The notes beneath the pieces were generated by a model. The model was not told where the DNA came from. It was given only the letters and a program-made list of their open reading frames with translations, and did not search any database. Below, one piece after another: positions 1 through 64,000 of a stretch of 64,000 bases of DNA. The DNA comes from an uncultured Verrucomicrobiota bacterium. Lineage in GTDB: Bacteria; Verrucomicrobiota; Verrucomicrobiia; Methylacidiphilales; UBA1321. The stretch lies in contig CAIPBM010000002.1 of NCBI GenBank assembly GCA_903863295.1, positions 1-64,000 on the forward strand, written 5' to 3'. The first letter of the stretch is position 1; every line of letters starts with the position of its first letter. The position numbers were made by a program, and so were the translations under genes.

Positions 1-10
1 AAGCGAGCTA

Positions 11-103
11 TTCAACGCTTACAGCGTAGGGAACTCGTGCTGAGTTCCCAGGGTAGGCGTTGCAACCCTGGGCTATAGGATCGCCAGCCTTTCAGGCTGG
101 CCA
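11..103. repeat. Four-hairpin interspersed repeat, copy 1
   Basis: A chain of four short inverted repeats lies directly downstream of the cysS stop: arms ACGCT/AGCGT (15-27), GGGAACTC/GAGTTCCC (29-49), CCCAGGGT/ACCCTGGG (47-72) and GCCAGCCT/AGGCTGGC (83-101). An inverted second copy is at 16588-16688 with the same order of hairpins. Where the two copies differ inside stems the changes keep pairing possible. No coding frame is evident. It is probably a genome-wide intergenic repeat and might act as a transcript 3' end. Confidence 0.8.
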
Positions 104-122
104 CGGAATTTATGAACCCGCG

Positions 123-1535
123 CTAAGCCCGCGATAGTTCCTGCCCCTTGGCGGTGTCTTTGACTTTCCAGCCGAGGGCTTCGATGGCTTTACGGAGTTC
201 ATCACTCTGGGGGAAATTCTTGGATTTGCGGGCCTCGGCGCGTTGATCGGCGAGGGATTGGACTTCAGCGGGAATAGTAATGATGGCACTGCCGAGACCT
301 AAGATGGTATCGAGACTATCGTAGGCAAGGCAGTAACCTGCAGCCTGAGCAGCGCTCAGGCTTTTTTCATCAAGCGCCTTGTTGGAAACACGAATCCAAG
401 TGAATAAGATTCCAAGAAGATCGTTGATATTGAGATCGCGAGAGAGCGCCTCATCAATGGATTTAATTTGTTCTGAGGCATTAGTCACTTCTTCCAAGGC
501 AGGCGCGCCAATCGCGGCTTCGCCAATCCTCTTCCTCCATTCATCAATCCGCGCCAGGGCCGTCTTCGCATCGTCCATGCCCTGCCAGGTGAAGTTCAGA
601 TTCTTGCCGTAATTCGCGCCAGAAAGGAGCGCATACCGGAGCTCGCGGCCCGTGTAGCCGCGCTCAAGAACATCGCGGACGGTGTACATGTTGCCGAGCG
701 ACTTGGACATCTTCTGGCCATCGACGAGCAGGTGCTCGACATGGAACCAGTGACGCACAAACGTCAGCCCCGTCGCGGCTTCGCTTTGCGCGATTTCATT
801 TTCATGATGCGGGAAACGGAGATCGGTGCCGCCACCATGGATATCAATCTCGGGACCAAGGTGCCCCATGCTCAGCGCGGAACATTCGATGTGCCAGCCC
901 GGCCGGCCTTTGCCCCAGGGTGAATCCCAGCCGACGTCGCCATCGGCAGGCACCCACTTCTTCCACAGGACAAAATCGCCGATACCTTCCTTCTCGTACT
1001 CGTCCTGATTGACGCGCGCGCCGGAGATGAGGCTGGAGAGATCAAGATGGCAGAGGCAGCCATACTTGGGGAACGAGGAGATGCGGAAGTAAACAGAGCC
1101 ATCATCGGAAACGTAGGCCGATTTCTTATCGATCAGCTTTTGGATGAGCTCGACCATTTCCGGGATGTGATCGGTCGCGTTGGGCGTGCGCGCGGGGATT
1201 TCAATGTTGAGGGTCTTGGCGTCCTCCAAAAAGGCCTGACGGTAGATGCCGGTGAATTCCTTCAACGGCATGCCCTTCTCGCGCGAGCCACGGATGGTCT
1301 TATCGTCGACATCGGTGAATTGCATGACGTGGTCGACCTGATAGCCGAAGTAGGTCAGCGCACGCTTGAGAAGATCGACCGCGACGTAGGTGCGGAAATT
1401 GCCGATATGGCCGTAGTTATAGATCGTCGGGCCGCAGACATAAAGACTGACCCGCTTGCCGGCGGGGTCGAGCGGCTGGAGCGGCTCGACCGCCCGGCTC
1501 ATCGAGTTGTAAAGCTGGAGTGTGGGGCGAGACAT
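123..1535 (-). CDS. cysS: Cysteine--tRNA ligase
   Basis: Class I aminoacyl-tRNA synthetase that charges tRNA-Cys with cysteine in the cytoplasm. The 470-residue protein has the normal family length. Visible landmarks are the zinc-ligand Cys34 followed by the HIGN form of the HIGH motif at 43-46, the WHIECSA stretch at 214-220 with the second zinc cysteine (Cys218), HHENE at 243-247 with the remaining zinc ligands, and KMSKS at 275-279. The C-terminal part is the usual helical tRNA-binding domain. It lies downstream of ispF on the same strand, a common pairing in bacteria, but 130 bp containing a repeat hairpin separate the two, so co-transcription is uncertain. The ATG start fits the family N terminus. 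Confidence 0.97.
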   Translation of the reverse strand: MSRPTLQLYNSMSRAVEPLQPLDPAGKRVSLYVCGPTIYNYGHIGNFRTYVAVDLLKRALTYFGYQVDHVMQFTDVDDKTIRGSREKGMPLKEFTGIYRQAFLEDAKTLNIEIPARTPNATDHIPEMVELIQKLIDKKSAYVSDDGSVYFRISSFPKYGCLCHLDLSSLISGARVNQDEYEKEGIGDFVLWKKWVPADGDVGWDSPWGKGRPGWHIECSALSMGHLGPEIDIHGGGTDLRFPHHENEIAQSEAATGLTFVRHWFHVEHLLVDGQKMSKSLGNMYTVRDVLERGYTGRELRYALLSGANYGKNLNFTWQGMDDAKTALARIDEWRKRIGEAAIGAPALEEVTNASEQIKSIDEALSRDLNINDLLGILFTWIRVSNKALDEKSLSAAQAAGYCLAYDSLDTILGLGSAIITIPAEVQSLADQRAEARKSKNFPQSDELRKAIEALGWKVKDTAKGQELSRA

Positions 1536-1550
1536 AAACTTTTAGAGCCT

Positions 1551-1652
1551 GTCATCCTGAGTTTGTCGAAGGATCAGCTCCCGGTGATTTACAATTATCA
1601 GACGAATTTGGATATGCAATGGTGGCTGATCCTTCGAAAAGCTCAGGATGAC
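1551..1652. repeat. Inverted pair of REP-like 28-mers (empty copy)
   Basis: Two 28-nt arms, 1551-1578 and 1625-1652, are inverted copies of one another with two mismatches; each begins or ends with GTCATCCTGAG and GGATCAGC. The 46-bp spacer has no gene. The same inverted pair brackets the SUKH gene at 5221-5716, and a variant of one arm occurs at 7088-7123. The pair sits between cysS and ispF and could form a long hairpin. Confidence 0.85.
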
Positions 1653-1665
1653 GGATTTCTCTTCG

Positions 1666-2148
1666 TTAGTTGTTTGGCAAAGTCACCATCGCTACGGCCA
1701 TGGCCGCAATCCCCTCGCCGCGACCGGCGAAGCCGAGCTTCTCATTGGTGGTGGCTTTCAAATTCACCCGATCAACCGAAATGCCCAGGGCCTCGCCGAG
1801 CTTGGCCTTCATCTTGTCGAGGTGGGGCGCGATCTTCGGGGCCTCCGCGATGACGGAGGCGTCGACGTTCTCCAGGATGGCGCCGCGCTCGTCGAGGAGC
1901 TTCTTGATTTCGCGCAGGAAAACCAGGCTACTGACGCCGCGCCAACGCTCATCGGTATTGGGAAAGTGGTGGCCGATATCGCCTGCGCCGAGCGCACCGA
2001 GGACGGCATCAGCCAGGGCGTGAATGAGGACATCGGCATCCGAGTGGCCCACAAGGCCCTTGTCGTGCGCCAACTCGATACCGCCGAGAAAGAGTTTGCG
2101 GCCCTCAACGAGGGGATGAACGTCATAACCAATGCCAACGCGATTCAT
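1666..2148 (-). CDS. ispF: 2-C-methyl-D-erythritol 2,4-cyclodiphosphate synthase
   Basis: Catalyses ring closure of CDP-methylerythritol phosphate to MEcPP in the MEP isoprenoid pathway, with release of CMP. The 160-residue length is exactly typical. The N terminus carries the metal site Asp9-x-His11 (GYDVH), and His43 in DVLIHALADA supplies the third zinc ligand; the HSDAD stretch at 35-39 and the C-terminal KATTNEKLGFAGRGEGIAA signature for nucleotide binding are also present. It is a stand-alone IspF, not an IspDF fusion. Its product feeds the isoprenoid precursors used by the prenyl synthase and phytoene/squalene synthase encoded at 8-10 kb. Confidence 0.97.
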   Translation of the reverse strand: MNRVGIGYDVHPLVEGRKLFLGGIELAHDKGLVGHSDADVLIHALADAVLGALGAGDIGHHFPNTDERWRGVSSLVFLREIKKLLDERGAILENVDASVIAEAPKIAPHLDKMKAKLGEALGISVDRVNLKATTNEKLGFAGRGEGIAAMAVAMVTLPNN

Positions 2149-2302
2149 AAGAACCGTCTACCATGCCTGAAAATCCGGCAACAACAAGCCGGGAGGTGAA
2201 ACTGATTTTGGACGGAATTAACGGGCTGACCAAATTTACGGAAAGGAAATGCCGTTTGGAACTTGGAAGAGATAGCGGTAATGCTAGGCTCCGATATTAA
2301 TT

Positions 2303-2620
2303 ATGACAGTGGACTCTATCGATGAAATAGGAATCGACACTCTTCAGCGCCTTTACGTCAAGCCGCATTCGGCAACGTTCCCATATATCTATCGGGCAGG
2401 CGTGGAGGTTAATTGGGAACCAGCTCTAAAATTGCTTTACTCTCCGCAGCCTCGAGAAAAATCCTACCTGGACTGGTTTCGCCAGATCGCAAGCTCTGTC
2501 TCTACGGAATATGGCTGCACTTTTTCAATCACACCAGAAACTAAGTGGCTTAACATTTCGAATGATTTGCGCTCGAATATCACACACTGGCTACATACGA
2601 ATTCAGCCAATAAAAATTAA
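2303..2620 (+). CDS. Conserved-looking hypothetical protein, 105 aa
   Basis: I do not recognise the family with certainty. The 105-residue product has no signal peptide or membrane segment, so it is probably cytoplasmic. It is rich in aromatic residues, with a central PREKSYLDWF block around residues 57-66 and a YGCTFSITPETKW block around 76-88, a pattern that looks like a compact folded domain rather than chance coding. There is no clear Shine-Dalgarno sequence before the ATG. Base composition is more AT-rich than the neighbouring ispF and argH genes, like the SUKH gene at 5254, which suggests it was acquired. It stands alone between ispF (divergent) and the small basic protein gene. Confidence 0.55.
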   Translation: MTVDSIDEIGIDTLQRLYVKPHSATFPYIYRAGVEVNWEPALKLLYSPQPREKSYLDWFRQIASSVSTEYGCTFSITPETKWLNISNDLRSNITHWLHTNSANKN

Positions 2621-2699
2621 TCACTCACTCCTAATTTCCGCTTGCGCTCTCCGCTGATCCTGCTTTACTGACCATTCCCTTTAACCCAAAGAGCATTTT

Positions 2700-2855
2700 A
2701 TGTCCCAGCATCGCAGCCTTCGTTCCTCCAGCACCATTGCAGCCAAGCGCAACGTTCTCAAGCGTTTCGAGCGCGTCGACCTGCTCAAAAAGCGCGGTCA
2801 ATGGAAAGAGGGCCGCAGCGTGATGAACCTGCCGAAGACCAAGCCCGACGTCTAA
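2700..2855 (+). CDS. PVC-superphylum small basic protein
   Basis: A 51-residue, strongly basic protein that starts MSQHRSLRSSSTIAAKRNVL and ends at a TAA in 2853-2855. It matches my recollection of the small basic protein family restricted to Chlamydiae, Verrucomicrobia and Planctomycetes (I believe TIGR04137), thought to associate with RNA or ribosomes because of its charge; the function is not established. About 15 of 51 residues are Lys or Arg, clustered at 16-22 (KRNVLKR) and 29-33. No membrane segment or signal peptide is present. It is too short for usual ORF cut-offs. It is one of the best phylum markers in the window. Confidence 0.88.
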   Translation: MSQHRSLRSSSTIAAKRNVLKRFERVDLLKKRGQWKEGRSVMNLPKTKPDV

Positions 2856-2889
2856 ACGTCGGACGGCAGCTTTCTCCCCTTCCCCCTCG

Positions 2890-2990
2890 TTCCCAAGTTG
2901 TACTTGGGAATGCCTTTGTCCCCGCAACTCCGTTGCCCAACTGTCGGCGTGTGACTGACATCAGATGTTCCCAAGTGCAACCTGGGAGCG
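2890..2990. repeat. TCCCAAGT-type hairpin repeats
   Basis: TTCCCAAGT-tgt-ACTTGGGAA at 2890-2910 is a perfect 9-bp-arm hairpin. A second, imperfect version (TTCCCAAGT ... CCTGGGAGC) is at 2968-2989. A related hairpin with a compensatory T-A to A-T change is at 46758-46782. The stretch 2856-3048 is otherwise non-coding and also has a small GCAAC/GTTGC inverted repeat near 2924-2936. Confidence 0.7.
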
Positions 2991-3048
2991 AGTCAATCTT
3001 CCCCAAGACCTAGTTGCATTTTTCCTCCATTAGCTCAATCCTCATCCC

Positions 3049-3825
3049 GTGCGTTTAAATCAATTTCTGGCCCGGGCCGGCTTCGGTTCCCGTCGTGCGT
3101 GTGAAGCGCTCATTCTCGAAGGCGCGGTCACCATTAACGGCCATCGCCTGCGCGCCCTGGCCACGCAGGTCGATGAGCAGGACAACGTCCTCGTCCACGG
3201 CAAGCCGGTGAAGATGCCCCTCACCCTCGTGGCGGTGCTGCACAAGCCGCCCGGCTATCTTTGCACCTCACCCGATTCCACCAGCGAACGCACCATCTAC
3301 GACCTGCTCCCCGCCAACTGGCCCCGGGTCGTCTACGTCGGGCGGCTCGACAAGGATTCCGAGGGCCTGCTCGTCATCACCAACGACGGCAACCTGGCCC
3401 AGCGGCTGACCCATCCCTCGCACAAGCTGCGCAAGACCTACATTGTCACGCTCGACAAGGAATTCGATTTCGCCCTCGCGCCGAAGCTCAAGAAAGGTAT
3501 CTCCATTGAAGAGGGCTTTGCCCGGGTGGACGATGTCTTCCGCGTGGGGCCTCGCACCCTGAAGGTTGTCCTGACCCAGGGCCTGAAGCGGCAGATTCGC
3601 GAGATGTTTTTCAAGCTGGGCTATGAAGTGCGTCGGCTCGTCCGCATCCAGATTGGCGAACTCACGCTCGATAAAATGCCCGCGGGACAGCATCGCGTGC
3701 TGACCCAACAGGAAGTGAAACGTTATTTCCCCACCAAACCGGTGGGCCGCTCCAGCAAGCCCGCCCCCAAGCGGAAACCTGCGCCGAACCCCCTCGTGAA
3801 AGCAAAGGAGCAGCCCCATGGCTAA
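3049..3825 (+). CDS. RsuA/RluB-family 23S/16S rRNA pseudouridine synthase
   Basis: Isomerises a specific uridine in rRNA to pseudouridine. Residues 1-55 form an S4 RNA-binding domain (MRLNQFLARAGFGSRRACE). The catalytic domain follows, with the family motif GRLDKDSEGLL in which Asp101 is the nucleophile, preceded by a KPPGYLCT block. LKRQIREMFFKLGYEVRRLVR near 180-200 is the second conserved motif of the RsuA/RluB/RluE/RluF group. The last 25-30 residues are a Lys/Pro-rich tail. Which rRNA site is modified cannot be told from sequence. The start is GTG. The 3' end overlaps the argH start by 8 bp, so the two genes are probably translationally coupled. Confidence 0.93.
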   Translation: MRLNQFLARAGFGSRRACEALILEGAVTINGHRLRALATQVDEQDNVLVHGKPVKMPLTLVAVLHKPPGYLCTSPDSTSERTIYDLLPANWPRVVYVGRLDKDSEGLLVITNDGNLAQRLTHPSHKLRKTYIVTLDKEFDFALAPKLKKGISIEEGFARVDDVFRVGPRTLKVVLTQGLKRQIREMFFKLGYEVRRLVRIQIGELTLDKMPAGQHRVLTQQEVKRYFPTKPVGRSSKPAPKRKPAPNPLVKAKEQPHG

Positions 3826-5206
3826 GAACGAATCGATGTGGGGCGGACGCTTCAAGTCCGGCGCGGCGGAACGGCTGCGCGATTACACCGAGTCGGTCTC
3901 CTTCGACCGGAACCTCTACCGGCACGACATCGCCGGGAGCATGGCCCACGCGAAGATGCTGCTGAAGATCGGCGTGCTGAAGAAGCAGGAACTGGCCGAT
4001 ATCCTCAAGGGCCTCGGCGAAATCCGGGCCGAAATCGACGCGGGCAAATTTGCGTGGAGCATCGAACGCGAGGACGTCCACATGAATATTGAAGCGGCGC
4101 TGACCGAGCGGTATCCCGCCGGGGCGAAGCTCCACACCGGCCGTAGCCGCAATGACCAGGTCGCCACCGCCATGCGGCTTTGGCTCAAGGACCAGATCGC
4201 GGAAAATCAGCAGGCGATTGCGGCGTTGCAGACGGCGCTGGTCACCTGGGCGATGCGCGATATTGCGGTGGTCATTCCCGGCTATACTCACTTGCAGCGG
4301 GCGCAACCGGTGTTGCTCGCGCATCACCTGCTCGCCTATGTCGAGATGCTGGAACGCGACCACGCGCGGCTGGCCGATGCCGCCAAGCGGGTTGATGTCC
4401 TGCCGCTCGGCTCCGGCGCGATCGCCGGGAGCACGCTGCCGCTCGACCGCGCCTTCGTGGCGAAGGAACTGGGGTTTGCGCGGGTCTCGGAGAACTCAAT
4501 GGACGCGGTGAGCGACCGCGATTTCATCGTGGAATATAACGCCGCCTGCGCGCTGCTCGCGGTGCATTTGTCGCGGCTCTCAGAAGACCTGATTTTGTGG
4601 TCCACGGCGGAGTTCCATTTCATCCGCATCGGCGATGCCTATACGACCGGCTCAAGCCTGATGCCCCAGAAAAAGAATCCCGATATCGCGGAACTGGGCC
4701 GCGGAAAATCGGCACGCGTGATCGGCAATTTGGTCTCGCTGCTCACCCTGCTCAAGGGCCTGCCCATGACCTACAATCGGGATTTGCAGGAGGACAAGGA
4801 AAGGCTCTTCGACACGGCCAAAACCGTGCAGAGCAGCCTGCTGATTTTCGCGGAGATGCTCGGCCATATCGAAGTGGATGCCGCAGCCTGCCAGCGTGCG
4901 GCGGCCGATCCGCTCCTACTCGCCACCGACCTGGCCGACTGGCTCGTCCGCAAGGGCGTCCCTTTCCGCAACGCGCATCATCTCGTCGGCGCCGCCGTGG
5001 CCCTCGCCGAGGAGAAGAAGATTCCGATCACGCAAATTCCGTTAGCCGACTGGAAGAAGATCAGCCCCGTGTTCGACAAAAGCGCGCTGGAAGTCTTCTC
5101 CGTCGAAACCGGCCTGCAAACCCGGACGACCATCGGTTCCCCCAACCCCAAGCTGGTGAAAGCACAGCTGGCGCGCTGGAAGAAGATTTTGGCGGGACGG
5201 AAGTAA
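3818..5206 (+). CDS. argH: Argininosuccinate lyase
   Basis: Last step of arginine synthesis: splits argininosuccinate to arginine and fumarate. Fumarase/aspartase superfamily, cytoplasmic homotetramer. The 462-residue length is typical. The three superfamily regions are visible: TGRSRNDQ at 107-114, YTHLQRAQP at 156-164 with the catalytic-region histidine, and the flexible signature loop GSSLMPQKKNPD at 278-289 carrying the catalytic serine. A strong ribosome-binding site (AAAGGAG, 3804-3810) lies 7 bp before the ATG, inside the upstream pseudouridine synthase gene, whose stop it overlaps. The next genes downstream are the repeat-flanked SUKH gene and lysA. Confidence 0.98.
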   Translation: MAKNESMWGGRFKSGAAERLRDYTESVSFDRNLYRHDIAGSMAHAKMLLKIGVLKKQELADILKGLGEIRAEIDAGKFAWSIEREDVHMNIEAALTERYPAGAKLHTGRSRNDQVATAMRLWLKDQIAENQQAIAALQTALVTWAMRDIAVVIPGYTHLQRAQPVLLAHHLLAYVEMLERDHARLADAAKRVDVLPLGSGAIAGSTLPLDRAFVAKELGFARVSENSMDAVSDRDFIVEYNAACALLAVHLSRLSEDLILWSTAEFHFIRIGDAYTTGSSLMPQKKNPDIAELGRGKSARVIGNLVSLLTLLKGLPMTYNRDLQEDKERLFDTAKTVQSSLLIFAEMLGHIEVDAAACQRAAADPLLLATDLADWLVRKGVPFRNAHHLVGAAVALAEEKKIPITQIPLADWKKISPVFDKSALEVFSVETGLQTRTTIGSPNPKLVKAQLARWKKILAGRK

Positions 5207-5220
5207 TCCTTTTACCACCC

Positions 5221-5248
5221 GTCATCCTGAGCTTGTCTAAGGATCAGC
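5221..5248 (+). repeat. REP-like 28-mer, left arm flanking the SUKH gene
   Basis: Begins GTCATCCTGAGCTTGTC and ends GGATCAGC, nearly the same as 1551-1578. The inverted partner is at 5689-5716. The ATG of the SUKH gene lies 5 bp after this arm, so the arm is its untranslated leader. Confidence 0.85.
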
Positions 5249-5253
5249 CCCAT

Positions 5254-5715
5254 ATGACTTTTACCAAAATAGACGGCGCTCCTTGGGTAGATGCAGCAGC
5301 GAAGTTATTGCCCTTCGAGCTCCCAAGATGTTTCTCTGATTTCGTTCGTAATTATACCTTTTGTGATTTCGAGATAAAGCATCTGCATCATTACGATAAT
5401 TTTGAAGGCACCCAACGATGGTGCTGGCATGTAGCTTTGACTGCTGACAAAGCTATCTTCGAAGTTTGCAATCGGCATCGATTTTTGCCGATAGGTCAGC
5501 CAGATACTGGTTCCTATGATCGTGTTTGCCTTGACCTGAATCGCCTTAAACGCGGCGATTGTCCAGTTGTACGACTTGATCATGAAGCGATCCTTCTGAA
5601 AGATAGAATTAAAATCGTTTCTGAGTTGGCTCCTTCTTATAAAAATTTGATCGAGAAGGTTTTGAACACATATAACGAGCTAGGGGAGGCTGATCCTTCG
5701 ACAAGCGCAGGATGA
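5254..5715 (+). CDS. SMI1/KNR4 (SUKH)-like protein between REP-like arms
   Basis: The 153-residue product matches the general SUKH fold pattern: an N-terminal helix, an FSDFVRNYTF segment around residues 28-37, a central domain with YDRVCLDLN, and the typical C-terminal DCPVVRLDHEAILL and later ELAPSYKNLIEKVL helix. SUKH proteins are often immunity proteins against secreted nuclease or deaminase toxins, or regulators; no toxin gene is visible nearby. The coding sequence is much more AT-rich than argH and lysA. The last residues, EADPSTSAG, and the stop codon are encoded by the right-hand repeat arm. The reading frame is open far upstream through argH antiframe sequence, but ATG 5254 is the natural start. 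Probably acquired cargo. Confidence 0.8.
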   Translation: MTFTKIDGAPWVDAAAKLLPFELPRCFSDFVRNYTFCDFEIKHLHHYDNFEGTQRWCWHVALTADKAIFEVCNRHRFLPIGQPDTGSYDRVCLDLNRLKRGDCPVVRLDHEAILLKDRIKIVSELAPSYKNLIEKVLNTYNELGEADPSTSAG

Positions 5716-5716
5716 C
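5689..5716 (-). repeat. REP-like 28-mer, right arm flanking the SUKH gene
   Basis: Inverted partner of 5221-5248; begins GCTGATCCTTCGACAAG and ends GGATGAC. It overlaps the last codons of the SUKH gene and supplies its stop codon. Confidence 0.85.
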
Positions 5717-5730
5717 TGCATTTTTGAAGT

Positions 5731-5785
5731 GCGACGGTCATAGACCGCCGCTACATTAACCGCTCCGTCGCACGAACTGCGACGG
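5731..5785. repeat. GACGGTCATAGACCGCC repeat plus hairpin
   Basis: 5731-5755 (starting GCGACGGTCATAGACCGCCG) recurs exactly at 7281-7305. It is followed by a perfect 8-bp-arm hairpin CCGTCGCA/TGCGACGG at 5765-5785. It lies in the 85 bp between the SUKH gene and lysA. Confidence 0.8.
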
Positions 5786-5800
5786 CTACCTTTACATCTC

Positions 5801-7063
5801 ATGGAAAAGCTTAAATTTCTCACCCCTTCCTTGACCGAACAGCTGCGCGAGACGGCGGGCACCCCGTCGTACGTTTATGACGAGCGCACGCTGAAAAGCC
5901 AGGCATCCAAGGCACTGGCTTTCCCGAATGCCTTTGGCCTGACCGTCCGCTATGCGATGAAGGCGAGCCCGAACGCCGCCATTCTCCGCACCTTCGACGC
6001 CTGCGGCCTCCATTTTGACACCTCCTCCGGCTGGGAATGTGATCGCGCAATCAAGGCGGGCATCGCCCCGGCGAAGCTCTCCCTCAGCACACAGGAGATG
6101 CCCGTGAAGGAGCATTTCGTCCGCCTCTACCAGAGTGGGATTCAATTCAATGCCTGTTCGCTTTCGCAACTGGAGACGTTCGGCACGCTGTTCCCTGGCG
6201 GCAAACTCGGCGTCCGCTTCAATCCGGGCCTGGGCTCGGGCGGCACCTCGAAGACTAACGTGGGCGGCCCCTCCTCCTCCTTCGGCATCTGGCACGAGTT
6301 CATTCCTGCCGTGAAGGAAATTGTCGCGAAGCATCGGCTCCAGGTTATCCGCATCCACACCCATATCGGTTCAGGCAGCGATCCCGTGGTCTGGCAAAAG
6401 GCAGCCGATCTCTCGCTGAACATGGTTCGCCAATTTCCCGAGGCCACGATCTTGAATCTCGGCGGTGGCTACAAAGTCGGGCGCATGGATTACGAGAAGA
6501 CGACTGACCTGGAAGTCATCGGTCGCCCCATCATGGAGAAATTCCAGGCCCTGCAGGCGGAGACGGGGCGGGCGCTCAAGCTGGAGGTTGAGCCGGGCAC
6601 CTATCTGCTCGCCAACTCTTGCTCGCTGGTCACGACCATCCAGGACGTCGTCCACACGGGCCGCGACGGCTACCATTTCCTCAAGCTCGACGCAGGCATG
6701 ACAGAGATTCTCCGGCCCGCCCTCTACGCCGCGCAACATCCCGTGGTCGTGCTGCCCCGGAAGGAAACCAGCGAGACGATGCCCTATGTCGTCGTGGGCC
6801 ATTGCTGCGAAAGCGGCGATCTGCTCACCCCATCGCCGAAGGATTCGGGCGAGCTTGGGCCGCGCGAATTGCCGAAGGTGGAGATTGGCGATCTCTGCGT
6901 CATTGAGGGTGCGGGGGCCTATTGCTCGGCGCTTTCGGCAAAGAATTACAATTCCTTTCCGGAGGCGGCGGAAGTGCTGTTGCGGGAGAATGGCGAGTTG
7001 GTTTTGATTCGCAAGCGGCAGACGCTGGAGCAGATTGTGGAGAATGAGATTCCATTGGCGTGA
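5801..7063 (+). CDS. lysA: Diaminopimelate decarboxylase
   Basis: Decarboxylates meso-diaminopimelate to lysine; fold-type III PLP enzyme (TIM barrel plus C-terminal beta domain), cytoplasmic. 420 residues, normal length. The PLP lysine is Lys54 in YAMKASPN. Also visible are the HTHIGSG stretch (about 186-192), the glycine-rich [10 protein letters not shown] phosphate-binding segment, EPGTYL, and the C-terminal [10 protein letters not shown] and [18 protein letters not shown] motifs, where cysteine and tyrosine act across the dimer interface. The related carboxynorspermidine or ornithine decarboxylases share the fold, but the CESGD/GAYC pattern favours LysA. It follows argH after the repeat-flanked SUKH insertion, so argH-lysA may once have been adjacent. 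Confidence 0.93.
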
Positions 7064-7087
7064 GGGAACAGGGGAGGAATAATGTGA

Positions 7088-7305
7088 GGTCCATCGACTT
7101 CACCGCGCTTCGCTCAGGATGACTGTTTTTAAAGGGTCGCTTACGCGTCTGACTACACCTTCGGACGAACCCGACCGCGATCGCTTCCTGTGCGCGTTGC
7201 GCGCCCGGACAACAAGTTGTCCGGGCCAACGAGTGACACCGTTGCGTGGCGCGCAACGGCTACCGAAAGCGGGGAAGGCGGCGACGGTCATAGACCGCCG
7301 CTACA
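7088..7305. repeat. Composite repeat island between lysA and plsC-like gene
   Basis: Four repeat types are packed into about 220 bp between two convergent genes. 7088-7123 ends in GCTCAGGATGAC, a variant of the REP-like arm. 7204-7225 is a perfect palindrome with arms CCCGGACAAC/GTTGTCCGGG. 7239-7259 has arms CCGTTGCG/CGCAACGG. 7281-7305 is an exact copy of 5731-5755. No coding frame is credible here. Confidence 0.75.
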
Positions 7306-7312
7306 GTGAGAC

Positions 7313-8050
7313 TTAGTTATTCGGATTGAAACCGCTGAGCCGTCCCGTCGCGACACGTTTGACCCATTCCCAACGTTTGTTGATCGGCCAGAGCGGCGGA
7401 AATAGTCTCGTGAAACCAGAGATATTTTGTTGCGCGGCCGCCAACGAGACGCGGGCAAAAGCCGCCTCACAATCCTGCGCAATTCGCTCCTCCCTCAAGC
7501 CCTCGCAGGAAAGAGGCTCGCCGATTTCGATCAGCGCATTGGGCCGGTCTTCGCGAAAGAACTCGTAGCGGATAGCTAATGGGATCAACAGCGCCTGGGG
7601 CGTGCTTTGCGCGAGATAGTAGGCTCCGGGCTTGATTTCGATTGGCTCATCCGGGCGGCAGAGCTTGCCCTGGGGAAATATCCAGAGCGCTGTCTCATTC
7701 TTCTTCAACAAGCGCTTGGCGTAGCGCAGGGAAACCGCAGCGCTGACGGGGTGATCAAGATCGACCGAGAACGCCCCTAAACGGGCGAAAAGGCGGTGAT
7801 GCTGAAGCTGCTTTTCCTCCATCATGCAATAGGCCTTCCTGGGGAGCATGTGCTTGGTCAGGAAATAGCAAATAAGTCCGTCCCACCAATTGGTGTGATT
7901 ACAGAAGAGGAGGACGGGACGGTCGCCGGGTAGCCCGCGAAGATGTTCCAGTCCCCGTGCCGCGATGGTGTGAAAAGCCCGGCGCCCCATGCGACGGAAG
8001 TAAGGAAAGAGCAGCCGATCAATGAGATCGCTTTTATGGGCCGGAATCAC
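7313..8050 (-). CDS. PlsC-like 1-acyl-sn-glycerol-3-phosphate acyltransferase family protein
   Basis: Transfers an acyl group to a lysophospholipid or another hydroxyl acceptor at the membrane. The 245-residue protein has the catalytic HX4D motif as NHTNWWDG around residues 51-58, and the second motif block FPQGKLCRPDEPIEIKPG around 149-166, corresponding to the substrate-binding FPEGTR region but with Q for E and K for T. An N-terminal amphipathic segment is the likely membrane contact. It is the last gene of an operon after prenyl diphosphate synthase and phytoene/squalene synthase genes, so it may acylate a glycosylated carotenoid rather than make phosphatidic acid; that is inference from context. 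A role in ordinary phospholipid synthesis is the alternative. Confidence 0.85.
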   Translation of the reverse strand: MIPAHKSDLIDRLLFPYFRRMGRRAFHTIAARGLEHLRGLPGDRPVLLFCNHTNWWDGLICYFLTKHMLPRKAYCMMEEKQLQHHRLFARLGAFSVDLDHPVSAAVSLRYAKRLLKKNETALWIFPQGKLCRPDEPIEIKPGAYYLAQSTPQALLIPLAIRYEFFREDRPNALIEIGEPLSCEGLREERIAQDCEAAFARVSLAAAQQNISGFTRLFPPLWPINKRWEWVKRVATGRLSGFNPNN

Positions 8051-8100
8051 AGCCCGAATTTAGCGAAAAGCCCTGGACGTGTCTTTAGAAACCGCCGGAC

Positions 8101-8976
8101 TTAACGGAGGCACCTCGCCCGGCACGCAAGCCAGAGCTTGCGCGAAAACGAAACCCGGACGCGCCCCTGGTAGACCTGATAATCGGCCCGTTCGATTTCA
8201 TCCAGAATCGCCCCGTAGACCGTGCTCATCAACCGGGCGCAAAAGCGCGATCCATCGTTGGGCAACGCGGCAATTCCCGGTTCGGCATAGCTGTAATAGG
8301 CGCGCGCACGGCCAATCTGAAACCGCATCATGGCCCGGAACGACGCGCTCATCCGGCGTTGCGCGATGTCATCCTCCGTCAGTCCAAATTTCTCCAATTC
8401 ATCATGCGGTAAATAAAGGCGGTCGCGCTCCCAATCTTCCTGGATGTCGCGCAGGATATTGGTCAGTTGCATCGCCGTGCCAAGGTCACGCGCCGGCTTC
8501 AGTAACTCCGGCGCAGGTTCGGTCAAAACATGCACCATGATCAGCCCGACTACTGAGGCGACATGATAACAATAACGCTCCATCTCATCCCAGGTCTGGA
8601 TACGGACGCGTCCCCGGTCCATCTCCACGCCCCGGAGCAAATCTTGAAAGTAGTCCTGGGGGATCGAGCGCCTCTGGCTGGTTTCGCGAAACGCCATCAG
8701 CCATGGCAAGGACCGCATCAATGTCTTGGGTTCTTCCACCTGATAGGCACCATGAAGGAGATGCTCCAGATCAGCGAGGGCCCGGAGTCGCGAACCTTCA
8801 TCGGGGGCGAGATCGATCTGGTCATCGACATACCGGCAAAAGGCGTAGACGGCATAGGCATCGCTCCGTTTTTGCGCCGGCAGAACATGGGAGGCGAAAT
8901 AAAACGTCTTGGCATGATGCCGGGTCATCCCGCGACAAACCTGGCGTGACGTGGAGAGAGCATCAATTTCACCCAT
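8101..8976 (-). CDS. Phytoene/squalene synthase family protein
   Basis: Head-to-head condensation of two prenyl diphosphates (GGPP to phytoene, or FPP to squalene/dehydrosqualene). Both Asp-rich motifs are intact: YVDDQID near residue 46-52, preceded by AVYAFCR, and LTNILRDIQEDWERDRLYLP near residues 170-190, the typical second Mg-binding region. I start it at ATG 8976 because the protein there begins MGEIDALSTSR, a normal CrtB-type N terminus; a TTG at 8991 would add five residues. It lies 42 bp downstream of the prenyl synthase gene and 50 bp before the acyltransferase gene, all on the minus strand. CrtB versus a C30 synthase cannot be decided by eye; no desaturase gene is in the window. 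Confidence 0.92.
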   Translation of the reverse strand: MGEIDALSTSRQVCRGMTRHHAKTFYFASHVLPAQKRSDAYAVYAFCRYVDDQIDLAPDEGSRLRALADLEHLLHGAYQVEEPKTLMRSLPWLMAFRETSQRRSIPQDYFQDLLRGVEMDRGRVRIQTWDEMERYCYHVASVVGLIMVHVLTEPAPELLKPARDLGTAMQLTNILRDIQEDWERDRLYLPHDELEKFGLTEDDIAQRRMSASFRAMMRFQIGRARAYYSYAEPGIAALPNDGSRFCARLMSTVYGAILDEIERADYQVYQGRVRVSFSRKLWLACRARCLR

Positions 8977-9018
8977 GAGCTTGAAAAGCAAATCCAGCGG
9001 GCGCGGTGTGGCGCGGGC

Positions 9019-10116
9019 TTAGAGTGTTCCTGTATGTTGGGTCTGTTGCCGCACCAGTGAAAACGCCAATCGCAATCCGTCGATTTGCACCGGGCTAAAA
9101 GAAGAATGATCGAGCGCGGCTTCCGCTTTCTGGAAAAGCGATTCCATCTGCCGGGTCAGCAGCTCGACCGCTCCCGACTTGTCGATGAGCTGCTCGATCT
9201 TGCTGACCGAGGCATCGTTGGAAGTCCGGGTGCTCAGGCAAAGCTGCAGAAAGCTGCGATCGACATCGGTCAGCTGCTCGTAAGCGGCTCGAAGCAGCAG
9301 GGTCTTTTTTCCTTCCAGGATGTCGGTCTGGCGCAAACGGTCGACGCCCTTGAATTGCTGATACTCGATCAGATCGTTCTGGATTTGGAACGCCAATCCG
9401 ACGGGCTCAATCAACTCGGCCAATTCCCGCAGATGATCGGCCCCAAGTCCCGCCAGCAACGCGCCGAGAACCAGCGGCGCTTCAAACGTGTACCGGGTCG
9501 TTTTGAGGGTGTACATACGGGTAATATCTTCCTCCTCAACCCGCGCAATATCGCGTGTACCGAGCAGGATGTCGTAGATCTCACCCGCACCGGTATCAGT
9601 AATGTAGCGCAGAAAATGAGCTAGCGCGGCATCACGCCGGTCTGGCTCAAAATCGGTCGAGCGCAGCGTGTCGACCGCCATCGCAAAAAGAATATCCCCG
9701 ATCACCAGGGCAACGTTTTCACCAAACCGTGCCGCACCGTCGATCTTTCCCAGCCGTTCCTCAACCAGTTTATGAAACGTGGGCAGTCCCCGGCGCTTCT
9801 CCGATTGATCAATGACATCGTCATGTACCAGGATGAACGCGTGAAGCAGCTCCAGGGAGAGGGCTGCCCGCAGCAGCGAATTGTTCTCAAACGGGCGCTC
9901 CCCGCCAAAGATGCGATACGAACTGAGGAATAAAAGGGGCCGAATCCGTTTGCCCCGACGGGTCACGAACTCCGTCATGTCGAGATAAAGCGGCTCGAAC
10001 AAATCCCCATAGGCATAGCGCTCGGCGCTCTCCTGAAAAAAGCGGGCGAGAAATGGCTCGAAGTAAGTTGGGGCCTGCTGCAACTCGGCGCGAAGAGTGG
10101 TGGCGGGGCTGCTCAT
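9019..10116 (-). CDS. Polyprenyl (geranylgeranyl-type) diphosphate synthase
   Basis: Trans-prenyltransferase that chain-elongates allylic diphosphates with IPP; in this operon it would supply the substrate for the phytoene/squalene synthase. RGKRIRPLL and LVHDDVIDQSEKRRGLPTFH give a complete first Asp-rich motif (DDVID). The second is degenerate: FQIQNDLIEY has Asn in place of the first Asp and Glu in the last position. The frame is open upstream to 10296, but the segment before residue 61 lacks family features, so I use ATG 10116 (MSSPATTLR), giving 365 residues, about 40 more than a minimal enzyme, mostly at the N terminus. Product chain length is uncertain. Confidence 0.9.
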   Translation of the reverse strand: MSSPATTLRAELQQAPTYFEPFLARFFQESAERYAYGDLFEPLYLDMTEFVTRRGKRIRPLLFLSSYRIFGGERPFENNSLLRAALSLELLHAFILVHDDVIDQSEKRRGLPTFHKLVEERLGKIDGAARFGENVALVIGDILFAMAVDTLRSTDFEPDRRDAALAHFLRYITDTGAGEIYDILLGTRDIARVEEEDITRMYTLKTTRYTFEAPLVLGALLAGLGADHLRELAELIEPVGLAFQIQNDLIEYQQFKGVDRLRQTDILEGKKTLLLRAAYEQLTDVDRSFLQLCLSTRTSNDASVSKIEQLIDKSGAVELLTRQMESLFQKAEAALDHSSFSPVQIDGLRLAFSLVRQQTQHTGTL

Positions 10117-10214
10117 ACCTTGGCAGAGAAATGGAAGGTGGCTCGCACAGCCCAAATGGTAAGTCAATTTACCGTGGGGCGCAAATAGGGAAGTTACCCA
10201 CCCCCTCCCCAACC

Positions 10215-10889
10215 TTACGGGACCACATCCACCGGCGTGCCGACAGAGACGTTTGAGAAAAGCAATTCCGCAAACGCGTGCGGCTGGCGAATGCATCCGT
10301 GCGAGGCCGGATAACCGGGCAGATAACCAGCGTGGAGACCGACGCCATCGTCACGAATCCGCAGGTAATAGGGCATGTCCGCCGAGTCGTAGGCTGTCCC
10401 GGGCGGCGGTGTCTGACCAACCTCCGCGTTGCCATCCACGACATAGCCATTGGCATCCACGAAAACGCCGTAGAGGTTCGACTTGTGATCGATGTCCTTC
10501 ACCAAAATCGTGTAATGGCCCGTGGGCGTATCGTGGCCCGGTTTACCCGTGGTGATAGGGCTGATGCCGGCGATGCGATCTCCCTGGTAGACGTAGACCT
10601 TCTGCTCCCCGATGCGCACTTCAATCCGGGTAATCGGTTGGTTCGGATCGGGCTTCCAGACGTAATTCCAAAGCTGGTAGCGAACCCGCTCCTGGAGCGT
10701 GTATTGCCGCACCACCGGAGTCTTGGAGGAATAAACCTGGGCCTTGCGGGTCGAAGTCGAAGACGTGTCGTCCGCCCGGAGGCTGTGGCTTAAACTTAGG
10801 AGTAGAATCCCCAACCCGAAGTAGACCGCACGACGAAAGTCAGGCGAGACGCTCAGCAAGTGAGTGGATCGCGAAAGGTTCAGGTTCAT
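10215..10889 (-). CDS. L,D-transpeptidase (YkuD domain), exported
   Basis: Cross-links peptidoglycan stem peptides (3-3 links) or attaches proteins to them in the periplasm. The 224-residue protein has an N-terminal signal segment (hydrophobic GLGILLLSLS around 25-35, cleavage near Arg38-Ala-Asp). The YkuD domain spans about 88-224: VRIGEQKVYVYQ opens it, TPTGHYTI follows, and the active site is HAGYLPGYPASHGCIR with His186, His197 and the nucleophile Cys199. The last residues (SVGTPVDV) match the usual end of the domain. It lies 98 bp upstream of the prenyl synthase start on the same strand; a functional link to carotenoids is not implied. Confidence 0.95.
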   Translation of the reverse strand: MNLNLSRSTHLLSVSPDFRRAVYFGLGILLLSLSHSLRADDTSSTSTRKAQVYSSKTPVVRQYTLQERVRYQLWNYVWKPDPNQPITRIEVRIGEQKVYVYQGDRIAGISPITTGKPGHDTPTGHYTILVKDIDHKSNLYGVFVDANGYVVDGNAEVGQTPPPGTAYDSADMPYYLRIRDDGVGLHAGYLPGYPASHGCIRQPHAFAELLFSNVSVGTPVDVVP

Positions 10890-11030
10890 TTTGAGGAGAT
10901 TACTTCTCTAGACCATGTGGTTCTAAAGTAAAGAACAACAACGGCAAACAAGTAGTCCACTCTACCTTAATCTGGACGTTAAGCCACCTAAATGAGCGGC
11001 ACCCGATTTAAGAATCGCCGCTCCAGGCGC

Positions 11031-11471
11031 CTACCGGTTCCCCCGCGCCACGATCAAAACCCCCGCGAAAATCAAGATGGCCCCAATCACCGTGGCCGTG
11101 TTGAACGTCGTCTGGCGAAAGAGCACCCAGGCGAAAAAGGCCGTGAAAAGCGGATAGGTGATCTCAATGAGAGAGGAGAGGGTGGCGTTCTTGGCCTCAA
11201 TCGACATAAATATCAGCATGCCGGCGATCGTCGTGGCCATGATCGCCACCGCCAGCCAGCCCATGTCCGGCCCCAATGCGCGGACTTCTTCCGCCCCCGC
11301 CTGCCACTTGCCTGTCACCGTGATCAGGGCGGCGAGCGCCAAAACGCCAAAGAATAAATCGATGAAGAAGAGCGTCTGCGGGGAAACGCCCCGCTCCAGC
11401 AACCGTCCGCTCACCGCGTAGTTAACTCCCCAAAGCACCGCCGCGCCCAGTGCGTAAAAAAGCCAGGTCAT
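11031..11471 (-). CDS. EamA/DMT-family half-size permease
   Basis: Inner-membrane protein of the drug/metabolite transporter superfamily. At 146 residues it is a single five-helix EamA repeat, half the usual 10-TM transporter, as in many bacterial half-size members that probably act as dimers. Hydrophobic segments lie at about 3-20, 33-53, 72-92, 98-117 and 122-142. The final WVLFRQTTFNTATVIGAILIFAG is the conserved end of the EamA repeat (GLI/AGV pattern). Substrate unknown. The downstream neighbour is a small two-helix membrane protein gene; the tRNA-Glu gene lies beyond. Confidence 0.88.
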   Translation of the reverse strand: MTWLFYALGAAVLWGVNYAVSGRLLERGVSPQTLFFIDLFFGVLALAALITVTGKWQAGAEEVRALGPDMGWLAVAIMATTIAGMLIFMSIEAKNATLSSLIEITYPLFTAFFAWVLFRQTTFNTATVIGAILIFAGVLIVARGNR

Positions 11472-11522
11472 GCCGGAAGCTTGCGAAGCTCCCCTCCCCG
11501 TGTAAAGCCGAACCGCCCGAGG

Positions 11523-11693
11523 TTAGGCCACGGCGTAAAAAACGCAGTAGAGCACGGCCAGGGTAATGATCAACCAGATCACATGCAGCGCCTTATGGTG
11601 CTTGATCTGGGTGCGCACGCTCTTCGAGAAAATCGCCGCGATCACGTGCATGATGAAGAGGGCCGGAATTAGAAGGAGAAAAAATAAATACAT
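11523..11693 (-). CDS. Small two-helix membrane protein, 56 aa
   Basis: No recognised family. The 56-residue product has a hydrophobic segment at about 2-20 (LFFLLLIPALFIMHVIAA) and another at about 37-54, separated by a basic loop (KSVRTQIKHHK). The open frame continues upstream through the tRNA-Glu gene, but the ATG at 11693, 8 bp after the tRNA's 3' end, is the only sensible start. No clear ribosome-binding site is present. It might be expressed by read-through from the tRNA gene. Confidence 0.55.
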   Translation of the reverse strand: MYLFFLLLIPALFIMHVIAAIFSKSVRTQIKHHKALHVIWLIITLAVLYCVFYAVA

Positions 11694-11701
11694 AAAATAA
11701 A

Positions 11702-11773
11702 TAGTCCCAACGGGATTCGAACCCGTGCGACCTCCGTGAGAGGGAGGCGAGCTAACCACTACTCCATGGGACC
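11702..11773 (-). tRNA. tRNA-Glu (CTC)
   Basis: Folds as a full cloverleaf on the minus strand: acceptor GGTCCCA/TGGGACT, D arm GAG/CTC, anticodon stem CCTCC/GGAGG with loop CTCTCAC (anticodon CTC, reads GAG), T arm ACGGG/CCCGT with TTCGAAT loop, discriminator A at 11702. No CCA is encoded. Confidence 0.96.
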
Positions 11774-11886
11774 TCGTTGCGCTTTTGCGCGGAGGATTAC
11801 CAAACCACGTTTGGTCGCCCTTGTCGAGTCCTGGATGCTCTTGTGTTTGACATTGTCGCGGCAAACCGGAAAATAGGCACCCTTCG

Positions 11887-11957
11887 TACCCGATGGTGTA
11901 ATGGTAACACAGCGCCCTTTGGAGGCGTTATTCATGGTTCGAGTCCATGTCGGGTAG
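11887..11957 (+). tRNA. tRNA-Gln (TTG)
   Basis: Cloverleaf on the plus strand: acceptor TACCCGA/TCGGGTA, D arm GTG/CAC, anticodon stem GCGCC/GGCGT with loop CTTTGGA (anticodon TTG, reads CAA), T arm CATGG/CCATG with TTCGAGT loop, discriminator G. CCA is not encoded. It lies divergent from tRNA-Glu, 113 bp away. Confidence 0.95.
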
Positions 11958-12079
11958 CCCTCCCCTGTTCAGCCAGCCTGCCATTGCCCGATTGCACGGG
12001 CGACGAATAGGGTTACTTTCTTTTACGCCAGATTGAAAATCAGGCGCCAATCCCCACCGGTGTACCTCGATCACTCTCC

Positions 12080-13540
12080 ATGCCCTTAGTCTTGAGCCAC
12101 TCCAACGAAGTCTCCGCGCGGCCCGGTAACGGCTTCATCGCTGAATTGCTGAAAGCCTGGGCGAGGCTTCTGGACAGTGAGTTGCCCGGCACGCTGCGGC
12201 GCGATCCGGAAAATCTACGACGCGCCCGGCTGCTGCTGGGCTTCGGCATCCTCGGCTCCTGCTTCGGCTCGATCTACGCCCTGTTTTACCTCGTGCTCGG
12301 CCATTACTGGGGCGCGGGTATCGTTATTTCCTGCACGCTGGGTGTCGCGCTCTCCCCGTGGCTGATGTGGAAAACGGGTTCCATTCAATGGGCGGGCAAT
12401 TTCTTTGCCGCCATCCTCACCTCGGGATTTCTCGGACTCTGTTTTGTGGAGGGTGGCATTCATGGTCACGCCATTGCCTGGCTGGTCAGCGTTCCGCTCT
12501 GCGCTTTACTGCTCACCGGCGTACGCCCGGCTCTCAAATGGGTGGCGATCTCTTTTCTCGCGGCGGCATTTATCGTCGGGCTCGATCTGTGTGGCATTGA
12601 GCTGCCCGTGACCTACGACCCGAAGTGGAACGGAGTGATCTCCGCAGCGGGCTACCTGGGCCTGGTGGCGTTCATGTTCATTCTCGGCTTCATCTTTGAA
12701 AATGGCCGGGGCCACGCCTATGCCCAGATGGAGGTGGCTCTTGATGAATTGGAAAGCTCCAACAGCCAACTCGTGGCCATGGACAAGGAAAAGAATGAGT
12801 TCCTCGCGATTGCCGCTCACGACCTGAAAAATCCCCTCTCCGTCGTCCTGCTCAATGCGGAAATGATCAAGGAGGTCAACGATCCCGAACTCACCCCGGT
12901 CCTGGCCAGTCCCATTATCGAGGCCGCCCAGCGCATGCACCGCCTGATCACCAATCTCCTCGACGTGAATGCCATTGAAGAGGGCCGGTTTGCCTCCAAT
13001 CTGGAAAAATGTGACTTCGGCGATCTCATCCGGCAATGCGCCACGCACAATCTCCCCGCTGCCACGCGGAAAAGCATCGAACTCCAGCTCGCGATTCCGG
13101 AAAAGATCTACGTCCGTACCGACTGCACCGCCACCGCTCAAATCCTGGACAACCTCATTTCCAACGCCATCAAGTACTCGCCCTTCGTCAGCACCGTCAA
13201 GGTGTGCCTGCTCACCGACTCCACCCATGCCCGCGTGGAGGTCACCGACCAAGGCCCCGGCATCAGCGGGGAAGACCAGAAGCGCCTGTTCCAGAAATAT
13301 AGCCGTCTTAGTTCCGTTCCCACTGGCGGCGAATCATCCACCGGACTCGGACTGGCCATTGCGCGGCGGCTTGCCGAGGCGATGTCCGGCAGCATCGTTT
13401 GTCAAAGCACCCTCAATGCGGGCTCAACTTTTTCGCTCTCCCTGCCTCTCTGGCCTCAGGAGGTTCAGGCCCCTGTCGCCACGGTCAGCACGCATGTCCA
13501 AACCGGCAAAGTGAAAATCAGTATCGAAGCGGCAGACTAA
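12080..13540 (+). CDS. Membrane-bound sensor histidine kinase (orphan)
   Basis: Autophosphorylating sensor kinase of 486 residues. About six membrane segments occupy residues 52-206, with no large periplasmic sensor domain, so it probably senses within or at the membrane. A short coiled-coil-like linker (EVALDELESSNSQLVAMDKEK, split around 218-238) leads to the HisKA domain with the phospho-acceptor His247 in AHDLKNPL. The HATPase domain has the N-box DNLISNAIKYSP (Asn362), the G1 box DQGPGISGEDQ at 390-400, and G2 STGLGLAIAR at 420-429. No response regulator gene lies beside it. It faces convergently the beta-propeller gene, whose stop is 18 bp away. The start is the first ATG; a later one is possible. 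Confidence 0.92.
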   Translation: MPLVLSHSNEVSARPGNGFIAELLKAWARLLDSELPGTLRRDPENLRRARLLLGFGILGSCFGSIYALFYLVLGHYWGAGIVISCTLGVALSPWLMWKTGSIQWAGNFFAAILTSGFLGLCFVEGGIHGHAIAWLVSVPLCALLLTGVRPALKWVAISFLAAAFIVGLDLCGIELPVTYDPKWNGVISAAGYLGLVAFMFILGFIFENGRGHAYAQMEVALDELESSNSQLVAMDKEKNEFLAIAAHDLKNPLSVVLLNAEMIKEVNDPELTPVLASPIIEAAQRMHRLITNLLDVNAIEEGRFASNLEKCDFGDLIRQCATHNLPAATRKSIELQLAIPEKIYVRTDCTATAQILDNLISNAIKYSPFVSTVKVCLLTDSTHARVEVTDQGPGISGEDQKRLFQKYSRLSSVPTGGESSTGLGLAIARRLAEAMSGSIVCQSTLNAGSTFSLSLPLWPQEVQAPVATVSTHVQTGKVKISIEAAD

Positions 13541-13558
13541 GTCGGAACGCTCCCAGCC

Positions 13559-14803
13559 TCACGCCCCGTGCGGACTCGAACCGACGACAGGTTTGCCGTC
13601 AGGATTTTTTAAACCCTCGATATTCGCATCAAGGGTGAAGATGACTTTCGCAAAAGTGAAGTAGCCGCCAAGGGCGATGATCATCAGCAGGAGAGTGAGC
13701 AGGCCCAGGTAGAAGGGCGTGGGGAAGTGGAATCGACGAGGCTCTTCCGGGACTGGTTCCTCAGGGTTTCGATCCCGGTATATGACGAACAATCCCATCA
13801 CCGCCAGCACCAGCAGCAGGACCGTGCCCAGGATCAAATAATCCATGCTGGAAACCACCGTCGCGACCAGTTGATTGGCCGTGCTCATCATCGGATCGCC
13901 TTTTGCATCCGGAAGCATCGCGGGTGAATCTCCCGTCAGCACAATCATTCCACCGATGGCCCCGGGAGGCGTGGTAATCAGCTTGTCGTTAAGCAGCTCA
14001 CCCGTGCGGGCGTTGTATTTCCTCACCGTGCCATCACGAAAAAAAGCGACGTAGAGGTTGTCTCCCGAGACGGCGATACTCGTCGGACGATCCAGCGCCG
14101 GAATGACCGGAGGCGTCCCGGGATTCTCCGCCAGGTGCTCCGGATCGACGGTGTATTTGTAAACCGCCCCGTCCGGCGCACGGGTCCCCCAATCGACCCA
14201 AAGCGATCTTCCCGATAATACCATGCCGTTCGCCTCAATGACCCTGGGGATGAAGGTCGAATTGAGCACAATACCCGTCCCGGCATCATATTCGCCGATG
14301 GATCCACGGCCGTCGCCATAGAGCAGGACAAACAATTTATTTCCATCCACCGCCAGGCCGACCGGGAAATTCAAATCGGAAATGAGCAGCGAATTCAGGA
14401 CGGCGCCCGTCGTCGCATCAAACGTTCTGACTTTCCCCAGGTTCGCCTCCCTCCCATCCATGTTCGCGACATAAAGAACGTTATCGGAAACCGCTACGGC
14501 GTCTGGAAAGATCACTCCACTGACCAAGGCCGGATTGATGACCGCCCCCGTCCGGGCGTCGTACTTGCCCACCTTGCCCGTGCCAAAATCGGAGATATAC
14601 AAAGCTCCGTTGTCGATGGCCAATCCTCGTGGCCTGATGAGTCCGGTAATAAAGGATGGATTGATCAGCATGCCCGTGTCGGCATCGTAAACCGCAATCG
14701 AACCGGTGGCGTGATTGGCCACATAGAGCAAATCCGCCTGGGACTCGTTACTCCACAATCCCAGCAAGCCCACGAACAGGATTAATTTCAAAAGTTGGTT
14801 CAC
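13559..14803 (-). CDS. Exported NHL/beta-propeller-like protein with C-terminal membrane segments
   Basis: A 414-residue protein with a signal peptide (MNQLLKLILFVGLLGLWSNE, cleavage near QA) followed by about six repeats of the form YVAN...YDA.TG..IN...I.GL..P.GLA, spanning residues 25-290, which should fold as a beta-propeller like NHL or SMP-30-type proteins. Two hydrophobic segments near 325-347 and 368-392 follow, with a proline/glutamate-rich loop between. The C terminus is not a PEP-CTERM anchor. Unlike the usual verrucomicrobial PEP-CTERM propellers it looks integral to a membrane. Function unknown; ligand binding or scaffolding is likely. It lies divergent from the GH27 gene. Confidence 0.8.
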   Translation of the reverse strand: MNQLLKLILFVGLLGLWSNESQADLLYVANHATGSIAVYDADTGMLINPSFITGLIRPRGLAIDNGALYISDFGTGKVGKYDARTGAVINPALVSGVIFPDAVAVSDNVLYVANMDGREANLGKVRTFDATTGAVLNSLLISDLNFPVGLAVDGNKLFVLLYGDGRGSIGEYDAGTGIVLNSTFIPRVIEANGMVLSGRSLWVDWGTRAPDGAVYKYTVDPEHLAENPGTPPVIPALDRPTSIAVSGDNLYVAFFRDGTVRKYNARTGELLNDKLITTPPGAIGGMIVLTGDSPAMLPDAKGDPMMSTANQLVATVVSSMDYLILGTVLLLVLAVMGLFVIYRDRNPEEPVPEEPRRFHFPTPFYLGLLTLLLMIIALGGYFTFAKVIFTLDANIEGLKNPDGKPVVGSSPHGA

Positions 14804-14934
14804 GGGAACAAGGGCTTATTAATATGAGGCCGAAATGCTACCCCTCCCGTCTCACGGTAGTAAAGTTAGTCGAATTATTTTTTAAGGATTACGGTAATAG
14901 ACTTGCCCCTCTTCTCCTCGACTTTACGCTTAAA

Positions 14935-16518
14935 ATGCCGTCCAACGGCCTCATTTTGAAAGCGCACACCTATCTTATCATCGGTTGGATTCTCGGACTA
15001 AACTTCGCCAATGCGCAAACGAACCCTGCGCCCGTCAACCAGATAGCACCCACTGATAACCGGGTGATTTTAACCCCAGCCTCGCCACACTCTCCCCAAA
15101 TCCACGGACCCAAGATCTTTGGCGTGCGCCCCGGTTCACCATTTCTTTATTCGATCCCTGCGACGGGTGATCGTCCCATGCATTTCTCCGCAGACGGTCT
15201 TCCCGGTGGCTTACATCTGGACGAATCGACTGGGCGAATTTCTGGAACGTTGACCTCCAAGGGAACATTCTCCGTCACGCTCCACGCGCGAAACTCACTC
15301 GGCGATTCCACCCGGCCATTCAAGATTATCGCCGGCGATGAGATCGCCCTCACCCCGCCGATGGGTTGGAACAGTTGGAACTGCTGGCACTCCGGCATCA
15401 GCCAGGCCAAGGTCCTGCAATCGGCTCATGGCCTGGTGAACTCGGGGCTCGCTCAACATGGGTGGATCTACGTGAATATCGATGACGCCTGGCAGGGCGT
15501 TCGCGGCGGTGAGTTGAATGCCATCCAACCCAACCCGAAAACCTTTCCCGATTTCCCGGCCATGGCCCGCGAGATTCACGACATGGGCCTGAAACTGGGA
15601 ATTTATTCGACGCCGTGGGTCACTTCCTATGCGGGGCATGTGGGCGGTTCCTCCGAGAATGCGGAAGGCACTTGGGATCACGCGACGATGACCAAGGGGC
15701 CCAAGAATAAAAAAATCCTGCCCTTTGCGATTGGCTCTCATCACTTCTTCCTGAACGATGCCAAGCAATGGGCGGCGTGGGGAGTCGATTACCTCAAGTT
15801 CGATTGGGCTCCCATCGAACCGCCGGAGACGGAGGAAATGGAAAATGCCATTCGTGCTTCGGGACGTGATATTGTTTTTAGTCTCTCCAACAACGCGACC
15901 AATTCTCTTTTCTCAGTCATTCCGGAAGTATCAAAAATCGGCAATAGCTGGCGACTCGGCAACGACATCAGCGACAACTGGAATTCGGTGGTCGGAAACG
16001 GATTTCACCACGACCAGTGGGCTCCTTATTCGCATCCGGGCCATTGGAACGATCCCGATATGTTCGAAGTCGGGACCAATGGCGGCGGCACGCCCAAGCG
16101 TTTGACTGCAGAGGAGCAATACTCGCACGTCAGCCTCTGGTGCCTGCTTTCAGCCCCCCTGTTGCTGGGTTGCGATCTGGATCATCTCGACGATTTCACC
16201 CGAGGGCTCCTCACCAATGATGAAGTGATCGATCTCGATCAGGACGAATTAGGCCGCCAAGCGACCTGCGTCGCCAAGGAAGGTGACTGCGAAGTCTATG
16301 CCAAACCCTTGGCAGATGGTTCCTGGGCGGCTGGTCTCTTTAATCTCGGTAAAAAGGAAACCCCGGTAACCGTGAAATGGAGCGATCTCGGCCTTTCCGG
16401 GCAGCAAATGGTTCGCGACCTGTGGCGACAAAAGGATGTGGGCTTACTCGCCGATCAGTTCTCCGCCCCCGTACCTTCCCACGGCGTCGTCCTGATCCGA
16501 ATCATTCCGTCGAATTAA
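14935..16518 (+). CDS. Secreted GH27-type alpha-galactosidase with N-terminal putative Ig domain
   Basis: Hydrolyses terminal alpha-galactosides (or beta-L-arabinopyranosides, also known in GH27). The frame opens at 14824, but ATG 14935 gives a proper signal peptide (hydrophobic TYLIIGWILGLNFANAQ) and 527 residues. A putative-Ig segment (about 60-130; LDESTGRISGTLTSKGTFSV) precedes the barrel. The barrel opens with LTPPMGWNSWNCW, then VNIDDAWQ; the nucleophile is Asp290 in YLKFDWAP, and the acid/base is probably Asp344 in GNDISDNW. The C-terminal 80 residues form the usual beta domain. It begins the glycan-degradation locus. Its 3' end is followed by a copy of the four-hairpin repeat. Confidence 0.93.
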   Translation: MPSNGLILKAHTYLIIGWILGLNFANAQTNPAPVNQIAPTDNRVILTPASPHSPQIHGPKIFGVRPGSPFLYSIPATGDRPMHFSADGLPGGLHLDESTGRISGTLTSKGTFSVTLHARNSLGDSTRPFKIIAGDEIALTPPMGWNSWNCWHSGISQAKVLQSAHGLVNSGLAQHGWIYVNIDDAWQGVRGGELNAIQPNPKTFPDFPAMAREIHDMGLKLGIYSTPWVTSYAGHVGGSSENAEGTWDHATMTKGPKNKKILPFAIGSHHFFLNDAKQWAAWGVDYLKFDWAPIEPPETEEMENAIRASGRDIVFSLSNNATNSLFSVIPEVSKIGNSWRLGNDISDNWNSVVGNGFHHDQWAPYSHPGHWNDPDMFEVGTNGGGTPKRLTAEEQYSHVSLWCLLSAPLLLGCDLDHLDDFTRGLLTNDEVIDLDQDELGRQATCVAKEGDCEVYAKPLADGSWAAGLFNLGKKETPVTVKWSDLGLSGQQMVRDLWRQKDVGLLADQFSAPVPSHGVVLIRIIPSN

Positions 16519-16587
16519 TTCCACGCATCGCAACGGTGCCTTCCTCCGGGATAAGCGTCCCAACATTGGAGCGCTTTCGTTAGATCT

Positions 16588-16688
16588 GTGGCCAGCCTGT
16601 AAGGCTGGCTATCCTATAGCCCAGGGTTGGCGCAGTAGCGCCTACCCTGGGAACACCGGTACAAGTTCCCTACGCTGTAAGCGTTGAA
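16588..16688. repeat. Four-hairpin interspersed repeat, copy 2 (inverted)
   Basis: Inverted copy of the element at 11-103, lying between the 3' ends of two convergent genes. Hairpins read GCCAGCCT/AGGCTGGC, CCCAGGGT/ACCCTGGG, GGGAAC/GTTCCC and ACGCT/AGCGT in order. Loop sequences differ from copy 1 while stems are retained. Confidence 0.8.
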
Positions 16689-16702
16689 GCGTGACCGACA
16701 CT

Positions 16703-18505
16703 TTATCCCTCCGTCACACGCCAGAGGGTAAAGTCATAAACGCGCGTCCGCTTACCATCCGTGATGGAAAGGTTGGCTTCATGCGAAGGCTGCTTGATCC
16801 AAGGACTATCCAAGATCGGCCATTGCGCCGGATCAACGGGCTGCCCATCAATGATCGCCTCACCCCCAAATACGCGCGAGATGGTTTTTCCCGTGCGGGC
16901 CGTATAGCTCGCTTTCAGCGTGCCTTTATCTTCAAGTTCCAGCTTCGACCTCTCGTCCAATGCCTGCTTAAAAGCCTTCAACCGTTCCTCCGGCGTGGCT
17001 CCGGCAAAATCGGCCGGACGCGCCGTTTCCAGGGCCACCGCAAACCGGGAACCTTCGATCCTGAATTCTGAATCGCCCGCCTTGGGTTTAGGCGCGGCGG
17101 CCTTGATGCCGGCGTTGCGATCCCACGCGAATGACTGACTGGCAGTCACCGCAATGAGCACGCTTGCGTAATGAATGAAAACACGGTTGGTCTTTTCCGC
17201 TTCATCCACGATGGCCTGCCATCCACCGGGCACGAAACAGAGCGCATACTTGAAATTCGCCTTCGCCGTATCGCAAACATAGAGCAACGCGTCTTCGTGT
17301 TGAATATTGGCCTGGGCCTCAGCGATTGTCCCGTGCGGATGACTGACCGAAACGGCATTGAGCTGCCCCGGCGGGTTGTCATTCGCGGGGACGGTAAGCC
17401 AGAGAAAATTATTGCGACTGACATCAGGCTCCAACCACATCACTCCATACGGATAGGATTGCCCAAAATTCCGTGGCCGGGCGATGAACTGGGCCTCGCT
17501 GAAGAGAACGTAGCTCCGGTTGACGTAGGAAATCTGTACAGGATCCCAAAAGTGACTCCGCGCGGTATAGGCCTGATTCCTGTCCGTGGCGGCATGTTCC
17601 AGCAACGGGTTGAGATCGTATTCCATCACCACGGGCATCATCGCCTCCGCACTAATTCGCGGCGTCACTAGTCCGCCGAAATAAACCCAGAGTGTGGCGA
17701 CCGAGCCCCAGGGCTCCATGGTCAGGAGATCGGGATAACTGCGCCCGGTGGCAAGTCCCCACACTCCTTTCAACCAGGTCGAGACACATTGGGCCAGGCC
17801 AGCTTCGAACGCCATGTGAGCGCGCCGCTTCATTTCAGGATCGCGGGCAAGGTTGGCCAAGGAGAGCATCGGCATCAGGTTGTATTTGAAATAAGGCCAT
17901 GAGGCGTACTCCCCAAATCCGTCTTGGCAGACATGCAAGAGGTGAGCGAACAATGCTTTCTCCGCACTGGGATCGTTGGGGCGATAAGCGGCAACCGGCG
18001 CGAAAGCTTCCTCTCCCCAAGCCACGCTGCCGAGATACCGAATCACTTTGGCGAGCGTCGAAAGGTTGGAAGTCCGGGCATCCTTATAGTAGGTCGTATG
18101 GCAGAGAAGGTCCCTGAGAATCGTTTCACTGGCTGGATCGATGTAGGATCTCCAGCGCATGAAGCAATGCAACGCAGGCCAAAGCTCGAACATCTCCACC
18201 TGCCGGACCCGCGCATGAGGAAGCGCGGCCAGCGCGGTATTCGCGATCGAGCGCCCTTCATCCATCTTACCCGCCAGAAAACAGGCTTGGGCGGTGTAGA
18301 AAGGGATACGAGCATATTGCCCAGGGTTTGCCACCACGGTCTCAAGCAGCCATTGACGACGGGCCTTGAAGCTGGAGAGATCAGGAGACGCTGAATCGCT
18401 GGCGACGGCCTCAGCCAAGATCCCCATCGGAAGGAACCCGCAAGCGACACCAGCTTTCAGGTTGAGTTCCAGAAAACGCCTTCGAGAAATCGAGATCATG
18501 TTCAA
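16703..18505 (-). CDS. Tat-exported protein of unassigned family, possible polysaccharide lyase/hydrolase (paralogue A)
   Basis: No family I can name. The 600-residue protein starts with a twin-arginine signal (SRRRFLELNLKAGVACGF), so it is probably exported folded. The first half (about 45-330) is helix-rich with regular Trp/Phe/Leu spacing, reminiscent of an alpha/alpha toroid; the second half (about 360-600) looks all-beta. It shares DPEMKRRA (near 235), WVYFGG (near 277) and a C-terminal block GQPVDPAQWPILDSPWIKQ...VYDF with the Sec-exported protein at 22593-24524 (DPEMKKRA, WLYFGG, GQPIAYADYPLLGNAWVHQ...EYDF), so the two are likely divergent paralogues. Toroid plus beta-sandwich architecture is that of many polysaccharide lyases; catalysis is inference. 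It lies 24 bp downstream of the GH2 gene, same strand. Confidence 0.75.
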   Translation of the reverse strand: MNMISISRRRFLELNLKAGVACGFLPMGILAEAVASDSASPDLSSFKARRQWLLETVVANPGQYARIPFYTAQACFLAGKMDEGRSIANTALAALPHARVRQVEMFELWPALHCFMRWRSYIDPASETILRDLLCHTTYYKDARTSNLSTLAKVIRYLGSVAWGEEAFAPVAAYRPNDPSAEKALFAHLLHVCQDGFGEYASWPYFKYNLMPMLSLANLARDPEMKRRAHMAFEAGLAQCVSTWLKGVWGLATGRSYPDLLTMEPWGSVATLWVYFGGLVTPRISAEAMMPVVMEYDLNPLLEHAATDRNQAYTARSHFWDPVQISYVNRSYVLFSEAQFIARPRNFGQSYPYGVMWLEPDVSRNNFLWLTVPANDNPPGQLNAVSVSHPHGTIAEAQANIQHEDALLYVCDTAKANFKYALCFVPGGWQAIVDEAEKTNRVFIHYASVLIAVTASQSFAWDRNAGIKAAAPKPKAGDSEFRIEGSRFAVALETARPADFAGATPEERLKAFKQALDERSKLELEDKGTLKASYTARTGKTISRVFGGEAIIDGQPVDPAQWPILDSPWIKQPSHEANLSITDGKRTRVYDFTLWRVTEG

Positions 18506-18529
18506 TCTGTCTGATCTCCCGCTTCGCGA

Positions 18530-21010
18530 TTACTGAGTGACAATCTCAACATTCGCGGGCGTAAGACCGGAGGATTCCGCCTTCAGCTTGAGCGTGCCCG
18601 CCTGCTCCGTGCTCCGAAGCACGATCAAAGCCCGCCCATGGAACACATGACATTGCGTACCCTGATACGGTTCCTCACTCTTGAGATTGGCGTTGCCTAA
18701 GCCGGCAATCGTACCAGGCCCCGTCAAAGTAAACGTCACCAAACCGTCCGCGTTCGGCTGGAGTTGCCCATCCTTATCCACCACCTCGACCTGAAGAAAA
18801 GACAAGTCCTGTCCATCAGCCTTGATGGTTGAGCGGTCGGCCGTCAGTCGAATGGCGCTCGCTTCCCCAACCGTTTTCAATTCCGCATCACCCACTTCCT
18901 GGCCATTTTCCACGCCAACGGCTTTCAGCGTGCCGGGTTGATAGGGCAAGGTAAAGGAAGCCTGAAAATTTTGCGCACGCGTGGTCGGCTTCTGGTCAAT
19001 CAGCTTTCCATTGAGGTAAAGCCGCACCTGCTCGTAACGCGAGTAGACCTCAACGGTCATCGGTTTTCCTTCGCGCCCCGGCCAGGTCCAGTTCTCCCAG
19101 GTCGGAAACCAGCCCCAGCCAACCACAATCACTTTCTTGTCATCCTCGGGTTGACGTACGGCGAGATAGATCTTTTCGCCTTGGTTCCACATGATGTTGC
19201 GCAAATGCCCCGCCGGTTTGGCATTTCCCAGAAGATCAATGTCTCCCGGATTGGCCCCGCGCCATGGGTAGAGACTATCGCTTCCGTGCATGACCGGGTG
19301 TATCTTTTTATCCGTTGGATCTTTGGGCGGGGTGAGAGGTTCCGTCGGGTCTCCCTCATAGAACCAGCGTCCGACTCCACACTCGCCCAGATAGTCCTGA
19401 GCCGACCAGACAAAGTCACCCACGACATAGGTGTTGTCCTGCACCGCAAAAGCGGGTCCCACCGGCGGGCTGGATTCGGTGCTCACCAGGACGCGGTCCG
19501 GATACTTGTCATGTTGGGCGATGTGCCGAGCAAGGGCGTAATTACTCCCTACGATGTCAAGCGAGTTCCAGTTCAAGTCCGCGTTCTTGATTCTCATCGG
19601 CTCTTCCGCCGCCGGTTTCTTGGGGTCGATCGGCCAGCCCAGAATGCCATTGGTCACCGGCCGGGTCCGGTCAAGGGAATGGATTTCCCCCGCAAGCTTT
19701 GGCCCATATTCACCGCCCATGTCCGTATAAATCGCGGGAATTTCATTGCCAATACTCCACAGGACAACGGACGGATGATTTCGGTCGCGCTTCACCATCG
19801 CATCGATATCGCGCTGCCACCAATCCTCGAAAACCACGCTGTAGTCGAATTTATTTTTGCCCTTGACCCAGCAATCGAATGCTTCATCCATCACCAACAT
19901 TCCTTGGCGATCACACTCATCAAGTAGCTCCGGCGAAGGCGGATTATGCGCCGTGCGAATCGCATTGAATCCAATCGATTTCAGCAAGGTGATCTTGCGG
20001 GCCTCCGCGCGGTCAAAGGCACAAGCCCCGAGGACACCGTTGTCATCATGGATACAACCGCCACTCAATTTATAAGTCTTGCCGTTAAGCGTGAGGCCTT
20101 TAGCTGCCGACCAGGCGAGGGAACGAATACCAAATGGGGTGGCCACTTGATCGACCGGTTGACCATCAACGGTCACGTGGGTGACGGTATTCGATATCTG
20201 CGGGGTTTCTGGAAACCAGAGCGGTGGATTTTTCAGGTCGAAATCCTGCTTAACCACCTGCGAACCTGAAGCGGGCAGACCGACTGTCGACTGCACCCGG
20301 CCCAGTTCCTTGCCATCGGGGCCAAGTAAGATGGTCTCGATTTGCGCTGATTTGGCGGATGCCGTTCGGTTCAAAATCTCCGTCTGCACCGTAACTTTGG
20401 CGGCGCTGGCATCTGCCTGCGGAGTGCTGACAAAAACACCCCAGGGCGCAACCTGTACTTGGTCGGTCACCACCAGGTTAACGTGCCGGTAGATGCCCGA
20501 GCCGCTGTACCATCGGCTGTTTTTTTGCTGGGAGTTATCCACCCGCACAGCGAGAAGGTTCGCGCCTCCAATCTTGAGAGCTGGGGTCAGATCGACCCAG
20601 AAACTGGTGTATCCGTAGGGGTGGAACGTCAGCTTTTGGCCATTCAAATAGACGTCCGCGTTCATGTAGACCCCCTCGAACTCAACCTGAACGGTTTTGT
20701 TCTTCCAGGACGGGGGCGCGTCAAAATGATAGCGATACCAGGCAATCCCGGCTGGAAAGAATCCGCCACCGCCGCCCATCGGAGCCTGGGCTGAATTTTT
20801 ACCCTCAATACTCCAATCATGCGGCAGAGTCACGGCTCTCCAACTCGAATCATTCAGGCCTGGCGACGAGGCATCTGCCGGATCCCCTAGAAAAAACTTC
20901 CAGTTGTCATCCAGGCGGGTCTGCTCACGGGGATTTGTATCCAATGCCCAACTCGATCCACTGATCACCCAACCAGCAACGACGACGAGGAAAGTCTTCT
21001 TAAGCATCAT
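18530..21010 (-). CDS. Secreted GH2-family beta-galactosidase
   Basis: Retaining glycoside hydrolase acting on beta-galactosides (other GH2 specificities possible). 826 residues. Signal peptide at 1-22 (FLVVVAGWVISGSSWA). The sugar-binding jelly-roll spans about 30-185 (NWKFFLGDP, PHDWSIEG, GIAWYRYHF, VYLNGQ), an Ig-like domain about 186-298, and the TIM barrel about 300-600 with acid/base Glu423 in WSIGNEIP and the probable nucleophile Glu512 in STESSPP. DUF4982-like and Ig-like beta domains complete the C terminus. Its start is divergent from the fucosidase operon and it precedes paralogue A by 24 bp, so the two probably form one minus-strand transcript. Confidence 0.94.
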   Translation of the reverse strand: MMLKKTFLVVVAGWVISGSSWALDTNPREQTRLDDNWKFFLGDPADASSPGLNDSSWRAVTLPHDWSIEGKNSAQAPMGGGGGFFPAGIAWYRYHFDAPPSWKNKTVQVEFEGVYMNADVYLNGQKLTFHPYGYTSFWVDLTPALKIGGANLLAVRVDNSQQKNSRWYSGSGIYRHVNLVVTDQVQVAPWGVFVSTPQADASAAKVTVQTEILNRTASAKSAQIETILLGPDGKELGRVQSTVGLPASGSQVVKQDFDLKNPPLWFPETPQISNTVTHVTVDGQPVDQVATPFGIRSLAWSAAKGLTLNGKTYKLSGGCIHDDNGVLGACAFDRAEARKITLLKSIGFNAIRTAHNPPSPELLDECDRQGMLVMDEAFDCWVKGKNKFDYSVVFEDWWQRDIDAMVKRDRNHPSVVLWSIGNEIPAIYTDMGGEYGPKLAGEIHSLDRTRPVTNGILGWPIDPKKPAAEEPMRIKNADLNWNSLDIVGSNYALARHIAQHDKYPDRVLVSTESSPPVGPAFAVQDNTYVVGDFVWSAQDYLGECGVGRWFYEGDPTEPLTPPKDPTDKKIHPVMHGSDSLYPWRGANPGDIDLLGNAKPAGHLRNIMWNQGEKIYLAVRQPEDDKKVIVVGWGWFPTWENWTWPGREGKPMTVEVYSRYEQVRLYLNGKLIDQKPTTRAQNFQASFTLPYQPGTLKAVGVENGQEVGDAELKTVGEASAIRLTADRSTIKADGQDLSFLQVEVVDKDGQLQPNADGLVTFTLTGPGTIAGLGNANLKSEEPYQGTQCHVFHGRALIVLRSTEQAGTLKLKAESSGLTPANVEIVTQ

Positions 21011-21026
21011 AAGTATATTTCATTGA

Positions 21027-21041
21027 GCACAAAATCTGTGC
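21027..21041. promoter_or_regulatory. Inverted repeat in the GH2/GH29 divergent promoter region
   Basis: GCACA-aaatc-TGTGC is a perfect 5-bp-arm inverted repeat 17 bp upstream of the GH2 start and about 90 bp upstream of the fucosidase start. It could be an operator serving both transcripts. No binding protein can be assigned. Confidence 0.35.
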
Positions 21042-21130
21042 AGACATCAGTTAAACCCTGTCACAGGACGATAGTTTCCATCATTATTTGCTATTTTTAT
21101 CGCAACATTTGCATTTATCTCCGGTTTAGT

Positions 21131-22573
21131 ATGCATAGAAAGCTTTATTCAAGCCGCAACCACCCCCCCCTATTTTACGTGAAAATTCGCCTTACTCTCC
21201 TGCTCTGTTGTTTACTCAATCTGACCTCAGCGGCCTTCGGACAAAATCCGTCTCCCGCCCCGTCTACACCCCCGCCGCCCACCGAAACCAAAGAACAGCG
21301 GGATGCCCGCATGGGTTGGTGGCGCGATGCGAAGTTCGGCATGTTCATTCACTGGGGCGTCTATTCCGTTCCCGCCGGCTTCTATCAAGGAAAGCCGGTT
21401 CCCAGCATCGGGGAGTGGATCATGTGCAATGGCAAAATCCCCATGGCCGAGTACCAAAAATTCCCGGCACAATTCAACCCGACCAAGTTCAACGCTGAGG
21501 AATGGGTGCAGATCGCCCAAGACGCCGGGGTCAAGTATATCGTCATTACCGCAAAACACCACGACGGCTTCGCGATGTACCACTCGACCGTCAGCCCCTT
21601 CAACATCTACGATGCCACTCCCTTCAAACGGGATCCTCTTCAGGAGTTGGCGGAAGCCTGCCGCAAGCATGGCATCCGCCTCGGTTTTTATTATTCCCAA
21701 GCCCAGGACTGGAACCATCCGGGGGGAGCTGAATCCAAGGGCAGTTGGGATCCCGCGCAGGCTGGCGACATGGATCAATACCTGAAGATGATCGCCGTCC
21801 CCCAGGTGAAAGAACTCCTGACCAACTATGGCCCGGACACCCCAGCCGTGCTCTGGTGGGACACCCCCCATGGCATGACGGCGGAACGTGCCGCTCTTTT
21901 CCAACCCGTGCTCGCTCTGAAGCCACAACTCATCACCAACAACCGTCTCGGCGGAGGCTACAAGGGCGATACCGAAACGCCGGAGCAACACATCCCGCCC
22001 AAAGGTTATCCCGGCGAAGATTGGGAAACCTGCATGACCATCAATGGCACATGGGGTTACAAGTCCAATGATACCAATTGGAAATCTACCGAGACCCTGC
22101 TCCATAACCTCATTGATATCGTCAGCCACGGCGGCAACTATCTGCTCAACGTTGGCCCCACGTCTGAAGGTATCATTCCCCAACCGGAAGTTGATCGTCT
22201 CAAGGCGGTCGGCGACTGGTTGAAGGTCAATGGAGAGGCCATCTACGGTGCCGGGGCAACCTGCTTCGGCGACGAGGCGGGCGCCTATAGCCCCAAGGAA
22301 AAGGACAAGGACGGCAAGCCCAAGTTCATCGTCAAGTGGGACTGGCGCTGCACGACCAAGCCCGGGAAAATCTACATCCATCTCTTCAAGTGGCCCGCTA
22401 CCCCGTTCAGCTTGACCGGCGTTCCAGGCACCGTGACCCAAGCCTATCTCCTGGCCGATCCAGCGCACAAGCCTCTGCCGATCAAACAGACGGGCGGTAA
22501 CGTGACCATTAACCTGCCAGCTCAGGCCCCGGATCCGATCGCCACTGTCGTTTGTCTGGAAACCAAGAGCTAG
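21131..22573 (+). CDS. Secreted GH29 alpha-L-fucosidase 1
   Basis: Releases terminal alpha-L-fucose. The frame is open from 21023, but that would start 13 bp from the divergent GH2 ATG; ATG 21131 (480 residues) or GTG 21179 gives the signal peptide RLTLLLCCLLNLTSAAFG. The catalytic barrel opens with WWRDAKFGMFIHWGVYSVP and has VITAKHHDGFAMY; the nucleophile is Asp244 in AVLWWDTP. A C-terminal beta-sandwich (about 385-480) follows. The conserved NYLLNVGPTSEGIIP block links barrel and sandwich. It is the first gene of a three-gene operon with paralogue B (20 bp) and the heparinase-like lyase (13 bp). Confidence 0.95.
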   Translation: MHRKLYSSRNHPPLFYVKIRLTLLLCCLLNLTSAAFGQNPSPAPSTPPPPTETKEQRDARMGWWRDAKFGMFIHWGVYSVPAGFYQGKPVPSIGEWIMCNGKIPMAEYQKFPAQFNPTKFNAEEWVQIAQDAGVKYIVITAKHHDGFAMYHSTVSPFNIYDATPFKRDPLQELAEACRKHGIRLGFYYSQAQDWNHPGGAESKGSWDPAQAGDMDQYLKMIAVPQVKELLTNYGPDTPAVLWWDTPHGMTAERAALFQPVLALKPQLITNNRLGGGYKGDTETPEQHIPPKGYPGEDWETCMTINGTWGYKSNDTNWKSTETLLHNLIDIVSHGGNYLLNVGPTSEGIIPQPEVDRLKAVGDWLKVNGEAIYGAGATCFGDEAGAYSPKEKDKDGKPKFIVKWDWRCTTKPGKIYIHLFKWPATPFSLTGVPGTVTQAYLLADPAHKPLPIKQTGGNVTINLPAQAPDPIATVVCLETKS

Positions 22574-22592
22574 TTGCTCCCGGGCCCGCTGT

Positions 22593-24524
22593 ATGCCAAA
22601 TCTCCGAGACCTCTCATTCCTGGTCATGGTCCCAGGGATGATGATGGTCTTCGGAATGTGGAATCCGGAAGGCAGAGCAGCCGAGCCAGCCGAGGATATC
22701 TCCGATCCGGCAGCACCAGCTCTCCTCGCCGGTGATCCCGTCGCATCCGACGAACTCCGCCTGAATGGAAAAACCGAAGCCGAACGCGCCACGGCCTTTC
22801 TCCACTATTGTGCCAGCACCCAACCAAGCGCGCCGCTCTATCCGAAAGCGGCAATGTGCAAATACGTCGCCCGGTTGATTCTCAAATCGGATACCGGATA
22901 CGCGCTCACCCAGATTGACCAAGCCGTGACTGCGGTGCTGAACAAGGCTCACTCGGGCCTGTCCAAGAATCCACCCGACCCTCACGCACTCGATCCCTTT
23001 GATAAACATGCTCTCGTCCACACCTGGATTTTATGCCGTGAGCAAATACCCTCCGCCACCGTCGATAAAATCCGTGCTTACGTCGCGCTTTGGCATCACC
23101 GGGTATGGAAAGGCTACGGCGCGATGAATTATCGTCTGATGGAGGACGGCTCCGGCTATATCGCCGCGGAGCAATGGCCTGAACTGGTCGATGCGGATGG
23201 CCTCCATGCCGATGAAATCAAGGCCATCACCCGGGAGCGTATCTTCGGCTATTTCAACGATATCGTTCATCGTAATTTCGGCGAGTACGAGGCACCGACC
23301 TATGAAGGAATCGACCTGTCGGCGATCAAGATGCTGGCCGATTCTTCGCTCGATCCCGAAATGAAAAAGCGGGCGGCGTTGACCCTCGACTGGATGTTGC
23401 TGAACATCGCCTGCTCCTGGAATCAAGGTTACAACACCGCCTCCTGCGGACGCGCGAAGTACTGGGGATCGACAGATACGTCACCCGACGATCTCGATTC
23501 AACTGCCGCCATTGGCTGGCTCTATTTTGGCGGCAACCGTCCCGTGCGCGGACGCGGTATGGACGACGCACTTTCCGTGTGGATGGCCTGCCCCGGTGCT
23601 TACCAGCCACCCGGCATCATCGTCGAGATCGCCCACGACCGGAAAGCTCCGGTGACACACCTGGGGAGCGTCCTGCTTGGCCAGGGTCAAGTCCGGCTGA
23701 CTGTTTATCACAGACCCTCCTACAGTCTGGCGAGCCAGTCCGAATTCCTGCCGGCACCGACCGACGGCCTCTACAAGGAAACACGTCGACAAATGCTCAA
23801 GTGGATATCTGAGAAGCCCTCCAGCACCTTTTGTCCCTTGCAGGAAAATCCCCGCCGCCCTTACCGCCTGCAGGAGCATATCGCCAATGTCTGGGGCTAC
23901 GGGGAAAACCCGTATGAGCAGTCAATGCAGGACGGGGGAACCCTCATCGGCATTTATTCGGTGCCGGAAGATTACCCCTACTATAAACTCTCCGCCCCCT
24001 TCAGCCAGAGCGGATCCATTGTAAAACGTATCGAAAAGGCGGGCTGGGTCTTTTGTCACGGGGGCTCCATGCTTTTCGCGTTTCGACCGGTAAAGTCCTA
24101 CACTTGGGGCAAACCTGAACAAGGCCACGATGTCCTGTGGAGTGATTTCCGCAAGAACGGCTGGATTCTCGAAACCTCCGAACTCGCACCTTATGCCGGG
24201 GGCGGAGTCGATGCGGAACTCGAACGGTTTGCGACGGCGGTGCTCACCCATACGAAACTCAATGCGACCGATATCGATGCCACTAATCCTCATCTGCGCT
24301 ATACCTCCCTGTCCGGCCACCAGCTTGATTTGACCTACCGCCCTTTCGGTCAACCCTACTCCACGCAACAGTTGATTGACGGTCAGCCTATCGCTTATGC
24401 CGATTATCCGCTTCTCGGCAATGCCTGGGTTCATCAAGCCGTCAATGGAGATATCCTTCAGCTTCATTACGCCAATTCATCGCTAGAATACGATTTCAAA
24501 AACTGGACCACCCACCCCAACTAA
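22593..24524 (+). CDS. Sec-exported protein of unassigned family, possible polysaccharide lyase/hydrolase (paralogue B)
   Basis: 643 residues, unknown family. An N-terminal hydrophobic segment (LSFLVMVPGMMMVFGM) with a cleavage site near GRAAEP suggests Sec export. Residues about 45-320 are helix-rich; about 330-640 are predominantly beta, with many Tyr, Trp and His residues (for example NVWGYGENPYEQ near 428, SVPEDYPYYKLSAPF near 452) suited to carbohydrate binding. It resembles the Tat-exported protein at 16703-18505 at DPEMKKRA, WLYFGG and the C-terminal GQP...YPLLGNAWVHQ...YDF block. It is sandwiched between a fucosidase and a heparinase-like lyase with almost no spacing, so a role on the same glycan is very likely; catalytic residues cannot be named. 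Confidence 0.78.
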   Translation: MPNLRDLSFLVMVPGMMMVFGMWNPEGRAAEPAEDISDPAAPALLAGDPVASDELRLNGKTEAERATAFLHYCASTQPSAPLYPKAAMCKYVARLILKSDTGYALTQIDQAVTAVLNKAHSGLSKNPPDPHALDPFDKHALVHTWILCREQIPSATVDKIRAYVALWHHRVWKGYGAMNYRLMEDGSGYIAAEQWPELVDADGLHADEIKAITRERIFGYFNDIVHRNFGEYEAPTYEGIDLSAIKMLADSSLDPEMKKRAALTLDWMLLNIACSWNQGYNTASCGRAKYWGSTDTSPDDLDSTAAIGWLYFGGNRPVRGRGMDDALSVWMACPGAYQPPGIIVEIAHDRKAPVTHLGSVLLGQGQVRLTVYHRPSYSLASQSEFLPAPTDGLYKETRRQMLKWISEKPSSTFCPLQENPRRPYRLQEHIANVWGYGENPYEQSMQDGGTLIGIYSVPEDYPYYKLSAPFSQSGSIVKRIEKAGWVFCHGGSMLFAFRPVKSYTWGKPEQGHDVLWSDFRKNGWILETSELAPYAGGGVDAELERFATAVLTHTKLNATDIDATNPHLRYTSLSGHQLDLTYRPFGQPYSTQQLIDGQPIAYADYPLLGNAWVHQAVNGDILQLHYANSSLEYDFKNWTTHPN

Positions 24525-24537
24525 CCACTGCTTAGCC

Positions 24538-27144
24538 ATGAAAAGAACCTACCTCCTCCTGCCCCTCTATCTGCTGCTGGCGGGGACAAATCAAGCCCTC
24601 CTGGCGGATGATTCCACCCCTTCTCCCTTCGCCGATAAGCCCTGTAATTCGTACAGCAACTATACCGCAGACGATGGAAAACCCGGTGTCCTGATTTGGG
24701 GCCAGGCACCACTGACTGATTTCGGCTCCCGCCAGATTCCCTTCGACCAGACGGGAATCCGCACTATCCGCCAAATCCCCGGTGCCGGCGTTCATCCGCG
24801 TATTTTTTTCGGCCCCGACGATTTGCCTGATGTCCGCAAACGGCTCAAGGAAACACGGTGCGGTCAGGAAGCCTGGAAAAATATCCTGAGTTGGACCGAG
24901 ATGATGAAGGGCAAATACGATGACAAAGCTGACTATGCCCAGCCTGACGTGGAGAACGGTAGTTTTGGTGGATTACATGGACGCGTACCCCTGTTTCGCC
25001 TCGGCGTGCCCAGGGTCAACGGAGCCGCGTACAATCACAATCCGAATGCCGCCGCCTTTTACCAAAATTTGATCAAGGGCGATGCGACCGGCGTTCCCGA
25101 TTACTACTGGAATGTCTTCTCCCTCGAGGCCTTCCGCTGCCTGATCGAAAACGATGAAGCTGGAGCCCAGGACCTCGCCAAGGCGGTCATCACGATGATG
25201 AAAGCCGACCAAGCCAAACGTGCGGCGGATCCCAAGAAGGCGGGCAAGACTCCCGAACAACCCGTGGGCGCCTTCCAGCTCGCGTTCACCTATGATCTTA
25301 TTTTCAACTGGCTGACCCCGGAGCAAAAACAGGCGATTCACGACGAATTGGCCGAAGGCACCTGGTCACACGACAACTACGGCACATTCAACACCGCGGA
25401 AAGTTCCCGCAGCAATTGGGCCACCTTTTCTTATTGGCTCTATGAAGTGCTGGCGATTGAAGGTGAGCCGGGATTTAACGACCTCAAGGTGCGTGGGATG
25501 TACCGCGGATGGCGGGATTTGCTGACCTACGGCTGGTATCAGTCCGGTGCCACCTATGAAGGCGAGGCCAAAAACCAGATCGGCATGGATGGCGTCCTCC
25601 TCTTTGCCAGCCGTGCGCAAAAGTATGGCTTTGAGAATCTCTGCGGACATCCCTACCTGCAGTCCTACGCGCGGAAATTTCTTCCCCACAGCATCAACCC
25701 GATGCAAACCGGTTTTAACAAATACGATCTCCTTGGTGGTAGCCGCGCAGGATCGGGAGGTTTTACTCCCTGCGACCTGCTGGGCCTCCGTTACATGTTT
25801 CACGATGACAAGGTGATCAGTTGGGTTTACCGGAAGGCGATTGGTGAGAATTATGAAAACGTTCCCCAGCGTCCCGATGGTTACTACAATGGACTCCTTT
25901 TCTACGCCATCTACGCCACCGATTACGATCCTGCGGTCAACGATCCGAACCAGCTAAGCCTGGGCAATACGTTCTTTTGCGGAGAACGCGCCCTGCTCAT
26001 GACTCGTAGCAGTTGGAATACGGACGCCCTGATGCTCAATCTCCATACCCGCGCGGCCAATGGCGGTCATCCTTTCGCGGATCGCAACGCGATCATGATT
26101 GCCGGGGCAGGGCGGGTCTGGTCGCCCAACGGCTACGCCAGTTTTACCACGGCGGAAAACAGTGTGGTCGATATTGACGACCAAACCCAGGACGTCCATT
26201 CGCCGGCACGGATGGTCGATTTCCAGCACAATCCCGAGGCGACCTTTGCCGTCGGCGATGCGAAATATGCCTGGGACTGGAATTTGTCGGTCCTGAATAA
26301 AAAGTTGGGTTACTACACGGAGGAGGACATCAAGAACAATACCGTCGAGATACCCGCTGGTGCCGAGCCGGAAAAGCACACCCCGAATGACTTTGCCTAC
26401 ACCAAGCTCCCCTTCGCCTATCTCAACCGCCCGCTGTTTGAGTTGGGCCATTGGATTTTGCCCAATGGCGCTCTCTCCCCGACCGTCCGCAAGCCGGGTT
26501 ATCCCGTGCAACGGGCCTTCCGCACGGCGGGTTTGATCCGTGGCACGGAACCGTACGCCCTGGTGGTTGATGACATCCAGAAAGACGCAACCGTGCATCA
26601 CTATGCCTGGACGTTTGCTTTGGAACCTGACATTCAAATCGCGAAGGTGGAGAACAGGGCCGACGGCGGGATGGACATCCTTCTTACCGGTTCCGACCCC
26701 GACCAGAAACAGGAACGCCCCAAGACTCCCCTGCCCTCGGATCTCGATGCTTCCGCGTCGATCCCGCCAGGCCAGCCGATGCTTCTGGTCCGCTTTTTAA
26801 ACATCGCTCCTTCCGCCAAGGGGGGCGTCCCCCCGGCTAAACCCGAAATTGTTGAGCTCCCCAACCGCACCGATTCCAAAAAGTACTCGGCGATTCGTCG
26901 CTTGGTTGTTCCAAGCGACTCGGTATCCCCTGATTTCAAGGTGCTCCTCTTCGCCTACCGTCAGGGAGCCGCGTTGCCTGAGACGACGTGGAACGCGGAT
27001 CGCTCTGCGGTGAAAGTGTCATGGGCCAATCAAACAGACACCATCCAGTTCACCCCGGCCAAGAGCGGCAAGACCAATGTGTCGATTTCGCGCGGAACCG
27101 ACAAGTTGCTCGATCTTTCGAAGGAGATTACTCCGTTCGAGTAG
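24538..27144 (+). CDS. Secreted heparinase II/III-like polysaccharide lyase
   Basis: 868 residues. Signal peptide at 1-23 (LLLPLYLLLAGTNQALLA). Residues 85-96 (GVHPRIFFGPDD) followed by LPDVRKRL are the typical N-terminal entry into the alpha/alpha toroid of heparinase II/III-like lyases. The toroid runs to about 460 with conserved tyrosine/histidine-rich segments (SRSNWATFSYW, GATYEGEAKNQIG). The C-terminal beta-sandwich starts near 480 (ERALLMTRSSW, then RAANGGHPFADRNAIMI), which corresponds to the GxHxHxD region of the family. Such enzymes beta-eliminate uronic-acid-containing glycans (PL12, 15, 17, 21 and others); the exact PL family and substrate are open. Third gene of the fucosidase operon. 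Confidence 0.82.
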   Translation: MKRTYLLLPLYLLLAGTNQALLADDSTPSPFADKPCNSYSNYTADDGKPGVLIWGQAPLTDFGSRQIPFDQTGIRTIRQIPGAGVHPRIFFGPDDLPDVRKRLKETRCGQEAWKNILSWTEMMKGKYDDKADYAQPDVENGSFGGLHGRVPLFRLGVPRVNGAAYNHNPNAAAFYQNLIKGDATGVPDYYWNVFSLEAFRCLIENDEAGAQDLAKAVITMMKADQAKRAADPKKAGKTPEQPVGAFQLAFTYDLIFNWLTPEQKQAIHDELAEGTWSHDNYGTFNTAESSRSNWATFSYWLYEVLAIEGEPGFNDLKVRGMYRGWRDLLTYGWYQSGATYEGEAKNQIGMDGVLLFASRAQKYGFENLCGHPYLQSYARKFLPHSINPMQTGFNKYDLLGGSRAGSGGFTPCDLLGLRYMFHDDKVISWVYRKAIGENYENVPQRPDGYYNGLLFYAIYATDYDPAVNDPNQLSLGNTFFCGERALLMTRSSWNTDALMLNLHTRAANGGHPFADRNAIMIAGAGRVWSPNGYASFTTAENSVVDIDDQTQDVHSPARMVDFQHNPEATFAVGDAKYAWDWNLSVLNKKLGYYTEEDIKNNTVEIPAGAEPEKHTPNDFAYTKLPFAYLNRPLFELGHWILPNGALSPTVRKPGYPVQRAFRTAGLIRGTEPYALVVDDIQKDATVHHYAWTFALEPDIQIAKVENRADGGMDILLTGSDPDQKQERPKTPLPSDLDASASIPPGQPMLLVRFLNIAPSAKGGVPPAKPEIVELPNRTDSKKYSAIRRLVVPSDSVSPDFKVLLFAYRQGAALPETTWNADRSAVKVSWANQTDTIQFTPAKSGKTNVSISRGTDKLLDLSKEITPFE

Positions 27145-27159
27145 CCATGACCTAAGAAT

Positions 27160-27193
27160 GTTTTGAAAAAACTCCCGGGAATCAAACCGGGAG
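27160..27193 (-). terminator. Rho-independent terminator of the LamG gene
   Basis: CTCCCGG/CCGGGAG (27172-27178 and 27187-27193) with an 8-nt loop. Read on the minus strand the hairpin is followed by a run of six T (27166-27171), as expected for an end to the 27223-28059 transcript. It may also slow transcripts arriving from the plus-strand lyase operon, but the T run is missing on that side. Confidence 0.7.
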
Positions 27194-27222
27194 AATAGCA
27201 AACAAAAGGCCGTGACCTCGAC

Positions 27223-28059
27223 TTAAAGTCCGCCCGGGGCATCAGAATCGGGCATCCTCTTCCCGGCGCTGAGCGATTTGATTTGGTCGGGCGTCAGGAC
27301 ATAATCAAAGATCATCAAATCATCCAGATCGCCGACGAACCCGGAGGTGAAATTGGGTAAGCCGGAAGAACCTTTTTCGAAAATGCCGCCCAGGGTCACA
27401 TGATCCTGAAATGTGGGGGCGGCTACGTTCTCCTGGGAATCAACCAAAGCCCCATTAACGTAAAGTGCCACTTTGTTGTCGGCGGAGGTTACGGCGACAT
27501 GAGTCCATTGATCCGGCATTCCCGCAGGCGTTGAGGGAGTCTTGATGAAATTCCAATTTTCTGCCGCATTTAAAATAATCAGCTTCATGGAATTGATCCG
27601 GATCTCCAATCCACTCTTCCGGCCTGAATCAAAAAGAGACGAATATCCGTTGGCAGGAATAACTCCCTTGAACCAGAAGCTGACGGTCACCCCCTTCACG
27701 GAGAGGGTATTCAGATCCAGCGGAATGGTAACAAGGGCTTCAACATTACCATCAAATGTAATGGTTTTATCAGCCGTCGGAATCGACACCGTTCCGGTGA
27801 TGGGAAAATCGACCGCCTGACCGAATTTACCCGGAGCCAATTTCGCGCCGGTAAGTGTCGCGGGTATCTTGTGGCCGGCCGTGCCGCTATCGGGTGACAA
27901 GTGATTGTCGCTGACTTCGTCAAACTTCCAATAGTGCAGTGGGGGTTTAAAGTCACCGTTCGAGTTGTCAGAGGAATCTGGCGACTGGGCCCCCAGCTTT
28001 GAGGAAACAAACAAAGTAAGCAAAGCGCCGATACCAGCCAGCATGGCGTTCTTGTTCAT
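27223..28059 (-). CDS. Secreted LamG/concanavalin A-like protein
   Basis: 278 residues. Signal peptide MNKNAMLAGIGALLTLFVSS with cleavage near LGAQ. The rest is one LamG-3/jelly-roll domain: PLHYWKFDEVSDN (about 40-52) opens it; ITFDGNVEALVTIP, VTVSFWFKG, HVAVTSADNKVALYVNGALVDS and FVGDLDDLMIFDYVLTPDQIKSL are its typical strands. These domains bind glycans or act as surface adhesins; no catalytic domain is attached. It is convergent with the lyase operon and downstream of the LacI-family regulator on the same strand, 122 bp apart, so it may be under the regulator's control. Confidence 0.88.
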   Translation of the reverse strand: MNKNAMLAGIGALLTLFVSSKLGAQSPDSSDNSNGDFKPPLHYWKFDEVSDNHLSPDSGTAGHKIPATLTGAKLAPGKFGQAVDFPITGTVSIPTADKTITFDGNVEALVTIPLDLNTLSVKGVTVSFWFKGVIPANGYSSLFDSGRKSGLEIRINSMKLIILNAAENWNFIKTPSTPAGMPDQWTHVAVTSADNKVALYVNGALVDSQENVAAPTFQDHVTLGGIFEKGSSGLPNFTSGFVGDLDDLMIFDYVLTPDQIKSLSAGKRMPDSDAPGGL

Positions 28060-28101
28060 GCCCTCTCAGGCTAAGTAAAACTTCACCAAAAATCAACTCA
28101 T

Positions 28102-28117
28102 TGCACAACTCAGTGCA
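28102..28117. promoter_or_regulatory. Inverted repeat upstream of the LamG gene
   Basis: TGCAC-aactca-GTGCA, perfect 5-bp arms, 43 bp upstream of the LamG start and just past the 3' end of the regulator gene. Possible operator; assignment is tentative. Confidence 0.35.
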
Positions 28118-28181
28118 TTTTTTGAATTATTGAATGACAGCTATTAGCCTGTCATCCGCCCATTACTCAAGCCACCGCAGG

Positions 28182-29300
28182 CTAAGCAGAGGCACTAGGG
28201 GGATCAATGGGCAATTCTGCTGCACTGGACGATTCAGAAGCTGGAGTCAATGGGGCCGGTTTCGTCGTTTCCCCGACGATCATCCGGCAAGGCAACAAAA
28301 TCGTCCGATGCGATTCCTTGGGATTGGAAACCTGCATCAAAATGCGCCGCAAAGCCGCACGACCAATTTCTTCCGAGGCCGATTCGGTCGTGGTCAATCT
28401 GGGCAGTCCGTAGGGCGGATTGAGTTGGGCGTGGAAACCGGTAATGCTGACCTGCTCCGGGATTTTATATCCCTTCTCCAGCAGGCAACGCGTCAGTGTA
28501 TACCCGAGGGTTTCACTGGAACACACCCAGGAGGTGACCCCTTTGGCGATCAATGCCTCGATCTTCTCCGTGGGAAAGGTAAAAGCTTCCTCCGCCGAGG
28601 CTTGGGCCAGGGTGACCGGGATAACATGCTCGGGCTGATAGGGCAGATTCAACAATCCAAGTGCTTCCACATACGCGGCATGCCGCGAACGGGACCAGCT
28701 CATCTCGGCGCAATAGCCAAAGAAACCGATCTCTTTGCTCCCGGTGGAGACGAGATGCCGCATCAACTCTTCCATGCCTTCCCTCTCCTCGATGCCAATC
28801 ACATCAATCTTCAGGCCCGGATAAGTGTGAATCACCGAGCAAATGGGATATCGGCGCTTTAACTCACGCACGACGTCCTGAGGCCAGCGGTGCAGGAGGA
28901 TGATACCATCGAGTTGCCCCGTCCGAAGCGCACGAGGTTGAGAGTCGGGATAGAGGACTTTTTTGCATTCCTGAGGCCGGTAATGGTGAGACATCACCGC
29001 CACATTACGATCAATCGCCACTTCACTAATTCCAGTGAGATAACTTTGGTCAGAAGCGCCATGATAGCCCAAGGAAAGCGTCAAGATACTGGCTTCGCTC
29101 TCTTCGCTTCCACCGTGCTTCCCCAAGACATATCCCATCTCCGCCGCCATTTCCAGAACGCGCTTACGGGTGCCAGACTTGGTTCCTCGAATGTTGCGCA
29201 ATGCCCTGGAAACAGTGGACTTAGACATCCCCAGCTTACTGGCAATATCGTCGATGGTGACACGGGTTAAACCCATGTCTTTGTAGGAACGGCGTGGCAT
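28182..29300 (-). CDS. LacI/GalR-family transcriptional regulator
   Basis: 372 residues. The N-terminal LacI helix-turn-helix is clear: VTIDDIASKLGMSKSTVSRAL (helices about 14-35, VT-ID-A pattern) followed by hinge-region TRKRVLEMAAEMGYV. Residues about 65-340 are a periplasmic-binding-protein-like effector domain (DGIILLHRWPQ, ISITGFHAQLNPPYGLPRLTT). A Gly/Ser/Pro-rich tail ends it. ATG 29276 (MGLTRVT) is an alternative start. It is the only DNA-binding protein gene inside the glycan locus and so probably responds to a sugar released by the neighbouring enzymes; a palindrome 54 bp upstream could be its autoregulatory operator. Confidence 0.93.
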   Translation of the reverse strand: MPRRSYKDMGLTRVTIDDIASKLGMSKSTVSRALRNIRGTKSGTRKRVLEMAAEMGYVLGKHGGSEESEASILTLSLGYHGASDQSYLTGISEVAIDRNVAVMSHHYRPQECKKVLYPDSQPRALRTGQLDGIILLHRWPQDVVRELKRRYPICSVIHTYPGLKIDVIGIEEREGMEELMRHLVSTGSKEIGFFGYCAEMSWSRSRHAAYVEALGLLNLPYQPEHVIPVTLAQASAEEAFTFPTEKIEALIAKGVTSWVCSSETLGYTLTRCLLEKGYKIPEQVSITGFHAQLNPPYGLPRLTTTESASEEIGRAALRRILMQVSNPKESHRTILLPCRMIVGETTKPAPLTPASESSSAAELPIDPPSASA

Positions 29301-29353
29301 AAGTAGTTTTGCTTAGGAAGCTCGGAGTGCTCTAATGAAAAAAATGTTATTCA

Positions 29354-29370
29354 ATTGCAGGGGATGCAAT
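29354..29370. promoter_or_regulatory. Palindrome upstream of the LacI-family gene
   Basis: ATTGCA-gggga-TGCAAT, perfect 6-bp arms, in the 5' region of the regulator gene. Spacing and size suit a LacI-type operator, although the usual central CG is absent. The remaining stretch 29301-29702 is AT-rich and shows no other gene or clear element. Confidence 0.4.
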
Positions 29371-29702
29371 AACTAGTTTTAAGATAACCGATTTCCCTGA
29401 GGGTGCAAAGAAGATAAATTCGGGACATTCCAAGCGCTAAGACCCTCAACACGAAGAGCTTTTGCCAACATTTGAAATAATGTCCTACAAGTAGCAGAAA
29501 GCAATAAATGCAATGGCGATTTCTTTAAAGCGGAAGAATTTGAAAGAAGTAAATCTACTGTAAGCGTGGTGCAATTAAATTCAATACTCTTAATGGCACA
29601 CCTATTATGTAATTAGATCGTAGGGTCGATAAAGTTTTGCCACGTGCCGACTTAAGAGGCGATGGGGGGGTAAGATGTTAGATTGGAAACCTTGGCCCCA
29701 AA

Positions 29703-31355
29703 TTACCTGGGAGGGGCATTCGTGGTGGTTTCGACCGGAATATTCTTGGGTACGCCGGATACATCCGGCTGGCCGGGTTCCAAAGGAACGGCACCTTCTC
29801 CCGGCAAAGGCCAATCATCCGTACGAAACGGCGAGGCTGGCAAATCCGCCTTGTTCCAAAGATTAAGCGTAGGTACTGGATTATCAGCCCAACCGTAACG
29901 CACCGATACTGGTTCAGGCACCAATGGGCTGGAGACCACGACTTGGTCCCCTTCGATCTTGGCGTCCGCCACGACGAATTTCTTATCCGCCCCAGCGATG
30001 ATGAATCCGGTAAGGAGTCCATCCTTGGCCACCAATCCCCCGCCCACATGGGTAAACGAGATCGTGGCCTTACCTGCATCAAATTTTGCACCCTGAAACA
30101 GTGGCCCACTGAATTCCGCCTTGTCGCCATAAGCAAGGGCCATGGCCGCCAATTGAATGCGCTGTCCCGCTGGTTCCTTGCGCTTGTAGTGGACATCGCC
30201 ATCGGCATCGGCCAGGTCGGTGGTGACCACAAGCGCCGTATTCGGTTCCTTCAGGGCAAGGAATTGCGCCTCGCGCAGGACCGCAATGCCACTAGGGGTA
30301 TTCGGATCAAGATTCGAGATCGGCTTCCGGTTGGGGGTGATCTGCGGGATGATGAACGGGAAATTCCCCTGCCCCCATTTCGCGCGCCACGATTCGATTA
30401 ATCTCGGCAGTAGGAAGCGGTAGGTATTGGCCCGGCCTACGTAGGCATTCGACTCCCCTTGGTACCAGACCACCCCTTGGATGGTGTAATTTTCTATCGG
30501 CGCAATCATCCCGTTGTAGAGCATGGAGGGCCCCCGCAAAGGTCCGGCAAGATGGGGCATCGGTGGCTTGGGCAAATGCTGCTGTAGGGCAGCGGCAACG
30601 TCCTGGTCATACTTATCCTTGATCGGTTGTTGCTGAAGAATGGTCTGGTCGTAAGCAGCTTTGACCGTGTCGTAATCGGTGTATTTATTTTTCTCCGGCA
30701 AGTTATCGAGGATATCGCGGCTCAACCACGCCTCAATCGTGGTACCGCCCCAGACATCGTTAATTAATCCAACGGGAACCCCAAGCTGCTTTTGCAATTT
30801 GCTTCCGAACCAATAGCCGACGGCGGAAAAATTCTTGGTCGTTTCCGGACTGGCTTCAACCCAATGCGCGGTCACATCGGTTTGAGGCGTGGCCGTGGCG
30901 GTGTGAGGAATAGTGATCAGGCGCAAGTTAGGATTGGCCGAACTAGCGATAGCTTCCGGTCCACCCACGCAATGCCAGAGGGCATATTCCATGTTGGATT
31001 GGCCCGAAAGCACCCAGACCTCGCCCACATAGACGTTCGGAAGATTGATCGTGTTGCTGCCGGCTATCGACATGGGATATGGACCACCGGCTGATTTGCT
31101 CTGGAGTTGTAGCAGCCAATTTCCATTCGCATCCGCGACCGTCGATTGGGTTTGCTCTCGAAACGTGACGGTGACTTTCTCGCTCGGAGCGGCGCTGCCC
31201 CATATTTTGACCAGAGTTTTTTGCTGAAGAACCATCCCATCCGAAATCAGGCCATTCGGCTTGACCTCGGCCAGGGCAATAAAGGTCGAGACTTGGATGA
31301 GCAGACCAATAAGAATCAGGTGGCGAGACAGGGACATAAATGGGATTTGTTCCAA
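29703..31355 (-). CDS. Secreted sialate-O-acetylesterase-like (SASA) carbohydrate esterase
   Basis: Removes O-acetyl groups from sugars. 550 residues. An N-terminal signal peptide is clear (HLILIGLLIQVSTFIALAE); MSLSRH at 31337 is an alternative start. The SGNH-type esterase domain has the nucleophile Ser120 in LSGQSNME, WGGTTIEAW (about 205-213), VWYQGESNAYVG, and the catalytic DxxH region rewritten as DADGDVHYKRKEPAGQRI near 400-417. An all-beta C-terminal part follows. Despite the family name, members in plant-glycan loci act on acetylated xylan, xyloglucan or pectin. It is 48 bp downstream of the GH43 gene on the same strand, probably one operon. Confidence 0.9.
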   Translation of the reverse strand: MEQIPFMSLSRHLILIGLLIQVSTFIALAEVKPNGLISDGMVLQQKTLVKIWGSAAPSEKVTVTFREQTQSTVADANGNWLLQLQSKSAGGPYPMSIAGSNTINLPNVYVGEVWVLSGQSNMEYALWHCVGGPEAIASSANPNLRLITIPHTATATPQTDVTAHWVEASPETTKNFSAVGYWFGSKLQKQLGVPVGLINDVWGGTTIEAWLSRDILDNLPEKNKYTDYDTVKAAYDQTILQQQPIKDKYDQDVAAALQQHLPKPPMPHLAGPLRGPSMLYNGMIAPIENYTIQGVVWYQGESNAYVGRANTYRFLLPRLIESWRAKWGQGNFPFIIPQITPNRKPISNLDPNTPSGIAVLREAQFLALKEPNTALVVTTDLADADGDVHYKRKEPAGQRIQLAAMALAYGDKAEFSGPLFQGAKFDAGKATISFTHVGGGLVAKDGLLTGFIIAGADKKFVVADAKIEGDQVVVSSPLVPEPVSVRYGWADNPVPTLNLWNKADLPASPFRTDDWPLPGEGAVPLEPGQPDVSGVPKNIPVETTTNAPPR

Positions 31356-31403
31356 AAGTTTAAGAGGGCTGAGATCGATAAGGAGTGATGATGCGGGAAA
31401 GAG

Positions 31404-32627
31404 TTAGTTTCCCTGACCAGGGGCGAGGATAAAATCGGGCTGTTTTTTCGCGACAATGACTTTCCCTTCTGGATCAAAGTCGATACGTACAATGCCCGGG
31501 CGCTCGCGCCAAGGGGCCTGGTCGTCGTCGCCAAAGAAGGCGGTATACCAGTAACCATCCTTCGCCTTGAAGAAGTCGGTGCCGCCATTACAGGGCACCG
31601 TCTCATGCCGGAGGTGGTAGGGACCATAGATGTTATTGGAAATGCCCATGCACATGGAATAGCGGCCATGATACTTGTCGGTCGCACCGAAGTAGTACTT
31701 GCCGTTCGCCTTGAAAATCGTGGCTCCTTCAAATCCAAAATCATCGTCAGCATCCCGGCGCGTCGTCGGATCATCCGTTTTGTCGGCAAGCTTCACCGGG
31801 CGGAGCGGTTCCGCGAAATCGCTCAAGTCATCTTTCATCCGTGCGATGACCTTGCCCGGGCCGTAGGTGAAGTAGACTTTTCCGTCATCGTCCTCGAACA
31901 AGGTGGGATCGATTAGAAAAGAACCAGGAATGGGGCCGATCCCACCCAAGATTGGTTTGTTGGGATCCGTCGCATGAACGTAAGGGCCTTCGGGCTTCCC
32001 CGTCGTGCTTTTCAAAATCGACATGCCTCCCGGCGGCATTCCAAAGCAGAGATAGTAATTGTGATGAATGTAATGGATTTCAGGAGCCCAAATCGCGCGG
32101 ATGGGATGCCCTTTTTTCTCCCGCCACAGTTTTTCCCAGCCTCCATCCTTCTCCAGACTCCAGATCAACCCCAGATAAGTCCATTGGATCAAATCGGGAG
32201 ATTTCCAAAGCTCAATGCCATCATTATATTTCCAGATGTCATCCCCGGTGGAACCAGTCATGTAGTAATTACCGTCTCCGCCAAGAATGATATTGGTATC
32301 GCGCAGGTGGATATCCCAGATCGGCTTGATCGCTGGTAATAGACCGCTTTTAACCACCGAAGCGGTGGCCAGCTTATCCCGGTTCTCTGCGGTAATTCGC
32401 ACTCCCTCCGCCATCTCACCAATTCGAAACCCATTGCCATCGGCGGGTATAGGAGCGCCGGGACCGGATATTCCTGAGCCCGTCGCCGTGACTTTATCAA
32501 TATCGGACTTGGGGAAATCTTTTGCACCGTTGATTTCTGCCCCAATCGCGCGAGCTAAGGGCAAAAATACCAGACAAAGAGTGAAACTTGCTGCTAGTAA
32601 GCTAGGGAGTGGGGAATTAAACCGCAT
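31404..32627 (-). CDS. Secreted GH43-family glycosidase
   Basis: Five-bladed beta-propeller hydrolase, usually alpha-L-arabinofuranosidase, beta-xylosidase or exo-beta-galactanase. The open frame begins at 32762, but ATG 32627 yields a signal peptide (LPSLLAASFTLCLVFLPLARAIGA) and 407 residues. The catalytic base is probably Asp110 in LRDTNIIL; SFLIDPTLFEDDDGKVY contains the pKa-modulating Asp, and FGFEGATIF the acid Glu. IWAPEIHYI and SILKSTTGKPEGPY are further family blocks. Substrate within GH43 cannot be assigned. Divergent from the second fucosidase gene across a 278-bp promoter region; followed by the SASA esterase. Confidence 0.91.
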   Translation of the reverse strand: MRFNSPLPSLLAASFTLCLVFLPLARAIGAEINGAKDFPKSDIDKVTATGSGISGPGAPIPADGNGFRIGEMAEGVRITAENRDKLATASVVKSGLLPAIKPIWDIHLRDTNIILGGDGNYYMTGSTGDDIWKYNDGIELWKSPDLIQWTYLGLIWSLEKDGGWEKLWREKKGHPIRAIWAPEIHYIHHNYYLCFGMPPGGMSILKSTTGKPEGPYVHATDPNKPILGGIGPIPGSFLIDPTLFEDDDGKVYFTYGPGKVIARMKDDLSDFAEPLRPVKLADKTDDPTTRRDADDDFGFEGATIFKANGKYYFGATDKYHGRYSMCMGISNNIYGPYHLRHETVPCNGGTDFFKAKDGYWYTAFFGDDDQAPWRERPGIVRIDFDPEGKVIVAKKQPDFILAPGQGN

Positions 32628-32849
32628 CTTAGAGAGAATTAACTCTAATCTTAAGCAAAAGTTGCATTTAATTTTCAAAAGCTTATTTATGCCGTGATTC
32701 GACATTCTTGCTCTTATTTTGCCATTATTCCAGAGCATTTCTTCAATCTTTTTCACGCGCAACTTTCATCCATTTGGCCAGTTAAAGTCATATCGTTTCT
32801 AAATTTTGCGCAAGCGATTCTCCTCAGAAGAGCGAGGGCCGCTCGAAAT

Positions 32850-32868
32850 AATCAACCCTTAGTTGATT
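32850..32868. promoter_or_regulatory. Inverted repeat in the GH43/GH29 divergent region
   Basis: AATCAAC-cctta-GTTGATT, perfect 7-bp arms, 37 bp upstream of the fucosidase 2 ATG. Placed to act as an operator for the divergent pair. A TTGCGCAA palindrome lies about 40 bp before it (near 32806-32813). Confidence 0.4.
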
Positions 32869-32905
32869 CAAAATAAGTCACAGCCAACGGCGAAGCCTGT
32901 AAGTC

Positions 32906-34441
32906 ATGAACTTAAAAAACAAAAGGCCCTTTCTCTCCCGGCTTTGTCTCGGCATTTTGCTGATGAGCCTGTATCCCCCCGTCACCGCAGAAACGTCCTC
33001 GGCGGCGACGACCGGACGATTTCAACCCGACTGGAATTCAATAACCTCCCAGTATCAGGTACCTGAATGGTACCGCGACGCGAAGTTTGGCATTTTTATT
33101 CATTGGGGGGTCTATGCCGTGCCTGCCTACCATGACGAGTGGTACCCTCGCTGGATGTATCTCGGCGACGCCAAGAACCGGGGGTTGGTCTTTGACCACC
33201 ATGTCGCTACTTATGGCCCCCAGGACAAATTCGGCTACAAGGATTTTATTCCCATGTTCAAGGCGGAGAAGTGGAATCCGCAAGCTTGGGCGCAACTCTT
33301 CAAGGATTCCGGCGCCCAATACATCGTGCCCGTCGCGGAGCATCACGACGGCTTCTCCATGTATGATAGCGCCATCAATCCGTGGAATTCAGTCCAAATG
33401 GGGCCCAAGCGGGATATCCTTGGGGAACTCGCCAAGGCCATACGCGCACAGGGACTCCACTTTGGGCTCTCCTCCCACCGCGCCGAGCATTGGTGGTTTT
33501 ATTCCGGTGGCCGACAATTTCCCAGTGATGTCCAGGATCCGCGCTACGCGAGTCTCTACGGTCCAGCCCAAACGGACCGCAAGAATCTTTCAACACCCGA
33601 GGGACAGGCCTTTCTCAAGGACTGGCTGGCCCGGAGCGATGAACTGGTCGATAAATATCAGCCGGAACTGGTCTATTTTGATGTCGTCGGGAGCTGGTCG
33701 CCCGATTTTCAACCCTATCTGGAACAATTTGCGGCGCACTATTACAACCAGGCGGATGCCCTGGGGCACGGCGTGGTCATTAATTATAAGTCCGGGATTA
33801 TGCCGCCCAAGGCAGGTGTCCTTGATTTTGAGCGGGACGTCTCGGATCAGGCCCGGCCGGACTGCTGGCAAACCGATACCTCGGTCGGACGCAAGTCATG
33901 GTCCTATATCAAGGACGAAGACTTCAAGTCGCCGAAGCAATTGATCAACGAGTTTGTCGATGTCGTCAGCAAAAACGGAAACTATCTCTTAAACATCGGG
34001 CCTCGCGCGGACGGGACGATTCCCGATGAACCGCGGAACATACTGCTTGGTTTTGGCGCGTGGCTCAAAATCAACGGTGAAGCGATTTATGGCAGTCGTC
34101 CCGCAGCCATCGCCGCTGAAGGCCCGACCCATCCGCAACCCAAGGGCCCCGGACGCGATTCGGTCGATGCTCCCTATACCTCAGCGGATTTCCGTTTCAC
34201 GCAAAAGAGTGGCGTTCTCTATGCAATAGCTCTTGGTTGGCCTGACCGTGGAACATGGACGATTCATGCTCTAGCGCAGGGTAATCGTGCTCTGGTTCAG
34301 GGTGAGATTCGTTCAGTGGATCTTCTCGGCTCCAAGGAGAAACTGGAATGGAAGCGCACCTCAGCTGGCTTGATCATTACCGCTCCTACGGCCAAGCCTT
34401 GTTCCTACGCTTACACTTTCCGCATTATCAGCCGATCTTGA
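32906..34441 (+). CDS. Secreted GH29 alpha-L-fucosidase 2
   Basis: Second fucosidase of the locus, 511 residues, only moderately similar to the first. Signal peptide in 1-28 (LSRLCLGILLMSLYPPVTA). Barrel entry VPEWYRDAKFGIFIHWGVYAVP at 52-73, VPVAEHHDGFSMY near 141-153, nucleophile Asp259 in ELVYFDVVG. NGNYLLNIGPRADGTIPDE (split near 355-373) marks the passage to the C-terminal beta-sandwich. The differing active-site loops from fucosidase 1 suggest a different linkage preference; this is inference. It is followed by a hairpin terminator at 34483-34508. Confidence 0.95.
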   Translation: MNLKNKRPFLSRLCLGILLMSLYPPVTAETSSAATTGRFQPDWNSITSQYQVPEWYRDAKFGIFIHWGVYAVPAYHDEWYPRWMYLGDAKNRGLVFDHHVATYGPQDKFGYKDFIPMFKAEKWNPQAWAQLFKDSGAQYIVPVAEHHDGFSMYDSAINPWNSVQMGPKRDILGELAKAIRAQGLHFGLSSHRAEHWWFYSGGRQFPSDVQDPRYASLYGPAQTDRKNLSTPEGQAFLKDWLARSDELVDKYQPELVYFDVVGSWSPDFQPYLEQFAAHYYNQADALGHGVVINYKSGIMPPKAGVLDFERDVSDQARPDCWQTDTSVGRKSWSYIKDEDFKSPKQLINEFVDVVSKNGNYLLNIGPRADGTIPDEPRNILLGFGAWLKINGEAIYGSRPAAIAAEGPTHPQPKGPGRDSVDAPYTSADFRFTQKSGVLYAIALGWPDRGTWTIHALAQGNRALVQGEIRSVDLLGSKEKLEWKRTSAGLIITAPTAKPCSYAYTFRIISRS

Positions 34442-34482
34442 TCCTCCCACATCGGGAACTCACGAAGCCGCTCTTGCGAGAG

Positions 34483-34508
34483 GAACCCTCATGAGGGGTT
34501 CTAATTTT
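34483..34508 (+). terminator. Putative terminator after fucosidase 2
   Basis: GAACCC/GGGTTC stem (34483-34488 with 34496-34501) followed by TAATTTT. It lies 42 bp after the fucosidase stop. Confidence 0.6.
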
Positions 34509-34644
34509 CGGAATTTCTCGTGCCATCTTCACATAAAAGCATGCTGCGGGGTTAACTAAGCGTAAGGCATACGCTAACCTAAATAAGGGGTCTTGAGAAA
34601 GACCGCATTGGGCTTTCTTCGCTTTATGTAAAAGCACTAAAAGC

Positions 34645-34684
34645 AAATGGCTCATTACCCTTCTATGGGGTAATGAGCCATTTT
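34645..34684. terminator. Strong bidirectional hairpin terminator
   Basis: A long near-perfect stem, AAATGGCTCATTACCC with its complement ending GAGCCATTT, loop about 7 nt, with T-rich flanks on both sides. It is placed to end the giant PEP-CTERM transcript arriving on the minus strand (stop at 34711) and any read-through from fucosidase 2 on the plus strand. Confidence 0.85.
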
Positions 34685-34710
34685 GTTTAACCGTTTCGGA
34701 TAACTCGAGC

Positions 34711-37700
34711 TTAGCTCAACTTGCTTTTGCGGCGCTGAATGATGACCAGCAGCGCAAATCCACACAGAATCATCGCCCAGGTGCTCGGCTCGGGAACCAC
34801 TTCGAGTTGACCGTTGTAGAGGAACAGTTGAGTGGAGTAGTTTTCCGCGAAGGCGGTTCCATTCAGGTTCAGATTGGTGACCCAACCGTTCTGGATCACA
34901 CCGCCAACCACACCACCCGTCGTTACCAATCCGGTGTAATCGCTGTTGCTGGAAGCAGAGATGAGCAGATAAGGCGTCAGATACTTCAGGTTCAAGCTGT
35001 TGTTACCCGTCAGATCCGTGACCGTGATGGTGTCACCGGTGGCGAATGCCAGTTCGCCCGCGGTATTACCCAAGACCGTCATGTAGCTCGAGTAGGTGCT
35101 GGGGTTCGTGAAGTCAAAGCTCGTCGAATTCGGAGTTCCCCCTGCACCGAGGTAGAACGTCAGAGTCGCATTGCCCAAACTGGCATCGAGGATCGTTCCG
35201 GCTGCCACCCGGTTATCAAGGGTCAACCCAGAACCAGCGACGGTCGTCGGACTGACGGCTGCCTGGATTCCACCCGAAATCACCGCACCACCGTTGGCCA
35301 CACTGATACCGGCACCCGACGTTGTCGGACGAATGACACCGGAACCGCCCAGCGTTGCACCACTTGCAACCGAGATGGCTCCGACACCCGTCGCAGAGCT
35401 CGTGCCGGCGACACCACCGTTGGCATAGAGGGTTCCGTTTGTAACCGTCGTACCGCCACTGTAAGTGCTGGCTGCGCTCAGGGCTGTAGAACCCGTACCC
35501 TGTTGGGTGACCGAACCCGTTCCCGAGATGGAATTGCTTTCGGTCAACGCATCGCTGCGGTTGTAGATCAATGATCCATTGTTGGTCACGCCACCAGAAC
35601 CGAGGTTACCGGATGTGCCGCCATTACCAACCTGAACCGTTCCCGCGATGGTGGTTCCACCCGTGTAGGTATTGGCACCGGCAAGAATCAGCTTACCCAA
35701 GCCGGTCTGATTGATCGCACCATTCACGATGACCGGATCGATTTCCACGGAAGTTCCGCTATAGGCGACATTAATGTTTTGTGTGATACCACCCAAGTCA
35801 AGTTGACCCGAACCGGCAATCTTGGCGGCGCCCGCGCCCGTCAATCCTGCAATACCAGAACCCGTAGCCGTGCTGATACCGGTCGTTCCACTCGTGCTCA
35901 GGGCGAGCTTGCCTCCTGTGTTGACCGTCAAGGCCGTATAGGCCGTGGTTCCAGAGAAGGTGAGGCCATTGGTGCCACCACCCACGGTTAGCACGCCAGG
36001 AGAGTTCACCGAGTTCGTACCACCCGAGATATCGAGTGAACCGAAGCTGGTCGAACCCGTGATCGTGTTCGTTCCTGCAGTCCAAGTAGGATCCGTAATC
36101 GTTACATTACCTGAACCGTAGAGAACCGTGCCGCCATTGTTGATCAAGTCGAGCAAGGTCTGGTTCAAGCCGTTGAAGTCCAAGGTGCCGGAGGTAACCG
36201 TAACCGTTGCACCGGAGTTGATCTGATCGCTGCCCAGCAATTTCAGTGTACCGCCGCTGACCGCCACATCACCGTAACCGGTGGTGAAACCCGAACCTCC
36301 GCTGCCATTCAGGTCGAGTTCGCCACCACTCACCGTCGTCAGTTCGGTGTAAGTGCTGTTCGCGTTACTGAAGTTGACCAAGCCGCCATTGACGACGATA
36401 CCACCAGTGCTGGTGGCACTATCGACGATCGTGCCGGTAACATTGATAGTTCCATTGCCGCTGAGATTATTGAACGTCAGCACATGGTCGGTCGGGGAAC
36501 CGCTGTTATCGGAGGCCGTGATCGTTCCCGACAAGGTCAGGGTCGTTGAGCCAGCAGCCGCGATGGTTGCAGTATTGTTATAGGCGTAGATCGAGCCAGA
36601 GAGGGTGTTCGAACCTGTCGTATTGTAAATGCCACCAACAGAGGAGACGCCCGCACCATTCAGGTAGATGGTATTGCCCAGGCTAAGCCCGCTACCATCA
36701 ACTTGGAGGGTTGCACCATTGTTGACCGTCGTCACCGCACTGGTGCTGGAGTTCAGCGCGCCGTTGCTCTGGACTTTCAAGGTACCAGCGGAAACCAAGG
36801 TTGCGCCGGTGTAGGTATTCGTACCCGCCAGAGTCGTCGTGCCGCTGCTGCCTTGCGTGAAGGTCTTGCCGCTGCCGCCAATCACACCCGTTGATGTTTC
36901 GGAGAGGCTACCCGTGCCGCTGGTCGAAACATTGGAACCGGTGATTGAACCCGTCAGGCTGAGGATACCCGCGCTGACGGAAGTTGCACCCGTGTAGGTG
37001 TTGGAACCTGCGAGAACCGAGGTACCGCTGCTGCCTTGCGTGAAGGACGCTGAGCTATTGATCGAACCAGTGGATGTTTCCGAAACAATACCGCTTCCAC
37101 TCGTGGTCACGCTGGGCGTGCCCGTCAATGAACCTGTCAGGCTCAACGTACCATTGCTCACGACCGTTGCTCCACCATAGGTGTTCGCGACGTTCAGGAC
37201 CGTCGTGCCTGAGCCAATCTGGGAGAATCCGCCTGCACCCGTCAAGGCACCGGCTGTACCAGCACCCTTGAAGGTCGAGCCTTGGGTAACCGTACCGCTT
37301 TCGTTAATGACCAGGTTACCCGTGTTCGTGATCGCGCTGTTCACTAGCGATCCCGTTGAACCGCCGTTACCGAGTTGGAGGGTACCGCCGGAAGCGATCG
37401 TCGTTGCACCGGAGTAGGTGTCGGCGCCCGTCAGGATCAAAACGCCCGGGCCCGTATAGCTCAAGCTCTTGCCCGCACCGCTGATCGTGCCACCGAGGGT
37501 CAAGGTGTTGCTTGTTCCCGTGCTTACCGTCACATTCAGGTTGCTATTCAAGGCCAGGGGAGCATCAATCTCGTTCGCCGTGCCTGCCTTGCTGGTATCG
37601 GTGATGTAAGCCGCGGTGCTGTTGCCGGTATTGTCGAAGGTAATCGTGCCGCCACTCGTCGAGCCAATCGTATAGTTGTTCGAGTTGGTCGTGTTATTGA

Positions 37701-40700
37701 AGTAGATGCCTTGGACACTCCGGTTGTTGGTCAGGCTAACCGCGATGGCATTGCCCGTTCCAACACTGCTGTCCAAGCCGAACTGGGCCAGAGAGCCGAG
37801 ATTGCCCGAAGCAGAACCGGGATCAAACACCGACCAGTTGGACGCACTATCCCAGGCTGAACTTGCCGCACCGTTGAAGGTATTCGTGGTCGATGTATAA
37901 GTCAGGGTTGCGGCACCAGTCGCCGTTCCGGTTCCCGCCGAGTAGCCTAACAACAATCCAGTCAAACCGTTACCGTTCGAGAGAACGTAGAATCCGTTGG
38001 TGAATCCACCCGCGGTTTGTCCCGTCTGGAACTGCGTCGTTCCACCTGTATTGAATGAGCCAGAGAGGCTGCCGACCGACTTCGTGGTCACACCCGTGTT
38101 CAGGAAGGTAAAGACATTACCTGTGGTAGGGACAAAACTATTGATAAAGTTTAAGGTAAGATTGCCACCAATAGCGGCCGTTGCGCCAACAGCGAGGTAG
38201 TCATAGCTGGCACTCAGCGCTGTATTTTGGAAGCTCGTCGCTTGATTTACACCACCGATGTCGATGGCCAAGGTGCCATTGGATCCCTGGGAGTAAGAAG
38301 CAGCGCTTCCACTGATCGTCGTCTTACCTGCGGTACCAATGTCACCAGGAGCAAGCGTGGTTCCATTGGCACCATTATTGGTTACCGTGGTTGATGTGAT
38401 GCTGCTACCGCTGCCATTCCAATTCGCACCAGGAGTGATGGTAGCGGCGGTAAGCTGTCCACCCGTCCAGTTGAACCCGTTGCTGAGTGATCCAGTGCCC
38501 GTACCGGTCGTCGCCACCGCAGTACCGGCAGTCACACCCGAGCCCGAGGAGAGCGTGATCGTGGTACCACTGATATTTGTGATGGTGGTTCCAGTGGGAA
38601 TGTTAGAATTGCCGGAAAGAGTCTGGCCAATGGCCAAGCCAGCAGCGCTAGCGACCGTCGCCGTTGCGCTGCCAGCGGTCGTCGTGAAATTGGCCGAGGA
38701 CGTACCGGACTGGGTCGAGCCGGAACCCACATTAGAGGAAACGATCAACTTACCTCCCGAAAGATTGACCGTGTTATTGATCGTGGTTCCAACAGCCGTG
38801 TTGGCCGTCGAAGCTTGGACGCCAACGATCAGGTTGCCCGTGTCATTGACCGTACCCGAGCTAATGTTGAGCTGGTTATTCATGTAGCCCGAGCTTCCCG
38901 TGACGGTCTGTCCAACGCCAATGGAAGCAGCCGCATTGAGTGTACCTCCGTTGACGACCACCTTATTGGTTTCCGCTGTGGCCGACGTCCAATCCGAAGT
39001 TCCGCCAATGGCGATGAAACCCGCCGTCTGGTTGAAAGTGCCGCCCGACCCGACGGTAATCGAATTGGTGTAGGCCGTACTGCCAACCGTCGCCAACTGC
39101 AAACCTAGAGTGGTATTCGCGCCCACCGTAACGGTCGAGCCCGATCCACCGCCGCTATTATCGACCGAGACAACCAAGGGGCTGATGTAGGTCGAATTAT
39201 GTCCTTCACTCAAGCCCGTGGACGAGGTCAGCGAACCGTTGGTCACCGCCCAAGTGCCGTGGAGATAGCCACCATTCGACGTCAAGGACACCGCCGAGCC
39301 GTTCTGGATCGTCGCCGTACCGACAAAACCGGTACCACTATTATTTTGGCCCGCCTGGCCAATCGTGAACGTACCTCCATTGAACGTGACATTGGCACCA
39401 TTTCCCGCCTGACCATCGTTATACCCAAAGTAAGTGAACGCCGTCGAACCACCACCCGCCACCTGCAGGGTTGCGGTTGCCGTTCCCGTCGTGTTGGAAG
39501 GATGGAAATAAGCGAAGGAACTGCCGTTGGCCAGCGTCAGGTTAAGCGCGGTTGCAGATGTATCCGCATCATTAAAGCCGCCGCTATTACTGGAGCCGCT
39601 GATCGTGCCAACCGTAATGGAACCAGTGGTTCCAGCAAAATTCAACTGACCATTGTTGGTCACCGCGCCAACCGAAGAACCGGTATTCAGCAGTGCAACA
39701 CCGCTGATCACATTAGGGGCGTTATTGACGTTGATGGACTGTGGCGCCGTGCCGCCCGCGATGGTAAGCGTACCGCTGACCGTGCCGTTGTTCGTGAAGT
39801 TGGTCGTCGTCGTGTTCACCGCCTGATTGACGGTCACATTGCCACCGATCGTACCACTGTTGGTCGCACTGCCGCCCGCGTTGATAGTGACATTGCCACC
39901 CACTGAACCGCCCACGGCCGTGGTGAGCGCACCACCCGCATTCACCGTCACTGCCGAGCCAGAATTGAGACTGCCGGTAGCGCCGATGGCGAGAGTACCG
40001 CCCGCGACCGTGGTTGCGCCCGTGTAGCTGTTAGCGCCGTTGAGGGTCAGCGTGCCGCCGCTGCCGCCCAGGCTGAGTGACGTCGCGTTATTGGTGGTTG
40101 CCCCGGTTCCATCGGAGATGATGGAACCGATGGTCAGCGGCTTGCCGTTAAGATAAACCCACAATTCACCGCCGGAGGTGGTCGTATTGCCGACCTCTAG
40201 AGTGCCGCCGGAGATGGCGCCGCTGGTCGCAGGCGAACCAACCAGGATACCGCCCGAAGTGATATAATTGGTCCCAGTAAGATTGACCGCGTACGACGTA
40301 CCGCTGTTGGCGAACCGCAAGCTGTTGGTGGTAACATTACTGAAAGCCGTACCATTCGTTGATCCGACGCTCGTGTTGTTACCGGGTGCCCAGGTGCTTG
40401 TCGTGTAACTAGGAGCGGCAATCGCCGTACCCGCACCTGCCGTGACGAAATCGTTGCCGGAGAGAACCGCGCCGACAAGCAGACCACCGGAAACCGAACT
40501 TCCGCCCGCAGCCGTAGGAGCCGTCGCAAAGTTGATATTCGTCAGATTGGTCGGATCAAGGTTGACAAAGCCGCCCGCACCGCGGATGTAGCCCGCACCG
40601 CTCGCACCCGTGAAGGTGAGCGTCGATTTGTTGGTACCGCTAACACCGTTGATCGTGTCATTACTACCACCTGTGATCGTGAGCGAGCTTAAGGTCTGGC

Positions 40701-41829
40701 TATTGCCGCCCGTTGTGTTCGCTGATCCCAGGAGCGTAAAGGTACCACTATCGCTGGTCGCGCCGCTCGATCCATAACCACCCAATGTCAAGGTCGCCGC
40801 CGTGTTGATGCGGTTGCTCAATCCCGTGGTGGCATCACCAATCTTGAGAGTGCCGCCGCCGTTAGCCGCCACCGCCGTGGTTCCGGAGAGCTTACCGCTG
40901 GCACCGTTCACCGCAATCGTGCCACCGAGGGAAGTCTGACCGTAATTGGTGTTTCCCGTGATCAATCCGCCACTGGCCGTGACGTTACCCGTGTTGGTAT
41001 TGTTTGCCGTCAACTGCCAGGTCTGGCCCGTTGAAACGAGGGAGATCGCTCCACCCGTGCCATCCGAGATAACGCCGTTAATCGTATTCACCGATACGTT
41101 ATTAGCAGTAGTACCGTTGGCGCCACCGGTCGCCAAATAGAGGGTAGTACCGGCGCTGTTACCGCCAGCGTTGCTATTGGTGATTGTACCATTGATCGTC
41201 AGATCGCCCGTCACGCCCGCCGTCGGCGTTGTGGAGTAGGTTGAAGTCGCAAAGGTGTAGGTGGCACCCTCGAACACCAGCGGCGCGCTGATCGTCTGAA
41301 GCTGACTTCCCGTCACCGTCATACTATTAGTGATGTTGCCGCCGTTGCTGAGAAGGAGCGAACTGCCGCCCGTCGTGCCAATCGTGTAGGCCGAGTTGGT
41401 GCCGCTAAAAACAATCGAACCAATATTGAGATTGGAAGAAAGCGTCACCGCCGTGTTGGAGCTAGTTGAGCTGAAGGTCGCGACATCCGAGCTGTTTGTT
41501 GCGGAAGTCGAACCCGGATAAGTCGCCGCGCCCGTGCTCCAATTAGTAACGCCGGTCGTTGTGATCCATGCGGCGCTGGAACCACCGGTCCAGGTAGCCG
41601 AGGCCGCTTCCGCCTTTCCGCCCGCCAGCGCGAGTGCGCAGGCGACCGTAAGGACAGCCGCTCGCTGGACGAAGGACGAACGGAAAATCGAAGAGCCAGT
41701 AGCGATGAAGGCGGAAGGCAGGTTGGTCATGGTGGAGGTAGGGTTGATTTTTGAACTGGAAAAGGCAGGTGCGGAAAATGAAGTGGAAAAAAAGCGGTCG
41801 CGCAGGGAAGCAACAAGGGATTGATTCAT
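34711..41829 (-). CDS. Giant surface protein of autotransporter-associated beta-strand repeats with PEP-CTERM anchor
   Basis: 2372 residues, very rich in Gly, Ser, Thr and Asn and almost free of Cys. The N terminus has an unusually long leader with a hydrophobic segment around 58-70 and AEA cleavage site near 76; ATG 41730 would shorten it by 33 residues. The body carries many autotransporter-associated beta-strand repeats of the form GTLTLNGANSYTGATTVAGG and GANTYTGGTTIAGTVQVGNGG, expected to form a long parallel beta-helix. There is no outer-membrane beta-barrel at the end; instead EVVPEPSTWAMILCGFALL followed by RRKSK is a complete PEP-CTERM sorting signal. It should be cleaved by an exosortase and handed to the cell surface or matrix; no exosortase gene is in the window. 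Confidence 0.93.
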   Translation of the reverse strand: MNQSLVASLRDRFFSTSFSAPAFSSSKINPTSTMTNLPSAFIATGSSIFRSSFVQRAAVLTVACALALAGGKAEAASATWTGGSSAAWITTTGVTNWSTGAATYPGSTSATNSSDVATFSSTSSNTAVTLSSNLNIGSIVFSGTNSAYTIGTTGGSSLLLSNGGNITNSMTVTGSQLQTISAPLVFEGATYTFATSTYSTTPTAGVTGDLTINGTITNSNAGGNSAGTTLYLATGGANGTTANNVSVNTINGVISDGTGGAISLVSTGQTWQLTANNTNTGNVTASGGLITGNTNYGQTSLGGTIAVNGASGKLSGTTAVAANGGGTLKIGDATTGLSNRINTAATLTLGGYGSSGATSDSGTFTLLGSANTTGGNSQTLSSLTITGGSNDTINGVSGTNKSTLTFTGASGAGYIRGAGGFVNLDPTNLTNINFATAPTAAGGSSVSGGLLVGAVLSGNDFVTAGAGTAIAAPSYTTSTWAPGNNTSVGSTNGTAFSNVTTNSLRFANSGTSYAVNLTGTNYITSGGILVGSPATSGAISGGTLEVGNTTTSGGELWVYLNGKPLTIGSIISDGTGATTNNATSLSLGGSGGTLTLNGANSYTGATTVAGGTLAIGATGSLNSGSAVTVNAGGALTTAVGGSVGGNVTINAGGSATNSGTIGGNVTVNQAVNTTTTNFTNNGTVSGTLTIAGGTAPQSINVNNAPNVISGVALLNTGSSVGAVTNNGQLNFAGTTGSITVGTISGSSNSGGFNDADTSATALNLTLANGSSFAYFHPSNTTGTATATLQVAGGGSTAFTYFGYNDGQAGNGANVTFNGGTFTIGQAGQNNSGTGFVGTATIQNGSAVSLTSNGGYLHGTWAVTNGSLTSSTGLSEGHNSTYISPLVVSVDNSGGGSGSTVTVGANTTLGLQLATVGSTAYTNSITVGSGGTFNQTAGFIAIGGTSDWTSATAETNKVVVNGGTLNAAASIGVGQTVTGSSGYMNNQLNISSGTVNDTGNLIVGVQASTANTAVGTTINNTVNLSGGKLIVSSNVGSGSTQSGTSSANFTTTAGSATATVASAAGLAIGQTLSGNSNIPTGTTITNISGTTITLSSGSGVTAGTAVATTGTGTGSLSNGFNWTGGQLTAATITPGANWNGSGSSITSTTVTNNGANGTTLAPGDIGTAGKTTISGSAASYSQGSNGTLAIDIGGVNQATSFQNTALSASYDYLAVGATAAIGGNLTLNFINSFVPTTGNVFTFLNTGVTTKSVGSLSGSFNTGGTTQFQTGQTAGGFTNGFYVLSNGNGLTGLLLGYSAGTGTATGAATLTYTSTTNTFNGAASSAWDSASNWSVFDPGSASGNLGSLAQFGLDSSVGTGNAIAVSLTNNRSVQGIYFNNTTNSNNYTIGSTSGGTITFDNTGNSTAAYITDTSKAGTANEIDAPLALNSNLNVTVSTGTSNTLTLGGTISGAGKSLSYTGPGVLILTGADTYSGATTIASGGTLQLGNGGSTGSLVNSAITNTGNLVINESGTVTQGSTFKGAGTAGALTGAGGFSQIGSGTTVLNVANTYGGATVVSNGTLSLTGSLTGTPSVTTSGSGIVSETSTGSINSSASFTQGSSGTSVLAGSNTYTGATSVSAGILSLTGSITGSNVSTSGTGSLSETSTGVIGGSGKTFTQGSSGTTTLAGTNTYTGATLVSAGTLKVQSNGALNSSTSAVTTVNNGATLQVDGSGLSLGNTIYLNGAGVSSVGGIYNTTGSNTLSGSIYAYNNTATIAAAGSTTLTLSGTITASDNSGSPTDHVLTFNNLSGNGTINVTGTIVDSATSTGGIVVNGGLVNFSNANSTYTELTTVSGGELDLNGSGGSGFTTGYGDVAVSGGTLKLLGSDQINSGATVTVTSGTLDFNGLNQTLLDLINNGGTVLYGSGNVTITDPTWTAGTNTITGSTSFGSLDISGGTNSVNSPGVLTVGGGTNGLTFSGTTAYTALTVNTGGKLALSTSGTTGISTATGSGIAGLTGAGAAKIAGSGQLDLGGITQNINVAYSGTSVEIDPVIVNGAINQTGLGKLILAGANTYTGGTTIAGTVQVGNGGTSGNLGSGGVTNNGSLIYNRSDALTESNSISGTGSVTQQGTGSTALSAASTYSGGTTVTNGTLYANGGVAGTSSATGVGAISVASGATLGGSGVIRPTTSGAGISVANGGAVISGGIQAAVSPTTVAGSGLTLDNRVAAGTILDASLGNATLTFYLGAGGTPNSTSFDFTNPSTYSSYMTVLGNTAGELAFATGDTITVTDLTGNNSLNLKYLTPYLLISASSNSDYTGLVTTGGVVGGVIQNGWVTNLNLNGTAFAENYSTQLFLYNGQLEVVPEPSTWAMILCGFALLVIIQRRKSKLS

Positions 41830-42624
41830 AATTTTTTCGGGAAGAATCGAGTTTAGGCTGAAATTTTTTGACTTGGTGCTTGGGCGGTAATTGAAGTTAT
41901 CTCACTCTGAAACGAAAGGAATTCAGGGCCAACATACCTATTAGATTCCCAAATCCGTGACATCATTACAAGAAAAAAATGTCATAAAATAAAGGCATGT
42001 ATTGCAATAAATGTTTTCAGGTGTGAAAACTAACCTGTCTCTCCCCCGATTGCTTGAAATTGGAAACCACTCTCTTTGGATCACAAAACTAAACATTATG
42101 TAGCATAATTCTGAATATGGCAATTGCAACTAAAAATCTTTCCGCCAATCCTGACTCCACCCCAAATCAAAATCCCGCCATTTTCTGTCTTGCATCTGTT
42201 TTATTATGACATACTTATACGAACCGCCGTCCGAAGCTATATTTGCCCAACATAATCCCTTCCTAAATAAATCTGAGCATAGAGAGGAGCCTTCGAAAAT
42301 AATTCGAAACGATCATTTGGATTAAGAAATCTCCAGGAACAAGATGCTAAATGAGCCTTACCGCAAATAGCTTAAGTCCCTAATAAAATCCCTCGATCCG
42401 CATGAAGTGTGAAGCTCTCGATCACTGAAAAAATAGCGCCTTTGACTCATTTAAATCATTTTCCTGCAATAGTTGCATAACTGGTTCCTCTCACTCTCGT
42501 TGCCCTATACGCATCCTCTGCAGCGGGAGAGACGTTAGTCCTGCGAGCGCAGACCAGTCCCGTCCGGACCCGCGAATTCTTCCTGCTGGAGTTGTCGATC
42601 AACTCCTGCTACGCTAATCGAGCG
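41830..42624. other. Gene-free AT-rich interval
   Basis: About 790 bp between two divergent exported-protein genes with no credible coding frame. It must hold the promoters for both. The one clear element is an inverted repeat GTTTTCA-ggtg-TGAAAAC at 42013-42030. No tRNA, riboswitch or repeat family was recognised. Confidence 0.6.
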
Positions 42625-43134
42625 ATGAGAAAACCTCTGATGGGATTCGTCTTCGTTCTGCTGGCCGGTGCCCTTCAGGCGCAGGCGGGCGTCAGTGTTC
42701 ATATTAATATTGGTGGCTACGGGTGTGGTTACCAGGGCGGCTACTGCGGACGGGGGTATTCCGCGTGCTATGCACCTCGTTATTGCTCGCCCTTTGCCTA
42801 TGGAGGCTTTGGTTACGCCTACCCCAGCACTTATTTCTATGGTGCCAGTTACCCGGTCTATGCTTCTTATCCGGTGGAAACCTATGCCCCGACTCTGCCC
42901 CCTCCCGTCCCTGCTCCGGCACCAACACCGGTGACTACTGCCGCACCTGCCCAGGTGCAACAAGTCGCCTCCAGTTCGACCGCGAATCAGGTTCCTTACG
43001 GCTTTGATCTGGGCACGAAGCTGATCAAATCACCCTGGAGCGGCTTTGTCATTAATGGGGCCAACAAGGCTCCCGAGCAGATCGTTTTCGACGCGAATAC
43101 GGGGCAGGCCTTTCGCATTCCCCCTTCATCCTGA
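42625..43134 (+). CDS. Exported Gly/Tyr-rich protein
   Basis: 169 residues from ATG 42625, chosen because MRKPLMGFVFVLLAGALQAQ is a clean signal peptide; the frame is open from 42592. Residues about 25-80 are Gly/Tyr/Cys-rich (GGYGCGYQGGYCGRGYS), followed by a Pro/Ala linker (about 92-120) and a short conserved-looking tail, YGFDLGTKLIKSPWSGF to QAFRIP, near 130-166. The tail resembles ends of other small verrucomicrobial exported proteins, but I cannot name a family. Four cysteines in the Gly/Tyr part may cross-link. Possibly a surface-layer or matrix component. Confidence 0.75.
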   Translation: MRKPLMGFVFVLLAGALQAQAGVSVHINIGGYGCGYQGGYCGRGYSACYAPRYCSPFAYGGFGYAYPSTYFYGASYPVYASYPVETYAPTLPPPVPAPAPTPVTTAAPAQVQQVASSSTANQVPYGFDLGTKLIKSPWSGFVINGANKAPEQIVFDANTGQAFRIPPSS

Positions 43135-43142
43135 CGATACGC

Positions 43143-43400
43143 CTACAAGTTCTTATCGAGATCCTTGTTGTCGTAACTGGGAAGGTGGGCCAGAAAATCG
43201 AAGAAGCTTAGGAGTCCGATCACCAGAAGCACCGCGATCACCACGCCCAGGATAACAATGAGGACCTTGAGTCCGGGAGGTCTCTTCTTGTGCAGTGTTT
43301 TTTCCTCAGCGGCAAAGATATCTTCCTCCGACAAGGACTTATCCCATGGCAACGTCTGCCGGGATTTTCGCCGATGCGAACGCCGAGGGGGAACAGGCAT
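43143..43400 (-). CDS. Small single-helix membrane protein, 85 aa
   Basis: Unknown family. A basic N-terminal region (RRSHRRKSRQ), a charged middle, and one hydrophobic helix at about 45-68 (VLIVILGVVIAVLLVIGLLSF), with a short acidic tail (SYDNKDLDKNL). Topology is likely cytoplasmic N terminus. It is convergent with the Gly/Tyr-rich gene, 8 bp apart. A start further in is possible but none is better. Confidence 0.65.
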   Translation of the reverse strand: MPVPPRRSHRRKSRQTLPWDKSLSEEDIFAAEEKTLHKKRPPGLKVLIVILGVVIAVLLVIGLLSFFDFLAHLPSYDNKDLDKNL

Positions 43401-43597
43401 CTCACCCTTTTAAATCAGCACAAGTCTCTTCGCAAGAAGGAGAATCATCCCCTACCGCCCTGTTGTCCGGTCAAGGCGTAGCGAGATAGTAGTCTTTGAA
43501 AGGAAAATCCAATCGTCCGCAGCCAGCGGCGCAGTCTGAATAACCAGTGAGCCACGTTTACGCGTTAACCGGGGATTTGATTTTATCGTTTACAAAC

Positions 43598-43617
43598 GTA
43601 ATCTCATATGCGATTAC
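43598..43617. promoter_or_regulatory. Candidate BlaI operator
   Basis: GTAATCTCATATGCGATTAC is an 18-of-20 palindrome ending 8 bp before the blaI-like ATG; GTTTACAAACGTAA just before it is partly symmetric too. BlaI/MecI repressors bind TACA/TGTA-type palindromes at their own promoters, so autoregulation here is likely, but the half-site GTAATC differs from the classical sequence. Confidence 0.55.
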
Positions 43618-43625
43618 ATCCGTAA

Positions 43626-43994
43626 ATGAAAGCCTCTCCCCGCATCTCCGATGCCGAATGGCAGATCATGAAGATTGTCTGGAAGCTGGCCCCTTGCTCA
43701 GCCCAGCAAGTCATTGATGAGCTCGCCATGTCCACCTCCTGGAGTGCGACCACCATCAAGACCCTACTCAACCGCCTGCTCCGCAAAGGTGCGCTTGATT
43801 TCACCAAGACCGGCAAGTCGTATCTCTACTCCCCGGCCTGGACGGAGGAAGAATGCCGCGGACTTGAAGCCCAGTCGTTTCTCGACCGGGTGTTCGACGG
43901 CGCCCTTTCTCCCATGCTCGCCCATTTTGTCCGCGCGAAGAAACTGGGCAAAAAGGATCTGCAGGAACTGGAGCGGCTGCTCAAAGAGAAGTGA
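43626..43994 (+). CDS. BlaI/MecI/CopY-family transcriptional repressor
   Basis: 122-residue winged-helix repressor. ISDAEWQIMKIVWKLAPCSAQQVIDEL opens the domain, and WSATTIKTLLNRLLRKGALDF is the recognition-helix block with TTIKTLLNRL the invariant motif. The C-terminal half (about 75-122) is the dimerisation region where the partner protease cuts in classical systems. The gene is followed at 1 bp by an M56 metallopeptidase gene, the usual repressor/sensor pair that controls beta-lactam resistance or other envelope responses. No beta-lactamase gene is nearby, so the regulon is unknown. Confidence 0.93.
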   Translation: MKASPRISDAEWQIMKIVWKLAPCSAQQVIDELAMSTSWSATTIKTLLNRLLRKGALDFTKTGKSYLYSPAWTEEECRGLEAQSFLDRVFDGALSPMLAHFVRAKKLGKKDLQELERLLKEK

Positions 43995-43995
43995 T

Positions 43996-45345
43996 ATGAC
44001 ACTCACCCTCCTCCTTCTCACCCTGCGGGGTTCATTGATCTTTCTTTTGGTCGTTTCGCTCGATTCGCTTTGCGCCCGTCGCATGTCCTCCGTCTGGCGC
44101 CGGAGTTGGTGGCTCTTGGTTCCCCTTGCTTTTCTTCTCCCCATCGGCCCCACACCTCTCCATGTGCCGGTCCCGATTCAGGTGCCGACAGCCTGGCAGA
44201 CCGCGATGTCGATCGAGACCTCCTCCCTCACCCCCGCACCGATTGCCGCCGCCCCCATAGCTTACAAGTCTGGCTCGATCCCCTGGCTCGAACTGATCTG
44301 GATGGCAGGCATGGTCATCAGCTCGCTCGGCATTCTGATCCCGACCTTTCGCGCTTACCGCCTGTGGTCACGCATCCGGCTTTCGACCGACCCTGCGTTG
44401 CTCAATCTCCTTGAGGACTGCAAAGGCTGCGCCGGTGTCACGGCACCAATCGGACTCGTCGTCTCGGATCAAGTCACCGCGCCTGCTCTGCTCGGCTGGC
44501 TCCGTCCGCGGATACTTTTGCCAGCCCATCTGGCCACGCCCAACGACGCTCTGCGGGCCGTTTTCCTGCATGAACTGGCCCATTTCAGGACATGCGATAT
44601 TCCCCTGAACTGGCTTTTCGCCCTCATCCGCATCGTCCATTGGTTCAATCCCCTCGCCTGGCTGGCGATGTCGGCCTGGAGCCGTTTCCGGGAAGAGGCA
44701 GCGGACGAAAACGCCATCCGCTGGATAGGAAAGTCGAGCAGCAGGAGTTACGGCGAAATCCTGCTTGAGACCCTTAAAAATTGCCAGGGCGGCGCCACCC
44801 CTTGCGGAGCTTTAGCCATCGGAGAGTCCATTCAACACCTCAAAAGGAGAATCATCATGATCCGTCATTACCCATCGAAAACCAACCATACCTGGCTGGC
44901 CTTAACCATCGTCTTCCTTCTCGCCGGCTTGATGACGGTCGCCCCATCTCTTGCCCAAGATGATGCTGCGACCGTGACCAAGAAAGAAACCGACCAGGCG
45001 GTCGCCGCTATGCAGACCTGGCTCGCCGAGATGGACGATGGCAAATATGACCAGAGCTGGACGGATGCTTCCGATAGCTTCAAGAAAGCCGTCACTTCCG
45101 ATAAATGGGTCGCGCTCAGCACCAGCGTCCGCACACCCCTCGGGAAGCTGAAGGATCGCAAACTCGCCTCCGCCATGTACCAGACCGGATTGATGTCGAC
45201 CGGCACCATTATGCCGGGACAATTCGTGATCGCCCAATTCGAGACCTCGTTTGAAAACCTGCAGTACGCTCGGGAAACGGTCACTTTTGAGAAAGACGCC
45301 GGTGGCGCGTGGAAAGCCTCCGGCTACTACATTAAACCACGGTAA
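43996..45345 (+). CDS. M56-family (BlaR1-like) membrane metallopeptidase with C-terminal DUF4019 domain
   Basis: 449 residues from ATG 43996. Membrane segments at about 3-23, 36-51, 97-117 and 298-315 frame a cytoplasmic peptidase domain whose zinc site is His192-Glu-Leu-Ala-His196, with EEAADENA near 233-240 supplying the third ligand. In classical BlaR1 the extracytoplasmic C-terminal domain is a penicillin-binding sensor; here residues about 332-449 match the DUF4019 pattern instead (MQTWLAEMDDGKYDQSWTDAS, ending with AWKASGYYIKP). So the signal is unlikely to be a beta-lactam. It should cleave the BlaI-like protein encoded just upstream. Confidence 0.9.
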   Translation: MTLTLLLLTLRGSLIFLLVVSLDSLCARRMSSVWRRSWWLLVPLAFLLPIGPTPLHVPVPIQVPTAWQTAMSIETSSLTPAPIAAAPIAYKSGSIPWLELIWMAGMVISSLGILIPTFRAYRLWSRIRLSTDPALLNLLEDCKGCAGVTAPIGLVVSDQVTAPALLGWLRPRILLPAHLATPNDALRAVFLHELAHFRTCDIPLNWLFALIRIVHWFNPLAWLAMSAWSRFREEAADENAIRWIGKSSSRSYGEILLETLKNCQGGATPCGALAIGESIQHLKRRIIMIRHYPSKTNHTWLALTIVFLLAGLMTVAPSLAQDDAATVTKKETDQAVAAMQTWLAEMDDGKYDQSWTDASDSFKKAVTSDKWVALSTSVRTPLGKLKDRKLASAMYQTGLMSTGTIMPGQFVIAQFETSFENLQYARETVTFEKDAGGAWKASGYYIKPR

Positions 45346-45407
45346 TGACCGGCGGATTGACGAAGCGGCTCCGGCTGGCAATAGTTGCGGCACATACCTA
45401 ACCAACC

Positions 45408-46079
45408 ATGAAACACCTTATTGCCATTTCGCTCGCCTTCCTCCTCGCCACGCCCCTCTTGAGCCGCGCGGAAAATATGAGTGCGCGCATTTACGAAGCC
45501 ACTCATATCCTGGAACAACGCCAGGGCTCGGCTGATCCGATTCCCGCCGAAATCCTCGCCAATGCCAAGGGCGTGGCCATCTGCACGATCACCAAGGGCG
45601 GCATCGGCATCGGCGGACAGGGCGGCGAAGGCATTGTCATGGTCCGCCATATCGGGCCTAACGGCAAAGTCTGGCGCGCGCCTTCCGCCTTCAACATCAG
45701 CGGCGGCAGCATCGGCGCCCAACTCGGCCTCAGCACGATCCACTACATCATCATTCTCAATACGGAAAATGCCATCGGGCAATTTGTCGGCAATGGCAAG
45801 ATCAAGCTTGATGCGACGGCCACCGGAACTGCCGGTGAAGATACCGCCGCCGAGGCCGCCTCCACCCGCGACCTCGAAGCCCGCGCCGTGCTCGTTTACC
45901 GCGATTCCGGCGGTCTCTTCGGCGGTGCGACCATCGGCGGAAGCTCCATCGAAGTGAAGGACGAGATCAACCAGATCGCCTATGGCGAGCACGTCCATGT
46001 CCGCGATATTCTCGACGGCAGCGTCCCCCTCCCCAAGTCAGCGGATCGCCTCTACGCGCTGCTCGACGGCGGACGGTAA
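45408..46079 (+). CDS. Exported SYLF/Ysc84 (DUF500)-type lipid-binding protein
   Basis: 223 residues. Signal peptide 1-21 (IAISLAFLLATPLLSRA). The SYLF domain follows: IPAEILANAKGVAICTITKGGIGIGGQGGEGIVMVR (about 45-82), WRAPSAFNISGGSIGAQLGLSTI, and AVLVYRDSGGLFGGATIGGSSIEVKDE (about 163-190), with the typical FGGATI stretch. Such domains bind phosphoinositides or other lipids in eukaryotes; in bacteria they are exported proteins of unclear role. The gene is 62 bp downstream of the M56 gene, so it may belong to the same transcript. Confidence 0.92.
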   Translation: MKHLIAISLAFLLATPLLSRAENMSARIYEATHILEQRQGSADPIPAEILANAKGVAICTITKGGIGIGGQGGEGIVMVRHIGPNGKVWRAPSAFNISGGSIGAQLGLSTIHYIIILNTENAIGQFVGNGKIKLDATATGTAGEDTAAEAASTRDLEARAVLVYRDSGGLFGGATIGGSSIEVKDEINQIAYGEHVHVRDILDGSVPLPKSADRLYALLDGGR

Positions 46080-46177
46080 GCCACTTCGAGCCTGTAGCGG
46101 TGTTCTAGTAAGCAAGCTTCGTCGCTTATAGGAATGATTTTGCCCGAATTATATATCGCGAGGCTGATTCCCGCCAC

Positions 46178-46630
46178 TTACTCAAGCCAATGCAGCCATA
46201 GAGATGACCCTGCGGGAGGCATTTTCGAAAATTTGACATTAAAATCATAGGTTCTCTCGGCTTGCAAAAAGTCAGTGAATCCTGCTGTGGATGACGTGTG
46301 CCTCCAAGTCAGAATGTAACCCTGCAACTCGGGCGAATCATGTAGCCAGTTACACTCCTGCATGTCATCGGAACCGATGGGGTATTCTCCAATTTCTTTA
46401 CCCGCTTCGCTTATGATGAGATTACCCTTGAAAGAGGGCGGAAGTTGCGCTGCGCGCGACGCTCCTAAAAGCATTGAAAATAAATTTCCACCCTTGATTT
46501 TGTAAGTAAACTGCACATTTGGAGCTGTACAGTCCGCCAGCTTTGCTGATCTCGGAACTGGCACTAGCGTACACTTAGTCAAACCCACCATGCACATCAA
46601 ACCAACTAACAAGAGGGTAAACTGCTTCAT
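46178..46630 (-). CDS. Putative lipoprotein, unknown function
   Basis: 150 residues from ATG 46630, chosen because MKQFTLLLVGLMCMVGLTKC gives a lipoprotein signal with Cys20 as the lipidation site; the frame is open from 46666. The mature part has no recognisable domain, is mostly beta-like, and contains two cysteines (in ADCTAP and MQECNW) that could pair. Base composition is more AT-rich than the adjacent SYLF and yebC genes, suggesting recent acquisition. It stands alone on the minus strand. Confidence 0.65.
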   Translation of the reverse strand: MKQFTLLLVGLMCMVGLTKCTLVPVPRSAKLADCTAPNVQFTYKIKGGNLFSMLLGASRAAQLPPSFKGNLIISEAGKEIGEYPIGSDDMQECNWLHDSPELQGYILTWRHTSSTAGFTDFLQAERTYDFNVKFSKMPPAGSSLWLHWLE

Positions 46631-46757
46631 CCCTAAAATCTGATAGGCATGCTGGTGAAGAGTCAACTAAATCACTTCCCTCGTTCCCGGGAAATTCCAT
46701 TTCGCGCTGACCAGATCAAACGACCAAAGATCGGCCATGTAATGGCCTCAGCATAGA

Positions 46758-46782
46758 CGTACCCAAGTGTAACTTGGGTACG
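46758..46782. repeat. ACCCAAGT-type hairpin repeat
   Basis: CGTACCCAAGT-gta-ACTTGGGTACG, perfect 11-bp arms, 11 bp after the yebC stop. Same family as 2890-2910, with one base pair swapped in a compensatory way. Possibly also serves as a terminator for yebC. Confidence 0.75.
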
Positions 46783-46792
46783 AGTAGCTAAA

Positions 46793-47521
46793 TCAAAGCG
46801 CTGCCCAGACGCGATGCACGTCATCGTGATCATCGAGTGACTGGAGGAATTCTCCCACTTCCGCGCGCTGCTCATCGCTGAGTGTCGGGATATTCTTCGG
46901 GATATAGCCCACCTCACTGGTCACTACCGTCCAGCCATTCTGCGAGAGCCATTGCGACACCGCATGCACCGCCGTGCGATCGGCGATGAACCGTGCGCCG
47001 CCTGAGCCCTCGGGAATATCATCGTTCTTGTCGTGGCCCAGGGGCTCGACTTCATTCGCTCCCGCCTCGATGGCGGCGGCTTCAATGTCGGTAGCAGGAT
47101 CCTTGTGATAGGCCTCGATCAGTCCGACGTTGTCGAAAAGGAATTTATTGCTGCCGGAGACACCCAGTTGCCCCTTCTTGAAGAGCACCCGGATTTCCGG
47201 GGCCGTACGGTTGTGGTTATCCGTTAGCACCTCGACAATAACCGGCACCTTGTGCGGCGCGTAGCCCTCAAAAGCGAGATGCTCCAGCGTCATCTTGTCC
47301 GCGCCGACCCCGGAGCCCTTCTTGATCGCTCGCTCGATATTGTCGCGGGGAACGCTCTCCCGTCGCGCTTTTTCAACCGCGGCGAAGAGCCGCGCATTTC
47401 CATCCGGATCAGGTCCGCCATGCTTGGCGGCCACCATGATTTCCTTGAGGAGTTTGCCTGTTGCCTGCGATTTTCTCAGCGAATTGACTTCGCGCTTAGC
47501 TAATAACCATTGACGTCCCAT
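46793..47521 (-). CDS. YebC/PmpR-family protein
   Basis: 242 residues from ATG 47521 (MGRQWLLAKREV); the frame opens upstream to 47650 but the extension does not match the family. The signature KEIMVAAKHGGPDPDGNARL, PRDNIERAIKKGSG, FEGYAPHKVPVIVEVLTDNHNRT and the C-terminal EVGYIPKNIPTLSDEQ are all present. The family was long called a transcriptional regulator; recent work ties YebC-type proteins to relief of ribosome stalling at proline-rich stretches, and the mitochondrial homologue TACO1 to translation. Cytoplasmic. It is monocistronic here, divergent from tRNA-Pro. Confidence 0.95.
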   Translation of the reverse strand: MGRQWLLAKREVNSLRKSQATGKLLKEIMVAAKHGGPDPDGNARLFAAVEKARRESVPRDNIERAIKKGSGVGADKMTLEHLAFEGYAPHKVPVIVEVLTDNHNRTAPEIRVLFKKGQLGVSGSNKFLFDNVGLIEAYHKDPATDIEAAAIEAGANEVEPLGHDKNDDIPEGSGGARFIADRTAVHAVSQWLSQNGWTVVTSEVGYIPKNIPTLSDEQRAEVGEFLQSLDDHDDVHRVWAAL

Positions 47522-47757
47522 GCATAAGATTAGGGCCTCTCCCCGACGGAGGACAAGACTCCGTTGCGAAGATTTTACCGCCTCCTTTCGGCGGCGATTG
47601 ATAAACCTCGACAGCATCAGCAAATCGCTCCCCGTAACGTTGGCGATCAACTATCTCCACCGCTGGGCAACGGGTTGAGCTTGCTACTCCGGCCAGAAAT
47701 GGCAAACTACCTGTCCGATCCTTGGCGATGTGCTGAAGGATCGAAGATCAGTTTATT

Positions 47758-47834
47758 CGGGTTGTGGCTCAGCTTGGTAGAGCGCGCCGTTCGGGTCGGC
47801 GAGGTCCAGGGTTCAAATCCCTGCAGCCCGACCA
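47758..47834 (+). tRNA. tRNA-Pro (CGG), CCA encoded
   Basis: Acceptor CGGGTTG/CAGCCCG, D arm GCTC/GAGC, anticodon stem CGCCG/CGGCG with loop TTCGGGT (anticodon CGG, reads CCG), T arm CAGGG/CCCTG with TTCAAAT, discriminator A and a genomically encoded CCA at 47832-47834. Confidence 0.96.
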
Positions 47835-48219
47835 CAACTCCTCGGAAAGGATCCCTATGAGTCAGTCCATGGCCTCATTGGTTTTACGCTAGGATCCAAA
47901 CTCAGATCAGGAAATACTGAGGCTCCCATCGTTCGCTGATGTAGAGAAGAACTCTTCCACTCCATTTCATCGAAATCATTGGTCATAGGGCAGGTTCGTC
48001 CGCTTGAGATTTCCGCTATGGCTGATTTGGCCATGAAATAAAGGTTTTCAGTAGCGGCTAAATGAGCAGGTCGCTTTGCCTTTCTTCAAAATTAAGGGAG
48101 ATATAGCCCCGGCTATTCAGAGATTGATGTGTACGCAAGTAATTGGAAAAATGAGAACATCTAAACGTATCACGCTGATATATAGTAAATAGTAAATATA
48201 AGCGCAGATTAAATTTTAC

Positions 48220-48248
48220 TTGCCATTCTAACTAAGTTGTAATGTTAT
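48220..48248 (+). promoter_or_regulatory. Candidate sigma-70-type promoter of the exported-protein operon
   Basis: TTGCCA (48220-48225), 17-bp spacer, TGTTAT (48243-48248), ending 27 bp before the first ATG at 48276. The surrounding 48120-48250 is very AT-rich. The remainder of 47835-48275 shows no gene. Confidence 0.45.
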
Positions 48249-48275
48249 ACGCCCCCGAGAATGTAGGACTTACAA

Positions 48276-50336
48276 ATGCATTACGGGCCGTCAAATCGAG
48301 GCAGGGAGTTGATAAGACGATTTATATCTAAATTCGTCTGCTTTCTGATTTTTTGGAGTTTGTTACAAATTTCCGGTCCTATACGCGCAGCTGGGACAAT
48401 CTGTGCCGCTTGTCAGCTACAAGTCGACCAACAATTGACCTTCGAGCGCCAAGGATTCAATGCATCGATGACCATCACGAACGGTTTGGCAAATACCGCG
48501 CTGACCAATCTTTCGGTGTCAATATATTTTACTGACGCCCAAGGAAACCCAATTTCTTCGACTACCGATCCTAATGCCACTGGAAGTAAATTCTTCTACG
48601 AAGTCGCAAGTGGTCAGGCCGCCCCCAGTTCCGTGGCAGGTGGTTCGACGGCGACCCTGGGCTGGCTGATCATTCCCGCTCCGGGAGCGAGCGGAACCAA
48701 CCCCAACGGCACTGAGTACTATGTTGGGGCAACCTTAACCTATACGGCGGCGGGCCAGCAACAGAGCGTGACCGTTTCGCCGAACTATATTTTTGTTCAG
48801 CCGCAACCCCAGCTCACGCTCGATTATTTTTTACCGGCTCAGGTTTACGGTCGGGATCCGACTTCCACTACGGTAGCTTCTCCCATTCCATTCAATCTCG
48901 GCGTGCGCGTGACCAACTCGGGCTATGGTGCGGCCACCAATCTACAGATCAATTCGGGACAACCCAAGATTACCGATAATACCCAGGGACTGGCGGTACA
49001 ATTTGTTCTCTTGGGCGCGTCGGTCAACGACGCTCCGGTGGCCCCCACTCTGCTGGCAAATTTTGGTCTCGTGGGTGCGCAAAAATCCTCCGTTGCACGA
49101 TGGCTGATGACCAGTTCCCTCTCGGGGAAATTCAGCTTTACGGCCACGTTCACTCATGCCGATTCGTTGGGTGGAAGCGTTACTTCACTTTTAACCGGCA
49201 CAAATCCTCACGCGCTTGTGCATGATGTGCTGGTTGATTTGCCGGGCCGGGACACGGTGCGTGATTTTCTGGCCTTGCCTCAAAATGCCAGCGGCACGGC
49301 AGGTCTGGAGGTTTTTGAATCGCAGGGCATCGATACAGCGGTCAGCGACGTATCGAATTCCTCTTACCTCGCTCTCGCTGGCTCAGCCTACCAATTTCAT
49401 GTTCCCGCAATTGCAGGATTTATTTATGCGCAAGTGAGCGATCCGTTCGAAGGCCAGCAGGCCGTCCAGAGCGCCGTGCGCGCGGATGGCAAACAAATCA
49501 ACCTCAATAATGTTTGGTTCTCCCGCACATTCAACACGACCACGAGCCAATGGAACTATTATTTTAACCTTTTCGACGCCAATAACACGAGTGGATTATC
49601 CTATTCCCTTGTATTTGGCACCGGGCCGTTGCCCCCCGTTTTCGAACCGCTGACCGATCAGATCCTGACGGCGGGCCAACCCTTTAGTTTGCTGGTAACG
49701 GCCACCGACCCTGATGGAACCACGCCGGTCATTACCTCGGGGCCTTTGCCTGCAGGCGCAATAATGAGTGCATCGTCAGGCGGAAAAGCCACCCTCTCGT
49801 GGACTCCAAGCCTAGGGCAGGCTGGGAGTTTTCCGGTGAGTTTCATCGCGACGGAAGGTGCGCTTTCAACTCCGAAGACGATCACCTTGACGGTGGGAAC
49901 CGGAACGAAACTGCAAAACTGGAAGCAGAAGTATTTCCCTGGCATCACCGATCCCAACATCATTGGGGATAGTGCTAATCCATCTGGCGATGGCTTGTCC
50001 AATCTTCTCAAGTACGCTCTGAACTTTGATCCCACCAAGCAAAGTCCTAACAGCGGTATTCTCATCGGAACTATTCAGGCCAACGGACACACCTACTTGA
50101 CGTTGACTTACGTCGTTCGCACCGATGATCCCAATTTGAGCTACGCGGTGGTTGGCTCCAACTCGCCCACCGGAACTAATTCGCCATGGACGACGCAAAG
50201 CCAGAACATCACTGTCTCGCAGGATGGCGTCGCCGCGAATATGCAGCGGTTTGAGGTGCAGGATTCGCAGCCGATTGATACCGGACTCCCACGTCGCTTC
50301 ATGAAATTGCAGGTCACCAACACGGGAGCAAACTAA
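48276..50336 (+). CDS. Exported Ig-domain protein, first gene of the surface operon
   Basis: 686 residues. Signal peptide within 1-38 (FVCFLIFWSLLQISGPIRAAG); a TTG 33 bp downstream with a GAGG before it is an alternative start. A CAACQ motif follows the cleavage site. Residues about 45-190 and 190-380 look like two repeated beta-sandwich domains (FNASMTITNGLANTALTNLSV; VRVTNSGYGAATNLQI). Residues about 448-545 are a putative Ig domain (ILTAGQPFSLLVTATDPDGT). The C terminus (about 550-686) contains SGDGLSNLLKYALNFDPT, a block common at the ends of verrucomicrobial surface proteins. Function unknown, probably structural. The next gene starts 1 nt after its stop. Confidence 0.85.
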   Translation: MHYGPSNRGRELIRRFISKFVCFLIFWSLLQISGPIRAAGTICAACQLQVDQQLTFERQGFNASMTITNGLANTALTNLSVSIYFTDAQGNPISSTTDPNATGSKFFYEVASGQAAPSSVAGGSTATLGWLIIPAPGASGTNPNGTEYYVGATLTYTAAGQQQSVTVSPNYIFVQPQPQLTLDYFLPAQVYGRDPTSTTVASPIPFNLGVRVTNSGYGAATNLQINSGQPKITDNTQGLAVQFVLLGASVNDAPVAPTLLANFGLVGAQKSSVARWLMTSSLSGKFSFTATFTHADSLGGSVTSLLTGTNPHALVHDVLVDLPGRDTVRDFLALPQNASGTAGLEVFESQGIDTAVSDVSNSSYLALAGSAYQFHVPAIAGFIYAQVSDPFEGQQAVQSAVRADGKQINLNNVWFSRTFNTTTSQWNYYFNLFDANNTSGLSYSLVFGTGPLPPVFEPLTDQILTAGQPFSLLVTATDPDGTTPVITSGPLPAGAIMSASSGGKATLSWTPSLGQAGSFPVSFIATEGALSTPKTITLTVGTGTKLQNWKQKYFPGITDPNIIGDSANPSGDGLSNLLKYALNFDPTKQSPNSGILIGTIQANGHTYLTLTYVVRTDDPNLSYAVVGSNSPTGTNSPWTTQSQNITVSQDGVAANMQRFEVQDSQPIDTGLPRRFMKLQVTNTGAN

Positions 50337-50337
50337 G

Positions 50338-51435
50338 ATGAAACATCTTCTTCCACTCTTTGTTTTATTTGGGACATCCTGGTGCCTGCGTGTCATAGCT
50401 CAGGACACCGTTTCGTCGCCCCCGATGGGTTGTGTGAATCTTGTTTTACAGGGACGTGCCGACAATCTTATTTCCATTCCGCTCTTGCAGGAACCAGTCG
50501 CGATTGGTCATGTCCTGGTGGTCACCTCAACCACAGTTACGCTCGATACCTCGGGTTGGACGATTAATCAATATGCGCCAGGAGCGACGCAAAGTTTCTA
50601 TGCGGAAATTTCGACCGGCCAATTAAAAGGGCTTAGTTATGCAGTGGTGAGCAATACGGCAGATACGCTGACTCTGAATACAGGAAGCAATAAACTGACG
50701 CAACATCGATTAGGCGCGGTGGCTGTGGGCGACACCGTACGCATTCGGCCCGCTTGGACCGTGGGCACCATCTTTGGCATGAGCGATAGCGACGTTGCCC
50801 TAACGCCCTTCCCAACCTTGCCGACCTCGCTTCAGGCCGACAGCGGGGACAGCCTACTCTTTTTCGATTCCACCGCTGTCGGTATTCGGAAAACACCTTC
50901 AGCACGGCTGGTTTATGTTCAATCAACGGGCTGGCGTGCGCCTTCCGATGGAGCGACAGACCAGGAGGGGTATGTTTTGCCCCCGTTGTCTCCAGTCCTA
51001 GTCCGTCTGCATAATTCGACGGGGCAGGAAGTAGTTGTCCTTGGTGATGCTTATCAGGCTCCGGCCTTGCTTACTTTGACGGGAGGCAATGGAACGCAGG
51101 CCAATGACTCTTTTGTCGCGGTAGCGCAGTCGGAGCCGGTTTCCCTGAATAATTCGGGACTGGCCAATGCGGATTCTACTCAAAGTCTCGTCAAAGCATC
51201 ATCCTCGACCTCGCAACGGGAAGATCTTCTCCTGGCTTTTGACCCGACGCGGAAGGGTTTTGAGCGGCCTCCAGAGCATATTTATTTTTACTTGAGCGGC
51301 CAAGGCTGGGAGGAAGTTGGCTCAAACAGCATGACCGTGGGTGACAATGTCTTTCTCGATCCAGCGCAAATCTACGTGCTTCGTAAACGGGCAACCAGTA
51401 CGAGCACGGATTGGAAACAAAATTTCACCCCATGA
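50338..51435 (+). CDS. TIGR02597-like exported protein
   Basis: 365 residues. Signal peptide 1-22 (LLPLFVLFGTSWCLRVIAQ). The mature part fits the verrucomicrobial family I know as TIGR02597: an opening LVLQGRADNLISIPLLQEP, paired segments around VGDTVRIRP and LFFDSTAVG, a late IYFYLSGQGWEEV and VFLDPAQIYVLRKR near the end. The family has no known function; members lie near giant repeat proteins and pseudopilin-like cassettes in Verrucomicrobium and Chthoniobacter, as far as I recall. Translationally coupled on both sides: 1 nt after the preceding stop and an ATGA overlap with the next gene. Confidence 0.82.
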   Translation: MKHLLPLFVLFGTSWCLRVIAQDTVSSPPMGCVNLVLQGRADNLISIPLLQEPVAIGHVLVVTSTTVTLDTSGWTINQYAPGATQSFYAEISTGQLKGLSYAVVSNTADTLTLNTGSNKLTQHRLGAVAVGDTVRIRPAWTVGTIFGMSDSDVALTPFPTLPTSLQADSGDSLLFFDSTAVGIRKTPSARLVYVQSTGWRAPSDGATDQEGYVLPPLSPVLVRLHNSTGQEVVVLGDAYQAPALLTLTGGNGTQANDSFVAVAQSEPVSLNNSGLANADSTQSLVKASSSTSQREDLLLAFDPTRKGFERPPEHIYFYLSGQGWEEVGSNSMTVGDNVFLDPAQIYVLRKRATSTSTDWKQNFTP

Positions 51436-54254
51436 ACCGAACTTCCCAACATTATTTGTTGCTACTCGCCATGTTCGGCGTCATGGGCGTCGCGTGGGGG
51501 CAGACTGTCCCGACGTTGACTTCCCCCGCTGCTCTGGTGAAGAACGCTCCGAGCATTAATGGAACCGTTCAGGGTGACGTCCAGGTCATGCTGGGGCAGG
51601 GTTTCAGCTTCAATTCAAACGCCCAGGTGACCGGAAATGTTTTCGTACTGGGGACGCCAACCGTTCAAATCAACGGTAGCCCACAATATTCCGGCACGGT
51701 CAACGCAAGCGGTACTTCCGCACCGACGAATTACACCGTGACCTTGAACAGCGGAGCTAAGCTTGGGTATCTCGTACGGCGTACGAACGCTGCGACATTT
51801 GCGACAGTGAGCAATCCGCCTAGCCCGACGGGCACTCGGGATGTCAGCGTTAATTCGAGTACTAATACTTCAGGACAAATTGGCAGTTGGAGCACGTTGC
51901 ACAACCTGACCCTCAACAGTAATGTTGGGGCGGTCATGGTTCCGGCAGGCAGTTATGGCACATTTACCGCGAACTCCAATTCGAGCTTTGTGCTCGGAAC
52001 GGCGGGAGCCACGACACCGAGCACTTACTCGTTCGACGGGATTACGTTGAACAGTAGCAATACGTCGATTACGGTGGTCGGCCCCGTCGTCATCCAGATT
52101 AAAAACAGCGTGACGGTTAATAGCGGTGGGACATTCGGTAATTCCTCGCACCCCGATTGGACGAGTCTCACTATTGCCAATAGCGGGCTGACAATCAACA
52201 GCGGCGGTATTGTCTACGCTTACGTTCAGGCCCCCACGAGTACGGTCACAATCAACAACAAGTTGGTGGGCAGCGTGGTCTCGGCTAATTCCCTCACGGT
52301 CAGCAGTGGGGCTGTTTTGCAATACCAAGCGCCGACCACGGCCGCACCCACCGTCAGCATCACCAGTCCCGGCTCCGGCAGTGTTGTCCAAGGCTACGCC
52401 GCTCTCCTGATTCAGGCTTCGGCGTCAATTTCGTCGGGCAGCATTTCCAAGGTGGATTTCTACGCGAACAACGGTCAGGGCAATGTCAAAATCGGTTCTT
52501 CCACGGCTTCTCCTTATGGCTTCACTTGGAATCCGGCTCCTGGAAACTACTCACTAACAGCGATTGCCACCTCGAGTCAGGGAACAACCGCGACCTCCAG
52601 CGCGGTGACCGTCGATGTGAATGCCGCACCTAGTATGGTGATAGGCACCTCCGCTACGAACGGAGTTATTCTAGCTGGAGGAAACATTACGATCACATCA
52701 GGCGCGACCGATTCGGATGGTTCCATTTCGCTCGTCCAATTTTATGCTAATGCTCAGTTGATTGGGCAATCGACCACCAGCCCTTACAGCTTTACCTGGT
52801 CGAATGTCGCGGGTGGAACCTACCAGATCACTGTTAAAGCCACCGACAACCAGGGTGGCGTAACCACATCGTCACCGTTTTCCATTACCTCGGATATTCC
52901 TCCGACGGTTTCGCTGACAGCACCTGCCAGCGGAACCCAGGTCCAGTTACCTGCCAGTGTGACACTGACGGCGACCGCCGCTGATAGTGATGGAACCATA
53001 GCCTCAGTGACTTTCTACGCTGATTCAGGAAGCGGAGCCATTCAGGTGGGGCAGGCGACGCATGCTCCTTATACAGCGACATGGCAACAGCCAGCGGTCG
53101 GAACGTATCAGGTTGCGGCGATGGCGACTGACAACTTGGGAGCAACCACCATGTCGAGTTCCGTCCAACTCGTCGTCGGGGCTCCCCCACCTGCCCCCGT
53201 AATGGGTTCACTTGCCGGGGGGGCGGACAGTACGCTGGTCATTAAAACGAACGGCTCGGTGGAAGGCTGGGGCCGCAACCAATTCGGTCAACTCGGCCTT
53301 CTGGTCGGAACCGATGTGTTGACTCCTACGCCGGTTCCGAATATCTCGGGAGCTATCGCTGTAGCCATGGGGAGCAGTCATTCCCTCGCGCTGACCTCGA
53401 CCGGAACCGTTCTGAGTTTCGGCGACAACTATTTTGGTCAACTCGGAGATGGTACAACGACGGATCACTCGATGCCGACGCCCATTTCGGTGCCGACACA
53501 AAATGGAGCAACGGTCATAGCGATAGCGGCGGGTGACGGATTCAGCGTGGCGTTGGAATCGGATGGCAGCGTTTACACATGGGGATCGAATGCCAAAGGA
53601 CAGTTGGGACAGAACGACCAGGTGGACCGGCTGGCCCCGACGAAGATAAACGGTCTTCCGGTGATTAAAGCCATAGTCGCCGGGCGAAGCTTCGTTGTTG
53701 CGCTGACAGACGCCAAAACCCTCGTTGCCTGGGGTGAAAATCAATGGGGGCAAATAGGCGATGGCACAACGACCATGAGACTTTCATCGGTACCCATAGG
53801 TGGCCTGTCCTCGATCAGCTCCATTGCAGCTGGAGCCAACCACGCACTGGCGGTCGACACCAACGGCAACCTTTGGGCATGGGGGGAGAATGCGTTCGCT
53901 CAGGCCGGAGATGCCTCGCTGATCACCAAGCTTTCACCCCAAACTGTTCCGGGCATTTCCGGCGCGACGGCGACGGTTGGTGGCTGGAACCATTCGCTGG
54001 TCGTGACCACGGCGCAGTCGGTGATGGCGTTCGGGGCCAATGATGAGGGCCAGTTGGGAGACGGAACAGTGGTGGATAAGCCCACGCCAGTGACGATTCC
54101 AAACCTCTCGGCGGTGGTGATAGGTGCGGGCTTCGATCACTCCGCAACGATGGCCTTGGATCGGACGTTGTTCATGTCGGGCCGCAACGCTCATGGGCAA
54201 TTGGGAGCCGGAACCACGACTAGCACCTCTACTCCGACTCCTACCACCTACTGA
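51432..54254 (+). CDS. Exported protein with Ig-like domains and an RCC1-type propeller
   Basis: 940 residues from ATG 51432, whose ATGA overlaps the previous stop; signal peptide SQHYLLLLAMFGVMGVAWGQ. Residues about 30-300 are Ser/Thr/Asn/Gly-rich beta structure (AQVTGNVFVLGTPTVQINGS), resembling polymer-forming or bactofilin-like surface domains. Three Ig-like domains of about 90 residues follow (about 305-575), each with a DSDG..S.V.FYA....IG..T.SPY.F.W pattern. Residues about 590-930 hold six or seven RCC1 repeats (VEGWGRNQFGQLGLL, VYTWGSNAKGQLGQN, LVAWGENQWGQIGDG, LWAWGENAFAQAGDA), a complete propeller. Probably a surface-located binding protein. Confidence 0.88.
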   Translation: MNRTSQHYLLLLAMFGVMGVAWGQTVPTLTSPAALVKNAPSINGTVQGDVQVMLGQGFSFNSNAQVTGNVFVLGTPTVQINGSPQYSGTVNASGTSAPTNYTVTLNSGAKLGYLVRRTNAATFATVSNPPSPTGTRDVSVNSSTNTSGQIGSWSTLHNLTLNSNVGAVMVPAGSYGTFTANSNSSFVLGTAGATTPSTYSFDGITLNSSNTSITVVGPVVIQIKNSVTVNSGGTFGNSSHPDWTSLTIANSGLTINSGGIVYAYVQAPTSTVTINNKLVGSVVSANSLTVSSGAVLQYQAPTTAAPTVSITSPGSGSVVQGYAALLIQASASISSGSISKVDFYANNGQGNVKIGSSTASPYGFTWNPAPGNYSLTAIATSSQGTTATSSAVTVDVNAAPSMVIGTSATNGVILAGGNITITSGATDSDGSISLVQFYANAQLIGQSTTSPYSFTWSNVAGGTYQITVKATDNQGGVTTSSPFSITSDIPPTVSLTAPASGTQVQLPASVTLTATAADSDGTIASVTFYADSGSGAIQVGQATHAPYTATWQQPAVGTYQVAAMATDNLGATTMSSSVQLVVGAPPPAPVMGSLAGGADSTLVIKTNGSVEGWGRNQFGQLGLLVGTDVLTPTPVPNISGAIAVAMGSSHSLALTSTGTVLSFGDNYFGQLGDGTTTDHSMPTPISVPTQNGATVIAIAAGDGFSVALESDGSVYTWGSNAKGQLGQNDQVDRLAPTKINGLPVIKAIVAGRSFVVALTDAKTLVAWGENQWGQIGDGTTTMRLSSVPIGGLSSISSIAAGANHALAVDTNGNLWAWGENAFAQAGDASLITKLSPQTVPGISGATATVGGWNHSLVVTTAQSVMAFGANDEGQLGDGTVVDKPTPVTIPNLSAVVIGAGFDHSATMALDRTLFMSGRNAHGQLGAGTTTSTSTPTPTTY

Positions 54255-54259
54255 TTGTT

Positions 54260-55444
54260 ATGACTAATTTCCTTTCCAAGATTGTCTGGCTGGCGGTGGT
54301 CATAGCGCTTCTTTCAAGCGGAGAGTCTCACGCGCAATCAACGGCTCTTATTGACGACAAGACTTATGATTTTGGCCTGAATCCGATCGGGACGGTGATT
54401 CATCACACCTTCATCCTCAAAAATACGGGCAAAAAGTCACTAGCAATTCAGAAGGTCTCAACCACTTGTGATTGCACGAAAGTGAGTTCATATCCGAAAG
54501 AAATCGGTCCGGGCGAGCAGGGCGAAATCGTGGCCGTGATGGATCACCATCACGCGGGCTACACCGATGTGTCAATCAATGTACAGGCCGGGCCAAACTT
54601 GGCGGATCTTTACGTCTTTCGACTTATCGGGGTTCATATCGAAAAGCAAAAAGAAGCAGGCGCCTCGCCTGATTCCCTCTCCGCCAAGGAGGCGCTACAA
54701 TTACAATTGAAGGCTGGAAGCGTGGCCTTGATCGATTCTCGCCCGATCAATCTTTATGTTCAGGCCCATGCGAAGGGCTCACAAAACGTTCAGCCTTTTG
54801 CGTTGGAAGGACGGCAGGATTTAAAAGCCAAGACCGTTATTCTGATCGGAGAAGGAGCAGATGACCCGAAGCTTCTTTCTCAAACAGCCCGCTTGAAATC
54901 GCTTGGTTTCAAGGAAGCTCACTTTCTCGCGGGAGGGCTAAGGGCATGGCAGATGGCGGGTGGAACCATCGAAGGTTCGGCTCCGCCTCAAAGTGCGAGT
55001 CTTGCTCTGATTAATCCATCTGAATTCTACTCCGCGCAAAAAGGCGGGGGAGGCTGGGCGGTCATCGATCTCGATAATTCTAGCGATGCCTTGCCGACTA
55101 TCTACCCGGCGAAGCATCTGGTCTGGAACAAAACGAATCCTGTTATTTTTTCCAGTTCACTTAATGAGATGGCAACGAGTTCGCAGGCGGAGCGGCTTCT
55201 GGTTACTAGTTCGATGGGTTCGGATTATGACCAACTTGAGGCTTCCATGCGCGGCAGCAAGCTGAAAGTCCCGGTTTATTATCTGCAGGGTGGGAGCAAG
55301 GCGTATTTGTTCTATATGCATCAGCAGACGCTGGCGCTGGCGAGCCGAAAGATAACTGTCAAGGGCGATCAAGCCTATCTGGCGAGCGCCAAATCGATGG
55401 GACAAGTCATCCGGGGAGCAGGTTGCGGGTCATGTGGACACTAA
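54260..55444 (+). CDS. Exported DUF1573 protein with two cysteine-less rhodanese-like domains
   Basis: 394 residues. Signal peptide 1-26 (VWLAVVIALLSSGESHA). Residues about 30-125 are a DUF1573 domain: KTYDFGLNPIGTVIHHTFILKNTGKKSL and the TTCDCTKV motif. Two rhodanese-like domains follow, about 140-240 (SVALIDSRPINLYVQ ... FKEAHFLAGGLRAWQMAGG) and about 252-355 (WAVIDLDN ... VPVYYLQGGSKAYLF); in both, the loop that should carry the catalytic Cys has none (VILIGEGAD, LLVTSSMGS). The end is GAGCGSCGH, a potential metal or thiol site. Sulfur transfer is therefore unlikely; protein binding or redox sensing is more plausible. Starts 5 nt after the preceding stop. Confidence 0.85.
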   Translation: MTNFLSKIVWLAVVIALLSSGESHAQSTALIDDKTYDFGLNPIGTVIHHTFILKNTGKKSLAIQKVSTTCDCTKVSSYPKEIGPGEQGEIVAVMDHHHAGYTDVSINVQAGPNLADLYVFRLIGVHIEKQKEAGASPDSLSAKEALQLQLKAGSVALIDSRPINLYVQAHAKGSQNVQPFALEGRQDLKAKTVILIGEGADDPKLLSQTARLKSLGFKEAHFLAGGLRAWQMAGGTIEGSAPPQSASLALINPSEFYSAQKGGGGWAVIDLDNSSDALPTIYPAKHLVWNKTNPVIFSSSLNEMATSSQAERLLVTSSMGSDYDQLEASMRGSKLKVPVYYLQGGSKAYLFYMHQQTLALASRKITVKGDQAYLASAKSMGQVIRGAGCGSCGH

Positions 55445-55445
55445 G

Positions 55446-58400
55446 ATGAAAGCACTAACGAATATTTACCGAAAGGCGAACTCACCCCTCCTTAATGTTG
55501 GGGGCCGCTGCGTTGGGCTGCTGGCGACTCTGATCGCATCTAGTGTGGCTATTAGCACCCCGAGTTTTGCGCAAAGCGCTCCACCCCAAAATGGCCTTGC
55601 GGTCTGGCTAAAGGCCGATGCCGGTGTGGCTTATGATTCAATTACTGGTAGGGTCAACCAGTGGAGCGATCAAAGCGCCAGTGGCAACAACGCCTATCAA
55701 GGGAGCAGCGGTAATCAACCAACTTATGTGTCGGCTCGAACCGATCTCAATGGGAAGCCAGTTTTAAGGTTCGATGGAGGTAGCAGCTTTTTAGATGTCC
55801 CTGATAATGCAAGTCTTCAACCAGCCAATGCGGTGACGGTAATTGCTGTGTCCCAAACGCACGGCAACTGGCAGCAGGATATCGTGGCGCGGGCCTTAAC
55901 TTATAATTATTACGGGGCATGGGCTCTGCCCCCTCTCTATACTTACGGTCTCGGTTTACAGAATAATAACGTCGAAAGAGGTTATCTGGGATTCGGATCC
56001 GGAGCTAGCAATTGGCAGTCTGACCTGGCGGGCTCGACGGCGCGCGCGCAACGAATGTCGATTGCAACCATGGTGTACGATGGAACTACGGAAAACATCT
56101 ATGACAGCGGGGCTCTTCAGGGATCCAACGTGGTGACAGCTAATTTGAATTATGATGGCGGCCAGCATGACCTGCTCATCGGAGCGCATACGGCCTATTG
56201 GGGAATCACCGGCTATTTTTATGGAGATATGGCGGAGGTACTGGTTTACAATCGGGCCTTAACCCCAGCGGAGCAACAGCAAATCGAGGTCTATTTGGCA
56301 GACAAATACGGTCTCTATCATCCGAATGCGACGTGGCCGACCAGCGCAACAAATAATTATTCTGCCGCCGTGCAGGCGGAAATTATCCGTAACCAATGGA
56401 ACAAAGCGCAGGCAGATGCTTACGTTGCTTTTTTGGCCACTAATCCGGCTGTTCCGGCGACCGGACTGGTTTCATGGCTGAAGGCGGATGACAGTGTGAC
56501 ATCCGATCCCACGACTGGTAAGGTGAGTGCGTGGGGTGACCAGAGTTTCTATCAAAACAGCGCCAGTCAGGGATCGGTCGGAAACCAACCCACACTCGTG
56601 GCGAGTCGTTCCGATTTGAATAATAAACCCGTCGTTCGGTTTGACGGCGGCAGTAGCTTCCTGGACATCGCGGATAATCCCAGCCTCAAGCCCGCGAACG
56701 CAGTCACGGTCATCGCCTTGGCTCAAAATGCTGGCGGCGGTCAACAAGACATTGTTTCCCATGGGTTGTCATATAATTACTACGGAGCGTGGTCCCTGGC
56801 TCCGTTATACGGGTACGACTTGGGGGTGCAGGCCAATAATGTCGAGCGTGGTTATATCGGATTTGGCTCGGGAGCGAGCAACTGGTACGCGGACCTGTCG
56901 GGAGCGACGGCGCGACCTGCGCGAGCCTCGATCTCCACCATGATTTATGATGGGGCCAATCTTAATATTTATGATAGCGGGGCAAGTCAGGCTACCCAAG
57001 GAATCGCAGGTCCTCTCAACTACGACGGCACGAATCTGCACGACCTCATCATCGGTGCGAACTCGACATGGAATGGCATTACCAACTATTTCCACGGCGA
57101 TGTCGGCGAAGTTCTCGTCTATAACCGCGCCTTGACGCCCCAGGAGCAACAGCAGGCAGAAGTTTATCTGGCCGACAAGTATGGAGTCTATCATCCCAAC
57201 GCCAACTGGCCGAAGGCTTACAGCACCGCTGTGCAGGCGGAAATTAACCGCAATCAGTGGAATAAAAATCAGGCGGACACGTATGCGACTTTTGTGGCCA
57301 GCAGTCCGGTGCCAGCGTCCGGACTTGCCGTCTGGCTCAAAGCTGACGCGGGTGTATCGTCAGATCCGACGACGGGACACGTCAGCCAATGGTCCGACCA
57401 GAGTCCGACGGGAAATCATGCCTATCAAGGTTCGGACGGGAATTGTCCCACGCTGGTCTCCACCCGGACGGACCTCAACGGCAAGCCGGTGCTCAGGTTC
57501 GACGGAGGAAACAGTTTTCTCGATGTCCCCGACAACGTCAGCTTAAAACCTTCGACTGCAGTAACCATTATCGCGGTCGCCCAGACCAACAGCAGTGCGC
57601 AACAAGACATCGTTTCTCACCCACTCACTTGCAACTACTACGGAGCTTGGGCGCTCGCACCGATTTACAGTTACGCTTTGGGGGTTCAAGGCAACAATCT
57701 TGAGCATGGATATGTCGGGTTTGGAGACGGAGCCAGTAATTGGTATGCGGATCTGTCGGGACCGACGCGCTTCCAGCAAATGTCCATTTCAACCCTGGTT
57801 TATGATGGAAACACGCTCAACCTGTATGACAATGGAGGGGTTCAGGCCTCACAAGGCATCAGCGGTCCCATTAACTACGACGGAACGACGCCACATGATC
57901 TGCTGATTGGGGCGCGGGTTGCCTACTATGGTGGAGTGACCAGCTTTTTCAGTGGCGATATGGCTGAGGTGTTGGTTTACAACCGCGCCTTGACGCCGCA
58001 GGAACAAGAACAGGCAGAGGTTTATCTTGCGGATAAATATGGGCTCTATCGGGCGAACGCAACTTGGCCCCGGAATTACAGCGTGGCCGTGCAGAGTGAA
58101 ATCAATCGCAATCGATGGAACAAGAGCCAAGCCGATGCTTATGCGGCCTATTTGGCAACTTACCCCGCGTTGCCTCCGACCGGACTGACGATGTGGTTCA
58201 AATCCGACCAAGTTCAGGCGACAGGTGGAACAGTCTCAACCTGGATGGATCAAGGTCCATTTCATCATGATGCCGCTCAGGGTAACGGAGTTCTGCAACC
58301 GGCCTTGGTTCCTGGTGCCATCAACGGACTGCCGGTTTTGCGATTCAACAACAATTTTCTGACCATTCCCGATTCACCAACCCTGAGGCCTAATCAGTAT

Positions 58401-61400
58401 ACAATCTTCGCGATTGCCAAGGAAAACAGCACGGCAACTTACCAGACTCTATTATGTCGCCAGTACCAGGAATCCGGGGCATGGAATTATCCGTACGTGA
58501 CGTTTATTGTCGATCCGTTCGGGGTGAACGGCGGAAATTACGTCCGGTCAGCCGTTGCTACGGATCAGGGTCTGTTTGAAGCAAATAACGGTAATAAGTA
58601 CGACCTCTCGCAGTTCCATGCCTTGGAATGGAAATTTGACGGAGTCAATCAATACCTTTATTCCGATACAAACCTCGTGGGTGTCGTGGCGTCTCCCGGC
58701 AATCTCAATTATGGTGGTGGGCCTGCTAATTTGACGATTGGGACAAGAAGCGACCTCGCCACAGGAGAAAATCTCTATGCCGACGTGGCGGAGCTCATCG
58801 TTTACAATCGAGCCCTGACCGATTTTGAAAAGCGACAGGTCGAAACCTATCTGGCTGAGAGATACAATTTTGCCATTCCAGCTCCACAGATTTCCATCAA
58901 TGGCGGTATCTACTCGCAAGGCCCGCAGGTGACGATCAGTTCCGTCAGAACGGATGCAGTGATCCATTACACAACGGACGGATCGGATCCGACGACCTCC
59001 TCTACTTCCCAAATCTATACCGGGCCGTTCACGCCACCGTCCGGCTCAGTCGTTACAGCCTCGGTTACGGAGCCAGGTATAACGAATTCGAGCCCCACGA
59101 CGGTCTCCACGCCGTTCCAAGTCGATCCTCAAGCGGTATTCAATCGTTCCAGCCTCGTCATGTGGTATCGGGGAGATTATGGAATCGGGATCGATGGTTC
59201 GGGGAATGTGACTTCTTGGAATGACGCTTCAGGGTTACCGACTGGTTATCAGGCCGGACAAGGAAATTCTTCGCTTGCGCCTGCACTGATTGCAAGCGGT
59301 CTGAACGGAAAACCGGCGCTAAGATTCAATGGAAACGGTCAATTTGAACAATTGAATCAACCCATGCCGGATCTCACCGATCTGACAATTTTTGCGGTGG
59401 TTAATCCTTCCGGCAATTACGGCGCTATCTTCTGCGATTCTGATCAGGCGGGAGGTCAGGATATGTGGCTGGCCCTCGATAGCGGCAACGCCGTCATCCG
59501 GGCGGACAAACAATCGACACAATTGGCGGATGGGTATGGAAACCGGGGAGGCATTGCGGTTCCATGGGGTCTTGATACCAGCAATCAACCGCGGGTGATT
59601 TCCTGGACGGTCTCGGCGGGCCAATCATCGGTTTACCGGGAAGGCAACCTTCTTCAGACCTTCAATTTGACCGCATCCGAAGTGGGGTATCACTCGGCCA
59701 ATCCGACGATTGGTTGCTGGTGGGATCAGGGAGCGCGAGAAAGCTATTTTGACGGGGACCTTGCGGAATTCATGGTGTTCAACCAAAGCCTGTCTGATCA
59801 GGACCGCCAAGCTGTCGAGTCGTATCTGCTCAATCGTTACGCGATGGCAACGCAGGTGGGTATCCCGGTGCTTTCACAGGCACCCGGAAATTATTTGGGC
59901 AACGTCCCACTCACCATTTCCGATGCGACTCCTGGTGCTTCTATTTACTACACCCTTGATGGAACCGACCCGACACCATCGTCCACTTTGTATCAGTACC
60001 CCATCACGGTGGAATCGACCCAAACGGTCAAGGCCAAGGCTTTTAAAACAGGTCTGACGCCAAGCGCCGTAGCAGGAGGCATCTATACCATCGGCCTGCC
60101 AGCGGGAAATGGGAACGGTCTGGCGGGCCAGTACTATTCCAACACCAATCTGAGCGGTGATCCGGTTCTGATCCGGGTTGACCCGACAATCAATTTCAAT
60201 TGGAGTGGCACGCCCCCCGATCCCTCCATTGCCCACGACTATTACTCGGTGCGATGGACTGGATACGTTATTCCACAATACTCGGAAACTTACACATTTT
60301 ATACCGATTCGGATGATGGCCCGAGGCTGATCGTCAACGGTCAGGACATGATCGAGCAATTTCATGGGCAGGGTGAGACTTGGTATTCTGCTTCTATCTA
60401 CCTGAAAGCCGGACAGGCCTATCCCATCGAACTCGATTATCAGCAGCAAAATGGTCCTGCCGTAGCCCGTCTCTTGTGGAGCAGCCCTTCCACACCGCAG
60501 CAGATTATTCCTCAAAGCCAATTGGCTTCAGGTCTGCTCAATCCAGTCACGGTCACGCCGCCCGTGGCCAGCTCGCCCGGTGGGGCATTTACGATGCCGC
60601 TTACCGTTTCACTCAGCACATCAACGCCCGGTGCCACGATTGTTTACACCACCGATGGCTCACTTCCTACCCATACTTCGACCGTCTACTCGACGCCGCT
60701 TCCCATATCGACCAACACCACCCTGCGGGCTTTGGCCTTTTTGGCGGGGGACAACGATAGCCCGCCCATTACTCGAACCTTCACGTTCGATACCAGCGGC
60801 CCCACTTTAGGCACCCTGCAGTTGAACGGCGCGAATTTTGCCAATAACGCAACAATAACAACCAACGGGACATTCTCGATTGCTGCCTCCGATCCTCAAG
60901 GCGTAAGTCGTGTCGATTTCCTCGTGGATAATGCGCTGATCGGCTCTGGGTCGAACAGCTATTCGGTGAATGTAAACCTCGCCTCGCTCACGGACGGGGC
61001 GCATGTCCTCATCATCAACGCCTACGACTCGCTCGGCAATGTGACGACACAGACGGTCGATTTCACGGTACAGGAAGCGGCTCCACCGGCGCCAAACCTA
61101 ACGTCACCCTCAAACAATTTTGTTAGCGGTAGTTCTCCCATCACGGTCAAGGGAACGGCGACGCCAGGTACAACCATCACGTTCTACAATAACGGGCAGC
61201 CATTGGCCGCAACGGTTCTCGCTTCGGCCGACGGCACCTTTCAAGGCTCGGTGGGGCTCAGCAACGGCAATAACTCAATTCAGGCCACGGCTACTAATCC
61301 GGGTGGCAGGGGCGGCGAAGGGCCGAGATCTCCCGCCATGGCCGTCACGCTCAATACCGCTATTCCGAGCGCGCCCACGGCATTCCATGCAACCACACTG

Positions 61401-64000
61401 GCCGGAGGGGCGATTCAGCTTTCGTGGGGCGCGTTAACGCCGGGAACCGTGACAGGCTATAATATTTATCGCTCTACCTCCCCCTTCACTGACCCCTCGC
61501 AGGGGACAAAGATCAACTCCTCCCTCATCACAAGCGCCCAATATACCGATCTCCCATCCAGTGATGGCACTTATTATTATCTTGTAACCGCTGTCAGCAC
61601 GGCGGGTATTGAGGGAGTCGTCTCTCAACAACAAACCACGGCCTCGGATCGTACCCCTCCAGAAGCCGTCTCGATTCTTTATGCTCCGCAGGGCAACCAC
61701 GATGCAACGACGGGCGCGATGGCTCCTGGTATTGTCAACGTGACGGTCACAATGAGCGAGCCGCTGCAAACCGCGCCCTTTCTGAGCCTGACTCCAGCAG
61801 GTGGCTATCCGATCAGTATCACCTTGCAGGCCGACCCGACCTCCAACGTCCGTTACACGGGAAGCTTTGCCCTGCAATCGACCACCCCAACGGGCACAGC
61901 GACGGCGGTTCTCTCGGCCGTCGATCTGGCGGGTAATCGAGGCACGAAGATCGATGCGGGCGGAACGGCTTTATTCGATACCACTGGCCCGACCGTGACG
62001 GCGCTATTGGTCAGTCCGTCCACAGCGATTCAGAATAGCGCCAGCAATCCCGTCCAAGTCCAGGTGACAGTCACGCTGGACAAGCCGGTCAAGGACGGGA
62101 CGACGCCGGTTGTCGGTTACACGCTTTCCTCCAATCCGGGCAATGCTCTGACCTTCAGTAATGTCGTGGCTGGTTCGGATAACCTGACCTGGATTGCCAC
62201 AACGACGCTACCCGCTTCAGCGGGTTCCACGACGGAAAATATGTCGCTTACCTATAGTGGAGTTGATTATCTCGGCAATGCGGGAACGGCCATTAGCGTG
62301 CCGCATCAGTTTCAGGTCTATCAGGGCAATCTGCCAGGGTTGGCCGCTCCCTTTGGACTCGCCGCAACACCGCAGCCAGGAGGCAAAATTCAACTGCAAT
62401 GGCAGAGCGTGACCAGCGCATCGGATTACCAGCTCTACCGTCAAGGCCCAAGCGATAGCACGCTGCTACCGTTGGCTTTAAGTGGCGGAGCCGTTACTTA
62501 TCTTGATCAGACCCAAGCGGATGGAACTTACAGCTACACGGTGGCTTCGGTGCGCAGTCTCAATAGCCAGACGTCTACCGGTACACAGAGCGGTCCAGTC
62601 AATGCCCTGGCCCAAAGTCAGCCACCGCTAGCGCCCCAAAGCCTTGCTGCTTCCCTGGCAGGTTACGGAGTGGTGCTGCAGTGGCAGGCTCCCAACAACT
62701 TGAACGAAAATGTCACCTATGCGCTCTATCGTTCGGCCAATCCCATTACCAGCCTGAATGGACTGACGCCTATTGCAACCGGCATAACCGCCATCACGGC
62801 AGCCGATGCTCAACCGGATCCCTCAAAGCCAAATTATGCGGTTGCCGCTGTAGATGCTGCGGGCAACATTTCAGCTCCTTCCAACTCGGCTTACCTCGAC
62901 ACACAATTGTTGCCGGTCAGTTCCTTGAACATCACTCAATCTGACACCAATCCTCCGGTCATCAGTTGGTCGGCGGTTCCAGGAAACATTTCGGGTTATA
63001 ATATCTACCTCGGGCCAAGCGCTTCGCTCCAGCAGATCAATAGTTCCTTGCTGACGACTACTTCCTATACCGATACCGGCTATACGAACAATGAGCGTCA
63101 ATACACTCTGGTCACGGTCGACAACAGTAACCATTCCAGCGTGGGTCACAGTCTTACGCTTCCGATCTTATCGGCAACTTTGGATCCCAACGCGGTCGTG
63201 CGCAGGGGTTTGATCAATGATTTGATCTACACAGTGACGAATTCCTCGGCGGAGGCGATTTCCAACATCGATGTGCGTGTGGCGATCAACGGGAAGAGCG
63301 ATGTGTCGCCCACTTTCAGCCTACAACCGGGCCAGAGCCAGCAGGTCATGGTGGTGGTGGGAGGCGACGCCGATCTGCCACAGGAGAGTGCACCGATCCA
63401 AACCAGCATCGAAATCACTCCCCACGCAGGGGAACTCGTTTCCATCCAGCGTTCGGGAACCGTCCCGGTGGTTGACGGCGCCTTGGCAGTTTCCGTCCTG
63501 CCGTCGAATTTCACGCGGGGTGGAACGGGCAGCGTCCAATTCTCGTTAACCAATCCTTCGTCCGAGCCTGTGGAGATTATTGTCGCCCGTAATCAGGGCC
63601 AGTCCGCTTCGGACCAGATACGGATCAAAGTTATGGACGCCAACAATGTCGTCTATTCAACGACTCCGGTGAAATTCAATGTGGGGACTAATGTCATCAC
63701 TCTTTCGGACGGTAACACCGTTCTGCAGATCCCGCCGGGCGCAACGGTTACGTCGGCGGCCCAGCTTGTCTCAGTCCCCGACAACGTGCCGGACAACGCC
63801 TACGTCCAGCTCCAAATTGACCAAGTCTACTTTGACGAAGGCCAAGCGGACCAAGTTGTGCTTTCAGGGTTGACCTCACGCCAGGCGGTCAATGTGGTGG
63901 CCACCAGCTATTTTGTGACGGTCACCAGTGTTTCGCCTGCTACCTCCAACGGTACCCAGCCTGTGTTGATTAGTGGCACTGCCACCTTCCGCGTCACCAA
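55446..64000 (+). CDS. Giant modular surface protein, N-terminal part (runs off the window)
   Basis: Open from ATG 55446, 1 nt after the preceding stop, to the window edge without a stop: at least 2851 residues. Signal segment GLLATLIASSVAISTPSFAQ. Order of domains by nucleotide position: three near-identical LamG-type units of about 290 residues (55590, 56460, 57320) joined by a repeated helical linker (EIxRNQWNKxQADAY), a diverged LamG (58180), a chitobiase C-terminal-type domain (58880), another LamG (59130), a second chitobiase-C domain (59870), a PA14 domain (60110-60510), a third chitobiase-C domain (60540), Ig-like segments, then several FN3-type domains (61370, 62340, 62620, 62910) and further beta domains. 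No catalytic domain is seen. Likely a giant glycan-binding adhesin. Confidence 0.9.
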   Translation, partial: MKALTNIYRKANSPLLNVGGRCVGLLATLIASSVAISTPSFAQSAPPQNGLAVWLKADAGVAYDSITGRVNQWSDQSASGNNAYQGSSGNQPTYVSARTDLNGKPVLRFDGGSSFLDVPDNASLQPANAVTVIAVSQTHGNWQQDIVARALTYNYYGAWALPPLYTYGLGLQNNNVERGYLGFGSGASNWQSDLAGSTARAQRMSIATMVYDGTTENIYDSGALQGSNVVTANLNYDGGQHDLLIGAHTAYWGITGYFYGDMAEVLVYNRALTPAEQQQIEVYLADKYGLYHPNATWPTSATNNYSAAVQAEIIRNQWNKAQADAYVAFLATNPAVPATGLVSWLKADDSVTSDPTTGKVSAWGDQSFYQNSASQGSVGNQPTLVASRSDLNNKPVVRFDGGSSFLDIADNPSLKPANAVTVIALAQNAGGGQQDIVSHGLSYNYYGAWSLAPLYGYDLGVQANNVERGYIGFGSGASNWYADLSGATARPARASISTMIYDGANLNIYDSGASQATQGIAGPLNYDGTNLHDLIIGANSTWNGITNYFHGDVGEVLVYNRALTPQEQQQAEVYLADKYGVYHPNANWPKAYSTAVQAEINRNQWNKNQADTYATFVASSPVPASGLAVWLKADAGVSSDPTTGHVSQWSDQSPTGNHAYQGSDGNCPTLVSTRTDLNGKPVLRFDGGNSFLDVPDNVSLKPSTAVTIIAVAQTNSSAQQDIVSHPLTCNYYGAWALAPIYSYALGVQGNNLEHGYVGFGDGASNWYADLSGPTRFQQMSISTLVYDGNTLNLYDNGGVQASQGISGPINYDGTTPHDLLIGARVAYYGGVTSFFSGDMAEVLVYNRALTPQEQEQAEVYLADKYGLYRANATWPRNYSVAVQSEINRNRWNKSQADAYAAYLATYPALPPTGLTMWFKSDQVQATGGTVSTWMDQGPFHHDAAQGNGVLQPALVPGAINGLPVLRFNNNFLTIPDSPTLRPNQYTIFAIAKENSTATYQTLLCRQYQESGAWNYPYVTFIVDPFGVNGGNYVRSAVATDQGLFEANNGNKYDLSQFHALEWKFDGVNQYLYSDTNLVGVVASPGNLNYGGGPANLTIGTRSDLATGENLYADVAELIVYNRALTDFEKRQVETYLAERYNFAIPAPQISINGGIYSQGPQVTISSVRTDAVIHYTTDGSDPTTSSTSQIYTGPFTPPSGSVVTASVTEPGITNSSPTTVSTPFQVDPQAVFNRSSLVMWYRGDYGIGIDGSGNVTSWNDASGLPTGYQAGQGNSSLAPALIASGLNGKPALRFNGNGQFEQLNQPMPDLTDLTIFAVVNPSGNYGAIFCDSDQAGGQDMWLALDSGNAVIRADKQSTQLADGYGNRGGIAVPWGLDTSNQPRVISWTVSAGQSSVYREGNLLQTFNLTASEVGYHSANPTIGCWWDQGARESYFDGDLAEFMVFNQSLSDQDRQAVESYLLNRYAMATQVGIPVLSQAPGNYLGNVPLTISDATPGASIYYTLDGTDPTPSSTLYQYPITVESTQTVKAKAFKTGLTPSAVAGGIYTIGLPAGNGNGLAGQYYSNTNLSGDPVLIRVDPTINFNWSGTPPDPSIAHDYYSVRWTGYVIPQYSETYTFYTDSDDGPRLIVNGQDMIEQFHGQGETWYSASIYLKAGQAYPIELDYQQQNGPAVARLLWSSPSTPQQIIPQSQLASGLLNPVTVTPPVASSPGGAFTMPLTVSLSTSTPGATIVYTTDGSLPTHTSTVYSTPLPISTNTTLRALAFLAGDNDSPPITRTFTFDTSGPTLGTLQLNGANFANNATITTNGTFSIAASDPQGVSRVDFLVDNALIGSGSNSYSVNVNLASLTDGAHVLIINAYDSLGNVTTQTVDFTVQEAAPPAPNLTSPSNNFVSGSSPITVKGTATPGTTITFYNNGQPLAATVLASADGTFQGSVGLSNGNNSIQATATNPGGRGGEGPRSPAMAVTLNTAIPSAPTAFHATTLAGGAIQLSWGALTPGTVTGYNIYRSTSPFTDPSQGTKINSSLITSAQYTDLPSSDGTYYYLVTAVSTAGIEGVVSQQQTTASDRTPPEAVSILYAPQGNHDATTGAMAPGIVNVTVTMSEPLQTAPFLSLTPAGGYPISITLQADPTSNVRYTGSFALQSTTPTGTATAVLSAVDLAGNRGTKIDAGGTALFDTTGPTVTALLVSPSTAIQNSASNPVQVQVTVTLDKPVKDGTTPVVGYTLSSNPGNALTFSNVVAGSDNLTWIATTTLPASAGSTTENMSLTYSGVDYLGNAGTAISVPHQFQVYQGNLPGLAAPFGLAATPQPGGKIQLQWQSVTSASDYQLYRQGPSDSTLLPLALSGGAVTYLDQTQADGTYSYTVASVRSLNSQTSTGTQSGPVNALAQSQPPLAPQSLAASLAGYGVVLQWQAPNNLNENVTYALYRSANPITSLNGLTPIATGITAITAADAQPDPSKPNYAVAAVDAAGNISAPSNSAYLDTQLLPVSSLNITQSDTNPPVISWSAVPGNISGYNIYLGPSASLQQINSSLLTTTSYTDTGYTNNERQYTLVTVDNSNHSSVGHSLTLPILSATLDPNAVVRRGLINDLIYTVTNSSAEAISNIDVRVAINGKSDVSPTFSLQPGQSQQVMVVVGGDADLPQESAPIQTSIEITPHAGELVSIQRSGTVPVVDGALAVSVLPSNFTRGGTGSVQFSLTNPSSEPVEIIVARNQGQSASDQIRIKVMDANNVVYSTTPVKFNVGTNVITLSDGNTVLQIPPGATVTSAAQLVSVPDNVPDNAYVQLQIDQVYFDEGQADQVVLSGLTSRQAVNVVATSYFVTVTSVSPATSNGTQPVLISGTATFRVT

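Follow-up and report, generated by a model that had tools for sequence, protein, structure and literature searches.

Most of what is understood about Rhs toxins concerns their delivery by T6SS. The locus described here encodes an Rhs giant that carries a signal peptide and is genetically tied to a defined group of exported partners, in a Verrucomicrobiota genome (G000) in which no T6SS was detected. It offers a way to ask how Gram-negative bacteria lacking a T6SS could display Rhs toxins. Our main reading, to which we give a probability of about two in three, is that the locus encodes an Rhs polymorphic toxin exported through Sec, together with exported partners dedicated to it.

Described Rhs polymorphic toxins (PMC2935791, PMC3482391) have in common with this locus a YD/RHS shell, an Rhs core, a variable tip, an adjacent small ORF and orphan core-tip cassettes. 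Unlike them, the G000 locus adds a Sec signal peptide, a large N-terminal region containing LamG, PA14 and a module named Mid, and conserved exported partners, and it is without T6SS, PAAR or VgrG. Contact-dependent systems of the CDI/two-partner secretion type (CdiA-CdiB) are alike in combining a giant exported protein, an exchangeable toxin tip and a putative immunity gene. However, no filamentous-haemagglutinin/TPS domains occur among the Pfam matches of the G000 giant, and its operon includes no CdiB-like gene.

Organization of the locus

The window analysed is a stretch of 64,000 nucleotides (C2:1-64000) of contig C2, which is 71,701 nt long. Five consecutive plus-strand genes run from position 48276 (Table 1) with intergenic gaps of 1, -4, 5 and 1 nt; genes 2 and 3 overlap by an ATGA read directly from the sequence, and the ATG of gene 5 lies 1 nt past the TAA of gene 4. 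A signal-peptide-like hydrophobic stretch opens all five proteins, that of gene 2 being the weakest by hydropathy. Open reading frames and hydropathy bear out the coupling and the signal peptides of the original prediction, and its domain calls were likewise confirmed: a Big_9-like Ig match (below cut-off), TIGR02597, Big_7 with RCC1, DUF1573 with Rhodanese, and LamG with PA14. The plausible promoter it placed upstream of gene 1 was not recovered by a consensus scan of 47835-48300. The five coupled genes are real, but the set is larger than proposed: gene 5 is cut by the window edge and continues into the rest of the contig, and a sixth gene follows, giving an operon-like run of six. Because the window ended early, the identity of the system had been missed.

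The same-genus genome G002 shares the flank and the tRNA-Pro gene with G000, after which different genes follow. The IgN domain of gene 1 and full-length gene 4 homologues were absent from seven same-genus genomes. Composition was considered as a sign of a genomic island and set aside as uninformative (operon GC 54.1% versus 55.8%).

Table 1. Features of the locus on contig C2; residues are those of the encoded protein.
Feature	Position in C2	Strand	Description
tRNA-Pro (CGG)	47758-47834	+	left edge of the operon
Gene 1	48276-50336	+	686 aa, exported; IgN (N-terminal, residues 39-450, about 410 residues), Big_9-like Ig, C-terminal Verrucomicrobia-type module
Gene 2	50338-51435	+	365 aa, exported; TIGR02597 family by profile match
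Gene 3	51432-54254	+	about 940 aa from ATG, exported; N-terminal domain, 3 Big_7, 7 RCC1
Gene 4	54260-55444	+	394 aa, exported; DUF1573 and tandem rhodanese-like domains
Gene 5, part inside the window	55446-64000	+	LamG repeats, chitobiase-C/Fn3-associated domains, PA14, start of Mid
Gene 5, whole	55446-71003	+	5,185 aa from ATG 55446; 5,189 aa from GTG 55434 (longest frame)
Mid module of gene 5	61074-65693	+	residues 1881-3420
TM hairpin of gene 5	65559-65705	+	residues 3376-3424; two hydrophobic segments
RHS/YD shell of gene 5		+	residues about 3531-4968; C-terminal half, beyond the window
Rhs-associated core of gene 5		+	residues 4892-4968
Variable tip of gene 5		+	residues 4969-5189, about 220 residues, after the Rhs core
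Putative immunity ORF	71009-71578	+	189 aa; 5 nt past the giant's stop; N-terminal membrane helix
Second Rhs-core copy	71596-71701	+	contig end, 18 nt past the 189-aa ORF

The giant protein

Gene 5 had been described as a giant LamG/PA14 adhesin or scaffold. The LamG and PA14 domains are present, but the C-terminal half of the protein consists of RHS and resembles Rhs polymorphic toxins. Its profile matches comprise 26 RHS_repeat matches, PF05593 (414 bits) and TIGR01643 (YD repeats), and the Rhs-associated core matches TIGR03696 above cut-off (72 bits). RHS/YD repeats with an Rhs-associated core are a sequence criterion for Rhs polymorphic toxins. Among solved structures, the RHS part matches T6SS Rhs proteins, Tse5, and teneurin-like and TcC shells. 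A plain adhesin was rejected on the ground that RHS repeats continue the giant past the window. A further divergent RHS-containing gene lies elsewhere in the genome (G000:C162:39647-41734, open frame of 1,744 aa).

Variable tip, candidate immunity protein and displaced cassettes

The last 106 nt of C2 are 100% identical to the Rhs core DNA at 69399-69504. Contig C6 also terminates in Rhs core DNA, on the minus strand, and holds two orphan core ends, each running into a different tip and then into small ORFs. Across the three aligned cores the DNA is near-identical, homology breaks off sharply at the core boundary and the tips are unrelated; a conserved core with a non-homologous variable tip, and alternative tips in the same genome, is the Rhs pattern. 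C2 and C6 are separate contigs, which we infer to adjoin. In Rhs loci, incoming tips displace older ones and leave dissociated core-tip fragments downstream (Jackson et al., PMC2935791). Because the orphan core-tip ends match this displacement model, they are read as an array of displaced tips.

By eye, the tip of the giant contains the motif VHHLN..N..H..AAH, which sets VHH, N, H and H against the [AG]HH, N, H, H, Y signature of Tox-AHH. The HH, N, H, H pattern is common to the tip and to the Tox-AHH/HNH-EndoVII toxins (PF14412), whereas VHH replaces [AG]HH and searches of Pfam (including PF14412) and PDB gave no match. In G071 a homologue of the tip (33-40%) is likewise attached to an Rhs core; its motif reads FAHHVNPLKG..N..H..AAH, and both the pre-toxin region and the HH/N/H positions are common to the two. 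HNH/EndoVII nuclease toxins have been tabulated (PMC3482391), and the shared residues suggest that the tip is a nuclease of this HNH/AHH-like type. An AlphaFold2 model of the tip was unusable (pLDDT 31) and was set aside. No homologues of the tip were found in viral contigs and plasmids.

The 189-aa protein has no family match and nothing usable in PDB; membrane-anchored and encoded directly behind the giant, it is a putative cognate immunity protein. By eye its C-terminal part recalls SUKH immunity proteins, a resemblance on which no claim is based. Judged by sequence, the locus has the hallmarks of a polymorphic toxin, its toxicity and immunity being putative.

Conservation of Mid and IgN

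The giant's Mid module has a conserved partner in the IgN domain of gene 1 (both names coined here). Among 384 genomes of the class, IgN occurs in 36, Mid in 33 and both in 32 (P about 4e-41, a statistic that treats genomes as independent, which does not hold for relatives). Physical pairing is the stronger evidence: for 45 of the 48 Mid copies, an IgN lies on the same strand of the same contig, with a median gap of 1.1 kb. Mid precedes IgN in 43 copies; the reverse order is confined to G000 and G008. IgN is also present in other classes of Verrucomicrobiota. An AlphaFold2 model of gene 1 (pLDDT 82) is a string of Ig-like beta-sandwiches, and Foldseek searches of PDB with IgN returned generic Ig-like chains at low TM-scores and no specific relative; the C-terminal module of gene 1 is common among exported proteins of relatives.

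The pair occurs in several architectures. Mid and IgN may be fused in one giant protein (for example G205); a Mid giant with a HINT domain at its end may be followed by an IgN gene of ~1,330 aa and usually then a rhodanese-like gene; or Mid-RHS-tip may be followed, usually after a small ORF, by IgN (G366, G173, G225). Mid, Rhs and IgN are also present in Spongiibacter thalassae and Gilvimarinus algae, which show the last arrangement with Mid and Rhs as separate genes. A Planctomycetota relative encodes Mid-RHS-PT-HINT-AHH followed by an Imm11-like ORF (Imm11 match below cut-off); it carries PF14412 itself, and its IgN lies on a different contig. Because the fused form exists in other species, the split Mid and IgN genes point to a joint function, and the single surface or secreted system of the original prediction gains backing from these fusions and from the conservation of the pair.

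About 20 genomes have Mid-IgN in giant proteins with no RHS detected in the stretches examined, which argues that Mid-IgN is not toxin-specific. These giants, most of those in the class, are also what a surface adhesin or biofilm-matrix system would predict, one in which Mid-IgN giants are structural and RHS forms a binding shell with no delivered toxin. LamG, PA14 and Ig are binding domains and the HINT-ending giants carry just short tails, as this explanation would have it. Variable tips past a conserved core, orphan core-tip cassettes and small ORFs directly 3' are, however, hallmarks of polymorphic toxins, as is PT-HINT with AHH in the Planctomycetota relative, and we regard a purely structural role as unlikely.

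Pseudo-rhodanese and TIGR02597 proteins as recurring partners

Gene 4 homologues adjoin Mid/IgN in about 13 loci, including those of G008, G366, G225, G263, G255, G071, G135, G217, G266, Spongiibacter and G339; in G339 the protein adjoins Mid although the IgN search found none there. G063 has a single rhodanese domain beside Mid/IgN, and no pseudo-rhodanese was detected at the G173, G385, G170, G305 and G154 loci. In gene 4 and the aligned homologues the active-site loop lacks the catalytic Cys of an active rhodanese. Gene 4 has a C-terminal GCGSC tail, and its DUF1573-bearing homologues mostly end in a GC.xC tail; across gene 4 and its homologues the tails read GCGSCGH, GCGACK, GCATCPGKR and GCGTCPKK.

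Gene 2 scores 128 bits against TIGR02597 (curated cut-off 50), a family to which, to our knowledge, no function has been assigned. Matches above cut-off were found in G000, G366, G170 and G063, and G008 has a protein 49% identical to gene 2. The family member adjoins IgN/Mid in G008, G366, G170 and G063, and this recurring link with IgN/Mid giants is new as far as our searches reach. In G170 and, with a weak match, in G366, its neighbours include small PEP-CTERM-like proteins.

IgN, the Mid giant, the pseudo-rhodanese and TIGR02597 recur together in relatives, contrary to the lack of any conservation that would have refuted the original prediction, but the exact order and the RCC1 gene (gene 3, local to the G000 locus) do not recur. 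A strict five-gene order was rejected: TIGR02597 and IgN are swapped in G008, and IgN follows Mid in most other loci. The suggested link to Verru_Chthon pseudopilins gained no support, cassette A-D genes being absent among ten neighbours in the relatives' loci.

The unconserved order, the local RCC1 gene and the lack of the locus in the seven same-genus genomes would fit six independent exported genes, adjacent by chance or through general secretome clustering, with no joint function. Against this, IgN, Mid, pseudo-rhodanese and TIGR02597 are linked repeatedly across orders and phyla, and Mid and IgN are naturally fused. Such chance clustering is very unlikely, and the linkage already disfavours it for genes 1, 2, 4 and 5, though not for gene 3.

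Export and proposed mechanism

The giant's TM hairpin is missing from the relatives G008, G366, G173 and G225; it is a possible recombination scar and could hold the giant in the inner membrane. Its first segment is CTERM-like (best match under cut-off, E 0.26, suggestive only) and its second signal-peptide-like (LALPKRAYAQ). A hairpin with no counterpart in relatives, together with patchy presence within the genus, could mark a degraded locus, in which the giant is broken or mis-recombined and intact export has been lost. Yet the 15.6-kb frame is free of stops and the neighbouring genes are intact, and decay of this kind seems highly improbable. A T6SS-delivered effector is barely credible: T6SS Rhs structures are the closest to the RHS shell, but the giant has a signal peptide and no PAAR or VgrG domain, and TssC was not found in G000 (about 94% complete) or in most of the carriers tested, among them G008, G366, G173, G225 and the two Gammaproteobacteria. 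Since no T6SS gene was found, export of the giant via Sec is likely.

Under the preferred reading of a Sec-exported Rhs toxin locus, Sec would carry all partners across the inner membrane. Mid would associate with IgN, as expected from their fusion into a single polypeptide elsewhere; together with the pseudo-rhodanese and TIGR02597 proteins, the two would assemble the giant on the outer surface or anchor it there. The LamG/PA14 domains may bind neighbouring cells or polysaccharide while the RHS shell would enclose the tip; contact would release the tip, a probable HNH/AHH-like nuclease, into the target, and the 189-aa protein would protect the producer.

The new part is the conserved exported partner set, whose trafficking context seems to be undescribed: the gene set did not appear in the literature searched on TIGR02597, DUF1573-rhodanese and Verrucomicrobia Rhs. 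One testable system now takes in TIGR02597, IgN and exported rhodaneses that are catalytically dead. More tentatively, Mid, IgN, the exported tandem pseudo-rhodanese and TIGR02597 may form a surface export or anchoring system of Verrucomicrobiota that displays giants and is partly shared with some Gammaproteobacteria and Planctomycetota. Gene orders suggest that toxin cassettes (RHS-tip-immunity, or HINT) could have entered between Mid and IgN and split what was originally a continuous polypeptide. If true, this would be an undescribed display system for giants, which toxin cassettes turn into a weapon.

Additional genes accompany some of the relatives' loci. G008 has two more Rhs loci (L132 on C19 and L134 on C42), in which one or more LamG genes precede a separate Rhs gene, with a small ORF after it; at the C42 locus there is, in addition, a relative of the RCC1 gene's N-terminal domain. 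A transposase-like gene (called from sequence only) lies between IgN and the small ORF behind Rhs in Gilvimarinus algae (L052:9178-9876). In Spongiibacter thalassae, rhodanese-like, transglutaminase-core and 482-aa genes stand directly 5' of Mid (L129:9183-12432), and the transglutaminase might be a partner that acts in processing or cross-linking.
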